From Dermatophagoides farinae (lineage: Eukaryota > Arthropoda > Arachnida > Sarcoptiformes > Pyroglyphidae): a DNA stretch of 64,000 bases. Shown piece after piece: positions 1 through 64,000 of this stretch. The stretch is from the NCBI RefSeq assembly GCF_024713945.1, contig NC_134679.1, positions 1,803,001-1,867,000 of the forward strand. The letters are read 5' to 3'. The notes under the pieces are model-generated. The model was not told the origin of the DNA. It ran no database searches and saw only the letters and a list, made by a program, of their open reading frames with translations. How positions within the stretch are numbered: position 1 is the first letter of the stretch; the number at the start of each line of letters is the position of its first letter. Position numbers and translations under genes: made by a program.

Positions 1-1646
1 TCCTTGAATAGATTGAAAATATTACCCGGTGGATCATAATTACAAACAACATATACTGTATTAGCACTTTTAGCATAGCCAACGCCCAAACGTTTGGTTT
101 GTTTCCAGACAAGATTAGTGAAATGTCCAATTTTTGCAAATATTGTTTTTGGTGGGTCCTTACCGAAATGTGGATAATACTCCTCGATTTCATTGTACCA
201 TGATTGTACAGGTTCGAAACCGTTCAGTGTGATTTTACTATAATGACTTTTATAAAAAAGATTTTCTCCAAATTTACTATTTTCACGTGGAATACATTGA
301 TTGATTTTAGCTAGATGTATGGCCCATTCTTGTGCATAACGTTGAAGATCCTTGTAGATTGATAATGGTGGTGCCTGATGTTTTGCCCGCAATTCATTTG
401 TATAATCAAGAAATTGTTGATAGAATTTTGGATCAACTTCTAGAACGTTTGTCGGTGCCAATTTAAAATCTTCTTTGGGAGCAATACGACAAGTGGTACT
501 ACATTCCACTTCTTTTGATGGCAAAATTTGATCTTTGAACGTATCCGGTATGGCACCACGTGGATCAAAATAACAAACAACATATACAGTATTCGTACCT
601 TTTGCAAAACCGACGCCCATACGTTTTGTATCTTTCCATAGTAGATTGGCAAAATTAATGATTTTCGGATACAATGTTTTCGGTGGTTCTTTACCGAAAT
701 AAGGGAAATATTCTTCAATTTCGTTATACCATGATTGCACAGTTTCGATACCGTTCAATGTGATTTTTGCATCATGACTTTTAGTGAAAAGATTTTCACC
801 AAATTTACTCTGTTCTCTAGGCACAGATTTGTTGATTTTAGCCAAATGATCGGCCCAATCTTGTGCATATTTATTCAATGTAGGATGTAATGTTAATTTA
901 GGCACTTGATGTTTGGCACGAAGATCATTAGTATATTCGAGAACTTGTTGATTGAAATTTTGATCCACTTCCAGAATGCTTCGTGCTGCCATCGATAATT
1001 GAGAGATAAGAGCTGTTGATATTCGACTCGATGTGATCGTTTCGGTGACCAAAGGTGGTAATACATTATCTTTGAATGCTGTGAATAGATTACCGGGTGG
1101 ATCATAATTGGCGACAACATAGACCGTATTGGTTCCTTTGGCATAACCAACACCCATACGTTGAGTTTCCTTCCAGACAAGATTGGTGAAATGTCCCACC
1201 TTATTGAAAATTGACTTGGGTGGATCTTTACCGAAGAATGGATAATAATCTTCGATTTCATCATACCATGATTGAACCGGTTCATATCCATTCAGTGTAA
1301 TCTTACTATATTGATATTTATAATAGATATTCTCTCCATATTTGGTCTGATCACGATGAATACATTGATTCAGTTTGGCCAGATGATTGGCCCATTCCTG
1401 TGCAAATTTATTCAGATCTTTAAACAACGATAATGGTGGTGCCTGATGTTTGGCTCGTAATTCATTCGTATAATCCAATACTTGGTGATAGAAATTGGAA
1501 TCCACTTCCAGTAAATTCGTTCCAGAGAAAAGACCACCTTTGGGTGGTATTCGACATAATGTTATCGTTTCTATTACTTTCGTTCCATCCTGTTCATAAT
1601 ATTCACGAAAACGTTTCTCTTCACCATTATCTTCGTTTTTTTCCAT
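1..1646 (-). CDS. Tandem CAP-domain (GAPR-1-like) protein, 3' end outside window
   Basis: One uninterrupted minus-strand frame starts at the ATG at 1646, with an in-frame stop just upstream (1650-1652), and runs off the left edge. It encodes about 548 residues with no intron seen. Three CAP/SCP domains of about 140 residues each are arranged in tandem, near residues 45-185, 225-365 and 400-548. Each has the CAP2 motif (YVVxxxDPxG), and domains 1 and 3 have the CAP1 motif GHFTNLVWK. There is no signal peptide, so a cytosolic or Golgi-surface GAPR-1-like protein is more likely than a secreted one. In domain 2 the CAP1 histidine is lost (INFANLLW), which breaks the usual His-Glu-Glu-His tetrad. 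CAP proteins bind sterols or lipids; the exact role here is unknown. The domain count is a minimum because the gene is cut. Confidence 0.9.
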   Translation of the reverse strand, partial: MEKNEDNGEEKRFREYYEQDGTKVIETITLCRIPPKGGLFSGTNLLEVDSNFYHQVLDYTNELRAKHQAPPLSLFKDLNKFAQEWANHLAKLNQCIHRDQTKYGENIYYKYQYSKITLNGYEPVQSWYDEIEDYYPFFGKDPPKSIFNKVGHFTNLVWKETQRMGVGYAKGTNTVYVVANYDPPGNLFTAFKDNVLPPLVTETITSSRISTALISQLSMAARSILEVDQNFNQQVLEYTNDLRAKHQVPKLTLHPTLNKYAQDWADHLAKINKSVPREQSKFGENLFTKSHDAKITLNGIETVQSWYNEIEEYFPYFGKEPPKTLYPKIINFANLLWKDTKRMGVGFAKGTNTVYVVCYFDPRGAIPDTFKDQILPSKEVECSTTCRIAPKEDFKLAPTNVLEVDPKFYQQFLDYTNELRAKHQAPPLSIYKDLQRYAQEWAIHLAKINQCIPRENSKFGENLFYKSHYSKITLNGFEPVQSWYNEIEEYYPHFGKDPPKTIFAKIGHFTNLVWKQTKRLGVGYAKSANTVYVVCNYDPPGNIFNLFK

Positions 1647-1945
1647 TCGCTATTCTTTTATTTGTATGGTCGAATAAAAACGAAAAATTCCGATTATAAT
1701 TCTGCATAACAATCAAATGAAAAATCTAGTGTTTATTACCGTAGGCATCGATTGTTGTTCATTTTTAATTTAAAAAATCGAATTTGATCACAAATTAATC
1801 AATCAACCAATTAGTCAATAAATCAAAAAATCATAGCCATTATGAACGTTGCATTGAAAATCATCACAATTAGATTGAGCTGGTGGATGCAAAAACGTGT
1901 CATATTTTTTTAATAACTTGAATTTCCAATTAATTTCCATTCATC
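1647..1945. promoter_or_regulatory. Shared intergenic region of a head-to-head gene pair
   Basis: These 299 bases separate the start codons of the minus-strand CAP protein and the plus-strand TMEM86-like gene, so they must hold both 5' ends. The sequence is AT-rich and I see no clear TATA box or other named element. That it acts as a bidirectional promoter is inferred from the geometry. Confidence 0.4.
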
Positions 1946-2740
1946 ATGAATGTTAGTATTGATCAATTTATTTTTAAGCATTTTATTAACATTTACAGTA
2001 ATTTACAGACATTTGACTGGTATTATCTACTTTTGACATTTCCATACACTTTATTTGGTCCAATGATACCATTATTGGCCATAAGCTATGTTGCTAAATG
2101 TATTCCGATCATCTATCTTATTATGACAATCATGAATAACCGGACAGTGAAACGATTCGATTATTCACGTAAAATTGCTGCAGGTCTTTTAGCTTCGGTC
2201 ATTGGCGATGTTTATATACTGAACATGGAAGAGGTATCCAGATCCTATTTGATATATGGTATCATAAGTTTTGCATTGGTAAATTCAAAACATTTTTACA
2301 ATCATGATCAATACAATTAATGATGTTCATTAATTGAGGCTCATATATTTTATATATCGGCCTTTAGTTTCAGGAATTACAGATATCACCATTTCTTTAT
2401 TGTCATTATAATATTCAGCTTGTCATATGTCATGACTCATGAACGATTGTATGGAATGAATTTTATGGAACGAATAGCAATTCCAACTTATAGTTTCATC
2501 ATACTGACAATGGCCTGTTGTGCTTTTTTATATAAAGATTTCATATCCATTTGGAATCGTATTCCGGCTACTCGTATGGCAGCAATCTCGTTTGTCATTT
2601 CGGATTCTATTTTAGGTTTGACCGAAATAACAGGCATGATTGGACCACATATTATACCAAAATATGTGTCACATGTACTCATATTATCAACCTATTATTT
2701 TGCCCAATATTGTTTCACAAGATCAGCTCTTTTTCTATAA
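1946..2740 (+). CDS. TMEM86-like lysoplasmalogenase (YhhN family)
   Basis: Two exons, 1946-2278 and 2339-2740, are joined by a 60-bp phase-0 intron (GTAAAT..TTGAG), giving 244 aa, close to the usual size of TMEM86A/B. The protein is almost entirely hydrophobic helices. Family landmarks are KCIPIIYL near the start, the GLLASVIGDVYIL segment, and an AHIFYISAF motif created exactly at the splice junction; this fixes the acceptor at 2337-2338 rather than the nearby AGs, which shift the frame. Later ISDSILG and a C-terminal STYYFAQ helix also fit. The family hydrolyses the vinyl-ether bond of lysoplasmalogens in the ER membrane. It shares a 299-bp 5' region with the CAP gene and is followed about 220 bp later by TTC7. 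Confidence 0.85.
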
Positions 2741-2962
2741 GCCTCTTTTCATGTCAGATGAATTTGAACAACTTTTGCGCTACAAACGGGTCTTTTTAGG
2801 TGAAAATAGACGACCATAATATTTTGTTGTCATTCATCGTTTTTGGTTATTGTTGTGTTAAATTAAATATAAAGTTTTGTTTGACAATGTGGAAAAATGA
2901 CAAGATTGAAGAAATTATAGTGTTGTGATGATTTTGTATACAAAATTAGCATCTGTTAGAAG

Positions 2963-5751
2963 ATGAGTTCACCAAGAGCGAGACCAAAATCAGATATGGA
3001 TATTGAAAAGCATCGTGAAGAAGGTAATTGGCAGCAATGTTTAAAGCTAGCACAACAAAGTACCGAACATAAAGAGCTGCAAAATTTTCTCACTGGCGAA
3101 GCGAAATTGGAGATTTTTCTGGAAGAGATAGCCAAAAAGAATGGCGATTCAAAAAGCAAACAAAATGATGAAATCGATTCGACCGTATTGGATGAGGCTA
3201 AAAGTTTCCTAAAGAAATGTATCGAAGGTAATGATGAAACGCCGTTGATGATGGATGCAAATCTTTTACTAGCCAAAGCCTATTACATATCGGGTGATTA
3301 TCATGATGCATTGAATTATATTCGCCAATCCGGTATCGATTCGATTCTAGATGTTGATCGAAATCTGCCTTTACGTGTGATCAAATTGATTGCCGAATCC
3401 TTTACAGTGAAAGGAATGTCGTTGGAAAAGATTTCCAATCTAAAACCATTGAAATATATTGACCAGGTTTATGATCTGGCCGATAGTTATGCTAAATCAG
3501 CCGATAAAGAATGGAACATGAATGGCGGTGGCAGTAAATTTCGAAAGCAAACAACATTCGAAGATAAAGAATCATATCGAACACAGATTGATTGCCTTCA
3601 AAAAGCATCAATGTTGGCCATGAGATATGTGCATGGAATCACTCAACTTCGTGGTCCATATTTGATCGTCAATTTAGGCTGTATTCTTGAAAGTGCATTG
3701 TTAAAAACACACCATGTATTTATTAAAAATGACCATTCACAAGGTGCAATCGATTATTGCCGTCGAATGTTGAATGTTTGTGAAACGAATTCAACGCTGA
3801 ACATTCGACAATTATTATCGAAAGAATTGGCCGAAATCCTGATTAAAGGAATGTGTCGTAGTGTTTGGAAAAAACCCGAACATCATCTCAAACAACAATC
3901 AAATCCACCAATTTATTTTGGTAATTCATTATTTTTACCACAAGAATTCGAAGAAGAAGTAATGCTATTACTGATGCTAAGCGAAGCATTAGCCTCATTG
4001 AATGTATTGCTCGAACGTAGTCCAGATTTTCATGAAAGTCGTGTGCAATCATTGAATAAAGTGTTATTGATACAAGATCTATTTACAATGTTTTTGGTAC
4101 CGCTACAATGTTATTATGTGGATACATACGAACGAGCAATGAAATATAGTTACGAAGTGAAACACGTTTGGTATCAATTTGCATTGACATTGATGGAATC
4201 GAAAAAAAGTCCCCTTAGAAGTTATTTACTATTCAAAGAAGTAATTCGTATGGACCCACAGGATCCGATTCCTTGTCTCTTTGCAGCCAAATTATGTTTA
4301 ACCGAATTAAATCGTTTTGAGGATGCAAACGAAATTCTACAAGATGCATTGAATCGTCATGAAAAATTGATCGAAAATCGTAAAAAACAAAGTATAACAA
4401 GTAGTATAGATGCTTATGCCGGTCAACAATCGTACGAATCATCGGCATTGATCAATCATATTAATGAGATTTATGGTGAACAAAATCTATTACATCACAT
4501 CTATCTCTTGTTAGGCATTACCAATGCTTTGTTATATGAATCTGATACAGAAACGTCAAAAAAATTTCGAAAAAAATATCTAGCTGATTCTGTGGGTCAT
4601 TTAAATGAATCGATAGAGCAAGATATTTATGGCAATGATCATCTGCCTTATTTTCATCTTGCTCTTCACCTAGCACATCAACGAGTGTTGAAAGAAGCAA
4701 TTAAATATGTTCGTGTGTCTTTATTATTGAATGGACATCATTTACCATCAATACAATTATTAATATTATGTTTGACTGGCCTGAAACAATATGATGAAGC
4801 TTATGAACTTTGTCAGAATGCATTGAAAGAATATGAATCGCATCTAATATTGTTGTACATAAAAGCAAACCTGGAACGAATCGTATGTGAGAATGGTCAC
4901 GAATTGGCTTTGTTAACGGCCAAAGAAATGCTTAAACAATGGAGATTAGTCGCCGGTGAAGAGAATCGACGTCTCAGTCCTCGTGCATCATATTGTTCAT
5001 TCATTCCGACTATCAATTATGATACAATGTCGCTTCGAATGGAGCAAACATTGAGCGAAGTAATATCATTGGAATCGGCTCCCGTTGGTAGCGGCAGTAA
5101 TTCGGCTGGTCAACAGCTACATCAGCCCCAGGATCTATCATTCGGTCAATCGGATCGGTTATATCTAAGTCAGGCCAGTAGTGTGAATGGATCGAATCTG
5201 GTGCTCAACGAAAATCGGCCTTGTTCACAAGCATTCGAAATGCAAATCTGGTTATTGATTGTCGAATTGTTTCTTCAATTGGATCAGGTTTGTCTCAAAA
5301 TGGTTAAATGTTGTTGTAATAATTTTTTTTCTAAATCTAGATAAATGAAGCTGAAACCTGTGTAAATGATGGCGCAGTAGCTGTTTTTGGTCAATTATCA
5401 CATCAGCTGATGTACATAAAAGGAGTGATTAGTAAGAAACGTGGACATTATTATGATGCTAAAATACATTTCCATAATGCCATATCAATTAATCCTAAAC
5501 ATGCTCAAGCTTTACAACAACTTGGCCATACCTATCATATGTTGGGCAATCAGATAATTGCAGAAAAATATCTTAAAGATTCACTAAATATTGATTCAAC
5601 ACGTCATGAAACATGGTGTTATCTGGGCCTAGTACTCGATGCAATGAATGAAGATGAACGTGCAACTGAATGTCATTTAACATCGATTCGTTTGGAAGAA
5701 TCTAGTCCATTGCTTCCATTCTCAATCATTCCTCGATGCGTTCTAGAATAA
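2963..5751 (+). CDS. TTC7: TTC7 tetratricopeptide protein, PI4KA complex scaffold
   Basis: Exon 1 is 2963-5287 and exon 2 is 5341-5751, separated by a 53-bp phase-0 intron, giving 911 aa (animal TTC7 proteins are about 840-860). The N-terminus has the TTC7 signature helices, including a GEAKLE motif near residue 48 and ANLLLAKAYYISGDY near residue 100. Alpha-helical TPR-like units follow to the end; the clearest TPRs are in the last exon (GHYYDAKIHFHNAISINP, then AQALQQLGHTYHMLGN). TTC7 with EFR3 and FAM126/hyccin holds phosphatidylinositol 4-kinase III alpha at the plasma membrane. A less conserved Ser/Gln-rich stretch near residues 700-745 is probably a disordered loop. The next gene starts only 200 bp downstream. 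Confidence 0.92.
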
Positions 5752-5886
5752 TGTTAATATTAATTTGTTTGTTCTGTTTGTGTTTTGTTGATTGCTATTG
5801 TTTATTTTTTTTTCCTTCACAATTCTAATTGTATTTGGATCGCTATATTTTATTGTGTGTGTGTATGTGTGTTTGTTGAGAAATTA

Positions 5887-5892
5887 AATAAA
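5887..5892 (+). terminator. Poly(A) signal AATAAA, TTC7
   Basis: A canonical AATAAA lies 136 bp after the TTC7 stop and about 60 bp before the next start codon, so the downstream gene has a very short intergenic space. Confidence 0.5.
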
Positions 5893-5951
5893 TTTCGTTC
5901 AATTTCAATCAAAAGAAAAAAATTATTTTTGTTAAAATTTTTCTTTCAAAA

Positions 5952-6794
5952 ATGATGACAAATCAAGAGAATAGCCGAATTTATTTTACGGATCAAACAA
6001 AAATGTCATTGAATCTGATTGAATTACGTTTGGATAATCATTTGGAACGTATAATGAAAGCACATCGTTTAGCTAATTTTTGTAATGCAATCAAAAAGCT
6101 ACCGGTTCAATCGAGAATTTGTGAGAAATTATTAGAAGTTATGGTAATGTTATTTTTTGTTGCATTCATTGCAAAGTTATAAAATAAGAATTTTGTTTGA
6201 TTTTCACAGAATTCTTGTCAAAGCCTCATACATCGTAAAATGTCACTGATTAAAGAGGCTAAAAATACTTTGACCGAACTACGTGCATTACATGGAACAT
6301 CATCATCATCATCATCGACAGAAGAAAAAACGGGACTGATGTCAAAAGAAATGTTTGATCGTGTGAAACAGGTGTCCACAACAACCGAACGAATTGTATG
6401 GGCTTTAAATTCAAATAAAGAACATTTATGTTATATAGCACGTAAATTCAAGATACCGGAGCTTTACTGTCATGGTCATAATGTTGATGAAGTTGGCGAT
6501 AATGATACTGCTGCTGGTGGTGGTAATTTTCATGAGCAAAAAAATTCATCATCATACGGTAATTTGAATGCAGATGAATCCATATGTTTGCGACGGCAGT
6601 TGATCACACTTGTTGAACAATGTGAACTTGTCATAGATATTTGTCGTTTATTACGTTTGGCCATCACATCACTACTGAAAGATATCTATGCAGCAGATAT
6701 CAATGATAAATATGAGTTACCGATGATGGCCATGGTGAATCAGTCACCACCACCACCATCATCATCACAGATGCTATCATTGAATTCATTATGA
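5952..6794 (+). CDS. Unrecognised helical protein, two exons
   Basis: Exon 1 (5952-6143) and exon 2 (6210-6794) are joined by a 66-bp phase-0 intron (GTAATG..TTCACAG), giving 258 aa. I do not recognise the family. Residues 15-90 look like a continuous amphipathic helix or coiled coil, followed by a Ser run. A second helical block lies around ERIVWALNSNKEHLCYIARK, then an Asp/Gly-rich linker and a third helical block (RRQLITLVEQCELVIDICRL). The C-terminus is Pro/Ser-rich. No signal peptide or membrane segment is seen. It may be a subunit of a small coiled-coil complex, but that is only an impression from the helix pattern. The clean intron and lack of stops argue that it is a real gene. Confidence 0.7.
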
Positions 6795-7562
6795 TTATAT
6801 CAGGTGTATAATCACATTGAATAAAAAAAAATGAATTCTTTTTCATCTTTGTACTTGTAGCGTTAGAACACAACTGTAGCAGCAGCAGCAGCAGAGGAAG
6901 GATTTTGCCATTGCCATTTGATTTGAATTGCCAAATTTGTCGGTCATTGATAATGTTTAAATGAATTAATGAATGGATAATGTTAATTTTTATATAATAA
7001 TTTATTGGGTATGATGATTATATTAATCATTATTAAATTTGGTCAAGGTTTTGAGATTTATGTTTCATGCTTTGTCTGTTGGTTGATGTGCTAAAGCATC
7101 ACACGTTTTCGTGTTACATTGATTTTGTCGTTTTGTCTGATCAACCAAGATCGATGGATTGATGGCCGAAACGAAAAAATAATAAAATTAGGCTAAATAT
7201 AACCATATGTGCATGTGGAGTTGAAATGATCTTTGGTTTTTGTTGTTGGTAATAATATGATTATCATATCCTGGTCATAGAACAGAAATCGTCATTGTCC
7301 AATCAAATTTTGTGATCAATGTTTCACATTCGATCAAATGATAGTTCGATTGTTCCAAAACAATGTCGACCATGTTTCAATCCTTGATCTCACTTTCATA
7401 TCATGATAGATTGATGGTTTACAATTTCGATTGTTAGATTGAAATAAACATCGACATTCAAAACTGTTCTGTTTGATTCATATAAAAAGCTGGTTTTTTC
7501 CTGAAGAATTCAAAATTAATTTTTTTTTTCTAAAAAAATTGAATTTTTTCTTCTCGTTCATT
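6795..7562. other. Intergenic, no gene seen
   Basis: The region holds the 3' end of the preceding gene and the 5' side of the protease gene. It is AT-rich and contains a short (AGC)n run near 6880-6894. No open frame with coding character was found. Confidence 0.5.
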
Positions 7563-8860
<1,298 letters not shown>

Positions 8861-9196
8861 ATCTGATGAAAAAAAAGGAAATGAAATGGAAATTTGTTTT
8901 TTTTATATATAGAGCAAGGTCATGATGAACTAGATTTAGAGAAATTTTATAGTTAAAAATTGTAGACAAATTTCAAAACATGAACATGTTTATATAAATT
9001 TATTTATTTTTGTTTTTTTTTACATTTTCAATATTTCAATGATAGCAATTCATTGATACGACTCGACTGATTTCGATTCTAATACAGAAATAATAATTGA
9101 TGCTAATACCGATTGATAGAAATAATTCCTCTGAGTAGTATGTGTGTGTGTGTGTGTGTTTACAATTTAAGTAGAATGAATGTAATTCTTCTATTT
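8861..9196. other. Intergenic between convergent genes
   Basis: The region holds the two facing 3' ends and a (GT)n run near 9139-9159. No other coding signal was found. Confidence 0.5.
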
Positions 9197-9403
9197 CTAA
9201 TTCGAAGGTTTACCATAACGATTGTAAATATGAAGACCAATACATGCAAGGGCTGCCAATGCTACCACATGAACACCATGTGTACGAATTAGATTATCAA
9301 GTTGGGACATTATTTTACTACAAGCACCAGCATCGGCATCACCAGAAGAAGAACCAGCAGCAGTAGCAGCAGTTGATTTATCATCTTTTTTCTGTTCTTC
9401 CAT
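9197..9403 (-). CDS. Small tail-anchored membrane protein, unknown
   Basis: An ORF of 68 aa starts at the ATG at 9403. The N-terminal half is polar and Ala/Ser-rich (MEEQKKDDKS), and residues about 40-60 form one hydrophobic helix (HVVALAALACIGLHIYN) followed by the short basic tail RYGKPSN. This layout fits a C-terminal tail anchor, for example at mitochondria or ER. The frame stays open upstream to 9658, but that part is T-rich low-complexity sequence and is probably untranslated or intronic. The family was not recognised. Confidence 0.5.
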   Translation of the reverse strand: MEEQKKDDKSTAATAAGSSSGDADAGACSKIMSQLDNLIRTHGVHVVALAALACIGLHIYNRYGKPSN

Positions 9404-10245
9404 TTTTATACGGCAATAAAACAAAACAAAAAAAAATTGTTTCAGGAACCTATGGAACAATACAACAAATAAAATTATATAAAAGTTTGAAAATTTTTTT
9501 TTTTTATCATCAAAAAAAATATGAAACATACCAATTATAAACAATTTATATTTATGAACGAATGGGTAGTGTGTTTTGTTTTTTTCGTTCTTGATTTGCC
9601 CAACTTTTTTCAACAATGGGTTATATAAAATGACCGACAATTGTCTGTTCAAGAACAAAGTGTGCGTTGTATGTATACTTTTTCATTCAATCAAATGAAA
9701 AAAAAATAACTTGAAACAAATTGCGTCGTCGATTGATGATATTTTTTTATATTTTTTATAAGGACCGCCTCAAATATCAGCAACAAACAATAACAATTTT
9801 ATTTTTATTGCCTGCATTAAACATTGCCCAATCAGATATGACGTACAAAAAAAAAATATTCAAAATTGAATTTTCGATTCTAATTGAATCAAGTTCATAT
9901 CATAAAAAAAATCGTTCCTATTTTCAACTTCATAATTTTCAATTAAATTCATCGATAGAGGTAGCAATTCAGAATTGTGATACCTTGCCACGCCCAGGCA
10001 ATTATCTTCGAGAATGATTGGCAACTTTTATTTTTTTTTTTTTGCTCCACATTTCATCATCATGATTTGATATTTGTGGTTAAAAGTGATGAAATTCAAG
10101 CCTACAATTACATACGACAAAAACATATAACTGTGTCTATTGTTGTCTTTGAAATGTCTTTGCTATTTGGGTGAATATTCTTGTTGTTGTTCTGTTGTAA
10201 TAATCAAGCTCAAAGACGACCAGAATCTCAATGTTCTCATTTTAA
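9404..10245. other. Intergenic, no gene seen
   Basis: AT-rich sequence with A and T homopolymers. Open frames here are low-complexity and have no recognisable domain. It separates two minus-strand genes. Confidence 0.45.
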
Positions 10246-11569
10246 TTATAAAGAAAAATTGATTTTATCATAACAAACAATGATTGTCAAGAACGATGAT
10301 AGAATAAATATTGGCAGTCGATTGATGTGCTGGATTGGGCTGGATGATGATGATGACGAGATGCAACGATGATTATTTGATCGATGATAATAACCGGGTA
10401 GGCAGTCACAACGATAGCTACCATTACAGTACCGATTTTCACCCGACAATGTACATTGCTTCGAAAAGATACATGGTTGCCCTAATTCGGCTATGAACCA
10501 TGTTGAGAATTTCGTTTTTTGTTTTTTGTTTTTTTTTTGAAAAATAATCCGACAAATATAAACAAGAAAAAATCATCATTATTTGAATTGAAATAGAATA
10601 ATAAACGTAACAACATACCCATGTGAACGCAGTGATACTGTGTGGAAGAAATTTTTATGGCAACCGATGGTTTCCGACAACGACAACGAGACCATTGATG
10701 TTTAAAACATTCAGCTTCTGGACCACCGTTCCATTGACATTCGATATGATCATGACAAGTATCGTTGATGTTTTTTGTTTCCAAACAGATTTTAGCCATT
10801 TCTAACCATACTGGTGTTTGACGATTACATACACAATAAAATGATGGACATGATCCACTCTCACATTCAGCATTATCTCGACAGAATTCTCTTTCTTTTT
10901 TGAGACCTTTTTGTTGAAACAAACCAGATCATAGTTAGTTACTGATTTAGATTAACCTTGAAATGTTAATGACTAGAATGTTTTGTTTGTTACCAAAAAT
11001 ATTTTCGATCGTTAATTTTAACAACATGGATGTGATGTTTATTTAGATAAACATCCATTAAATGTTTGAACATTGCCAATACACTTACCATGTACGACTA
11101 GATTGAAATCACGACGTGTATAATGTACAAGGCGAGCATGGTTTGATGGTGAATTCTGTTTTAAATCATCATCATCATCATAATCATGATCAGCATGTGA
11201 TGATGTTTGTTGGAAATAGAATTGATATAAACTATAGATTCCTTCATGCGTTCGACGAACACGATCAAAACGTATCTGTGCTTGTCGATGTAAGATTCGA
11301 ACATCATGGATTCGATCATGGAATTCGACATAACGTAAACGCCATGGTTTGGCTAAGAAATATCTAACAGTAGTATTCGGTAATGGTTCATAACGATATT
11401 GATAAGTAATCGATGTATCCAGAAATGATGGAAGTTTTTGTACATGTTGAACATCAATTTTTTTCAAATTATAATCATGACTCAATTCATGGATTCCAAT
11501 GTTTTGACAGGATATTATTTCCATTAATATCTGTACAATGATTATACAGTTCCAATACAATAATGACAT
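10246..11569 (-). CDS. Secreted or membrane-anchored EB-module cysteine-rich protein
   Basis: Three exons, 11569-11089, 10906-10619 and 10490-10246, have consistent phases (1,1) and canonical donors (GTAAGT, GTATGT), giving 337 aa. The start is followed by a signal peptide (MSLLYWNCIIIVQILMEII). The first exon encodes an unrecognised domain rich in Arg and His. Exons 2 and 3 encode spaced cysteines of the EB/EGF type (EFCRDNAECESGSC, then CNGSYRCDCLPGYY), as in secreted invertebrate cysteine-rich proteins. A Ser run and a hydrophobic C-terminus (LPIFILSSFLTIIVC) suggest a GPI signal or a single membrane anchor. Partner and function are unknown. Confidence 0.75.
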
Positions 11570-12740
11570 TGTTTTCGTTTCAATCTATGTAATCACATAT
11601 TGAGACATACAACTAATGAGATGATAACTTGGATGAACAAGTTGGATATTTGCTATAGACAACGACAAACCGCAATAATTTCGAACACAACCGTTCAATT
11701 ATCAATTTGTCTTGTGTAAAAATTACAATTTTCATTCGAATTAAATTCAATTAAGCTGATTATATTTAAGTGGTTGGAAACAAATTTCTAAATTGCCAAC
11801 AAAAAAAAAAGAATTAATCAAACGACATATGTGGTTCTATTATAAAAAGAGTGGTGACACACACACACACATATTATATATAAAACACAGTAATATTGAG
11901 ATGAAATGAAAAATAAATTTATAACATTGATGAAATATTGAACACTGCATACACAATTTATAGAAAAATGGCAAACACAAAAAAAAATTTTTTTTTGTCA
12001 CCCTTTTCATATATACATAGACTGTGTGAAAGATGCTTTTTCCTGTCGATCAATGTTTACCGATAGTCAAAAAAAAAAAAATTCATCAATATTGACATTC
12101 ATTACGATCATGGTGATAACGATGAAATTTCAATGTTGATTCGAATCGATGCAATGATCAAGTCTGAATAAAGCGATCGATTGTTCTCGGCAATTGGTGA
12201 AATTTCATTGTTTTAGTCGATAATAACGGTAAATATCAATGGAGGATGATGATGATGTGCATCTGGTCATGATGATCAATAATGGATGAAAGAAAAGGAA
12301 AATGAAAATGTTTCTAATGTTAAAAGAGAAATTTAGGATAATGAGAATTTATAATCAAAAAAAAAAAAAAAATAAAATGGGAATTTTCGAGTCGACGCAT
12401 AAAACCAAGTCAGAAAACATAAATTTGCAGCCTCTTTCGACCACCAATTCATGGACTGATTGAAACGTGCCATTCGAAACGTCATCGAATTTTTTTTTTT
12501 TGGCAAAAGAAAAAACAAACACCAAAAAATGTTTCGGAAAAAAGCAAACAAATTGTAAAAAAAAATAAACAAACACATCCACGCACACGGGAACAAACAA
12601 CATCCTTTTAGGTCAACATAGAAAATGGTATAAATGTTGTAAATAACAGAATTGACAATAGTTTCAACAACGGCTATAACAAAACTAAATGAGATGATGA
12701 TTATCAAGTACAATTTCAATTTGGACGCCATTATTATCGG
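11570..12740. other. Intergenic, no supported gene
   Basis: AT-rich with a (CA)n run near 11860-11871 and several A/T homopolymers. A minus-strand frame beginning with hydrophobic residues (MASKLKLYLIIIISFSF) lies at 12333-12731, but most of it is T-rich low complexity and it is not supported as a gene. Confidence 0.4.
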
Positions 12741-13055
12741 TTAGATACTGATGATGACGGCAATACCGATTGCCAAATATGGAAATGGTATTTGTTTGTG
12801 TGTAGATGTTATTCGGTCATAGACCGATTCGATAACCTCACTGTGATTCTCTTCATTACTAATTGCTCCAGATAGATTTGGTTCGAGATGGACCGGTTCA
12901 CAGTTTAAACGATGACTAAGAATTCACATTCACTAAGAGAGGGTAACATGTGTGTATGTTTAATGAATGTGTAGGTTGATATGAGGTTTGTCTGATTATT
13001 ATTATACGGCATAGTAGATTGTAAAGATGAAAAAACATTCGAAAGTTCATCGTAC
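12741..13055 (-). CDS. Possible terminal exons of an unidentified gene
   Basis: A minus-strand segment, 12915-12741, preceded by TTCTTAG, reads as 58 codons of ordinary composition (CEPVHLEPNLSGAISNEE) and ends with a hydrophobic tail (PYLAIGIAVIISI) and stop, like a tail anchor or GPI signal. It joins in phase to a short upstream piece, 13055-13008, through an 83-bp intron (GTATAA..TTAG). No start exon was found between here and the kinase gene, so the 5' end is missing and the call is tentative. It could also be chance. Confidence 0.3.
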
Positions 13056-13691
13056 CTAGATATGAGTAACAAACACACACACACACAATAAGAATTCAAT
13101 TCTGTTTATTCATAATTCAATTGAAATTCATTAAAATTGATGACAAAAAAAAATTATTAAATTTGAAATCTAATTGAAAAAAAATCGGAAATGATTATAC
13201 AAGGATGATGGTTTGAAAAGATTGGTGGACATTGCCTCCCCCATCTGCATTCAAGCATTAGTTTAATCATCATCAAAATGAATAGAATTTCATTTCAATT
13301 CAAACAAATTCAATGTATATTGTCACAAATAGATCTAAATGGGACATTAAAAGGTGGGTAGGTGTATACAAGGGTGTTTTTTTTATAGTTATAAATTGTG
13401 AAAAGTATTTAAGGTGACAACAAAATATATGTGTGTGTTGTATCAGTGTTTGAATATGAAAGACGAATGAAAAAAAAATCAATCAATCAATCATTTCAAA
13501 TTGAAAATTCCTATCACTTGACAGAATGACGTCGTGTAACAACACTTATGATGTGAATGGCCAATTACAATCAATAGACACTTGTTTTATAATCAAACAT
13601 CATGACGAATGAATGAAATTTGTAATTTGAATGAAAGATGAAAGAGAGAAAAAATGTTGTTTTTTGGCTGAGCTAATTGTTGTTAATACAC
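13056..13691. other. Region 3' of the kinase gene
   Basis: Probably the 3' untranslated region and flank of the minus-strand kinase gene. AT-rich with short tandem ATCA repeats near 13480-13493. No gene was seen. Confidence 0.4.
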
Positions 13692-15618
13692 TTAGCTTTT
13701 ATCATCATCATGTAGCCGTTGTTCGGATGGAAGGCGTTTGAAGAATGGGTGATCCAATGCATCTTGCAAACTAAGACGGTTATTCGGTTCATATTCCAAT
13801 AGTTGTGAGATCAAATCGAATAAATTTCGATGATCATCATTATCCGGTTGTATTATGTAACGATGTAATGGTTTACAATTTTCACGTACATATCGACCAG
13901 CAGCGGATCGCTCATCCCAATCCATTAATTTTCCATGATAATAATATCTGGTCCTGATATTCGATTTGTTTTGATTAAATAAAAATGAAATTATAATCAA
14001 CAAAGACTTACTTTGATTTTCGACTCATACGATAGGGAAGAGGACCGAGGATACGTTCCATCATGGCTAAATGTTCAAGATTATCGTGTGTCTGAAACAA
14101 TGTCATTCCTTGATAGAGTTCAAACAGTATACATCCTACACTCCATGCATCACAAGGATGGCTCCAGCCAAGTTCAAGTATGACTTCGGGTGCACGATAA
14201 TGTCTTGTCGAAACAATTTTGCTATGATGTTCATAATCAAATGTAGCCGAACCGAAATCAATCAAACGAATGTCTGTATTTTTTACTCGACGTATTTCTT
14301 TACGCTAGATAGGGAAGAACAAAAAAAAAACATTGAAAAAAACAAAAACAATGATAGTAGATACGTGACATACCTTTTTGGTGAGCTCAACATCATATTC
14401 GGAATTGAGAAACAAAATATTTTCCGGCTTCAAATCTGTATGAGTCAATTCATTTTCATGTAAAACTATATGGAATAAACGAGAGATTAAAACTTGAATT
14501 AGTCAATGAAAAATTAACTTACATTTCACAGAAAATATCAGCTGATAGCCAATGTGGCGAATTTGATCAATAGGATATGGTTGGAAATTGTTATCTTTCT
14601 ATAGATTTTTTCAAGAAAAAAAATAATACTTGAATAAATTTTTTTCTAAAATTTTAAAACATTTACCATAAAATCAAATACGGAAAGACCGAGCATTTCG
14701 AATGCTATACAAATATGGCCATGATAATCAAACCAATCGAACATTCGTACGCAAAGACTGTGTGTGGAGAAAAAACGATTATGAATTGCTGTTGTTTGTA
14801 AATGACACTAATGTTTCACTTACTTTCGACCTTTTGGATCACGTTCAGCAATGGTTTGTAAGACTTTAATCTCAAACATTGCTGCTTCGCGATATTTATC
14901 GACATTTTTGATGATTTTTAACGCCAATGCGTTGTTACTATAGTTACAGATTATTAGGATCAAATCAATTAGCTATTATCATCAATTCAACTTACGTTTT
15001 GAGATTACGAACACGAATCACTTTGCCAAAGGTACCTTCACCAAGTGTAGCAAGGATTTCATCTGAAATAAGAAAACAAAACAAAATTAGTAGATCATCA
15101 TTAAAACATTGTTTTTCTGTTCCAAAAATAACACTAAATAAATTTGCCTAAATAGATTATAGTATCAATTTAGGATATCAATAATTTGTGACTGTGATTA
15201 TTTTTGTTTGTATGTCTTTCTTGACGATGATCGAAAAAACAATTTATTTGTTTGAATAAGATTTTTTTTTAAACTTACATTTATCCTGAAGTATATCGCC
15301 ATTTTTGTAGATTAAATGTCCATGTTGATCATCTTCAATGGTTGTTGTACTTTCAGTTTGATTTTTTTGATGATAATGATGATTGCTGCTGTTGTTATTG
15401 TTATGATTATTATGGCCACCTTTACGATGATGATCACTTTTTTGTTGCTGTTGTGATTGATGATGCGTTTGTTGTTTGGAACTTCGATCTTCATCACTTG
15501 TTCGTTCAGACTGTTTTTGATCAACATCATCATTGCCATCATTATTGTTATTCAGATATGTGAATAAATCGACCGGTAATATAAGACAACAAGAACCGGG
15601 AAAACAAAGAATGACCAT
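13692..15618 (-). CDS. Doa: CLK/Doa-type LAMMER dual-specificity kinase, shared catalytic exons
   Basis: Eight exons: 15618-15279, 15062-14996, 14937-14824, 14757-14667, 14598-14523, 14465-14374, 14304-14012 and 13953-13692. All splice sites and phases agree, giving 444 aa if translation starts at 15618. Kinase landmarks in order are [16 protein letters not shown] (ATP lysine), HTDLKPEN (the HTD typical of this family), IDFGSATF, and the diagnostic [12 protein letters not shown]; the protein ends soon after HPFFKRL. These kinases phosphorylate SR splicing factors in the nucleus. The first exon's opening residues ([11 protein letters not shown]) may be an isoform-specific start; a phase-0 acceptor at 15512-15511 would let it join the upstream exons instead. 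The N-terminal linker is His/Asn/Gln-rich. Confidence 0.93.
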
Positions 15619-16011
15619 TATTCAAAAGCAAAATGAAAGGGAATGGGGGAAAAGGAAAAAGAATAGAAAAAGAAAATTAATTTAATATTTATGAAATTTT
15701 TTATCATAAATTGAAATTGAGTCAGATTGAATCAAAGTTCAAATTGACTATTATCTACTCTCTTTCGAACATAGACATTTTTTTGCTGTTGTTGTTGTTG
15801 TTGTTGCTGCTAGAACCCGTTCATTCGTCGTTTTAACATAGGGGTTAATAACATTGAATTCGTAAAATGCGTTTAATTCAAATAACTCTGCCTGTCTGTT
15901 ATATACCTTGGATTAAAGCTAAATTTAATAGATGGTACCCACACATAGATACATAAACAGACAAACATACAAGGACACCCACATAATAACAACAAACAAA
16001 CAAATACGAAC

Positions 16012-17535
16012 CGAATCATTATGATCGAAACCTGAATCAAAAACGCGTGTATAATTCCTTGAAATGGATTTCTTTTGAGTCAAATATGATCTGTATGGTG
16101 TGATCGTTGTCGTTGGAAATTTATTTTTGGCCGTTGAAGAAATGAATGACGATGGTTCTTTATCACCATCTCGATATAAGGAAGGCGTATACATTGTTAG
16201 ACCGTTACTATAAAGTCCGGAAGTAGTACTTTTGTATCGTAATTGATAACGCTGGCGGTTATCATTCAAAAATGTTGATTCTTTCATTGTTGATCGTATT
16301 TTCGTTGTCGAACATGCATTGCTATCGTCATTAGATGTAGTAGTAGTGGATGTATGAACTGAGAATGGATAACGAAAATGATAACGATTCGTACGTGTGG
16401 TGGTCATTGCCGATGTATAGGAACCTGTAGCCTTTGTCGCTTTAGCAGTTGATGTCAATGTGCTCGATAAATAGGATGGACCAATGCTATGAACGCTATC
16501 ATTATCATTGTGATTAAGGCTTGCATTACTAGCACTATAGGATAATTTGGATTTAGTTTGATATTTTGAATTACGTCCGGTAATCGATAAATGATGATCA
16601 TTATTTGTTGCCGGATAAACCGGTGGCAATCGATGTTGATCAATGATTGATAATCGAGAGCCGGAACTAGTTGAATAGGAACCATTTCCTATAGTTTGGA
16701 TATTATTATTGTTTCTATTATGATTGATTCTTATCGATTTGTTATTATAGTTGGATGATGTAATTACTTGCTGTGGTTGTTGCTGATATGGCCGTTGTGT
16801 TGTGTATGTCATTGTTGTTGGCCGATATGATTGAACATGATTTACATTATAGTTATCACCATTACCATAACCACTATTACGATATCGATATCTATGCACT
16901 GATGGATGATCATTATCATTATCACCATGCTCACCATTACAATTAAGATGATCAATCATCGAATCAGCCACATTATAACGGGATGCTCGTTGTGATTGCT
17001 GCTGCTGTTGTTGTTGTTGTTGATCATTTAGACAAAGCTTCGATGTAAAGCGTGATAAAAAATTCGTACATGTAGATGCGAATGATGATGATGATGTTGT
17101 TGTTGTTGGTTTGGATGTATATGATCGTGCTAATTGTAAATTTCTTTCACGAATATTACTATTATTTTCATCATTTTTCCTATCATAAAAATCATAACTC
17201 GTGGTCGAAATAGATGGATACAATTTACGTTGCGATGACCACGAAGACGATGATGACACTGCTGATGATGATGATGTTGATGATCCAGAATAACCGGAAG
17301 AAGAACTGGATAATGAAGCAGTGGATGATGTCGAAGATGAATAATTGAGCGGATATTTTCGTTCAATATGACAATAATGACGATTTTGATTCGAATCAAT
17401 CATTGTATCTGGATTATAATTATGAAGTTGTCTAGGATAATAGGAATTCGATTGATAATTACCCATCGCTGATGATGATTCATAATCCTTATGATAGCGT
17501 TTATAGAATGATGATGAAGATGATGTGCAATACAT
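16012..17535 (-). CDS. Large Ser/Tyr-rich 5' coding exon, probable kinase isoform
   Basis: An open frame begins at the ATG at 17535 (stop upstream) and runs about 508 codons. It is rich in Ser, Tyr, Asn, Thr and Arg with a poly-Gln run, and has no folded domain. It lies just upstream of the kinase exons on the same strand. Its donor is unsure: a weak GTTCGT after 16012 would be phase 0, matching the shared acceptor, while a better GTATGT lies a little further on in phase 2. I read it as an alternative N-terminal exon of the CLK/Doa locus. A separate intronless gene cannot be excluded. Confidence 0.55.
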
Positions 17536-20500
17536 TTTCACAACCAAGACATCAACAGGTCAATTGATCAAAATGACAACAACAAGTTATTCGTTCAAGT
17601 TCTTCTCAAATGTCGAATGATTTATTCTAGTCATTTGTTTTTATACAAAACATTTGATGTGATATGATATTTTTTCAGGAACACAATCGAATCTTCGTCA
17701 CACAGTGAATGCAAATGAACTTTTAATTAATTTACCAAGCCAAAAAAAAATGGTTGCGTATGGTAATAATAATCATCAAGGAAATTCTGATTTCAATGTT
17801 CAAAGTTTTGAGAGTAAAAATTGGAGAATTATCAAATATATAATTCATACAATACAATTACCAGCCAAATGAATAGAATTCGAAGATAATGTTGAGGTCG
17901 ATGATCACTGTATATATGGTTAATTTGAATTATTATTAAAACAAACAACCGAATGATTAGGGTGAACAAAATGATAATAATAATGAATCAACGACCATCG
18001 AATGAAAAGAATCCAGGAAGTTTTTTTCCAATTATTCTCAAAAAATCTTGTGGGTGCACGATGATAATGTATGTGAGAGTGAGTGTGTGCATGTGTCGTT
18101 TGGCAAGGAATAATAATTTTTTTTTCGTTTGTTCAAAAACGATGGATGATTGCTTGGATTTTTAGAATTTATTTTTAGAATTTTTCTCTTGTTTCTTGTC
18201 GGCTTTTTCGTTACAAATAAATTCGTTTAAACGTTTTCACCCAAAAAAAACGAACAAACAAACAAGAAATGATGATCAAATTCGAATTTATATGAAATGT
18301 TCGATTTATTAGTATAAATATGATGATGATGATGGCCAACGAACTTTACTTTATCGATGAAGAATTAATTTATCAGCCATAGGACAGAAACGAAAATAAA
18401 ACTTGACAGTTTTTTTTCTTTCTGATGTGAATCTTGAATATATGGCAAATGGACAAATCAAAAAGAAAACTGGAATATCTTCACACATTCACGCGTGCAC
18501 AAAATTCGATTATCTTCATGTACAATGCCGTGATACACACACACACACACACACATTTACTTAAGGAACACAAAGACATGGACGATATCACCGCAGTATA
18601 ATCTAATGATTATTGTTGAGATAAAATTTCAAACAAAACCCAAGATATAGAGAAAATGAGGAGGTTTTTTTTCTTGAAAATTTTTCCGAAAAAATCAAAA
18701 AAACAACCACCAAATATACTCTTCTTTGATTGGTTGTTTATATGTTTCATTCAAATTTTGAATTTTTGGTTGAATCGAATAGTTGTTCACTTTATAGTAT
18801 GAGTGTGTGTGTGTGTAAAAAAGTCACAATTGCGGTTTTTTCATCAATAAAATTAGGTTTCTTTTTTTATTCAAAAAAAAAAAAGATTCTTTTCATAATA
18901 ACAATGAATAACAAAGACACATAGACACACACACACCACAATGATCAATTTGAGAACAAAGATATTGACTATTGTTGCAAAGAAAGCAACATTGTTGAAA
19001 TTAACGACATCGGCAAATGAAATGAAAGTTTTTTTTTTTTTTTTTGGTTAGGACGTTTTAATAATAGCCAAACAGATACAATAATAACAGCAACAATGGA
19101 TCCAAACATCCAAAATGAATGATTATGATTCGATTAGCATTTTCTTCAATTATAGATTGGATTCATATCTTGTTTTTTTTTTAAAAAAAACGTTCGTTGT
19201 TTACAACAAAATGCCGTGTCATTTCTCTTTTACACTTGGTAATTATACAAGCACCAGAATGGAAGACACACACACACACACACACTAATAATTATGATTA
19301 TGATGGGATGAAATTTTTATGCATCAATAAACTGTCGAAGTGCAGCAGCTCATCAGAAGAAAAAATCATGTCATAATTGACGATTCAGATACAATTTGAC
19401 TAAATTCAAAAAAAAGTGTCATTGTACTTGGAAAGGTTTACTCCATCACAGTGAATAAATGAATGAATGAAGATGGTGATTTATTTCTTGACGAAAAAAA
19501 AACAAACGGTTCATTGAAGTTGATCCACCGAATTGATGTTCCGAAACCAGAGTGAAGAAAAAAAAGAGTCAATAAATGAATCAAGACGGACTAAAAACTT
19601 TCGCTTCATCAATGGCGCTTTTCCGATATTATCAACAAGATAATGTCAGTATAATAAGAGTAGTCATAGAGAATGGAATAAACTGATGATGAGGTGAGAT
19701 TTGCAATGACTTTCGGTTATGTTATCCATTCGATTTGTAATAACGAGAAAAAGAGAGAGAGAGAGAGAATGAATTTGAATGAAGTAAAATAGAAACAAAA
19801 TATGATTCGAGGTCGTAAAGATGGTCAAACATACGATGATCGACAAAATGCACACCTTATTCATGTCCGTTTAATTTTTTATTCAAAAAAAAAGTGTTCG
19901 CCCAATTGCAAGTTAAATTGAGAAAAAAAAAGTTCGACTTGCATTATATGGGACATCAGCATCTACAGTCATAGTGAACCATTTCTATTGAATGGGGTAA
20001 GATCATTACACATTGACCGACCGACTTGTTCTGATTAACCACTGGTGATGACCGCATTATCAGATTGGTAGCAGAAATTGAAGAAAAAATTAATTTCATC
20101 AGATTTTGTTTTCTGGAAAACAAAAATTTGCGTAACAAGATGATGACGGCGATATCGTTTGATTTTTAAGAAAATTGAAAATCAGCCACCATTAGTAAAG
20201 GAGAAAAAGACAAACCTAAAATAGCAGCATCATCAAATTCCAACGGAGATATATGGCACCGATGTGTAAATCGAGGTTATCGGTGTGTGATCGCGTGTTT
20301 CTTTCATTACACAGTAAAGTTAGCATAAGTTATAAGAGTTAGAGTTTGCGTGCCAATGTATCATCATTTTAGTGGTGATGATGATGATTGTATCGACCGG
20401 GTTGATGTTTGTTGTCATCCCATCATTCGCAAATTCACAGCAATATGTCGGGAGAATTGAAATTTGATTTCAATTTTCAACATTTTGTTTTTCCTTAGAA

Positions 20501-21817
20501 ATGTCCGTACATTAACGATGGAAGATGACTTTTTTTTCGCTAATCTTTATTCGTTTTCTGTTGTTTCTTGTCATTATTCTATTTTTTTTTTTTGTTAATT
20601 CTGTGGCAAAGACGATTAAGTTATGGCCTCGCTTCTCAGTTAGAAAACGAATGTCAAAACAAAAATGAAAAGCAAAAGAATCGTAAAGATTCATGATGAA
20701 TGAGAAACAATATTTTTCTCATTTCCTAGCAAATTTGATGGCAATAATAAAATTTTCTATTCCGATGAATTTAAAAAAAACTTGAAAAAGCAATGTTTGT
20801 CTGTTGCAATAGTAAAGAATGAACAATTGATTTGTGGATCATCATCACATTTTTAAACAAACAAAAAAATTTGTCATTATTTCCAATGAAAAAAATTATT
20901 GAGTCATTTACTTGTCAACCGATTGATATTTTCATCATACTCAAAGTAACCGGATTGAATTTAGAGAAAAAAAAATTCAAAATACCGAAAATGGGAAATT
21001 TTCGATTGCAAAACATACAGAGAAAAAGAGAGTAGAAAAATGACCAAAATGTTACAGACTAAATCGTTCATCACCGTCATGATTGGAAACCTACACGATT
21101 TGTCACAATTTTTTTTTTCTTTTTGTAAATGAAGATCCTTAACCACTTTCTCTGTTCATCGCACCGTGTATCTAGGTCAAATCTATACAGATCATTTAAT
21201 ATATGGGCTCTCAACATCATCATCACCTACAATTTAATTTAAATCCTGAATGGAATGTAATGGCATAAAAAAATTGTTTGAAATTTGAATTTTTTTTTGC
21301 CTTTTTTTTCTTCCACCAATTTGGATTTAAGAATCAAAAATCATGAAATGTGTCATAATTATAGGTATAAAATTTTACAAAACAAAACAAAAACATCACT
21401 TCCTTGTATGGTTGCCATAGATATACAATTGACTTTTTTTTCTAAGTGGAAAAATCTATCACATCTGGATTCAAAGCCAATGACTGATTTATTAAGGTCA
21501 AGAAAAATTGATCGAAAAAGCTAAAAAAAGGGTTTAACGCCAATAACTTGAGTTTTTTTTATCAAATTTTTTTTCTACTCATTCATCTTAGATGTTGGGT
21601 TTATGTTGATTTCCCATTATAAGTGGAAGCGAAAAAATAGAACAAATCGACAATTAGACGTTGCATGTAAAAACAAAAACATTTCGCCCACACATCGTTG
21701 ACATTCATAGAATATTCTCATAGAACATCCAAACAATCAATGTATGTGTATGAATATTTTAAACAACGAAACAATGTTGCATATTTGTTAGAAAAGCGAA
21801 ACAGAGGACACACATAC
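17536..21817. other. Probable intron/promoter region of the kinase locus
   Basis: About 4.3 kb without convincing coding frames. It contains (CA)n runs near 18536-18554 and 19266-19285, (GA)n near 19753-19767, and many A and T homopolymers. It probably holds the promoter of the 17.5-kb exon and an intron. Confidence 0.45.
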
Positions 21818-23272
21818 CATAATCTTTTTGATATAGCCATTCTCATAGACATAATAGAAATGGTCCAAATTTTGACTTAAATTTTTTATCATTGGTTGTT
21901 GGGCAATTTGTTGATGTTGATGTGGATGATGATAATGTAACTGTTGATTGTGAAGAGATTGTTGATGTTGATGCTGATGGTGGCCATTGAGCTGATAATG
22001 ATGATTTGTTCTATGAGTCATTTGAGGATAATGAACCTGAGATGTTGTTGATTGCTGTGTTTTTCCATTGAAACCATGACTTTGATTATTGATTGTATGA
22101 TTATTCAATAAGTCGTCATTCGTTTGGTTACTATTATTAAAATAGGATTTATGATACCAGAATGGATCACCTTTTGGAACATAACGTTGCTGTTGTCGTT
22201 GCTGCTGCTGTTGTTGTTGTAGTTGCAGGTGATAATTTAGATTACGATAATAAGATGATGATGATGATGATGAACTAGTTGCATTTAATGTTTTACTCGT
22301 CACCCTATTATTGGATATGCCTGTATTGGTGGTGTGATTATTAATTTTACGTGACACAACTTCCGGTGGAGGTGATAGAAATGATTGAACCGTTTGTATG
22401 GATTGATCCAATGATTGTCCAAATGTTGACATGAAACGTTGAGCACGTTTTCGGGTCCATGATAATATTGAATGACGTTTTTGTTGTGAAACACCAATGA
22501 CGGGTTGAGATGGTGGTGGTGGTGGTGAGAATATTTTATTCACAACTTGTAGATGAACTTTTGGTGCCTGCGGTTGTGGTGACCATGGAATTTTTACCAG
22601 TCGTGATGGCTGTTGTGGTTTTAGCAATGGTTTTTCATCGTTTGAAGATTGTATTTTGGATCCGGAATCATTCGAAGATGATGAGAATGAATTCTGATCC
22701 AATGATAGTTTCCTGATGGACGAACGGACATCTGGATTAGTAAATAAACTGATTGATGGATTATCTGTATCATCATCGGTCAAAGTTGCTGTATTTTCTT
22801 TTTGTTGTTGATCACTACCATCAGTATGATCATCATTATCATCAGAACAAGAATCAGCATCCGGTTCTTCTTCAATGATTTCGAATGAATTTACTTTATC
22901 CATTGTTGGTGATTTCATTTTTGATAACGATCTATCTGATTGCCGATGATAGTCTCCATTTTCCATTGATGTCTTCATATTGACACAAACATTTCCACCG
23001 ATTATGATGGCATCAGGTGATGGTGGTACCTGTGCTAATAACGGTGATGTAGGAATGACCAATGCTGATGAAGATTTCGATTTTAATGGTAATGAATGCA
23101 CACAAGCACCATTTGTCATTGTCAATATAGCCGATGTGGATTGATTCATCAGCGAACATTGATCGTAATGGGAAGAATTTCTTCTTTTCTGTTGCTCTTG
23201 CTGCTGCTGTTGAAACATTTGCTGTTGCCGTAATTTCTGCTGATTATGATCCATCATCGACATTAGCATCAT
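21818..23272 (-). CDS. Large Gln/Ser-rich 5' coding exon, probable kinase isoform
   Basis: An open frame of 485 codons starts at the ATG at 23272 (in-frame TAA just upstream) and ends at a good donor, GTATGT, after 21818 in phase 0. It begins with Met and Gln runs, then an acidic Ser/Asp region, a Pro-rich basic segment (LVKIPWSPQPQAPKVHLQ) and long His/Gln/Asn runs. No domain was recognised. Phase 0 matches the acceptor at 15512-15511 of the kinase, giving a predicted isoform of about 893 aa. Sequence alone cannot prove the join. Confidence 0.6.
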
Positions 23273-24686
23273 AGTTGCCGTTTAATTGCAATTTTCTACT
23301 TTTTTTTTGCTGCAGTAGCTTATTCGTTTTGCTTTGAATCAAATGTCCATTAAAGACCTATTTAAATTTGATTTTCTTTAAAAATTCTAGTCTACAATAA
23401 TTTGTTCAGGAATTTTTCGCTTGCAAACAACAAACAGCCATCAATCAATCGATCAAACTTGAGAATCGATTCCAGGGTAATAAAAAATTCAACAGTTTGT
23501 TTCTGTTGTTTAAATGTTGCAATCCAACAAAAAAGATGTTCATTAAATGTTTGTTTCGGGTGCGTGTTTATATGATGATATGATGATGATTGGGTTGCCA
23601 TCAACCAATCAGCCAACCAATCGAAAATAGAATAGATATCAATAAGGAAAAGCAATCCAATGAACAGAATGCCAATATATAAAGTTATTGCTATCAACGA
23701 CGTAATATGATCATTCTTGTGATTGGCAACCAAAAAAATATGTATGTATGTTGAACTTTTCTTTATATTTTTTTTCATCCCAAATTTGATCAATGTATCG
23801 ATTAATGTTGTTCAATAAAACACAATGGAAAATTGAAAAAGAATTTATCAATACCGGAAATTAATTATTGAAATCAACTAACCTGTTGGACTGAAAATTT
23901 TAATTTCGAAAAAAATAGAAGTGCACAAAGCACAATTTTATATTATATAGCCCAAAAGAGACACAAAAAAATCAGAATAGGGACATTAAATGTCGTAGAC
24001 ACACACACACACATTTGAATGTTCATCCAACATAATTTGTTACAATTTACCGTAAGGTTTATTCATTGACGATGGGAATGACAAAGTTGTTTAGCTCAAC
24101 AGGAATCACAATAATCAAGATTTCCAATTGTTGCCAAAACCTATCTATACAGATTGCTTGATGATGGCAACAACAGATGCAACAAGCTTAGTTTGAACGA
24201 AAATCAAAAACAAAATGCAAAACATCATCATCATCATCACACAACTTGGCATCAAATTCTTCGACGATGATGAAAATGATGAAGTGCATAATCCACACAG
24301 AATCGAATAATATTTCGAAACGCAACAAACATTTAGCTAAACAGAATCTCATTTTATATACAATAATGATGATCATAATCACAAGATGAACATAGAATCT
24401 AATGCATGCGCATAATTATCAATTTGAAATAATAATCAATTATCAGAATAATCATTCTTTTTCTTTCTTTCTCATAGAGAAAAAATAACGGCATCTAGTG
24501 CGACACCAATCATACATCAAGAATCTGAATTACAACTAATAGACAAAACTTGTTGCTTCGTTGGCGCTAAGAATTTTGACATTCAGAAACACAAAAATAA
24601 TTTTCAACTTGAAATTAAACCTCATAAAAAGGAATTTAGAACAACAGCGAAAAAAATAACAATTTGTAATAGATGTCAAAACTTAC
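23273..24686. other. Probable intron/promoter region
   Basis: No supported gene. AT-rich, with a short (CA)n run near 24000-24013. It sits between two isoform exons of the kinase locus. Confidence 0.4.
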
Positions 24687-26135
24687 ATGATCAATTTGAT
24701 CGGCAAAACGGACTTTTTGACCAGACTGAATCGCATCATTATCATCGAGTATGTAATGATCATAGGAATTTTCACGATATTCTTCATCAAATTGTCCTTC
24801 ATCTTCTTCATGATAATCACTTGTACTCTGGTTATTGTTGTTATTAACATCATCCACATAGACATTATTGAAATTTGTTTGAATATGATCATCATGTGAT
24901 TGTTCCCACCAGAAATGTTTCGAACGTCGTCGTCTTTCAAGATAATCTTGTTGTTCTTGTAATTTTTGCAATAATACTTCAGGATCTTCCGCTTCTTGAT
25001 CATTATAATAACGTGGAGCATATTCATCAAAATATAAATCATCTTCTATTGGTGATTGTTGTTCAGGAGGTTCAGGTGTACGTTCCATTGTTGGGCAACG
25101 GATTTCGCAACGTGGAACAAAACCCGAAATATAATAGAAATCAATACATAACACTAATGGATATTCACATATTTCAGCATAGGAAATTAGACGACGACGT
25201 TGAAGAAAACGAGATTGTCGAGTAGATTTGATCGATGTACCGATCTGTCGTACTTCAACTTGGCATTGAATAAATTCACTTAGATCAAGATCAACTGGTG
25301 TTGGTGGTGTAAACGATTGTTGTTGTTGTTGTTGCTGCTGTTGTCGTGGATCATTCATTTTCATTGATTCCGGTTGAATCCATTGCAATGGCAATGAAAA
25401 TGAATCAAATAAATCATGATAGAAATGGATACAATGATTTAGATCTGGAGCATCGATATAGATTTCTGTTACACGTTTACGTCTGGGAACTTGACATTTC
25501 CACCATTTGTCATCATCATCATCATCAACATTATCAACATGATTATTAATCACTGATTGTCGTCGTTTGGGTGGAATTATTTCGGTAAAAATTTCTACTT
25601 TTTTCGATTCAAATGAATCTTCATCAACCACGGCCAGTGAGGGCGGTGTATTTTTCAATCGTTCAAGACAATCATTGAGGATATGATTAGTCAATGAATC
25701 GATAAATTTCATCATGGCCGAATTTCTTTCACTAAACATTTGTTCCATATGGATTGTTGACGATTTATTAGGTACATGTTGATCATTATCAGTATTACGT
25801 TCATCAATCATGATGATCATTTTGATGTCGCCTATAACTTCATTCAATATATTCAATACATTACTATCGTTAATTTTAACATTATTCTTTCGACAATGAG
25901 CAAGGCAGGCATCTTTGATCAAACGTATAAGACAATCATCCGAATGGCTATCATCATCAATTATACGATATGATGATCGTCGTCGTTGTTGACCCACACT
26001 TTTCCATGAACCACGACGTAGTGGTGGTGGTTGATGATGATGATGATGATCATTGTTGATAGAATTTTGTGAGATCAATTCTTTATCACTAATAAGCGGA
26101 TAGTCCGCATCACCAGAAGCACCGGATGAAGACAT
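24687..26135 (-). CDS. Large acidic 5' coding exon, probable kinase isoform
   Basis: The frame starts at the ATG at 26135 (MSSSGASGDADYPL) and runs 483 codons to a canonical GTAAGT donor after 24687, phase 0, which fits the kinase acceptor. Unlike the other isoform exons much of it is not low complexity: residues about 60-170 are helical (CLIRLIKDACLAHCRKNN), and a middle part reads like a folded domain (VTEIYIDAPDLNHCIHFYHD, later YAEICEYPLVLCIDFYYI). The end is acidic and closes with QKVRFADQIDH. The domain was not recognised. It may be an alternative N-terminus of the Doa-type kinase or an independent gene. Confidence 0.6.
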
Positions 26136-27680
26136 TATTTTATTGATGATAGATGAATACAAATAGGTAATGCCAGTTCACTATGATTGGAAATTGATAT
26201 TGTTTCTGTTCATATTTCATCCATCTGCCGGTGATTCAAACATAATAATAACTGGACACTTTTATCAATCATAAAAAAACATGGCTATGATGACATTGAA
26301 TTCATTATCACTAAACTAAACTGAATATTAATTAAATGATGATTGTTCATCGATTGATTACGTACGCACACACACACACACAAACAAACACTCAATTTAA
26401 GAGCAAAAAGAATGATAATGAAAGTGATGAAAATGATTCTCAAAATAATTGGATAATGAAAATTTTATTATTATAAAGCAATACAATGAGAAGAACAGAA
26501 TGTAAATTACACATTATCACCAACTACGACGATGACGACGATGAAGATGAATTTTCCATTCTTTTTCTGTTCATTATCAACTATGAAGCAACACATTTGT
26601 GTTAATCACAATATACTAATATAATATCAATGACGACAAACAAACAAGTTGAGAATGAATGACATATAAAAAATTTTTTTTTTTCAATCATTCAATCCGA
26701 CTACGACCACGAAAACAGCTAAGACATATAACTGTATAGTACTACTCCTTCTTTGCCTAATTCGTTCACTATCATACTAATCCATTGAAAAATATCTGTG
26801 GATGCTCATATAACCATGTCTCATGTTTCAAAATATATTCAACATTCAATAATGATTGATTTATCCAACAACGATATTATAGTATTCACTTGTATCTATA
26901 ATTGTTGTTGACCAAATGGATCGAAAGATAAACGAAAAAAAAACAATGATATTATTATGAAAAAAAAAGCGAAAAAAAATCGATCATATACTGTATGTAT
27001 CAACCTTGTGTGTACACAAGTATAGGTGAACTGTGTGTGCATGGGTTAAAAAAACCAATTATATTAAGAAAATTGAATTTGACGTTCATTTTTTTTTCAA
27101 AAAAAATGTGTATTTCATTCCCATCCATCCATCTAATATAGTGAAATTGATGTTCATTTAATATGTAAATGAAATCATCTTAAAACATGATTGTCAGCCA
27201 ACATTTTTTTTTCTTTTCAAGATGACAAACAGAAAAGGTTTCCGCCAAAAACCGTAACTTGCCAATTGCTATCATCATCATCATTTTCATCCACAATAGG
27301 ATGAATTGTGAATTCAGCCAAGTTCAATTGTTTTCAGATATATAGATATAATAATTGCATAGAAAAGGGTATACATACAAATGATTATGACAATAATTTT
27401 GTTTTTTTTTCTCTAGATTCAAATCGACCAAAAAACTAAGGTAATAAATATTGTTTACAAGCTAAAAATATCATTTTTACCATCCAATCATTTAGTTTGT
27501 CATCATCAAACTCAAACAAACATGGTATATGTTTAACGAAAATAATCTAATCACATCATAGAGATCAAGATCAACATTTCTATTTATAAGATCTTTTTAA
27601 ACTTATTGCAAATTACACACTAGATTTGTGATGGCAGCTTTTTTTAGAAAAATAAAAACAAAAAAAAACAATCAACTTAC
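26136..27680. other. Probable intron/promoter region
   Basis: No supported coding frame. It contains a (CA)n run near 26365-26381 and A/T homopolymers, and lies between two isoform blocks. Confidence 0.4.
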
Positions 27681-29319
27681 CCAAACGGAAACGGATTCAG
27701 AATGTTTTCTCCTTTCATGAGATCGTTCCGAAGTTGATGAATATGAAGAATGTGTATATATCGATGATGATGATGATGTACTACGTGTTGATGACGATGA
27801 TCTACGATTATAATCTTGTCGTTTTCGTCGGGAACGACCATCTTCGGCCGATGATAATGAACAAGATTGTTGTCGATATCTTCTTCTACAATGATTATCA
27901 CTGTTCGAATGACGACGGCGATGATTATGTTGACGGTGATCAGATCGACTACGACAATGTGGATAGTGTCCACGATATTCATCGCCATTATCATAATCAT
28001 CATTAGAAATTCTACGTCGTTTAGATTTGTAACCATCGTTACCATTGTGATCATCACGTTTTCTACGATAATTCATTTTCATTGATGTGTACATTGTTGG
28101 ATTGGCATAACGTTGTCGCGACCGTGACGATGATCGGTTTCGGTATCGATAATCGGACCGATGTTTATTATGATTGTGATAATCGGAAATTGATGATGAT
28201 TGCTGTGAGCCAGCATCAAAATCTTGCGATGATTCGAATGAATCACTGTGATTATATCTTCGATCCCGTCGTCGACTATATGACGGTGATTGTTGTTGAC
28301 GTTTTCTGTAGTTTTCGCTAATTCGATATTTATTGACTACATCATCATCATAGCGGCTAGAATTATTGTAACGATGATTCCGATAATATTCTGTGTGAAT
28401 GAAAATTGTTTAGCTAAATTTGTCAATAAAAAAAAATTAAACGGAATGAATTACCTGAATTATTATTACGATTACGATGATTTTTATATGATGATGATGA
28501 AGATGAATATTTAGATGATGGATGATGATGATGATGATGATAATCAGACATGGTTGATGATGAATATGTTTGTGAATCATATGAACCACTATGTCCCATA
28601 CTGTTTAAACGATGATGACAATCATTGACATCACCATTGATTAATAACTTGGACGATGATGATGAATTTCTATCGTTACAACGTAGAATATGTTTCAATT
28701 TTCGTTTCGATTTACGAGTTAAGATGGTAGTTTTATTTTGCACCAAAGTCGAAATAGCTGATGTTAATCGTGATTTTTTAGTCACAATAGCCAAACCAGG
28801 AGATGATGGCTTCCGTTGTAATTGTTGACGTTGACGAATTCGACTTGAACGTCGAAGCAATTTACAATTGTCTGATGATTTCTTTAGATTTTTTTTTGTT
28901 TCAATTTTTCGTAATTGCTGTTGTCTAGTATGATTGGCAACATTCGAATCGTGGCGAATGACAATCTGTCTATGTTTAGTTGTAATAGTTTCTTTGTAGA
29001 AACGATTTTTCGTAATTATAGAATCGGTACGATTTCGTAATTGTTTTTTAGTTCTCACTGATGATGATGATGATGGTAATGATAATGATGATGGGGTTGG
29101 ATGTGGAAGGGGATGAGGTAGTGAAGATGATGATGGACTAAATATTGATTTGGTTTGATTATCGTGATCACTACTGCTACAATCGATTGAACAAGTTTGT
29201 ACTGTTTGTGGTGGTGGTGGTGGTGATGGCGGTGGTTGCTGCTGCTGCTGTATAAATTGCGAAGCTCCAACGATGACCAATCGTTTTGCGAATCTAACCA
29301 AACTATCCAAGATGAACAT
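27681..29319 (-). CDS. Doa: RS-rich N-terminal exon pair of the CLK/Doa kinase
   Basis: Exon 1 is 29319-28455 and exon 2 is 28390-27681. The 64-bp phase-1 intron has GTAATT and CACACAG ends, and the final donor is GTAAGT in phase 0. The pair encodes 525 residues. The first exon has Pro and Ser runs and then a basic Lys/Arg-rich region. The second is rich in Arg-Ser, Arg-Arg-Arg and Tyr-Arg pairs (CRSRSDHRQHNHRRRHSNSD), the usual composition of CLK N-termini that contact SR proteins. Joined to the kinase acceptor at 15512-15511 the isoform would be 933 aa and in frame throughout. The composition makes this the best candidate for the conventional full-length kinase, with a 12-kb intron. Confidence 0.7.
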
Positions 29320-30341
29320 GAATGATGATGATTCAATTGGTATGTAAATTGTCCTCACTGATGGTATATCCGCAAACAATCAATCAATCAATCAATCAAT
29401 CCATTGATAAATGCAAGAATTGTAAATGCAAATTCGAAATCCGGATTGCCCTGATCATATATGATATGTATTTATCATCATTATAATTGATAAGAATATG
29501 CTAATATTTTTTTTTATTGAAAATTCAAATCATTACTATTACCATTCTTGCATTCAAATTCCAATCATTCATAGAATTATGATTTGTTTTTGAGTTTGAA
29601 GATATTTATTCATTTATTATTTCAGAATTCAATCAACAAAAAAAAATATATGAAATGTAATGTTTAACAAGAAAAAAATTAAATATTCGATGCACAAGAC
29701 AATAGTTCAATTAATGAATATATATAGAATAACGATGAACAGAATGAACACACACGTTGTTGCATGTAAACCAAATTGTTTGTTTAGTTGATTGGTTCCA
29801 AATAATATCATTGGTTGAATTGAAAATAATCGGCTCAATGATCGCGATGATGTAATCATCAAACAAAAAATTGGATGATCCTTGTTGATGTCAATGATTT
29901 AAGTGAAGAACATTCTGGAACAGTTGATAATTTCTGCTTTATTAATTGTATGATCATGAATTGAATCGAATTTCACAATTTTTTTTCCAATAAATATCAC
30001 ACGACACATAAATGAACAAATTAAAATTATCATCATCCACAACGAACAACAGACCAACACGATTTCGGCAATAGTGCTGCCATCATTGCCATACATTCAA
30101 TGTATTGAATTGTTATTGTTATTTGTTCGGGTGAGCTTTTTTTTTTTTTTTTTTGCTAAACACATCAACACACACACAGTGAGTATTCCGGTTTTTTTTT
30201 CTCGTTGCTCTTTTTCGATTCAGACATGCGCGTGCATAATAATAATAGAAATAATTTCACGAAACACAAATAGATGGCACAGTGTGTTTATTTTTTTTTT
30301 TTTTTTTTTGAAAATTTTATCATCATCATCATCCACCACCA
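29320..30341. other. Intergenic and probable kinase 5' region
   Basis: No gene seen. An (ATCA)n run lies at about 29380-29402 and a T homopolymer near 30136-30154. It includes the 5' side of the RS-rich kinase exon and the 3' flank of the next minus-strand gene. Confidence 0.4.
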
Positions 30342-30784
30342 TCAATACATTTTCGTTGGTAGTACGCCAAATTTTCGAACACCAACCTTTGACTTTGAAT
30401 GTCGTTCACTAGTATCGGCTTGTGTTAAAACCAATCGTCTTAGATTTAATTTCAATGGTTTTGTAATACGAAAATCCAATGATGATCTCAATGCTAATGG
30501 TGTTTGTTCATCATTGTTTTTCATTTTATTCTTATCTTTATTATGTTTGTAAAATTTCGAACAAAAACGACTTAGAAGCTGTAAATGTTGAATTAAACGA
30601 TACCAGCCATCAAAATACCAAAGAACGAATGGACCATAAACGAGTATTAACAATGTCAAACTGATCAACAAGTACGCTGTTTTAGGAGAAAAATAATATA
30701 ATGAAAAATTTGAAGCAAAACAAAATGTCAACCTTGTTGATCAGTCCCTGCCAGGGCTAGATTGTGAAAGAATCCTAAATCCAT
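30342..30784 (-). CDS. Small single-pass membrane protein, unknown
   Basis: Exon 1 (30784-30733) and exon 2 (30676-30342) are joined by a 56-bp phase-1 intron, giving 128 aa. The N-terminal 18 residues (MDLGFFHNLALAGTDQQ) are followed by one long hydrophobic segment (YLLISLTLLILVYGPFVLWY) and a Trp/Tyr-rich juxtamembrane stretch, then a basic, polar C-terminal tail of about 75 residues. The family was not recognised. It ends about 280 bp from the 3' end of STAM-like gene exons on the same strand. Confidence 0.65.
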
Positions 30785-31066
30785 TCGCAATCGAACAATG
30801 AAACAAATACATTTTATATATATGTCAATTAAGTTTTCAATTTTTTTTAATTAAATAAATGTGTGTATGTGTGTCGGGTTGTATATAACTCGAATAACTC
30901 GGATAGCCAATCAATTTGGTGTAAGTGTATGGTGATATTGCAAAAATTTACAAATCCATATCTATAGAAAAACAATCTGAATATTTTGAAAAAGAAAAGA
31001 GGATTAAATCAATTCTGGACTGTTCACAACAAAAAAAAGGAAGGGGTTTGTATTTAAGTGTCGAAT

Positions 31067-33128
31067 TTAGAGAAGATTCGGCACGGCTGTTGCCTGTGGG
31101 GTTGGTGTTGCTACCGCGGATGTCATCGGTTGACTGGTCATTACTGCTGATGACTGCTGCGAGATGTGATGTTGGTGTGAAGAAATCATGATTTGCCCAC
31201 CTGGAGATGTTGCTGTCGCTGTTGATGCTGATGCCATCATCATTTGTGGTATTTGAGTATGTTGATTCATATGATTCACATCCGAATGTTGATAGACACC
31301 GTGTTGGGGAATTGTATATGGGGATTGATAGACCGGTTGTGTGCCATAAGACACTGGTATCGAGCCTGTAGCCGCCGGTGTTGACATCGTCGACGATATT
31401 GTCGCTTGTGAATAATAATTTCCAGGTTGAGCTTCAACGGTCGTTGGTTGTGGTTGCGATTGTTGTAGATAAGATTGCGGCAAAACACCGTTGACCATTG
31501 GAAATTGTGGTTGACCCGTGGCCGCCGTGTATGGATTCATTGATTGCGACTGAATCTGCATTGAAGCCATCTGTTCCATGAGAAAACTTTCCTTCATTAA
31601 ATCATGATAAAGATTCAATGCAGATGATAGCTGTTGATTCAATGATGTGAGCCTGGCATTCATTTTATCAATCGATTCCATTTGTTGATCAATCAATGGC
31701 ATCATTGCCGAGCATTGTTCTAAAAAGAAAGTTTATAAATAAATAACATGTCAACATATGGTGATAGAAATCTAAAAGTACCCTCTGATCGTAACAATTC
31801 GTCCGGATCATCAAATGATTTTGGATCAGCTTCTTGTAGCATTGACATTAGCTCATCTATTTTGCCCTCATCAATCGTAACATCTTCTGGTTTGATTTCA
31901 TCTTTATCCACTTTGACAACTTTCACCTCTTCATTAAATTGCACTTTTTTCGATTCCGAATTCTTTGTTGTTGTAATATCTGTCCATAGCAAAAAAAAAT
32001 GGTTGAAAAAAGAAAATAAAATTGTTTCAACTTACAAGACTCTGGTTCAGCATTTAGATCGGTCGAAACAAAATTAGCTGGAAATAAGCCTTCCCCACGA
32101 TGATTAGAGCCTTTCCACCAATTAGCATCGGATGAATCGGTAACCAGAATGATCTCACCAGCTTTGAATGTCAGTTCATTATCTTCGGCTGCTTCGAAAT
32201 CATATATGGCTCGAGCTTTGATAGGTTCTTTTGCCTCTGATGATTTATTCGTCGTAGACGCTGTTGTGTTATTCATGTCGGACATGTTGAATGATGGATA
32301 AAGTGATGATGTTGTCGTTGTTGTCGAATGATGATTGGTCGATGAACTAGATGATGATGACGTTGTTGTACTTACTGGTGCAGTGTCGTTAGTTTTGATA
32401 CCTCGTTTTTTCGCTTCTTGTATGGATAATTCGATAGCTTTAGCTAGCTGAGCTTCCTCTTCAGCATTGGCAACGTAATCAGGATTTTTCAACATTGTTT
32501 CGTCCGGAACTGATGATTTACGTTTCGATGGTTCGGATGAATGAAATGATATACCTTCGGATTTTAATTTTTCATATAATGACGGTATCAGATTAAGCTG
32601 TGGATCTTTCTTAAAATCTTTCGATTGGGCCCATTTTTTCAACAATAAACGTGTACGTTCAGAAACTTTTGGATGAATATTTTTGCCACCACGAATTAAC
32701 CGTAAAAGTTCAGCCTCAAAATCACGAGAACAAACTTCTAAATGAAAACGTTTACCACAATTGCTTACCAATGAATCGAGAAGCTAATAATAATGAAAAA
32801 TGTTGTTGTAGAAAAAAAAATTGTCACATCATTCACCAATTTACTAACTGTTAATGTTTGTAGAATAACCCAAGGAACATCGGAATATAGACGATTGATA
32901 ATCGAACGCATACAATCTTTTGGTCCGTTTTGTTCGACAGCAACACGATCATTTATCTCCAATATTTGTTGCCAATCTTCCGATGTATTCTGATCCGATG
33001 TTGCTTTCTCTGTTTCATATGGTGAAAAGAAATGAAAATATTTTTTCATTATAAAGATGGCAAAAAAGAAACATACCAACTAAAGGATCATATGGTGATG
33101 TTTTAATGGCACTTAGAATACTAAGCAT
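31067..33128 (-). CDS. STAM: STAM, ESCRT-0 adaptor (VHS-UIM-SH3-GAT)
   Basis: Five exons, 33128-33077, 33009-32849, 32783-32036, 31979-31782 and 31719-31067, give 603 aa with consistent phases. Domains in order: VHS, residues about 5-145, including VSNCGKRFHLEVCSRDF; a ubiquitin-interacting motif about 178-197 (AQLAKAIELSIQEA); SH3 about 260-312 (ALYDF-like AIYDFEAAEDNELTF, then ANWWKG and GLFPANFV); a GAT-type helical region about 330-415; and a Gln/Pro/Ser-rich tail. STAM pairs with HRS on early endosomes to sort ubiquitinated receptors. The VHS, UIM and SH3 order is diagnostic, and the length is close to animal STAM proteins. Confidence 0.95.
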
Positions 33129-33907
33129 ATTATTTATCAAAATCAAAACTATTACAATTTTCGAAAACCACAAATTTAGAGGCGTTTTTTTCCACTCAAT
33201 TATTAAATTATTATTATGAAAACCAGAAAATGTAGCTGAATTGAATGGAATTAATTTACACAATTAATTCAATCAATTATATAATGTTATTATTATTATT
33301 ATTATTATTGTGATGATGACGAACCTGACGATGAAAGTTCGTTTAATAATTTTTTCTCTTCACTTTGTGTAGTTTAAATGATGATGATGAAAAAAAACGA
33401 TCAATTCCAAGTTTTCGAAATTTTGATTATGATGATGATGATTATCACAAACACACATACACAAAATCAACACCTTTGTTCAGCAATCTCAGAATGAATT
33501 CGAAAATGAGTATATATGGACAATGACAAACAACAACAACAAAAGGCAAAGGAGAAAAGACTGTCTATCATTTGTTGTTGTCATCGACAAACAAATCCAA
33601 CGTATATGATAATGTGATTATGATAATAGCACCATTAATAAATCAACACCATCATCAATGATAAATCAGAACATCAAACTTCAGTTTGGAGAGTGTAAAA
33701 AAACTCAAAAAAAAAACAAAATCAACTGAGTCATCACCCAATCATCATCGCAATATTGCGATTGTTTCATTTTATGTCCAGCAGCTGCAAAGCTAGATCG
33801 AAAGCTGTATCGAAAGCCGTACACAGAGAACGTTATGAATAAGTTTAAAAAAAAAAAAATTTTTAATTTTCCAGCTATAGTAAATTGAAACAAATCTACT
33901 ATCTATT
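33129..33907. other. Intergenic, no gene seen
   Basis: 5' side of STAM and 3' side of the next minus-strand gene. It contains an (ATT)n run near 33288-33309 and no coding signal. Confidence 0.45.
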
Positions 33908-34983
33908 TTAAAGTTTCCATTTGTTTTTGATCACATCACATGTCAATTGAGATACTTTACAAACGGAATCTGATTCCAATATGAATGCATGTTCCATTTG
34001 TCCTAAACAAAGTCGAATGTCTAACTTGTCTTGAAAATTTTCAAATTTTCGCCTTAGTTTATGATAACGATCTACCGGTGCCCATGGATCCGATTCACTG
34101 TAAAACATTGATAAATTTGATGCATTCGCTTCGATTATATTCAATTTTGGCTCCAAAACCTGAACTAATTCTTCCGAAGCCATCATAGTGACTGCACGAA
34201 CACAATAAGGATCCAATAGATTGGTTGCCGAACGCACAACCGAGTCCAAACATTCATTTCCATTCAATAGTAGGTATGCTTTGATCAATTGTTCTTTTCT
34301 CTCTGAACTGAGAATCGAATTGAAGAGATAAGCCAATGCCAACACAGGATAAAGAAGAAATTTTATGAAAAAATGAGTTAATCGCCCGGATTTGGTATCA
34401 CCAATGGAATCGATAGTCGGATAGAGCAAAATCGAATGATCAACCTAATAGATCAATTTAGAATGTTAATAAAGATTTCTCATCAAAACCTGACTGACCA
34501 TTTTAGCGATATCCGAATAACGATCCAACAGTTCGAGTATAATATAGCATCCAATCGAATGACCAATCAAAATGATTCTCGTCGATGGTTCGATATGATT
34601 CTGGATAAATTGAGCTTTATGAACAATTTGGGCTTCTAGTCCAAACAGCTGAGAATTCATTTGGGGTCTTGAATAGCCAGCAGGGATGCAATTATGGCCA
34701 GCATGTGATAAACCAATCAACGGGATTTTCATCTCCAAATAAAGTGTGGAAAAATAATCGGTATAATATTCAATTTCACCAGGATTGCCTGTCATTGTGA
34801 TTAGAATGACCAATATATATGAAATATATAGTAAACAAAATCAAACCGATTACCTGATATCATCAGGATCAATTGTTTTTTGTTAAATTTTTCATTTCGA
34901 TCCAGCCAACCAATTTCATCGTCATAGACTAGAATTTTCGTCGGAACATGATTAACTTGAATAAATTTCATTTCAGTTTTCAT
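33908..34983 (-). CDS. LDAH: Lipid droplet-associated hydrolase (LDAH)
   Basis: Exons 34983-34854, 34788-34490 and 34444-33908 (phases 1 and 0) give 321 aa, almost the length of human LDAH. The oxyanion region ISGNPG is formed across the first splice site, the nucleophile elbow is GHSIG (Ser about 121), and a late acidic segment (SDPWAPVDRY) and GQMEHAF supply candidate catalytic Asp and His. It is an alpha/beta hydrolase with a hydrophobic hairpin-like stretch (FIKFLLYPVLALAYLF) that would fit association with lipid droplets. LDAH affects droplet turnover; its substrate is still debated. No odd features were seen. Confidence 0.93.
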
Positions 34984-36292
34984 TTTGCTTCATTACAATG
35001 ATTATTATGATGAGTACGCGTTTTATTTATAAATCCATGTGAAAATTGAAATGTAAATAAAAAAATCAATTAGCTGTTTGATTGGATAAATCAAATCTCA
35101 ATGACAATCATTGATGAGCGATGAATTATAATTTTGCTATGCCCAGCTGTTTGTTACATGCGTATTATATACAGTTGACAATTTTTTTTTTTTTGATTTT
35201 ATACTCCTGTCAGGAAGCAGCTATTTTTCTACCATAACTTTTACTAACTACTAAGATTTTTTCAACAATAAAAAGCTTAAAAATTAAGGGTAATAATTAC
35301 ATCATCATCATCACATACATTTATGATAATGATGTGATGCTGATCATTTGCATTCATGTGTGGCTATATTGTATATATCCAAATTGATACACACACACAA
35401 ACAATGAGATTGACACACAAAAATACACAGGGACAACCATAATGATGATGATGACTTTTGTCTTCAATAGTAAATGGTAGAAAATTTTCAACCTGTTGTT
35501 GTTATCATCATCATATAATTACTGTCGTATTCTATTCTTGAAAAGAAAAGGAAAATTCATTGTTGTTGTTGCTGCTGTTGTTGCTGTTATAAATTTCATT
35601 TGAAACTTTTTTCAAATAAAATTAAATAAAAAAAAAAAATTTCCCGAACAAATAAACACCATGATGATGAACTACACACATTGCATACGGTGAGTTATGG
35701 TAGCTATATAGCTATGGTCAAGGCTTATACATTAAGTGCCATCTGAATATTGTTTATCTCTGGGAATATTTATAACTTTCAATATATGTGTGAAAAAAAA
35801 ATTCGAATATATCACCCACATGCATAGATTGGTGTTATTTTTTGCATCTATTAGATCCATATTGAAATTCCAATTGAAATACTACTTGAAATATGTGAAA
35901 ATGAAAAACGACATTTTTGATATTAATCTCTTAACAATCTGTGAATTGTTTGCACGATCCGTTAGATCTGTTTTCAGATACAATCATCATATTATATAGA
36001 TGATCGCCATCTGAAAATGACCTGAATTCATTTTCATTTTTCCCATTGGCTAACATAGATCTCATCATCATTGTTGATAACATAATATTTATTGTATATA
36101 AAATACAATTATCTATTATGTTGAAATGAATTTTTCACTTTTATTATTATCATCATCATCATTATATGATTGAAATAACAAAAAAAAAATTTAAATTTTC
36201 CTTGAGAATTACAATGCCATGCCACCCACACAAATTGAATGAGAAAAAAATTATTAATATTTTAAAACACAAGGGGTTTAATAGATCATGAA
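34984..36292. other. Intergenic, no gene seen
   Basis: About 1.3 kb of AT-rich sequence with (GTT)n/(GCT)n near 35560-35590 and ATC/GAT trinucleotide runs. No coding frame could be supported. Confidence 0.45.
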
Positions 36293-37793
36293 TCATGCAC
36301 GTAACAGATCAAATTGTTGATGACAATCGACATTATGTTGCCAATCACAATTAGAGCTACGTTCATTGAAACGTGTTCCAGTTGGACATTCGAAACGAAA
36401 TCTTTCACGTCGATGACCACTACAATGATAATATGCCTGGCAATCTGAACTTAGATCGGCAAAAAAACCGCTTACATTATCGGGACATTGAAATGTCCAG
36501 GTTTTCGGATTGATTTTGATTGTTGAATTGAACTCGAACCCAAATAAACTGTTGATTGATCTTGGCAGCAAATCCCAATCCATGTCATTCATTCGTCGGG
36601 ATTCTTCCATCAAATGTTGGTGTTGATCATCGATTTCCATTCGAGTTTCACCACTTTCATTATTAAATTGATGATGATCAATTGGTTCAAGTTCGGTGGA
36701 TTCAGAATTATTATTATTCTCTTCACTGGTTATACCGTGCGAAACGTTTTCCTCATTTGTAGTAGCTGTTGTATTAGATATCGGATCGACGGCCAAGATT
36801 TCACCGGCTTCAGGATGTGGTTGCGATGATCGAAGCTGCATCAATTGTTTCCATGCTTCACGGTTATTCATCTGAATTGTTTGAGCAAATTTTTGACCTT
36901 TGATTTTCTCCGAACGTTGTCCCGGTTTCAGACTTGAATTCGTTCTCGTTTGCTGATCAAAATAGTCGAGATTTTCATCACGATTTTCGACGACTAATTG
37001 ATCAGCGTAATCAACATCTATTCGATTATGATCCGGTATTGTTGTTGCTGTTGTAGTAGTAGTTATCGTTGGTAATGTTGTTGTGGTAGTTGTTATTGTG
37101 GGCGGAGGTGTAGTCGGTATCGTAGTCAATGCTAATGACTTTGTCTTTAATTTTTCCATCGATTCTTCCACCTGTGTGAGATGACGTTTCGATTCGGCCA
37201 ATCGAGTTTGAATCAATTCTCGGATCCAATCATATGAATTGGATGCTGATAATGGTGATTCCGTTTGTGGATATGAAATAAAGAAAGGCTGTGAACGTGC
37301 AAAATTATTATGATATGAGCTTGTTGTTGTCGTTGTCGGGAAATTGATATGGAATCCTGGACGTTTGACGAATTGCTGTCGAAAATGGTTGATGATCAAA
37401 ATAATTATATTGACCATGTCTTGGCTGTTGATGATGAAGATAATTGGCCGAACTAGTACGGAATGTATTGAAAGAATTGGTCGATTGTGATTGTGAACGC
37501 GATGATGATGATGGTGATGATGGTGATATCGACCAATATGTTCTCGTTGGCATCACTTTCAATGGTATCGATGGTGTTGTCATAGTTTGTTGTGATCGGC
37601 CAAATATTTTGTCCCTCCAATCCGGTTCAAGAGCTTAAATTAAAATTAATAAATTAATGAGAATTATTATTATTATGATTAAAGCAAAAAACTTGGAAAA
37701 CTAACCATGACTATTGGTGATTATCATGAATATTATCATTAACCATAATGACATAATAACAATGATGATCGAATGAAATAATCGTATCATCAT
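36293..37793 (-). CDS. Secreted chitin-binding (CBM14) protein with a frame break
   Basis: Exon 1 (37793-37706) encodes a strongly hydrophobic signal peptide (MMIRLFHSIIIVIMSLWLM). After a 72-bp phase-1 intron, exon 2 starts at 37633 (LEPDWRDKIFGRS) and continues in one frame to a stop at 37308. The rest of the protein reads in another frame from about 37417 to the stop at 36293. A single extra base in the A run 37382-37385 would explain the switch; no good intron does. The long middle is Ser/Thr-rich with Thr runs, typical of O-glycosylated linkers. The C-terminus has one six-cysteine peritrophin-A domain (FQCPDNVSGFF, DCQAYYHC, FECPTGTRFN, NCDW). It probably belongs to cuticle or peritrophic matrix. 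Confidence 0.8.
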
Positions 37794-39166
37794 GATCAAA
37801 AGGGTTCAAGTCAAACAAACAAACAAACAAATGGCTATTGGATTAGAAAAAATTTTGAATTTCAATCCAATATATCATGTGAAGAATGAATGAAAAAGAA
37901 TGTCAACTGGGTATATATCATCTTTATCCTTTTGAAGACAAGACGGATCTATTCAAAAGAGAAAGTTTTTGTTTTCTCAAACACAATGTTGGCCAACAAC
38001 AAAGACGATTTTCACATTGTTTGTGTGTGTGTGAGAGAAAGTATTTTTCTCTTTATATCAGAAAAATTGTGCCCGACTAAGAAAATATGAATTTTTGACA
38101 ATCGGATTTTAAAAAAAATCAAGAAAATCCTGGATGGCCATGTGATGAATATTGAATTGTCAATGTTGTTCCTAAATTCACAAACATGAATCCAGAAAAC
38201 AAAACAAAACAAAACAAAAAGGAAATGATGAATGAACATGAATTTGAATTCTTTTTTTCTTCATTCATCATTAAATGAGTAAAAGTGAGAAAAAATGCTT
38301 TTGTCAAATTGCCAGTGTCATCGTTTTTCATTATTTAAACCCAATCAAATGTTCATTCATTCATTCATTGAACAAATTTAAAACTTTAAGAAATAATAAA
38401 GATTAGAAGAAAAAAGAATGGCCATTCGTCACTTTGCCTTATCGCGTTTATTCATTCATAAAAATTATTGTTCATGCATTAGCAAGCATTGCACATTGGA
38501 TATAATTTTGTGAAAAAAATGGCCAAATTTATTCAAAATTTAACAACAACAACAACAACAACAATCTGTTATTTGTCATTAAATTGATCATCATAATTTG
38601 TCATAAAAAAAACAATGATAAAGATGACATGTAATCTTGTCACATTTTGACGAAATGTTTGTTTTGTTTTTTTTGAAACAAACAAAAAAATTGTTTGTTT
38701 GTTTACAAAACAATAAGATATGACTATTTTTATGATTTAAATTTTTCTTTCCAAATGGTGATGATGAGAACATTATATTGATGAATATATCCCATTCAAT
38801 TTGATTCGATTCGTCAACAAACAAAACGACAGCAACGAACTTTCTTATTATATTATTATGATGATGATGATGAATGTATCCAGGAAGCGGTTAATGTTAA
38901 TGGATGAAATGAAATGAAAAAAAAAATTTAAATGGCAATTACATGCCATCAACACAACAGACACGTACTAATGTACCTATTTGGTTATTATTATTATTAT
39001 TATTTATAATAAGCTAGCATTTTTAAACTGTCCAGTCAGTTAATCACATTTCACATTCACATTTTTATATATAATAATGATGATAATGATGATGATGATC
39101 AAAAGTTTTTTAAAAATTAAAATTAAATTAAATTAAATTACGTTAATTATTTTCTAAATGATAGTA
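37794..39166. other. Intergenic, no gene seen
   Basis: AT-rich 1.4 kb with (AAC)n near 38543-38562, (AAAAC)n near 38199-38218 and (ATT)n near 38986-39004. No supported gene. It includes the 3' flank of the desaturase gene. Confidence 0.45.
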
Positions 39167-40379
39167 TTATGGCCACTGATTTTCGATATGAAAATAAAGA
39201 TAATATAAATATGAAATGAATCTTCGATAGATGTATAGGGCCAATATAGGTGAAAATAACATAAACAATATGGTCAATGGTGTATGACGCCACCATGATA
39301 GTTGATGTTGTTGTTGATAAAGACCATATAATTGTACATTACCTGTACGTTGTACACGTTTAGCCACTGTTTGATGATCCACTTTTTTACGATTTTTCAC
39401 CATACCTAACCATGATAGAAAATCAATGGTCATTGTTGTAAAATTAATATCATTCAACCAGGTCATTTCGGATGCAGAATAATCGAATGGAAAGATATGA
39501 TGATAATTGTGGTAACCTTCACCAAGTGCTACAATCTCGACCAATTTACATTCAACTGGCTGGATTCCATTATCATATGGACGATTTCCCCAGAGATGTG
39601 CCGCACTGTTCACCAACCATGTAGCATGCTATTGATAATTCATTAATTATTAGTAAATCATTCATTAGTGGATTAATAGAAATATGTATTACCAATAGTA
39701 AAGTATATCTAGTCATCGAAGCAAATATGGATATGATTGGATTTTCATTCCAACAAACGCAAGGAATAATTGATGGCAATATAAAGGTGAATAATGTGGC
39801 CAATGGTTTATAATAACGACGTTGAAATTGCACAACTGGATCATCGGCAATATCTTTGAGAGAAACAGTTCGACCTTTATTTTTGACTTCAGGATGTTTA
39901 CGACACAATAACCATCCGATATGAGCAAAGAAGAATCCACGTCGTGAATTATGAGGATCAGCATCGGTTTCGGAAAATTTATGATGGACACGATGATCGC
40001 GGCTCCATTCAAGTATATCATTTTGTAGGGCACCACAGTTGAAGAGCATTAGAATGATACGAAGTGTTGTTGTCGCTTCATATGATCGATGAGCCCATAA
40101 TCGATGTGCACCGGCTGTAATGCCTAAACCAGTGAGAATAAGGTACAGATAATTGAACATGACGGTTCGATATCGGGCATGAAATATGCCCAAATATCCA
40201 CCATAAACACTAGCCACATGTAATATGATCATTAAAAATATATTTCGCCACACAATCTCCATACAATATGATGATGGACATTTGTCATCGATTGTTGAAT
40301 TTGCCATTTCCGGCGGTGGATTAGGTTTTGATTTTGAAACCACACGATTACAATGACCATTTTCATTGTCAGCTGTCAT
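39167..40379 (-). CDS. Acyl-CoA delta-9 desaturase
   Basis: Two exons, 40379-39693 and 39628-39167, with a 64-bp phase-0 intron, give 382 aa. All three histidine boxes of membrane desaturases are present: HRLWAH (about residues 92-97), HRVHH (129-133) and HNYHH (269-273), plus NSAAHLWG. These hold the di-iron centre. Four hydrophobic segments fit an ER membrane enzyme that introduces a double bond into stearoyl- or palmitoyl-CoA with cytochrome b5. The length and box spacing match animal SCD and insect Desat enzymes. The last 50 residues are less conserved. No odd features were seen. Confidence 0.95.
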
Positions 40380-40939
40380 TGTTCTTGCCAGTCATCAATA
40401 GTAATATGGAATGACCATAAAAAAAAATAAAATGAATAATGATTGTCAATTCAAGGAAACCATGTCTAGGCCATTATTCCGAATGAATTGAATTGAAAAG
40501 AAATAAATTCACTGGATGGGTTCACTAGTCACGATTTTATAGTCATCATTATAACACTATTTACATCCAAGTAAATTGAGGAAAATGAGAAAAAATGAAA
40601 TGAAATAAAATGAAATCAAGATCGACGATTGGAATGTAAGGAAGGGTGAAAAATAATGACTAATGGCACATTGAACGATCATATAGATTCAAATCAATGA
40701 TCGTTAAATTAAGAAGGAAAAAAATTTAATTCATCAAACAAGGAAAAATATGGTCATTTCCATCAATCAATAATGGTCATAACCATGGCTATAGCTCATG
40801 ACAATAGCAAAAACAAAAAGCATCATCATTTTAGTTTATTATGAAAAGCGCAAGCGCTTTATGAATTTTTATGTTCCATTTGGAACCGCTTTATTTCAGT
40901 TATCATCAAATCTTTCAATAAAATGTCATTATTATTGTG
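40380..40939. other. Intergenic with poly(A) signal of the hexokinase gene
   Basis: TTTATT at 40890-40895 is AATAAA on the minus strand, about 45 bp beyond the hexokinase stop. The remainder is the 5' flank of the desaturase gene; no gene was seen. Confidence 0.5.
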
Positions 40940-42633
40940 TTATTGTTGATGATCATGGTGATAGCAAGCGGCCAACATGGCCGAACCAATCACGCCACCC
41001 GTTTGAGTAGCGAATACCTTTGTTCGTTTTGTTGGACATAATTCCTTTAGAAATCCATTGATCAATCGATCCATCTTTGGATGTTTCGAAAATAATGATC
41101 CATCGCAACTAACGTGTACGACTTGTTCATCCATACGGTTAATAAATGGTGCTAATTCTGAAATGATCGAAAATAATCAATTTGAAATTTCAATGAAAAT
41201 AACGAACAAACCAATAGCACAAAGAAGAGCACAACGAATGGTAATCAATTGACAAACATAGGCAATGATTTTTCGATCGTCCGGTTCAATATCATCGGAT
41301 TGATAATCGAATCGATGGATGAGCATCGAATCAATCTGTTCGAATGATTGATAACAGGAGGAAACCAATTCAAAATCGATACAAGACAAGACTGGTGTTG
41401 CAATCGAATTCGGGTTTTCTATCATGGTGGTCAACTTTCCCCGTAATAATAAACCATTTTTGATCAGATCGACTAAAGCCAATCGAAATAATTCACCAAG
41501 AAATGCACCGCCAAGCATTTTCTCATATCTGCGAAATGAATCAATTGTAAATGTCACTGAAAATAATGTCAATGTAACTTACGTATAGCTATTCGGAATC
41601 AATGATTTTGAATCCAATTCCATGTCGTAACGAGATTTGGCAAAATCTATCTGATGATAATCACCATACAATACACATTCACTGTTTATAATGAATTCGG
41701 TAGGTTTGTAGCCGAAAGCTTGAACCGGATCTTTAATTCGTTTATCTCGTTCGACTTTTTCAATATAAGCAACATTACTACCGGAGCCTAGAATCATCGA
41801 TGCTCGTGTTTCCGGATCGAAAAATCGGCCGTAGATCAATGTTGTTGTTGAATCATTAGCTAGAACAGCAACTTTTACAGGTAATCCAGCAGAATCGATT
41901 GAACTTTGTAATAATTGAGCAGGACATTTTCCCAGAGCATCGGGCAGATTAGTTTGTATGCCGAATTGTACACATCGACCATGATTAATTGATAATTGAT
42001 CGTAACCGAATGAAAAAGTAAAACCTAAGACAATTGTTTCCGTTTGTTGTGGGAAATGTTTTTGTAGAAAATTACCAATCGATTTGGCAAGATGATCGAA
42101 AAACTGAAGAAACATACAGGGTTATCAATCTAAATAAGTTGTATGTAAGAAACTTACTTTTTTACTTTCACCTTGGCGACATTCAATCGGAACAGGAAAA
42201 TTTTCCAAATTGATTCGTTTACCATTATCAGGATGGCCTGGTTCCAAATGAACGCTTGCTATCCTTAGATTAGTTCCACCAATATCTAGGCCAAGAAAAT
42301 GGCCACTTTCTTGATTGGTGGGAAATTTTGTTACAAATGTATTAATCATGGGAAACCCTTGCGGATCAGGTGGTCCACCATTTAACGGTTTATCAATTTC
42401 ATCACCAAATTGTTTGACTAAACGGTCTACGTTATGTTTTGGGATCAGAAATTCACCGACCAGATTGAAAATCTTGTTGATTAAAAAAAAAACATTGAAT
42501 ATGAATGAAAAATTCGAATAAATTATTGAAATACCTTAGTTTTTCTTTCGTCATTGTTAATCTCTAATTTTGGATGAAAAAATGGATCATTCTGTAGATA
42601 GAATTCATCTTCGAGTTTCGGTACATAAGGCAT
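40940..42633 (-). CDS. Hexokinase, divergent
   Basis: Five exons, 42633-42535, 42472-42158, 42103-41583, 41528-41212 and 41157-40940, give 489 aa with matching phases. Landmarks: phosphate-binding LGLDIGGTNLRIA (from about residue 93), FTFSF, the catalytic Asp in LANDS, a glucose-contacting Glu in NSECVLYGD, phosphate-2 loop ILGSGSNVAY, YEKMLGGAFLGEL, and the adenosine motif CDGSLFSKHP. These show a single-domain hexokinase that phosphorylates glucose in the cytosol. The usual WTKGF glucose-binding signature after FTFSF is absent (FGIQTNL here), and the late GSGKGAA loop is GGVIGSA. An acceptor CTACAG sits directly before the start codon, so a 5' untranslated exon is likely upstream. Confidence 0.88.
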
Positions 42634-42851
42634 TCTGTAGTAATGTAGATTAATATTAACTTGGATATGAATAAAAAAAGTCCTGTCCTTGTCTTTTTTT
42701 CTTTATCTATGTTATCACCGCATATGGATTGGATAAGCCTGAATTGACATACCCACTAACATGATGATGATAATCCTGTTGCCGTGAACGGGGAAAAATC
42801 AAAAACTTTATTTGGATTTGGATAAGATATCAAAAAATAATTTAGGAAATA
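42634..42851 (-). promoter_or_regulatory. Hexokinase 5' region with probable untranslated exon
   Basis: On the minus strand CTACAG ends one base before the hexokinase ATG, and a GTATGT donor begins at 42752. An untranslated first exon ending at 42753 and an intron of about 117 bp would fit. The retrotransposon lies less than 100 bp further upstream. Confidence 0.4.
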
Positions 42852-42955
42852 TGTTGCATGAAAATGTCTAAGCATACGTCCTTTATGGACGAGTCATATT
42901 CTCTTGTATATAAACACAGTCACATGCCTAAATAAAATCATTGTGAATCGTAACA
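42852..42955 (+). repeat. 5' LTR, 104 bp
   Basis: It is identical to the 3' copy. It contains TATATAAA at 42907-42914 (probable promoter) and AATAAA at 42931-42936 (poly(A) signal), and ends in TAACA. It is very short for an LTR but complete in signals. Confidence 0.95.
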
Positions 42956-42967
42956 TGGTAGCAGAGC
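42956..42967 (+). other. Primer-binding site, initiator tRNA-Met
   Basis: TGGTAGCAGAGC starts at the base after the LTR. Eleven of its 12 bases are complementary to the 3' end of metazoan initiator tRNA-Met (..CUCUGCUACCA), the primer used by many copia elements. Confidence 0.85.
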
Positions 42968-43158
42968 GTGGTTCTCTCCTGCTTGACACATTGAAAATTG
43001 TTTTTGAATCTGACTTGTGAGATTTACCTTGATTGTCTCTCAATTCGTTTGTGTTTATTAAAATTGATTGTGATTACTAAATGTGATTGTTTGATTGTCT
43101 TATAGACGAAAAAATTTTTTGTATCCGTTTTGTGTGTTCATCGTGTAATCAAAGTAAA

Positions 43159-44607
43159 ATGGAACAACTTCAATTGCTCAGTTCTTTATCGATTTCGGAC
43201 ATCAAAAAATTTGATGGTACCAACTTCAAATGCTGGCTTGATGAAATTAAACTGTGGTGTGATGGTTATGGCTTTTCTGAGCTATTGGAATTAACATCAA
43301 TTGAAAATGTTAATGCTGATAAAAAGAAGAAATTGAAGATGCTTCGGGCGCGAATTTTGTGCTTCATAAGAGAAGATATAAGAGAAGCGTTTTTGCAATA
43401 TGATCTGCCCAGCGAAATCATCAATCAACTGAAAGATCGTTTTGATAAGCAGAATCAATTTCATAAAGCAAATCTGGTTGATAAATTGATGAACATGAAG
43501 CTCAAATCAGATGAAGACCTAATGGTGTACCTATGTCGTTTTGACTCATTGGTTCTGCAAGCTAAGAAAGCTGGAGCAGAGTTGCAAGATGACATAATCA
43601 TAAATATCCTATTGAATTCGCTGCCTAGTGATTATGATAAAATTAAAGAAGATGTTCTCGACAGTACAGACATTTCGCCGATTTCTCTTGACAGAGTAAA
43701 AGAATCATCATCTGATCAAGCTCTTCGTGTTGAAAATCCACGTGGCAATCATCGAGAAAATTTTCCAACCGTCAATCGTAATTGTTTCAAGTGTGGTGGC
43801 GTTGGCCATTTTGCTAGAGTTTGTCCTAGTGGTAGATATGTCAACGAGCAACGTCGTTATTTTGTGTCAAGCAACAGTGGGCCTCAAAATCAATTGTCAT
43901 CGAATAATGGCGCGCAAAATCTTCGGTCTTCAAGCAATGCGCAACAAAGTGCACCATCATCAACGAATAATAACGCGCGAAATTCACAACGGTCGACAGG
44001 CGGCGCTCAAAGAAATGCACGACCACCAGCAAACAATAATCAACGTGCTTTTGTGTCACAAGATGAAAATATTGAAAATGAAAGTGGACATGCATATTCC
44101 ACTACCAATGTTGATCATAATGCTTCATTGTCTGATTGGTTTATTGACAGTGCGTCGTCGAAACACTATTGTAATGATGAAAATCAACTTTATAATCGAC
44201 GAGAGTGTTTTTCTTCGGTATTGACAGCTAATGGTGATCGTTGTCAAGCGTCCTCTGTTGGAGATCTTGATCTAAAAACGTCCGATGGTTCACTCATGAA
44301 GCTTAAAAATGTGGAATCAGTATCGACCTTCGATAAAAATCTTTTGTCTGTTCCTGCTACGTGTGATAGAGGAAATATTGTAGTTTTCACTGACAAAGAA
44401 TGTATCTTCCTTGATAAAAACAAATGTAATTTGAATTATGATGAATCAGCTGTAAAAATGATTGTTCCTCGTACTGGAAATGCATATATCATCAAAGCAA
44501 ATAGAATTAATTCTGAAAACTATGCCAATTCATGTAATGATGATTCAAAAGTTATTTCGTGGCACCGTAAATTTATTTATACGAAATTATCTGCTAAAAT
44601 TTCTTAA
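43159..44607 (+). CDS. gag: Copia Gag plus protease region, truncated
   Basis: The frame from the ATG at 43159 gives 482 aa. The N-terminal half is a helical copia Gag domain that opens with KFDGTNFKCWLDEIKLW. A zinc knuckle CFKCGGVGHFARVC (CX2CX4HX4C) follows near residue 215, then a Ser/Asn/Gln-rich linker. The aspartic protease motif is WFIDSASSKHYC. The frame then reaches the pre-integrase segment (VISWHRKF) and changes abruptly into about 10 unrelated residues and a stop at 44607. This change marks the left edge of the internal deletion. Gag would assemble particles in the cytoplasm. Confidence 0.88.
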   Translation: MEQLQLLSSLSISDIKKFDGTNFKCWLDEIKLWCDGYGFSELLELTSIENVNADKKKKLKMLRARILCFIREDIREAFLQYDLPSEIINQLKDRFDKQNQFHKANLVDKLMNMKLKSDEDLMVYLCRFDSLVLQAKKAGAELQDDIIINILLNSLPSDYDKIKEDVLDSTDISPISLDRVKESSSDQALRVENPRGNHRENFPTVNRNCFKCGGVGHFARVCPSGRYVNEQRRYFVSSNSGPQNQLSSNNGAQNLRSSSNAQQSAPSSTNNNARNSQRSTGGAQRNARPPANNNQRAFVSQDENIENESGHAYSTTNVDHNASLSDWFIDSASSKHYCNDENQLYNRRECFSSVLTANGDRCQASSVGDLDLKTSDGSLMKLKNVESVSTFDKNLLSVPATCDRGNIVVFTDKECIFLDKNKCNLNYDESAVKMIVPRTGNAYIIKANRINSENYANSCNDDSKVISWHRKFIYTKLSAKIS

Positions 44608-44818
44608 AGCTGATGATGTATTTGTACGTCGTAATTCTGCATCGCTTTTAAGAAAAACGATTGATAGTCTTGAAGAAGTGGATGAAAATACATTTGCTGA
44701 AGTATTGAAAGAACTTCGTAAACGAAGTGTTGATAAAGACAAATATGTTCGTTCATTAATTATGTTGTGTTTACGAAAACTTCAATATATTAATAAGGAT
44801 GATGATGAAGCCATACAA
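44575..44818 (+). pseudogene. Captured HEAT-repeat fragment resembling condensin CAP-G
   Basis: Between the gag end and the RT remnant the second frame is open without a stop and reads as a cellular helical repeat protein, not as copia. Recognisable pieces are FIRNYLLKFLKADDVFVRR, SLLRKTIDSLEEVDENTFAE, then SVDKDKYVRSLIMLCLRKLQ. The pattern (helix pair, VRxR, acidic D-x-F, then DKxxxVRxxAxxxLxxLQ) resembles the HEAT segment of condensin subunit 3/CAP-G. It is in a different frame from gag and has no start of its own. No intron is seen, which would fit capture from RNA. The family call is from memory of the pattern, and the edges are good to about 20 bp. Confidence 0.5.
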
Positions 44819-45720
44819 ATATTGAAATTCAATCCATTGAACGAAGATTCGAAGTGCATGATTATGCCGATTGCTCAAAGTATCTTGGTCTCAACATCGA
44901 GGTTAACGAAGATGCAATCTATATCGATCAAACAAAATATATAGATAGCATTCTTGAGAATTTTGAAATGACGAAATGCAATCCTACCATTGTGCCAATG
45001 GATGATATGGAGGACTTCACAAATTGTCCCATCGACGACAAGTATCCGATCAAAGAAATTCTCGGATCGTTAAATTATATTGCGTGCAGATCCAGACCGG
45101 ATATTGCTTTGTGTGTATCGTATCTTGGTCGTTTTGCCGATAAACCATCTGACAAACTGTGGACAGCTTGTAAACGTGTTCTACGGTATTTAAAAGGAAC
45201 CAAACACCAACAATTGAAATTATTGCCTGTCAACGAATGGATTATAAATGTGTACACCGATGCCAGTTTTCGTTCCGACAGCAGCTCTAATGCAACCAGT
45301 GGATCCGTCACACTCGTGGACAAATCGCTTATCAACTGGTCATCGAAAAAACAATCGAGGTTGCCGCATTCAACATGCGAGGCTGAATTAACAGCTGCAC
45401 TGGAAGGATGGAAGAACGCCGAACCAATTAGACAACTGCTTCAGGAGTTTGGCATCAATTCATCAGTTAAACTTCATGTGGACAATAGTGCGGCAGTATC
45501 AATCATGGACAACAATGCATTCAAAAAGTCGAGATACTTTGCTTACGATCAAAAGCTGTTAGTCTCCAAAATGAATGCTGATAATCTAGTCTCTATAGCA
45601 AGAGTGCCATCATCTGATCAATTGGCCGATGCTTTAACCAAACCTTTAAAACATATCAAACTTAATGTATTTACATCACGTATGCTTAGCCAGAAGGGTG
45701 TGTTGCATGAAAATGTCTAA
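44809..45720 (+). pseudogene. pol: Copia reverse transcriptase 3' part and RNase H
   Basis: The frame resumes as the distal RT region (RRFEVHDYADCSKYLGLNIE, then QTKYIDSILENFEM and SLNYIACRSRPDIALCVSYL), followed by RNase H with its acidic residues in VYTDASF, CEAELTA and VDNSAA. It ends LADALTKPLKHIK, typical of copia Pol C-termini, with the stop at 45718-45720, inside the 3' LTR. The YVDD active site and everything before it are absent, so no active polymerase can be made. The residual RNase H domain itself has no visible break. Confidence 0.88.
45692..45700 (+). other. Polypurine tract
   Basis: AGAAGGGTG directly precedes the 3' LTR, the usual site for plus-strand priming. It is short and has one pyrimidine. 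Confidence 0.6.
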
Positions 45721-45804
45721 GCATACGTCCTTTATGGACGAGTCATATTCTCTTGTATATAAACACAGTCACATGCCTAAATAAAATCATTGTGAATCGT
45801 AACA
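45701..45804 (+). repeat. 3' LTR, 104 bp
   Basis: No difference from the 5' LTR was seen over the full length. It contains the last 20 bases of the Pol frame and is followed by the AAATA target duplication. Confidence 0.95.
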
Positions 45805-48800
45805 AAATATACATTCTCTATGAATGGATCTTGGAATGAGAACATGTTTGCATCACAACAACAACAACAACAAATTGTTATCCTTTAAATCTCTCTTTGT
45901 TCATTTAGAATTGAGTGAATATTCTGGAAATTTCTAATTTGAAACTTTAATGATTTTACAAATTCATTGTCCAAAAAATATTGGTCATAAACAATGCACT
46001 TTGGTTTATGTCATCTAAATTGTTTTGCAAAAAAAATTCGATTGTATTGTGTGTATGTCATTTTTGCTTTTTCTTTTTTTTTTGACGATTTCAATCATCA
46101 TTTTACACTATTAAAACATTGTTTTATCGTTTTTGCGTCATACAATCTCTGATTGTTTGTTTGATTTGATATAAAAATAACATCCTCATTTATTATTAAT
46201 TGATGATTTGCAATCGAATCGATCACCACAACGAAATATCAGGTAGGTTTCTGATATTTAATTATTAATTTTTACCAATTGATAATGTTAGAATAATTGA
46301 GCTGAATAATAATATTATATATATCGAAACAATTTGTTTGTTTGTCCATCTGGATATATTTTAGTAAATTTATAATCAATAAATATACTGTGTGAACAAC
46401 ACCTGAAAGTTTTCATTTATGGTTACAACCATCAAGTAAAACTTTTTGAGAATAAATAATAATAAAAATAATGCCTATTGGGTATACCACCGTGATGGAT
46501 GATAAGCATGTCGATAAGTTCTGTTCTGTCGATGGTAATGAATCAAAAATAAAAAAATAAAAATAAAATGCATAGAAAAATAACCAGACAGTGTGGGCGA
46601 TAATGAATAAGAAACTGAGAAACCGACATTTATATTTATATATAGGAGTGAGTGAATCCATAAATCATTTGATCACTACCATCATCATCTATGCTATATT
46701 TGTGTATTTGACTCGAATCGACTCAAGTCTATAATGTTTTTTGATTTGATGGCGTGTTCTGTTCTATTGTTTTGTTTTGTTGTTGTTGTTGTTGTTCGCC
46801 CAAGGAATTTATTCCATAAAATATACCGGGCGTGTATATGGTTTGAAATGTGTGAAAAATGTTTTTATCATCATCAAATATATAATTGTCTTAGAATATA
46901 GAAATTTTTTTTCCTATAAATTTTCGCGTTTTTTGTTGTTGTTGTTACTACACATATAGTTCGTTCCGGATCGATGACGCGAATCGGAAATTGATTTCAG
47001 TATTTTTTTTTTTTTTATTCATTGCACTCTGTTTTTAGTTGTTTTTATGTTTTTTCATTCTATCGATGTATCAATGATGATGATGGGAGGTGTTTTATTT
47101 GATTGCTACATTTATTATCATCAATGGATTGTTTCGTTTGGTTTGTTATCCATTCTGTAATTTTTTTTTTTTTTTGCTCATCAAAATCCGGATCGTTATA
47201 TCACACATATATACACTCACTACACAGTTTCAATTTGAATGGCCTTGTTTTTTTTCTGCTGACCATGGCAGAAAAAAATTGATGATGGTCATTCAACATT
47301 ATTGTTGTGTGTGTGTGTGGATATGATGATCTTATATATCGATTTTGTTTTTTGTTGTTGTTGTTGTTCCATATACATGTGTTTATTAGATTGATTTGTT
47401 GTATACACACAATGTTTTCAACAAACAAAACAAAACACAAGTAGTAAAAGTATCAATTTATATTGTGAATTGAATGATAATTCTTATATAATGATGTTCA
47501 TTAATAATGAATAAATCTGCCAATGTTTATTGTTTACGTGTTTTTGTTTTTGTTTTTGTTTTTTTTTTCGTTGTTGTTTCAAAACAACAACAACAACAAT
47601 GATAAAAATAATGTAATGATCGTGATCAGAATTTCATCTTAAAAAAATGAAAATGTATTTGACAATATATAATATTATGATGATGATGAATGATGAAAAT
47701 TTTTCACTTTGTCGTTCTAATTTCAAAATTGTATATTGATCAGTATACAACAATAATCTTGATGATGATGATCCCAAATTCTTTAGGGTATTTATTGTTG
47801 TAATATTGACTATTGCTATTTGGTTGGATAAATCGGTTTTTTGTTTCTTTGTTTCATCGTTCCATATATATCAATCGATATACATGATGACCTTGGATTT
47901 TTTTTGTTTTTGTTTTTTTTTGCATTTATTAAAATCCATGCATTGATTGAAAATTGAATTGAAAAAAGAATGAAATGATTCACAGAAGATGGAGCTCTAT
48001 CCAATTTAACAATTCCAATGTCAATGTTTTGACACATATACAAAGAGAGAGAAAAAGAAAAAGTTGGTTGATGTATGTGTGTATATTGTGTGTTTTTGAT
48101 GTTATAATGGAAAAAATTTGCCAACATGGAACATACTTTTTTTTATATATTCAGATTTTATTACCATTTTTTTTTATTCTTTTTATCGGCATAGTAAGAG
48201 AGAGAAAAAAAAGAATGAATAAATCCAGCGGTCGTGTTGTCAAAATCAAATTGATATTTGCTATTTGTTTGTTGTTTGTGATTGGTTAATGGTTGAATTG
48301 GGATAGAAGAAAAAAAAAATAATTTAAATTTCAAAATAGTTGACTGTCACGAATTTTGAATATGAATTTGCATCCATGTTAAAAAAAAAATGAAAACAAT
48401 TTGCATAACAATACATGAAAGAGAGTCTATCCATTCCATTTCACTCTATATATATTTGTGTATTCAAATGCAGCCACATAATTTCGAACGAAATTCTATA
48501 AAAAATGGTTCACTGTTTGTTGTTCGATTCCATATATATATTATATATTAACATTTTATTTCTGATTCTACATGATGGCTATATCCAAAAGATTTGATTT
48601 GATTTGACAGGTGTCATCATTGTTGTATCCATTTTTTTTTTGTAGCCAGAAAAGGATTGTTTCTCACCTGGTTCAATAATAAATTACAACATTGCGAATA
48701 GAGATGTTTTTTTTTATTCTGAAAAATTTAATAATTTGATTCAATACAGATGTTGGTTTTGATGGTCCATTTTTTGGGGTTTTCTCTTTCAAATTGTTTT

Positions 48801-49791
48801 ATTCTGTGTTTGACTTGCTGCTGCTTATAACATTTGTTTTGTTTTTCTTGTGCCTAAGTGTGGATAAGATATGTGTGTGTGTGTGCATACATGCAACCAA
48901 ATATTCCATCTATATGCATTTGATGATGATGATGATGATGATAAAGGCCCATAAAAATAATGACGATGGCCCAGATTTTTTTTTTCTGTTTCTCCAATCA
49001 ATTTTTTTTTTGTTTGGAAACGTTTGGTCCATTTCCCCGAGAATCTCCTATTTCGTTTTTTTGTTTTGTTTTGTCACGATAAATATGGAGAGAGTGATGG
49101 AGTGATACATGAAAAATGAAAAAGAAATTGTCAATACATAAATGTGCTGGTAACATGATTAGTGCACTTTGGAAAACAATATTCCATCATCATCATCATC
49201 ATCATGAGATTCGTTACAATATCAACAATCTCTATATTTGGGTTCCAGAGTTTTAGTTTAGCTGCCTTTTGTTGTTGTTGTTGTTGTTTGATAACCACAG
49301 TTTTTTTCAAATATATTTTGTTGATGAGAATTAACAAACAAACAAACAAACAAAAAAAGCAAGAGTTATCTGTCTGATTTATTTATAAATATATTGTATT
49401 TTAAGAATTCTAGAAAAGTGTTTCAATACAATCAAAAAAAAAAAAAATCATGTGTTTGTTTTTCATTTCTATATATATTCTCTTCCATCACTATTAATGT
49501 CATTGTATAACAAAATTGACGTCCTTATTATATTGTTATATCCAAGTGAGAAAATGGAATGAAATGAAATGTAATTATAAATTGCAATCACATCTTGATC
49601 ATCAACTTGATGTTTAAAGCTTTTATTCTATTTTAACCTTTTTTTCAATGACGTGACTTGATCACCAGAATTTAGATTTTAATTCTATGAAAAAAAAAAT
49701 TTTTTTGTCCATTTTTTGTTGTTGTTGTTGTTGTTGTTTATAATAATTTGTTGTAGAAACTTTTTATGATGCCCATTGTCCTGTTTTTTTC

Positions 49792-49814
49792 TGTGTGTGT
49801 GTGTGTGTGTGTGT
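49792..49814. repeat. (TG)n microsatellite
   Basis: About 11 uninterrupted TG units; one of several dinucleotide runs in the gene-free region. Confidence 0.9.
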
Positions 49815-50228
49815 AAATCTGTTTGAGAAAAGATTAGTTACACATACTTGAATTGAATAGAGGCGTCGAACCAGAAACCATTTTTTTTTGTTTCTTCATT
49901 CGGCTACCGAACTTTTAATGATAATAATGATGAGCATGCAAACTGAATTTTTTTGGAGTTTGAAACTTTTTTTTTACTTTTTTTCGTTTTGTTTACTAAA
50001 CAACAACAACAAATTGATATATGGAAGCACAGATTTTCATTTTTTATTTTTTTTATATTCAGAATAATGTTGAAAAAGTTTCTAAAAACAACAACAACAA
50101 CTTTGTCATTGTCCTTGTTGTTTCGTTGGTTATCCGGTTTTCTTGGTGTTTTTTTTTTATTTTTTGGGTGTTTTCAAAAATAACTGATTTGCATAACGGC
50201 CCATAATAATGATGACACCTCTCTCTCT

Positions 50229-50252
50229 GTGTGTGTGTGTGTGTGTGTGTGT
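50229..50252. repeat. (GT)n microsatellite
   Basis: About 12 GT units, directly preceded by a short (CT)n run. Confidence 0.9.
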
Positions 50253-53200
50253 ATGGTGGATATTCATAGTGTCTGATAGTATTGAATTACATAACATGCA
50301 ATGTTCATCATTTGATATTTGATGTTCATAATCATCATCATCATACATTTTATGATTGAATAATTACCATTAGAATTGTAATAATTGAATTAATTAATTT
50401 TGTCATTCTCATCATCATTAATTAAAATGTGTTTTTTTTTCATTCTTTTTAATTATAAAAAAAAATCTGACAATTTTTAAATGAAATTTTTTATTTTTTT
50501 TTTTGCATAGTTATCGATTTTCACTTTATTTTCCTATAGGAACAAAAAAAAAGTTTTCAATTCATCATGATGATGATGTTCATATATTCAGCAATTGAAA
50601 AACTTTTGTTCATTTTCCAATTTTTTTTCCAGATGAAAATTTAGCATTTCTTTTTTCTGACACACACACACACACATGACAATGAGCAATGTTTTTAAAT
50701 TGAAAACTTGTCTTACAATCGGTTTTTTTTTTGGTTGTTAATTAGTTAATCTAATTTAATTTTGGTTCTTCTTCTTGTTCTCGATGCAATGAATGAATGA
50801 ATGAAAACAAGCTTGTGACCCGTCCCCAGTGAAAAATAAAATGCAAAAAAATGGAAAAGAATTGAACCGGAAAAATATCTTTTGTTCTTTTCTGCTCATC
50901 ATCATCATATGATGATGATTTTGATGGTTTCAATGAGAATAATAAAACTTTTTTTATTCTGATGCTTCATTTCAACAACAACAACATTGAATAGGCGTGT
51001 CCATTGAATAAGTGGTAGTTTTCTCAATCTAAATGTATGATGATGATGTTGCTGATAGTCGTCCGATCAATCGATCAAAAGTGGTAAATACTTTTCTATG
51101 TTCACTTACAATGTGAATGAATTGATGATTGAATTGTAATAGTATAGTCGCGTATATATTCGATGATGTTTGATTCGGTTACACACATCAATTTAAAAAA
51201 AGTACAAAAAAAATGATGATGAGATTTAACGAATCGTTTTCAATTCATCCTTTCATGAATTCATGGAACTAAAGTAGTAAGCAAAATAACACAATTGGGA
51301 ATCGACATAAACAACAACAACAACAACAACCACAAGAGACAAGTCAAACTAAAAAACTTTGGGCCCGTGGTTAAGGACTTTTTTTTTCTTTCTTTACTGC
51401 GTGGGTGGATGGATAGATATATATATATATTATTGTTTTATATTTGGCCTATTTTCCAAAATGTAATTGCTTTTTGTGTTAGGTTTTCCTAAGCTTCTGC
51501 CTCCTCCTATTCAATGTTTGATCCATGCAAAAACATTATGTGGAACATTGAAAGTTTACGATGCATGGATGAATTTTGGTTTTTTTTCATTTGCTTCAAT
51601 TGCTGATGATCGTTTTTTTTGTTTTCTCGTTCTGTTTGTTATGTTTGAAAGCATTGCCGATTTGTTTTTTTTTTTTTTTTTTGCTTGAATGTTTTAACAA
51701 TTTTGTTTTCTTGTTGACTCTTTGATTGTTTTGAATTTGCACAACTAAACACGATCAATATTGCCATTTGAATGAAATCAGTTTTGTTTTTTTTTCTGGC
51801 CATTTAAGTGATAATGTGCTGTCCTGGCTTTTGTCATCATATATATGTAATGTGGCATTGACTAACAAGGCAAAAGTGTTTAAAGATTTCATTAAATTCC
51901 ATTTGTTTTCAATTTACAAACATTCATTCATCATGTTCACAATTCTCAATTTGTTTGCTCCTGTCGGTTGGTTGGTTAGTTGGTTGGTTGTTTTTGTCAT
52001 TGGTTTTACTATGCCAGTAAGCTAATGATTCGTTTCCGTATTTGGGTTGGCCAATTTTTCTTTTCATGGAATTTGGTCCGGATTTTTGTCATCTTTCTTT
52101 CTGTTTATTTTTTTCATTTTTCATTTCATTTTATTTTATTATTATTATTATTATTCAAATATTTAGATTTGAATCAAAAATCATTTTTTTTCATCCGGCT
52201 GCTGCTGCTGCTTTTTTCTGCTATATGAGTAATGTCAAAATCATCGTCATTGCAAGTCATTTTCATTGCAAATTTTGGTGATCAACTTTGACTTTGAAAA
52301 TTGTCATGATTTGATTGACCTGTGGTACTGTGTTTGTGTCTATCTATAGATTTAAGACTGGAAATGAAAAACTTTGCAATTCAATATTATTATATATCTG
52401 ATGATGATTACTGTCAAAGTAAACAAATAAAAGAATTGTCATTGTTTGATTTTTGCCTCAATTTTCGTTTTACTTTTTTGTATTTTGAATATGGAAACCG
52501 ATGATGATTCTGTTGTATTAGAGTATATACCGATATTCATAGAATCAATGTGTGTGTGTGTGTTGACTTTGCTAAACTTGGTGACGCATACGCGCCAACA
52601 CCATTTGTATGATAGAATCGTCAAATGTATGTCATATATACACAGTGCTAAAAATAACTGTTCAATGGTGTATTATTGGTGGTGTAGAAAGAAAGATGTT
52701 TTATTTTTTTTTTCTTCCACACAACATGCATTTGTCATTATTATCACTCTCTTTCTTCATTTTTTTTTGTTCAATTCTATATTTGAACCTGAAATTTTCA
52801 TCATAAATTGAAAAATATGAAAAAGGTACATTTGCCAAATAATAATCATAATTTTAATAATAATAATAATATAAAACGAAATAAAAACCGATCCTAGTAC
52901 CTGAATGAAAAGAGTGATGATCCTGAAAAGTGTCAAGTGTGTGTGTATTGAATGAAAACTATACAGGCATTTATACTATAAATGTTCTTGAATGATGTTG
53001 ACAATTTGACAAGTGTTTCTAATAGTATAAAGTGTAGCAGTAGTACTTGTGTACAGTGTAAAAGAAAAATCATACCCTAGGCTAGCAAAAAATAAAAAAA
53101 TATGCAATCTATCCATGGCTTATATCGGATTTTTTTCTTGTTTTGTTTTGTTTGTTCTTGAATTATGAATTACCCTTTTTCTAAGATGATGGAATAAATG

Positions 53201-54771
53201 TGTATATAATATAAAAAGTATTTAATAATATTCACATTAAACGTTACTTTTTTAATAATAGAATCAAACAATAATTATCCAATGAAATATAAATATAAAT
53301 GCTGAGTATGTGTGTTGTGTTGGATGGATGGTACACATCTGAAGAATCCAAGTGAATAGAATGGCCATGGCCACATTCTATAAATAGATATATATATCTT
53401 CAATAGTATTATTTCCAATCTTTATTGATACTGTATTTAAACTGAAAATTGATGAGAAAATCGATGAACGAATGAATGAATGGAATAAATGTTTTCAATA
53501 TCGATTTTTTTTCTCCTTTTCTTTTCTTACTTTTTTTTATTTGTTTGATTGATGACCTTAATTCACATGAATCGGTTATTGATGATAAGTGTTGACTATG
53601 AGAAAAAAAAATAAATGATGACAAATTTAGATCCAATTTTTTCAAGTGGCTGATTAAAGGTATGATTTAGATTCTGTAATGTTGTTGTTGTTGTTTTTGT
53701 TGTTTTTGTTTTTGTTGTTTGTGCATTCATCCGATTCATTTGTATTTGAATGGTTTGTGTTGTTGTTGTTGTTGTTTTTTTTCTCGTTATCACATAAAGT
53801 CAACAAAAATTATTTGGCCAATTTTTCTTTACACCAAATTTGAGGTTTTTTTTTACCCGTAATAGTATGTACACATTGTATAACAACATTTAATGTAATG
53901 GCCATTGTTCACATTCAATTAGATTAGACAGCAGCCATATTATTCATGATTATAGAAACTGATGAATGAACGAATGAATGAATGAAAGTAGTGAGAAAGA
54001 AAACCTCAAAATGGCCCGATCTCAATTTTTCACCATTATTTTTTTTTCTGTCCGGCTGTAAACTGTCATTTTTTTCCTTTTCATTCTCATTGTTGTGGAA
54101 ATTGTGTGTTTGTTTGTTTGTTTTTTTTGTCATGTGAACATTGCCTATTTCTCTCAATTACTATTGTTACTATTATTCTGGCAATCACTAATTGATCATT
54201 TTTTTTGACAGATATGATAACATCTATCGATTGATGTTACATGTTTCAATTTGAATTCCTAATCGAGTTGAAAAATCCATGTTAGACAATTTTGTTTGTT
54301 ATTTTCATATTATAATATATTCTTTCTATTTCTATCAGTGTTTTATATTTTGTATGTAAAGACTGAGACAATCATTTATTGAATATCTTTCACTTTATTG
54401 ATAAACAATGCAACCATTGTGAATAGAAGAATGTGTGTATAGTCGATCAATTTTTTTTTTTGTTTTTGTTTTGTTTTGGATGCTATTGAAGATGTGTGTG
54501 TGTGTGTGTCTATATAGAATTATATAAAATTACAATCTTTTTCATTGCAATCTACACATCTACTACCTGTATTTGATCCAAGATGTTTGTGCACACCACT
54601 GTGTTTGTGTGTGTGTTCAATATATAGTCAAAGAATAGTTTACTGGACCATTATATATATATATGTTCAACCTTGCAAATTTCACATTGGTTCAATTTTT
54701 TTTTGTCGTCTTATCGAATGAATGAACAATAATAACAATATATATAGATATATAACTGAACACTCTTTGAT

Positions 54772-54794
54772 ACACACACACACACACACACACA
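54772..54794. repeat. (AC)n microsatellite
   Basis: About 11 AC units. It is in the opposite orientation to most runs in this region. Confidence 0.9.
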
Positions 54795-57372
54795 AACACA
54801 TGGAAGGCTAGATAAATGTTTATGTTATATAAAAATATTTTGCAGCTCAATGTGTAACAATCATCATAATGATAATAATATATATGATATGATGAATAGA
54901 AATCTAAAATCTAAACAGTTTAATTGTGTATAGATTGGTTAGAAAAATAAAATAATAATGATGAAATTCTTTATTTTCATTTTGGTTTTGAAAAAAAAAA
55001 TTGAATCAATATTTTGTCTTGTAATAGAGATTTTTTTTTTGGATTAGATCATTCGATCTTTGGGGGTCAGTAACTGTACGTTTTATCCGATTTTTATTTT
55101 TATTTTTTTTTTTTGGAAAAGGATCCTCAATTCGACATTGACATTGTCTCTAGAATCGACCTATTGAGTATTTTTATTCAATCTCTGCGCTGCTTATGCT
55201 TATTCCTTATATAACATGTTTATGTTTCATGTTCAATGTTTGTTCTTGTTGTTGTTGTTGTCGTTTTCTATATATAGATATGAAATGGTAACATTCTTTG
55301 AGAAATTGATCCAATGAATTCATTGGAACAAAATGTAGTGGAGAGTAGCAGCAAACCAAATAGTGTTTTTATTTTATTTTTTTTTTTGGTAACATTTAAA
55401 ATGTAACGCCTTGCTGAATTCATTGTAGAATGTGATAATATCATATACTCTCTCTCTCGATTGATCATGAGCGTCGGCTTGAATAATATTGTGTGATTCA
55501 AATATTGGATTCAACCTTACACCACAACGAAACATTATTATATTCTTGTTTCACATATAGAGATGACAAACGTGCAGAACACAACAGAAACTTTTTTGTT
55601 GTTGTGATGATGATGAGTTAAATTCTTGAATTTTTTTTCGGGTTCAAAACGATCAAAAACTACAGAAAAATAAAATTTTTTTTTGTTGTGAACGACCAAG
55701 ACCTAGAGGTTATTGTTTTTTTTCCATTGTTAATCGGTTCGTATTATTCATTCGATTCTTGTTTCTATTCTGTTTTTATTGTGAATTATTTTATCAATTT
55801 GTCTTGTGAGAAAATAATTTTTTATAAGCCATTAAGTGGGTGTTGCTGTGATTATATTGTCATGATGGACATTCTCATTTCCTGTTTGAATGTGGAATCC
55901 ATGTGATTGTGTGACGCCTACAAAATATATTTATTTTCAACTTTTTCTGTTATTCTGTGTTTGTGTGGAACGTGTCGTGTCATTGAATCTGACAATCAAT
56001 TTTAATCATTTCTGGCTGAAAAATTTCTCATCCGTAATAGAAAGACAGAGAAAGAGAGAGAAGCGAAAATTGATTCATCGGCGGATTTGTTGTTGTGTTT
56101 ATAATAAATGCCCGGATGGTAATGGTGGTTTTGTTTTCTCGGTTTTTTTTTTGCTTTTTTTTATCGATTTATATTAGACAACAATAAAATTTTTACGCCC
56201 TAAAGCACTGAATGTTGCATTGTCCGTTTTTTTTGTCATTGTGTTTTTTTTTTGGAAATGATTTGGACCATAAATAAAATGAAACGAATAATGCCATCAT
56301 CAATATATATATATCTCATCTATTTTATTCGATCCAGATCATCGTTTTTTTTTTGGTGTTGATCGATTCATATTCGAGCTAATTGTTGGTTAAGTTTTAT
56401 TATTTGGTTAAATTTTTTTTTTTTGAATTTCATCATTTAGTTTTTTTTTTGCTGCCTGACTGTTGGCTTCACTGTCAAAATTTAAATTTTGGCTGCTATT
56501 GTGATTTTTTGTTGTTGTATTCTGATCAATGAACGTTAGTGTTTGATTGAAAATATTGATGACTAACTGAATTTTTATTTTGATAATTGTATGGATCGAT
56601 ATGATGATGATGATGAGAACTTTGTTGGTCATTCATTGCTTACTCTGTGTGTGTGTGTTATATTGTAGAAAACTCTATGATTCTGTTTGTTTGTGGTGAT
56701 GAGATATATAATCAATCATTGTCGTTTTCATATTTAGTTTGGTTCCTATATTCATTAATTCATTCATTGAGAAATGATGATTGTCATTAATTTCTATATT
56801 CCATTCTCTCTTTGCGTTTCTGTTGCAACTAATGTGAGCAATAACACAACAATATCTATATCAGTGATTATTCTGTCCATAGCAATATCTATTCATTGAT
56901 TCAAGACAGTTTTTTTTTGGTGATTCTTTTGGATTTTGAAGCAAAAAGAATTTTTTTTTTTGGTTTTATTTTGTTTTGTTTTTGTCTTCACCATCTGAGT
57001 TCTGCTCTGTTTGGTTTCGCTTTTTTGTTGTTGTTGTTGTTGTTGTTATTTTTTTCAATGTTTTTAATCATTTATTATCATTACTATTGTTGTTGTTGCT
57101 GCTGCTGCTGTTATTAGTTTGTTTGTGATGATCAAACACACACAGAGTCATTAATAATATCATTATACTAAACTAGATTGTTTTTCTTTTTTTTTCTCTT
57201 TCATCGTTTCATTCAGATCATCATTCATTAGCCAATCTGAATCCAGCTATCTATCCATCCATCTATGTTTGTTTGTTTTGTTTTTGAATAATGAAATAAG
57301 AATTGGTTTTGATAGTAGTGAATTGAAAAGATTGTGTGTGTCAACAACAAATATTTTGGCCAATACAGTTGA

Positions 57373-60300
57373 ATGATAATTATATATGAAGACCAAATGA
57401 GCAATGACAACAAACAGTGTGATTCTGTTATATCAACAACAACAACAACAACCACCACCAATAATAATAATAAACAATCATCATCAACATCATCGACGAC
57501 GACGGCGAAGACGAATCAACAGAACGAATGTATTGAAACCATCATTGAAGAGAATAGCAGCAATAATAGTCAACAACAAAATAAGCAGAAAATGCCACTA
57601 TCTCGTTCATTGACACAACCACAAGGCACGATTGAATATGTGGTGAGTTTGTACATTTGTTTTTATTAACACATTTCAACATTAATTCAATCAATCAATC
57701 GATCACTATTAGGTTGCAGCCAATGATACAATTACATCGGTAGCCGCACGTTTTCAAACAACACCATCAGAGTTGGCCCGTATCAATCGCCGTTCAGGAC
57801 ACTTTATTTTTCCTGGACAGGTATGTCTCATTCATTATATCTGAAAATCATTGATATTAATCTAATCACTATCGTGTGTGTATGTGTGTGTAGGTATTAT
57901 ATGTTCCAAAATCTAATCATGTATCAAGCTTATCAGCTGATATTGTCACCGATGGTAGTAGTTTATTGGTACGACAAAGCTCGGAAATTGGTGTTCCACC
58001 AAACACACCGAATGATCCGAAATCACAATCGCCATCCCGACAACAATTGAGTAACAAAACAGCATTAAGTGATAATCAACAGCACCAACATTCAATTGCT
58101 TCTGCATTACCTGGCCATGCTGAAAGGTGTACGCTATCATCATCATCATCATCACAGCAAAACGATAATACTGGTTCAACGGATTGTGTTTTTACTGGCG
58201 ACAACAATGAATCAAATAAACCGAATAATTCATCAATAATCATACATTACCCTTTGATGCATACAAGTTCTGAACCAGTTGTCATTACTGGTAATCAATC
58301 AACCAATCAGCCAGTGTTTGGTGTTTCACAACAATTAGAATCAATGTTATTATCGTCCAAATCACAGCAACAACCAACTGCAACGGCGACAATCGATCCG
58401 GCTGATCGTGAATGTTTGGAACGTTTCCTGAAAATAAATGTCCGCTATATAACCGATGGACAAGGTGTTGTAGGTGGTGTGTTGCTCGTCACTCCTAATG
58501 CATTAATGTTTGATTCCAACGTTTCCGATCCATTAGTCGTGGAACATGGCTCAGAAGTGTATAATGTGACCGTACCGATTGAGTTGGTATTGAAAACTGC
58601 ACTGTATTCGGATATTGCTCATATGCGTGTCAAACATGCACCTGAAGCAGTGCCATCCGTGCCGAAACCATCGGTGTATTATGCCAGCGATGAAGATAAC
58701 AGTGGTATTGTTGAAGAAAATCTCAAAAATGTTTATGCTAAAAATGCTAAAACTGGTTTCGATACCATCGGTAAGGTGAGTGAAGAGAAATCGGATTCAG
58801 AACAACAACAACAACAATCAAAAGATGAAGAAGAATTCAAAGATACCGTCGAACATTTACAAAAAAGTAATGGTGAAATTGTTGACAATGATCCCGATCG
58901 ACAACCGCAACAACCACCATCAACATGCTCGTCTGTCGACGCGAATGAACAATCAGCAAAACAATCATCATTATCAACTGATGTGCAGATTGGTGATGAA
59001 GATGTGAGCAGTATGAATCGAGTTTCAATTGAGATTGAAAATAGTGTCGATTTCCATGATGATGACCAACAATCGACTGAGACGACGACCAATCTGAATA
59101 CGTCGATCGATGTAAATTCCAGCCTTGATTTGATGATGACATCTATGGATGATGCAGATCTTGTTGTTGGTGTCGGTAGTGGATCACAATCATCTAGTGG
59201 AACCGAAAATCAGTCAAAATTGGCCAGAAAACCATTGGCCACACAAATGGCTAAAATGACATTAGCAGAGCGACATTCAGCACCACTGCAGCCATCAAAT
59301 AATAATCATCAGAATTCTGTCGACACAATCGAACACAAAGCATTACAGACGGCTATATCGGCTGAAGAGACATGTTCCGATCCAGTGGTATTGAGACATC
59401 CAAATCGGCTGTCAGCTGCAGGTGAGAATCGTCGTGGCCAAATGCTAAAACGATTATCAAATCCTGTGGATGCTATTGGAAATTTTACCAAATCCGGTAT
59501 TAGCTCAGGGATCAATGCAACTAAATCCGGTTTCAATGCGACCAAAACGGGAATCAGTAAAGGAATCAATGCCACTCAATCCGGTATCAGTACCGGTTTG
59601 AATGCAACCAAATCTGGCCTGACAACGACAATGAATGTGACAAAAACAGGATTCAACAAGGTGTTGTCTACACCGAAAAATTTAATGGATTTCTCCAGCG
59701 GTCTAGTGCGTGATGCAAAAGGAGCATTGGCAACGACTGGTTCGAAAAGTGATATTAATCTTCATGAACATCTTATGGAAACTAATGCTAGTGATCAGCC
59801 ATCGGATACATCGATCAAACCAGTTGGCTATTGCAATATGGTCACTACAAAGATTGATGCGTTTGAAAATTTCGACAGTAAGTCTTTGCATTTCTGTGTA
59901 TTGTGTTATGTACAGTTGATGATGACATTTGTTTTTAGAATTGATACCAAGGCCGGCAAGGGTAAATAAGGATGCCCCATTATATCTGTGTATTCGTATG
60001 GGAAAATATAAAAAGAATAATGCAAAACGTAGTATGCAACGATTTTCACCCACTTCATCATTCGGTAAGAGTTTTGATTGAATTATCGAAATTTTCTCTA
60101 TGATTAATTGTGATTGATTTATTGATAATAGGTAAAAATAGATATGAACGTGAATATTGGTTCAGTGTACCGAAAGATAAAGCAAGCAATTTATATCATT
60201 TTTTCAAGAAATGGGCTCCAGAAATCTATGGTGATGTGGATGATATCAGTGGTTGTGAACATCGTGGCCTTGAGCCCATCAACACCGATGATGAATATGA

Positions 60301-61359
60301 TATTGACGATGATGATGATGGCCAACAAATGCCCGATACTGCTTCAGCATTGAGTAATTCACGACGACGATCCTATCAGCGGATATCATCGAATTCGACT
60401 GAATTAATTGGCGATAGTAAATCATCATTGGATGATCCATCCAAATCATTGGATATGGCATCCACAAATCGACAACGTTTCTGGCGTCGAAGTCCATTAC
60501 ATTTTCTTAAACTTGTCGAAGATCATTTCTCTACTGAATGGAATGTGAGTATTTTTCTATTTGAATTCATTATTGATTAACTGTTTGCTACTTGTTAAAG
60601 GTTTCGAATTCATCAGAAGAACATAGTTTTGCCGAACGTTATCATCTTGAATTGTCCAATGAACCAATATTGCCCGAATTGATTGGCACGACAGAAATGT
60701 TAGATGTTGACATAATACAAAATGTAAGTTTCGTTTGTTCTGAACGTCTTTTTGATTGTGTATTTTTTTGTTATTTAGCTGATGAAACACTTACCGGCCC
60801 GTGCTGAAGGTTATGCATGGACATTGATCTATTCCACGTCGCAACATGGTTTCAGTTTGAATACATTATATCGTGATATGAAACACTTTGATTCACCCGT
60901 TTTGTTGATCATTGAGGATACCAACGGTGCCGTAAGTTTGTTTGTTTGCTGTTGTTATCTGGTATATTGATTTTGATCTTTGTTCAGAAATTCGGTGCAT
61001 TATTGTCACATTCATTGAAGATAAGCGATCATTTTTATGGCACAGGCGAAACTTTTCTTTTCACATTCTATCCAACATTCGAATGTTTTCCATGGACTGG
61101 TGAGAATATATTCTTCATCAAAGGAAATATTGATAGTATTTCGATTGGTGCCGGAGAGTATGTTGATTTAGTGCATGCATGCGTGTTTTATTTGAATTTA
61201 ACATTTTTCATTTTTTTTCCAAGGGGAAATTTTGGTCTATGGCTTGATGGTGATCTCTATCATGGCAGTTCACATCCATGTAAAACATTTGGCAATCGAA
61301 CATTGTCTTCAGAAGAAGATTTTGTCGTCAAATCGATTGAATGTTGGGGTTTCGTTTAG
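57373..61359 (+). CDS. OXR1: OXR1/NCOA7-type LysM-GRAM-TLDc protein
   Basis: Nine exons: 57373-57642, 57713-57820, 57894-59877, 59939-60064, 60132-60544, 60601-60723, 60779-60931, 60988-61157 and 61224-61359, giving 1,160 aa (1,152 from the second Met at 57397). LysM lies at about residues 85-134 (GTIEYVVAANDTITSVAARF), a GRAM-like domain at about 295-375 (ECLERFLKINVRYITDGQG), a motif typical of long OXR1 isoforms in exon 5 (YEREYWFSVPKDK), and the TLDc domain at about 988-1160, ending FGLWLDGDLYHGSSHPC. The family protects against oxidative stress, and TLDc proteins bind V-ATPase. Residues about 655-717 hold unusual 11-residue repeats. A poly(A) signal lies at 61521-61526. Short isoforms starting near the TLDc exons are known in the family but not shown here. 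Confidence 0.94.
59481..59669 (+). repeat. 11-residue amphipathic repeats inside the OXR1-type protein
   Basis: Five 11-residue units and one 7-residue unit follow the pattern N-A-T-K-S-G-hydrophobic: NFTKSGISSGI, NATKSGF, NATKTGISKGI, NATQSGISTGL, NATKSGLTTTM, NVTKTGFNKVL. The 11-residue period resembles membrane-binding helices of perilipins and synucleins. Confidence 0.8.
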
Positions 61360-63023
61360 ACACTCATTTCATCATTGTTGTTATTACGATTACTTTTTTG
61401 ACTTGACAATTGGAAAGAATGGATGATGACATTTGACATTCTTTACATTGTTATTCGTTGTTGTTAGTAAATGAGCCATATTGAGCAATATTTTTATACA
61501 TCTCAAATCAGAAAAAAATTAATAAAGAAACGAATTGGCTAATCGATATATCATTTTGCTAATGTGATCATCAAGAATTATTGCCGCCAACACAAGAGAA
61601 AGAAATTATTTTTCTATGAACATGAGTTATTGATTCGTTATCGATAAATTTGGCTAATTTGGAAATAATGGTGATTGAAAATTCAAACAAAAAAAAACAC
61701 ACACACCTATAAATATGAACCTTGGAAATTTGTCCGCATAAAATAATCATTCGTAACAATTACTACTACAATTTAATAGTGAAATGAAGAGAAAGAATTT
61801 TACATTTTGACAGATTGATTTTTTGTTGTTGTTGCTGTTATTATTATTATTATCATCATGATCATCGCATCATTCATCATCATAAATAGAAACAATCACA
61901 ATCATTCTTGTGTCCATCTCACCCATATTTGTATCATTGCCATTATTATCGTTGATCGTAAGAAGAAGAGATTGATTATTTTTCTACAAAAAAAAACAGG
62001 CCACAATCGAACATAGCCAATGATTTTGAAATGACAACCGTCTTTCTTCTTCATATATTGTTGTTCTTGTTTATTATTGTTATTCATTGTCTATTTTTTT
62101 TCTCCTCTTGAATCAATCATCATTATGATATCAACTTCCCAACACATCCACCCACACACACAAACAATCGAAATTCGTAAAGAGAATAATAATAATAATA
62201 ATAATTAGCAGAATTCGTATCGGAAAATCTGTCAACTTGATGATATTCGTTATTCGTTGATCCTTTTTTTTTGTTCACCATTACGATTCTTATTATTTTT
62301 ATAATTTGATATAATTCCATTTACATTCTATATTCTATTCTATTCGATCGAATAAGATATCTGTAATTTTGTTCACATTCTAGTTGTGTTGTTGTTCCAC
62401 AAGAAATTATCTAAATAATAACGTGTAGTCGTATATGGCATCATACATTACACACACACACACACAGTTTCCTCATACGCAAACATATCTTTCGTATTGT
62501 GGACACAATCATCCAACAATCAATCAATCAATTTATCACTCATGTTGCAATCATTATTCTATCTCATTTCTCTTTTTTTTTCTCTCTCTCTCTTTATGTA
62601 ACATTCACTCATTCATATATATGATATTGTGTTTGGAGAAAAAAGAAAAATTGAAACATTTATAAATAAAAAACCATTCCGATTCCATTCGATTTAACGA
62701 TTATGTGTTTGATGATTTCATTTTGAAATTTCTCAAATGACAATGTTGCCGCTATCTATTTTTATTAATCAATTGATTATTGATTTGATTATTTTAATCA
62801 TTTTTCATAATGCACTTCAAATGACAAGATAAAATTTTAAAATAAGGATTAACATTCAGATCGGAAAATCATAAAAGCATAATTTTATCAAATTATATGA
62901 GATAAGATTACAATTTATGATGTGTTTTGATTAATTAAACCTATACGATTGACATTGCTATTAAACAAATAAATTCAAGCAAACATTTTCTATACAGCCT
63001 GATTTTCTGAATCATGAACGAAA
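61360..63023. other. Intergenic, no gene seen
   Basis: 3' end of the OXR1-type gene and 5' flank of the glycosyltransferase gene. It contains (AAT)n near 62187-62206, (CA)n near 62449-62466 and (TC)n near 62579-62593. No coding frame could be supported. Confidence 0.45.
61521..61526 (+). terminator. Poly(A) signal AATAAA, OXR1-type gene
   Basis: A canonical AATAAA lies 162 bp after the stop codon and is the first one downstream. Confidence 0.55.
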
Positions 63024-64000
63024 ATGAGTGGCAAAAAATCGTTGAAAATATTCATCTATAGTGCTGATGGAGTTGGCCATATTAACGCCTGTGTTGGCCT
63101 TGGTCAAGCTATGGTCAATCGTGGTCATGAAGTGTATTTTTTATGTTCATTAATGTTTGCTGGTACGTTGAAAAAATATGGTTTCCACGAAATTATTCTG
63201 ACCACAAAACAGCATGAAGATTTGAATATCAATGACGAGGACAAAAAAATTCATCCGATTACATCGGTAAAAATGATGTTGGATAAATTCCGAGAGACTG
63301 GTCTATTGTCCGATAGTCGACCAATCGAGAAATTGGAATGCTTTGATTCGACTCGTGAAGATTCGATGGGATTTCATATGTATGGAGCGACTGTCGAAAT
63401 CCATCAACAGATTGTCGATGCTATTCAACGTGAACAACCGGATTTAATAATTATCGACAATTTTATTGTCGATCCATTCATTTCATTCGGCAAAATTCCC
63501 TGGGCATTCTCCTGGAGTGGTAATCCAGCATTTATGTTTGTCGATCATCCTGATATTCCACCATCATGTTCAGGTATGAGCGAATTTCAATGAATTTTTT
63601 CTATTCATTAATTTCCATTCTAGGCCTTCCATCAAATGATCGTAGCGGTTGGGATGAATTTCGTGAAAAATTCAACAAAACATTCAAGAAAGATGTTCGT
63701 TTCTTTCAGAACAAATTGAACAAACATTTTGGTTACCCGGAAGTGGATGAGAATCAATTTCTACCCCTTTCACCGCATCTAAACTTTTACGGCTATCCAA
63801 AAGAATTGGATTATAGTGACATTGTTCCGTTGCCTGATAATTTTATTCGATTAGATGCATATTGCCGTGAAACACCCGAACCATTTGAATTGCCTGAACA
63901 ATTCAAATCAAAACTTGACCCAAAGGATAAATTGATCTATTTATCGTTGGGTTCAATGGGATCAATTGATGTCGATCTAATGAAACGAATCGTGCAAGCA
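63024..64000 (+). CDS. UDP-glycosyltransferase, 3' end outside window
   Basis: Exon 1 (63024-63573) and exon 2 (63624 onward, open at the edge) are joined by a 50-bp phase-1 intron. The first 310 or so residues are visible. The N-terminus (KIFIYSADGVGHINACVGLG) is the GT1-family acceptor-domain start with the catalytic-type His in GVGHINA, and the linker into the donor domain begins at LIYLSLGSMGSID. There is no signal peptide, unlike ER-resident animal UGTs, which fits the soluble UGTs known in mites. Such enzymes attach sugars from UDP-sugars to small lipophilic compounds. The UDP-sugar signature itself lies beyond the edge. Confidence 0.88.

Follow-up and report, generated by a model that had tools for sequence, protein, structure and literature searches.

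Elements of the TR-GAG type belong to the non-autonomous LTR retrotransposons that keep gag only, and the maize element Bs1 is not known to have pol functions. LTR-mediated retroposition in metazoans was reportedly described by Tan et al. in 2016. This process has been presented as template switching between the RNA of an LTR element and a host mRNA at short similarities (PMC5408686, PMC9674220), and template switching has also been described between LTR elements (PMC1950507). Bs1 captured pieces of an H+-ATPase gene and of two other genes, with a transcribed and translated chimeric gene reported (PMC13317346, PMC5408686). In the moth Plutella xylostella, Pxyfem comprises W-linked chimeras of PxyMasc and LTR-element sequence that share ATTT at the putative switch point (PMC9674220).

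Host-gene capture by LTR elements is already known from Bs1 and from LTR-mediated retroposition, and the element analyzed here, a mite Ty1/copia-type element carrying a fragment of the host condensin gene CAP-G, is the same kind of event.

Architecture of the element and its relatives

The element, of the Ty1/copia type, spans positions 42852-45804 (2,953 bp) of the window, the whole 64,000-nucleotide stretch of DNA that was analyzed. Flank comparison identifies a target-site duplication, AAATA, with its left copy at 42847-42851 and its right copy at 45805-45809, neither assigned to a strand; all features given below for the element lie on the plus strand. The 5' LTR (42852-42955), 104 bp in length and bounded by TG and CA, contains AATAAA at its position 80, preceded by TATATAAA at position 56. 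The 3' LTR (45701-45804) is identical to it at 104 of 104 positions. Directly 3' of the 5' LTR lies the putative primer-binding site TGGTAGCAGAGC (42956-42967), which we take to fit the 3' end of initiator tRNA-Met. The purine-rich AGAAGGGTG (45692-45700), located 5' of the 3' LTR, is the putative polypurine tract.

Three open reading frames were scanned against Pfam. The gag-protease ORF, composed of 482 codons and a TAA stop (43159-44607), matches Retrotran_gag_2 (3.5e-15), Pol_BBD, the Pol beta-barrel domain (8e-13), and zf-CCHC (3.5e-5). The downstream ORF (44846-45720) matches RVT_2 at 4.8e-10, with this RT model (PF07727) covered only from position 187 onward (187-242 of 244), which leaves a remnant of the C-terminal end of RT. 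The remainder of this ORF returned no Pfam match for RNase H and is presumed from its motif to be the RNase H region. The third, a frame-2 open stretch of 160 codons (44462-44944, last codon ending at 44941), includes the insert and both copia flanks and is in frame with neither gag nor RT. No integrase model was matched among the three.

The sequence-only reading had described an element that keeps gag, protease, RNase H and both LTRs and has lost integrase and the RT core. The Pfam matches uphold gag, with its CCHC knuckle and the Pol beta-barrel domain, and the LTR identity upholds the LTRs, with RNase H left at the motif level; the absence of an integrase match and the truncated RT match agree with the described loss. 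By its sequence, the element is a deleted, non-autonomous derivative of Ty1/copia (Pseudoviridae), not a complete copia element. Having neither integrase nor usable RT, it should depend on another element for movement.

No intact same-family helper was found in the assembly by gag DNA, pol DNA, LTR and RVT_2 searches in which the best candidates were scored. The gag DNA search yielded eight matches and the pol DNA search five, the nearest pol relative sharing 77% nucleotide identity. Six matches were obtained with the LTR, four of them outside the element at 85-93%, and 45 with RVT_2, of which 12 were examined. A gag protein of Psoroptes ovis matches at 49% at most.

Two short same-family derivatives of roughly 0.8-0.86 kb are present on contig C6, L019 (C6:4387500-4396000) and L025 (around C6:4335960), with leaders 78-82% identical to that of the element. 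In L019, one LTR is 88% identical, and identity to the LTR falls to 69% at the far end. Both derivatives are possibly TRIM-like. A further locus (C4:890150-890741) extends from an LTR through the leader to gag codon 100 at ~92% nucleotide identity and continues in sequence unmatched to the element. Within the window, the element adjoins hexokinase exons (41579-42640, minus strand; Pfam Hexokinase_1/2) on their 5' side, and the presumed hexokinase start ATG is preceded by TACTACAGA. The element could lie in a hexokinase 5' intron or promoter.

The captured segment and its donor gene

A nucleotide search of the genome with the segment at 44563-44834 revealed two matching places at 93% identity, both on contig C4, at 5986772 (+) and 6012907 (-). 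Each lies inside a 425-codon open frame, a single exon. The exon matches "Condensin complex subunit 3" in the PDB (five distinct sequences, best E=1.3e-14), and a later exon of the same gene matches Pfam Cnd3 (E=4.9e-20). From these protein matches, the donor is identified as condensin subunit 3, or CAP-G. The segment had been proposed to be a condensin CAP-G fragment captured from the host by a copia element, and the presence of the donor gene in the same genome bears this out; its suggested protein comparison likewise gives condensin subunit 3 on the donor and no retroelement as best match, and the search for an intact donor ended in the two C4 copies.

These donor copies (C4:5984500-5990500 and C4:6009500-6015500) form an inverted pair ~26 kb apart that is 98.9% identical over 4,313 bp, with the exons open in both. 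The pair may be a genuine duplication or a palindrome created by assembly. Neither 6-kb locus around the two matches contains any other match to the element. Of the three places matched by the insert in the host genome, only one is the chimera, the other two being the donor pair, which puts the requested count of genomic copies found at one.

A search of 5.8 billion proteins with the donor exon, taking, like all the protein searches, only candidates 0.55 to 1.75 times the query length so that full-length CAP-G of other mites may be missed, returned three matches: the near-identical P0001 and P0002 from other assemblies, and P0003 from Sarcoptes scabiei at 43%. P0003 covers 98% of the exon query under the source name DEP domain-containing protein 1A, a name that looks wrong for a CAP-G exon. 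As the nearest named relative of the donor exon, P0003 supports a mite host in broad terms, as do exons resembling group-2 allergens. Of seven such matches in the genome, two were compared with the PDB; the better one scores 108 bits to Der p 2 over ~103 residues and the other 35 bits, lower than would be expected for a Dermatophagoides.

The frame-2 ORF reaches only sub-threshold HEAT and Cnd1 matches in Pfam (Cnd1 at 22.2 bits, cut-off 26.4), as would be expected if the insert were native to copia or another retroelement and resembled condensin through HEAT-like helices alone. The 93% nucleotide identity to the condensin subunit 3 gene of the host genome refutes this explanation and leaves it with practically no probability.

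Local alignment pairs 272 nt of the insert with 281 nt of the donor; the single gap, 9 nt long and divided by the aligner, falls in a GAT-rich repeat. The insert has the same orientation as the donor gene (sense) and shares with it an 85-nt exact run at 44644-44728. Codon comparison reveals nine substitutions, two at the joint edges and seven in the interior, all nonsynonymous; this count excludes one more mismatch next to the gap, which appears or not according to where the gap is placed. If the donor codons mutated at random, 72-80% of the changes would be nonsynonymous, and the chance of finding none synonymous is 0.10-0.20 for seven of seven and 0.05-0.13 for nine of nine. The insert accordingly gives no sign of protein constraint in this small sample of seven interior substitutions.

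Two of the interior substitutions, V to A and L to S, are common at the residue level to the donor allele P0002 from another sample, and a third, K to Q, matches Sarcoptes P0003. Part of the divergence between insert and donor may be donor variation. Horizontal transfer of the donor from another mite species is disfavored, since gene divergence between species should be mostly synonymous and all seven interior substitutions are nonsynonymous.

The CAP-G frame of the insert is shifted by +1 relative to gag, and RT returns to the gag frame. The gag-frame stop (44605-44607) sits within the captured segment, in its first 45 nt. An insert that is out of frame and contains the gag stop is not expected to yield a CAP-G-like protein. 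The sequence-only reading had noted a different frame without a stop, and frame 2 is indeed open throughout 44462-44941, with both peptides quoted there inside it; the open stretch extends beyond the insert, the copia flanks happening to be open in frame 2. The replacement by foreign sequence was itself read correctly; its stated size of ~250 bp needs correction to about 270 bp (272 bp at 44563-44834).

Joints, proposed origin and probable later copying

The 5' junction zone (44563-44574) reads CACCGTAAATTT in the element, encoding the copia WHRKF motif, and CACCGTAGATTT in the donor. A Psoroptes ovis gag protein has WHRRFGH at this place, in keeping with the earlier statement that gag breaks inside the pre-integrase motif. 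At the 3' junction zone (44827-44834), the element reads ATTCAATC, the donor ATTCCATC and the copia relative L030 ATTCATTC; RT resumes at IQSIERRFEVHDYADCSKYLG, as had been described.

Both joints contain a short similarity, CACCGTA.ATTT on the 5' side and ATTC.ATC on the 3' side, with the copia side of the comparison represented by the relative L030 (~77% nucleotide identity) and by protein P0006. For match lengths picked after the joints had been seen, a control that set copia parts in random registers against the donor exon, with 200,000 draws per case, gave frequencies of 0.000175 for 7 exact nt and 0.000025 for 12 nt with at most one mismatch at the 5' joint, and of 0.0066 for 4 exact nt and 0.001 for 8 nt with at most one mismatch. 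The evidence is stronger at the 5' joint than at the 3' joint, and no exact switch base can be assigned.

The extent of the lost pol region was estimated from L034 and L035, two loci of another copia family (37% RT identity) situated in open frames of 1,360 and 1,375 codons. There, the WH motif at locus position 175 is ~1.82 kb from locus position 1996, the counterpart of window position 44809; the same interval measures ~0.25 kb in the chimera. By this estimate from a different family, ~1.8 kb of pol, comprising integrase and most of RT, would have been swapped for ~0.27 kb of CAP-G.

We consider it probable that the non-autonomous element arose through two template switches during reverse transcription, from copia RNA to CAP-G mRNA and back to copia RNA. 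A CAP-G mRNA would have been co-packaged in a virus-like particle. Minus-strand synthesis would have entered from the 3' side, crossed RNase H and switched at ATTC.ATC to the CAP-G mRNA, copying ~270 nt of it. A return jump at CACCGTA.ATTT would have landed on the copia RNA ~1.8 kb further upstream, deleting that stretch of pol. The resulting chimera would have kept its LTRs, primer site, gag-protease and polypurine tract and would then have been moved by the enzymes of another copia element, with the CAP-G piece as a passenger.

An origin at the DNA level, in which a double-strand break in a genomic copia copy was repaired with deletion of pol and the gap filled with a CAP-G exon via short homologies, is rather unlikely by our assessment, and the altered copy would then have been transcribed and retrotransposed or have stayed in place. 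Near-homologies at the joints are expected for repair too, the host genome yielded a single copy of the chimera, and the fragment lies within one exon, which makes intron loss unusable as proof of an mRNA template. Reverse transcription, in contrast, accommodates the sense orientation and the loss between the jump points without extra assumptions, and a diverged protein with the same 5' joint, P0005, indicates that copying probably followed in any case.

Both joints recur in other assembled sequences. The gag-ORF protein search, conducted on the 8,000 candidates sharing most words, gave four matches. One of these, P0004, a cluster of seven member sequences, is identical to the window gag across the 5' joint, from its third residue to its end. 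P0005 carries the 5' joint as well, with 11 of 318 residues unlike those of the window copy, and ends in ...WHRKFIYTKLSAKIY, the last residue implying the donor base. The single match of the frame-2 ORF search, P0008, has donor CAP-G on the left and continues on the right as element through the 3' joint, changing over at the 85-nt exact run (44644-44728). P0008 is probably a join made by the assembler and even so confirms the 3' joint, the alternative being a real CAP-G/copia fusion. As far as these assemblies are separate from the individual sequenced here, the call for the junctions in independent assemblies is answered by P0004 and P0005 at the 5' end and by P0008 at the 3' end. A scan of IMG/VR with the 5' joint gave no matches.

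Residues 2-29 of P0005 match at 100% a C6 repeat that is present at C6:1097306-1097389 and C10:388864-388953. As judged from these matches, P0005 looks like a left-truncated copy of the chimera gag beside the repeat; a truncated copy of this type was not found in the host genome.

P0008 resembles what would result if, through an artefact of sequencing or assembly, reads of CAP-G had been joined to those of copia, with the donor on the left and the element on the right of the 85-nt exact run. For the window copy, such an artefact is largely refuted and very improbable: the insert differs from the donor by seven interior substitutions and the 9-nt gap, and the joints recur in P0004, P0005 and P0008. 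The chimera is therefore not an assembly error.

The chimera was probably copied after capture, as suggested by P0005, which is known as a protein alone. The target-site duplication and the identical LTRs of the window copy also favor mobilization of the chimera itself. Capture was probably older than insertion of the window copy. The LTRs of this copy differ at 0 of 104 positions, and, were they as old as the capture, the probability of no difference would be 0.06 when seven interior substitutions are considered, 0.026 with nine, and 0.003 if all seven arose in the element's own line. This argument from LTR age is weak because the differences are few and two of the seven interior ones are common to the donor allele P0002; P0005 is the better evidence for capture before insertion.

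A silencing reading and comparison with known systems

Whether the capture has been maintained because the CAP-G piece serves the element or the host, either through a peptide or through a silencing RNA, was weighed separately, and such maintenance appears highly doubtful. The 85-nt exact run common to copy and donor would suit it. Dust mites reportedly have no piRNAs and direct siRNAs against transposons (PMC5805368), and a silencing-RNA-producing chimera of LTR element and gene occurs in the moth (PMC9674220). Several points speak against maintenance. All seven interior substitutions change the amino acid, as seven of seven random mutations would with a probability of 0.10 to 0.20 in the absence of protein constraint; the insert lies out of frame and contains a stop; and other Acari reportedly retain piRNAs (PMC5805368). 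A peptide function in frame 2 is disfavored by the frame, the stop and the substitutions.

A more specific form of the RNA reading, which we put forward only as a long shot by analogy, is that the chimera acts as a natural trigger silencing CAP-G, with element siRNAs that include the CAP-G piece (85 nt exact) acting on the condensin mRNA. It presumes that the host, like dust mites, uses siRNAs in place of piRNAs. If it were true, carrying the element would change condensin dosage, and the element would regulate chromosome condensation, either as a selfish agent or after adoption by the host. The locus makes testable the question of whether transposon-directed siRNAs spill over onto a host cell-division gene.

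The open-licence PubMed Central records considered name neither a condensin fragment in an LTR element nor host-gene capture in an astigmatan mite. The mite element represents a well-preserved capture in which the donor gene, both joints, both LTRs and the target duplication are all readable, and the joints are found in other assembled sequences.

Like TR-GAG, the mite element keeps gag and the end signals and is without integrase and most of RT; unlike TR-GAG, it has a host exon piece and a 3' remnant of pol. It resembles LTR-mediated retroposition in showing short similarity at both switch points. In the mite element, a short exon piece is still enclosed by two LTRs and the target duplication, and the exchange that brought it in also removed most of pol. 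The fusion of a host gene piece to LTR-element sequence is shared with Pxyfem, as is ATTT at a putative switch point; Pxyfem is multicopy, makes silencing RNAs and has LTRs that its authors could not identify, whereas the mite element has intact LTRs and was found in one copy (PMC9674220). The likeness to Bs1 lies in the presence of host gene pieces inside an LTR element (PMC13317346, PMC5408686); unlike Bs1, which carries pieces of three genes, the mite element is of the copia type and carries a single piece, out of frame.
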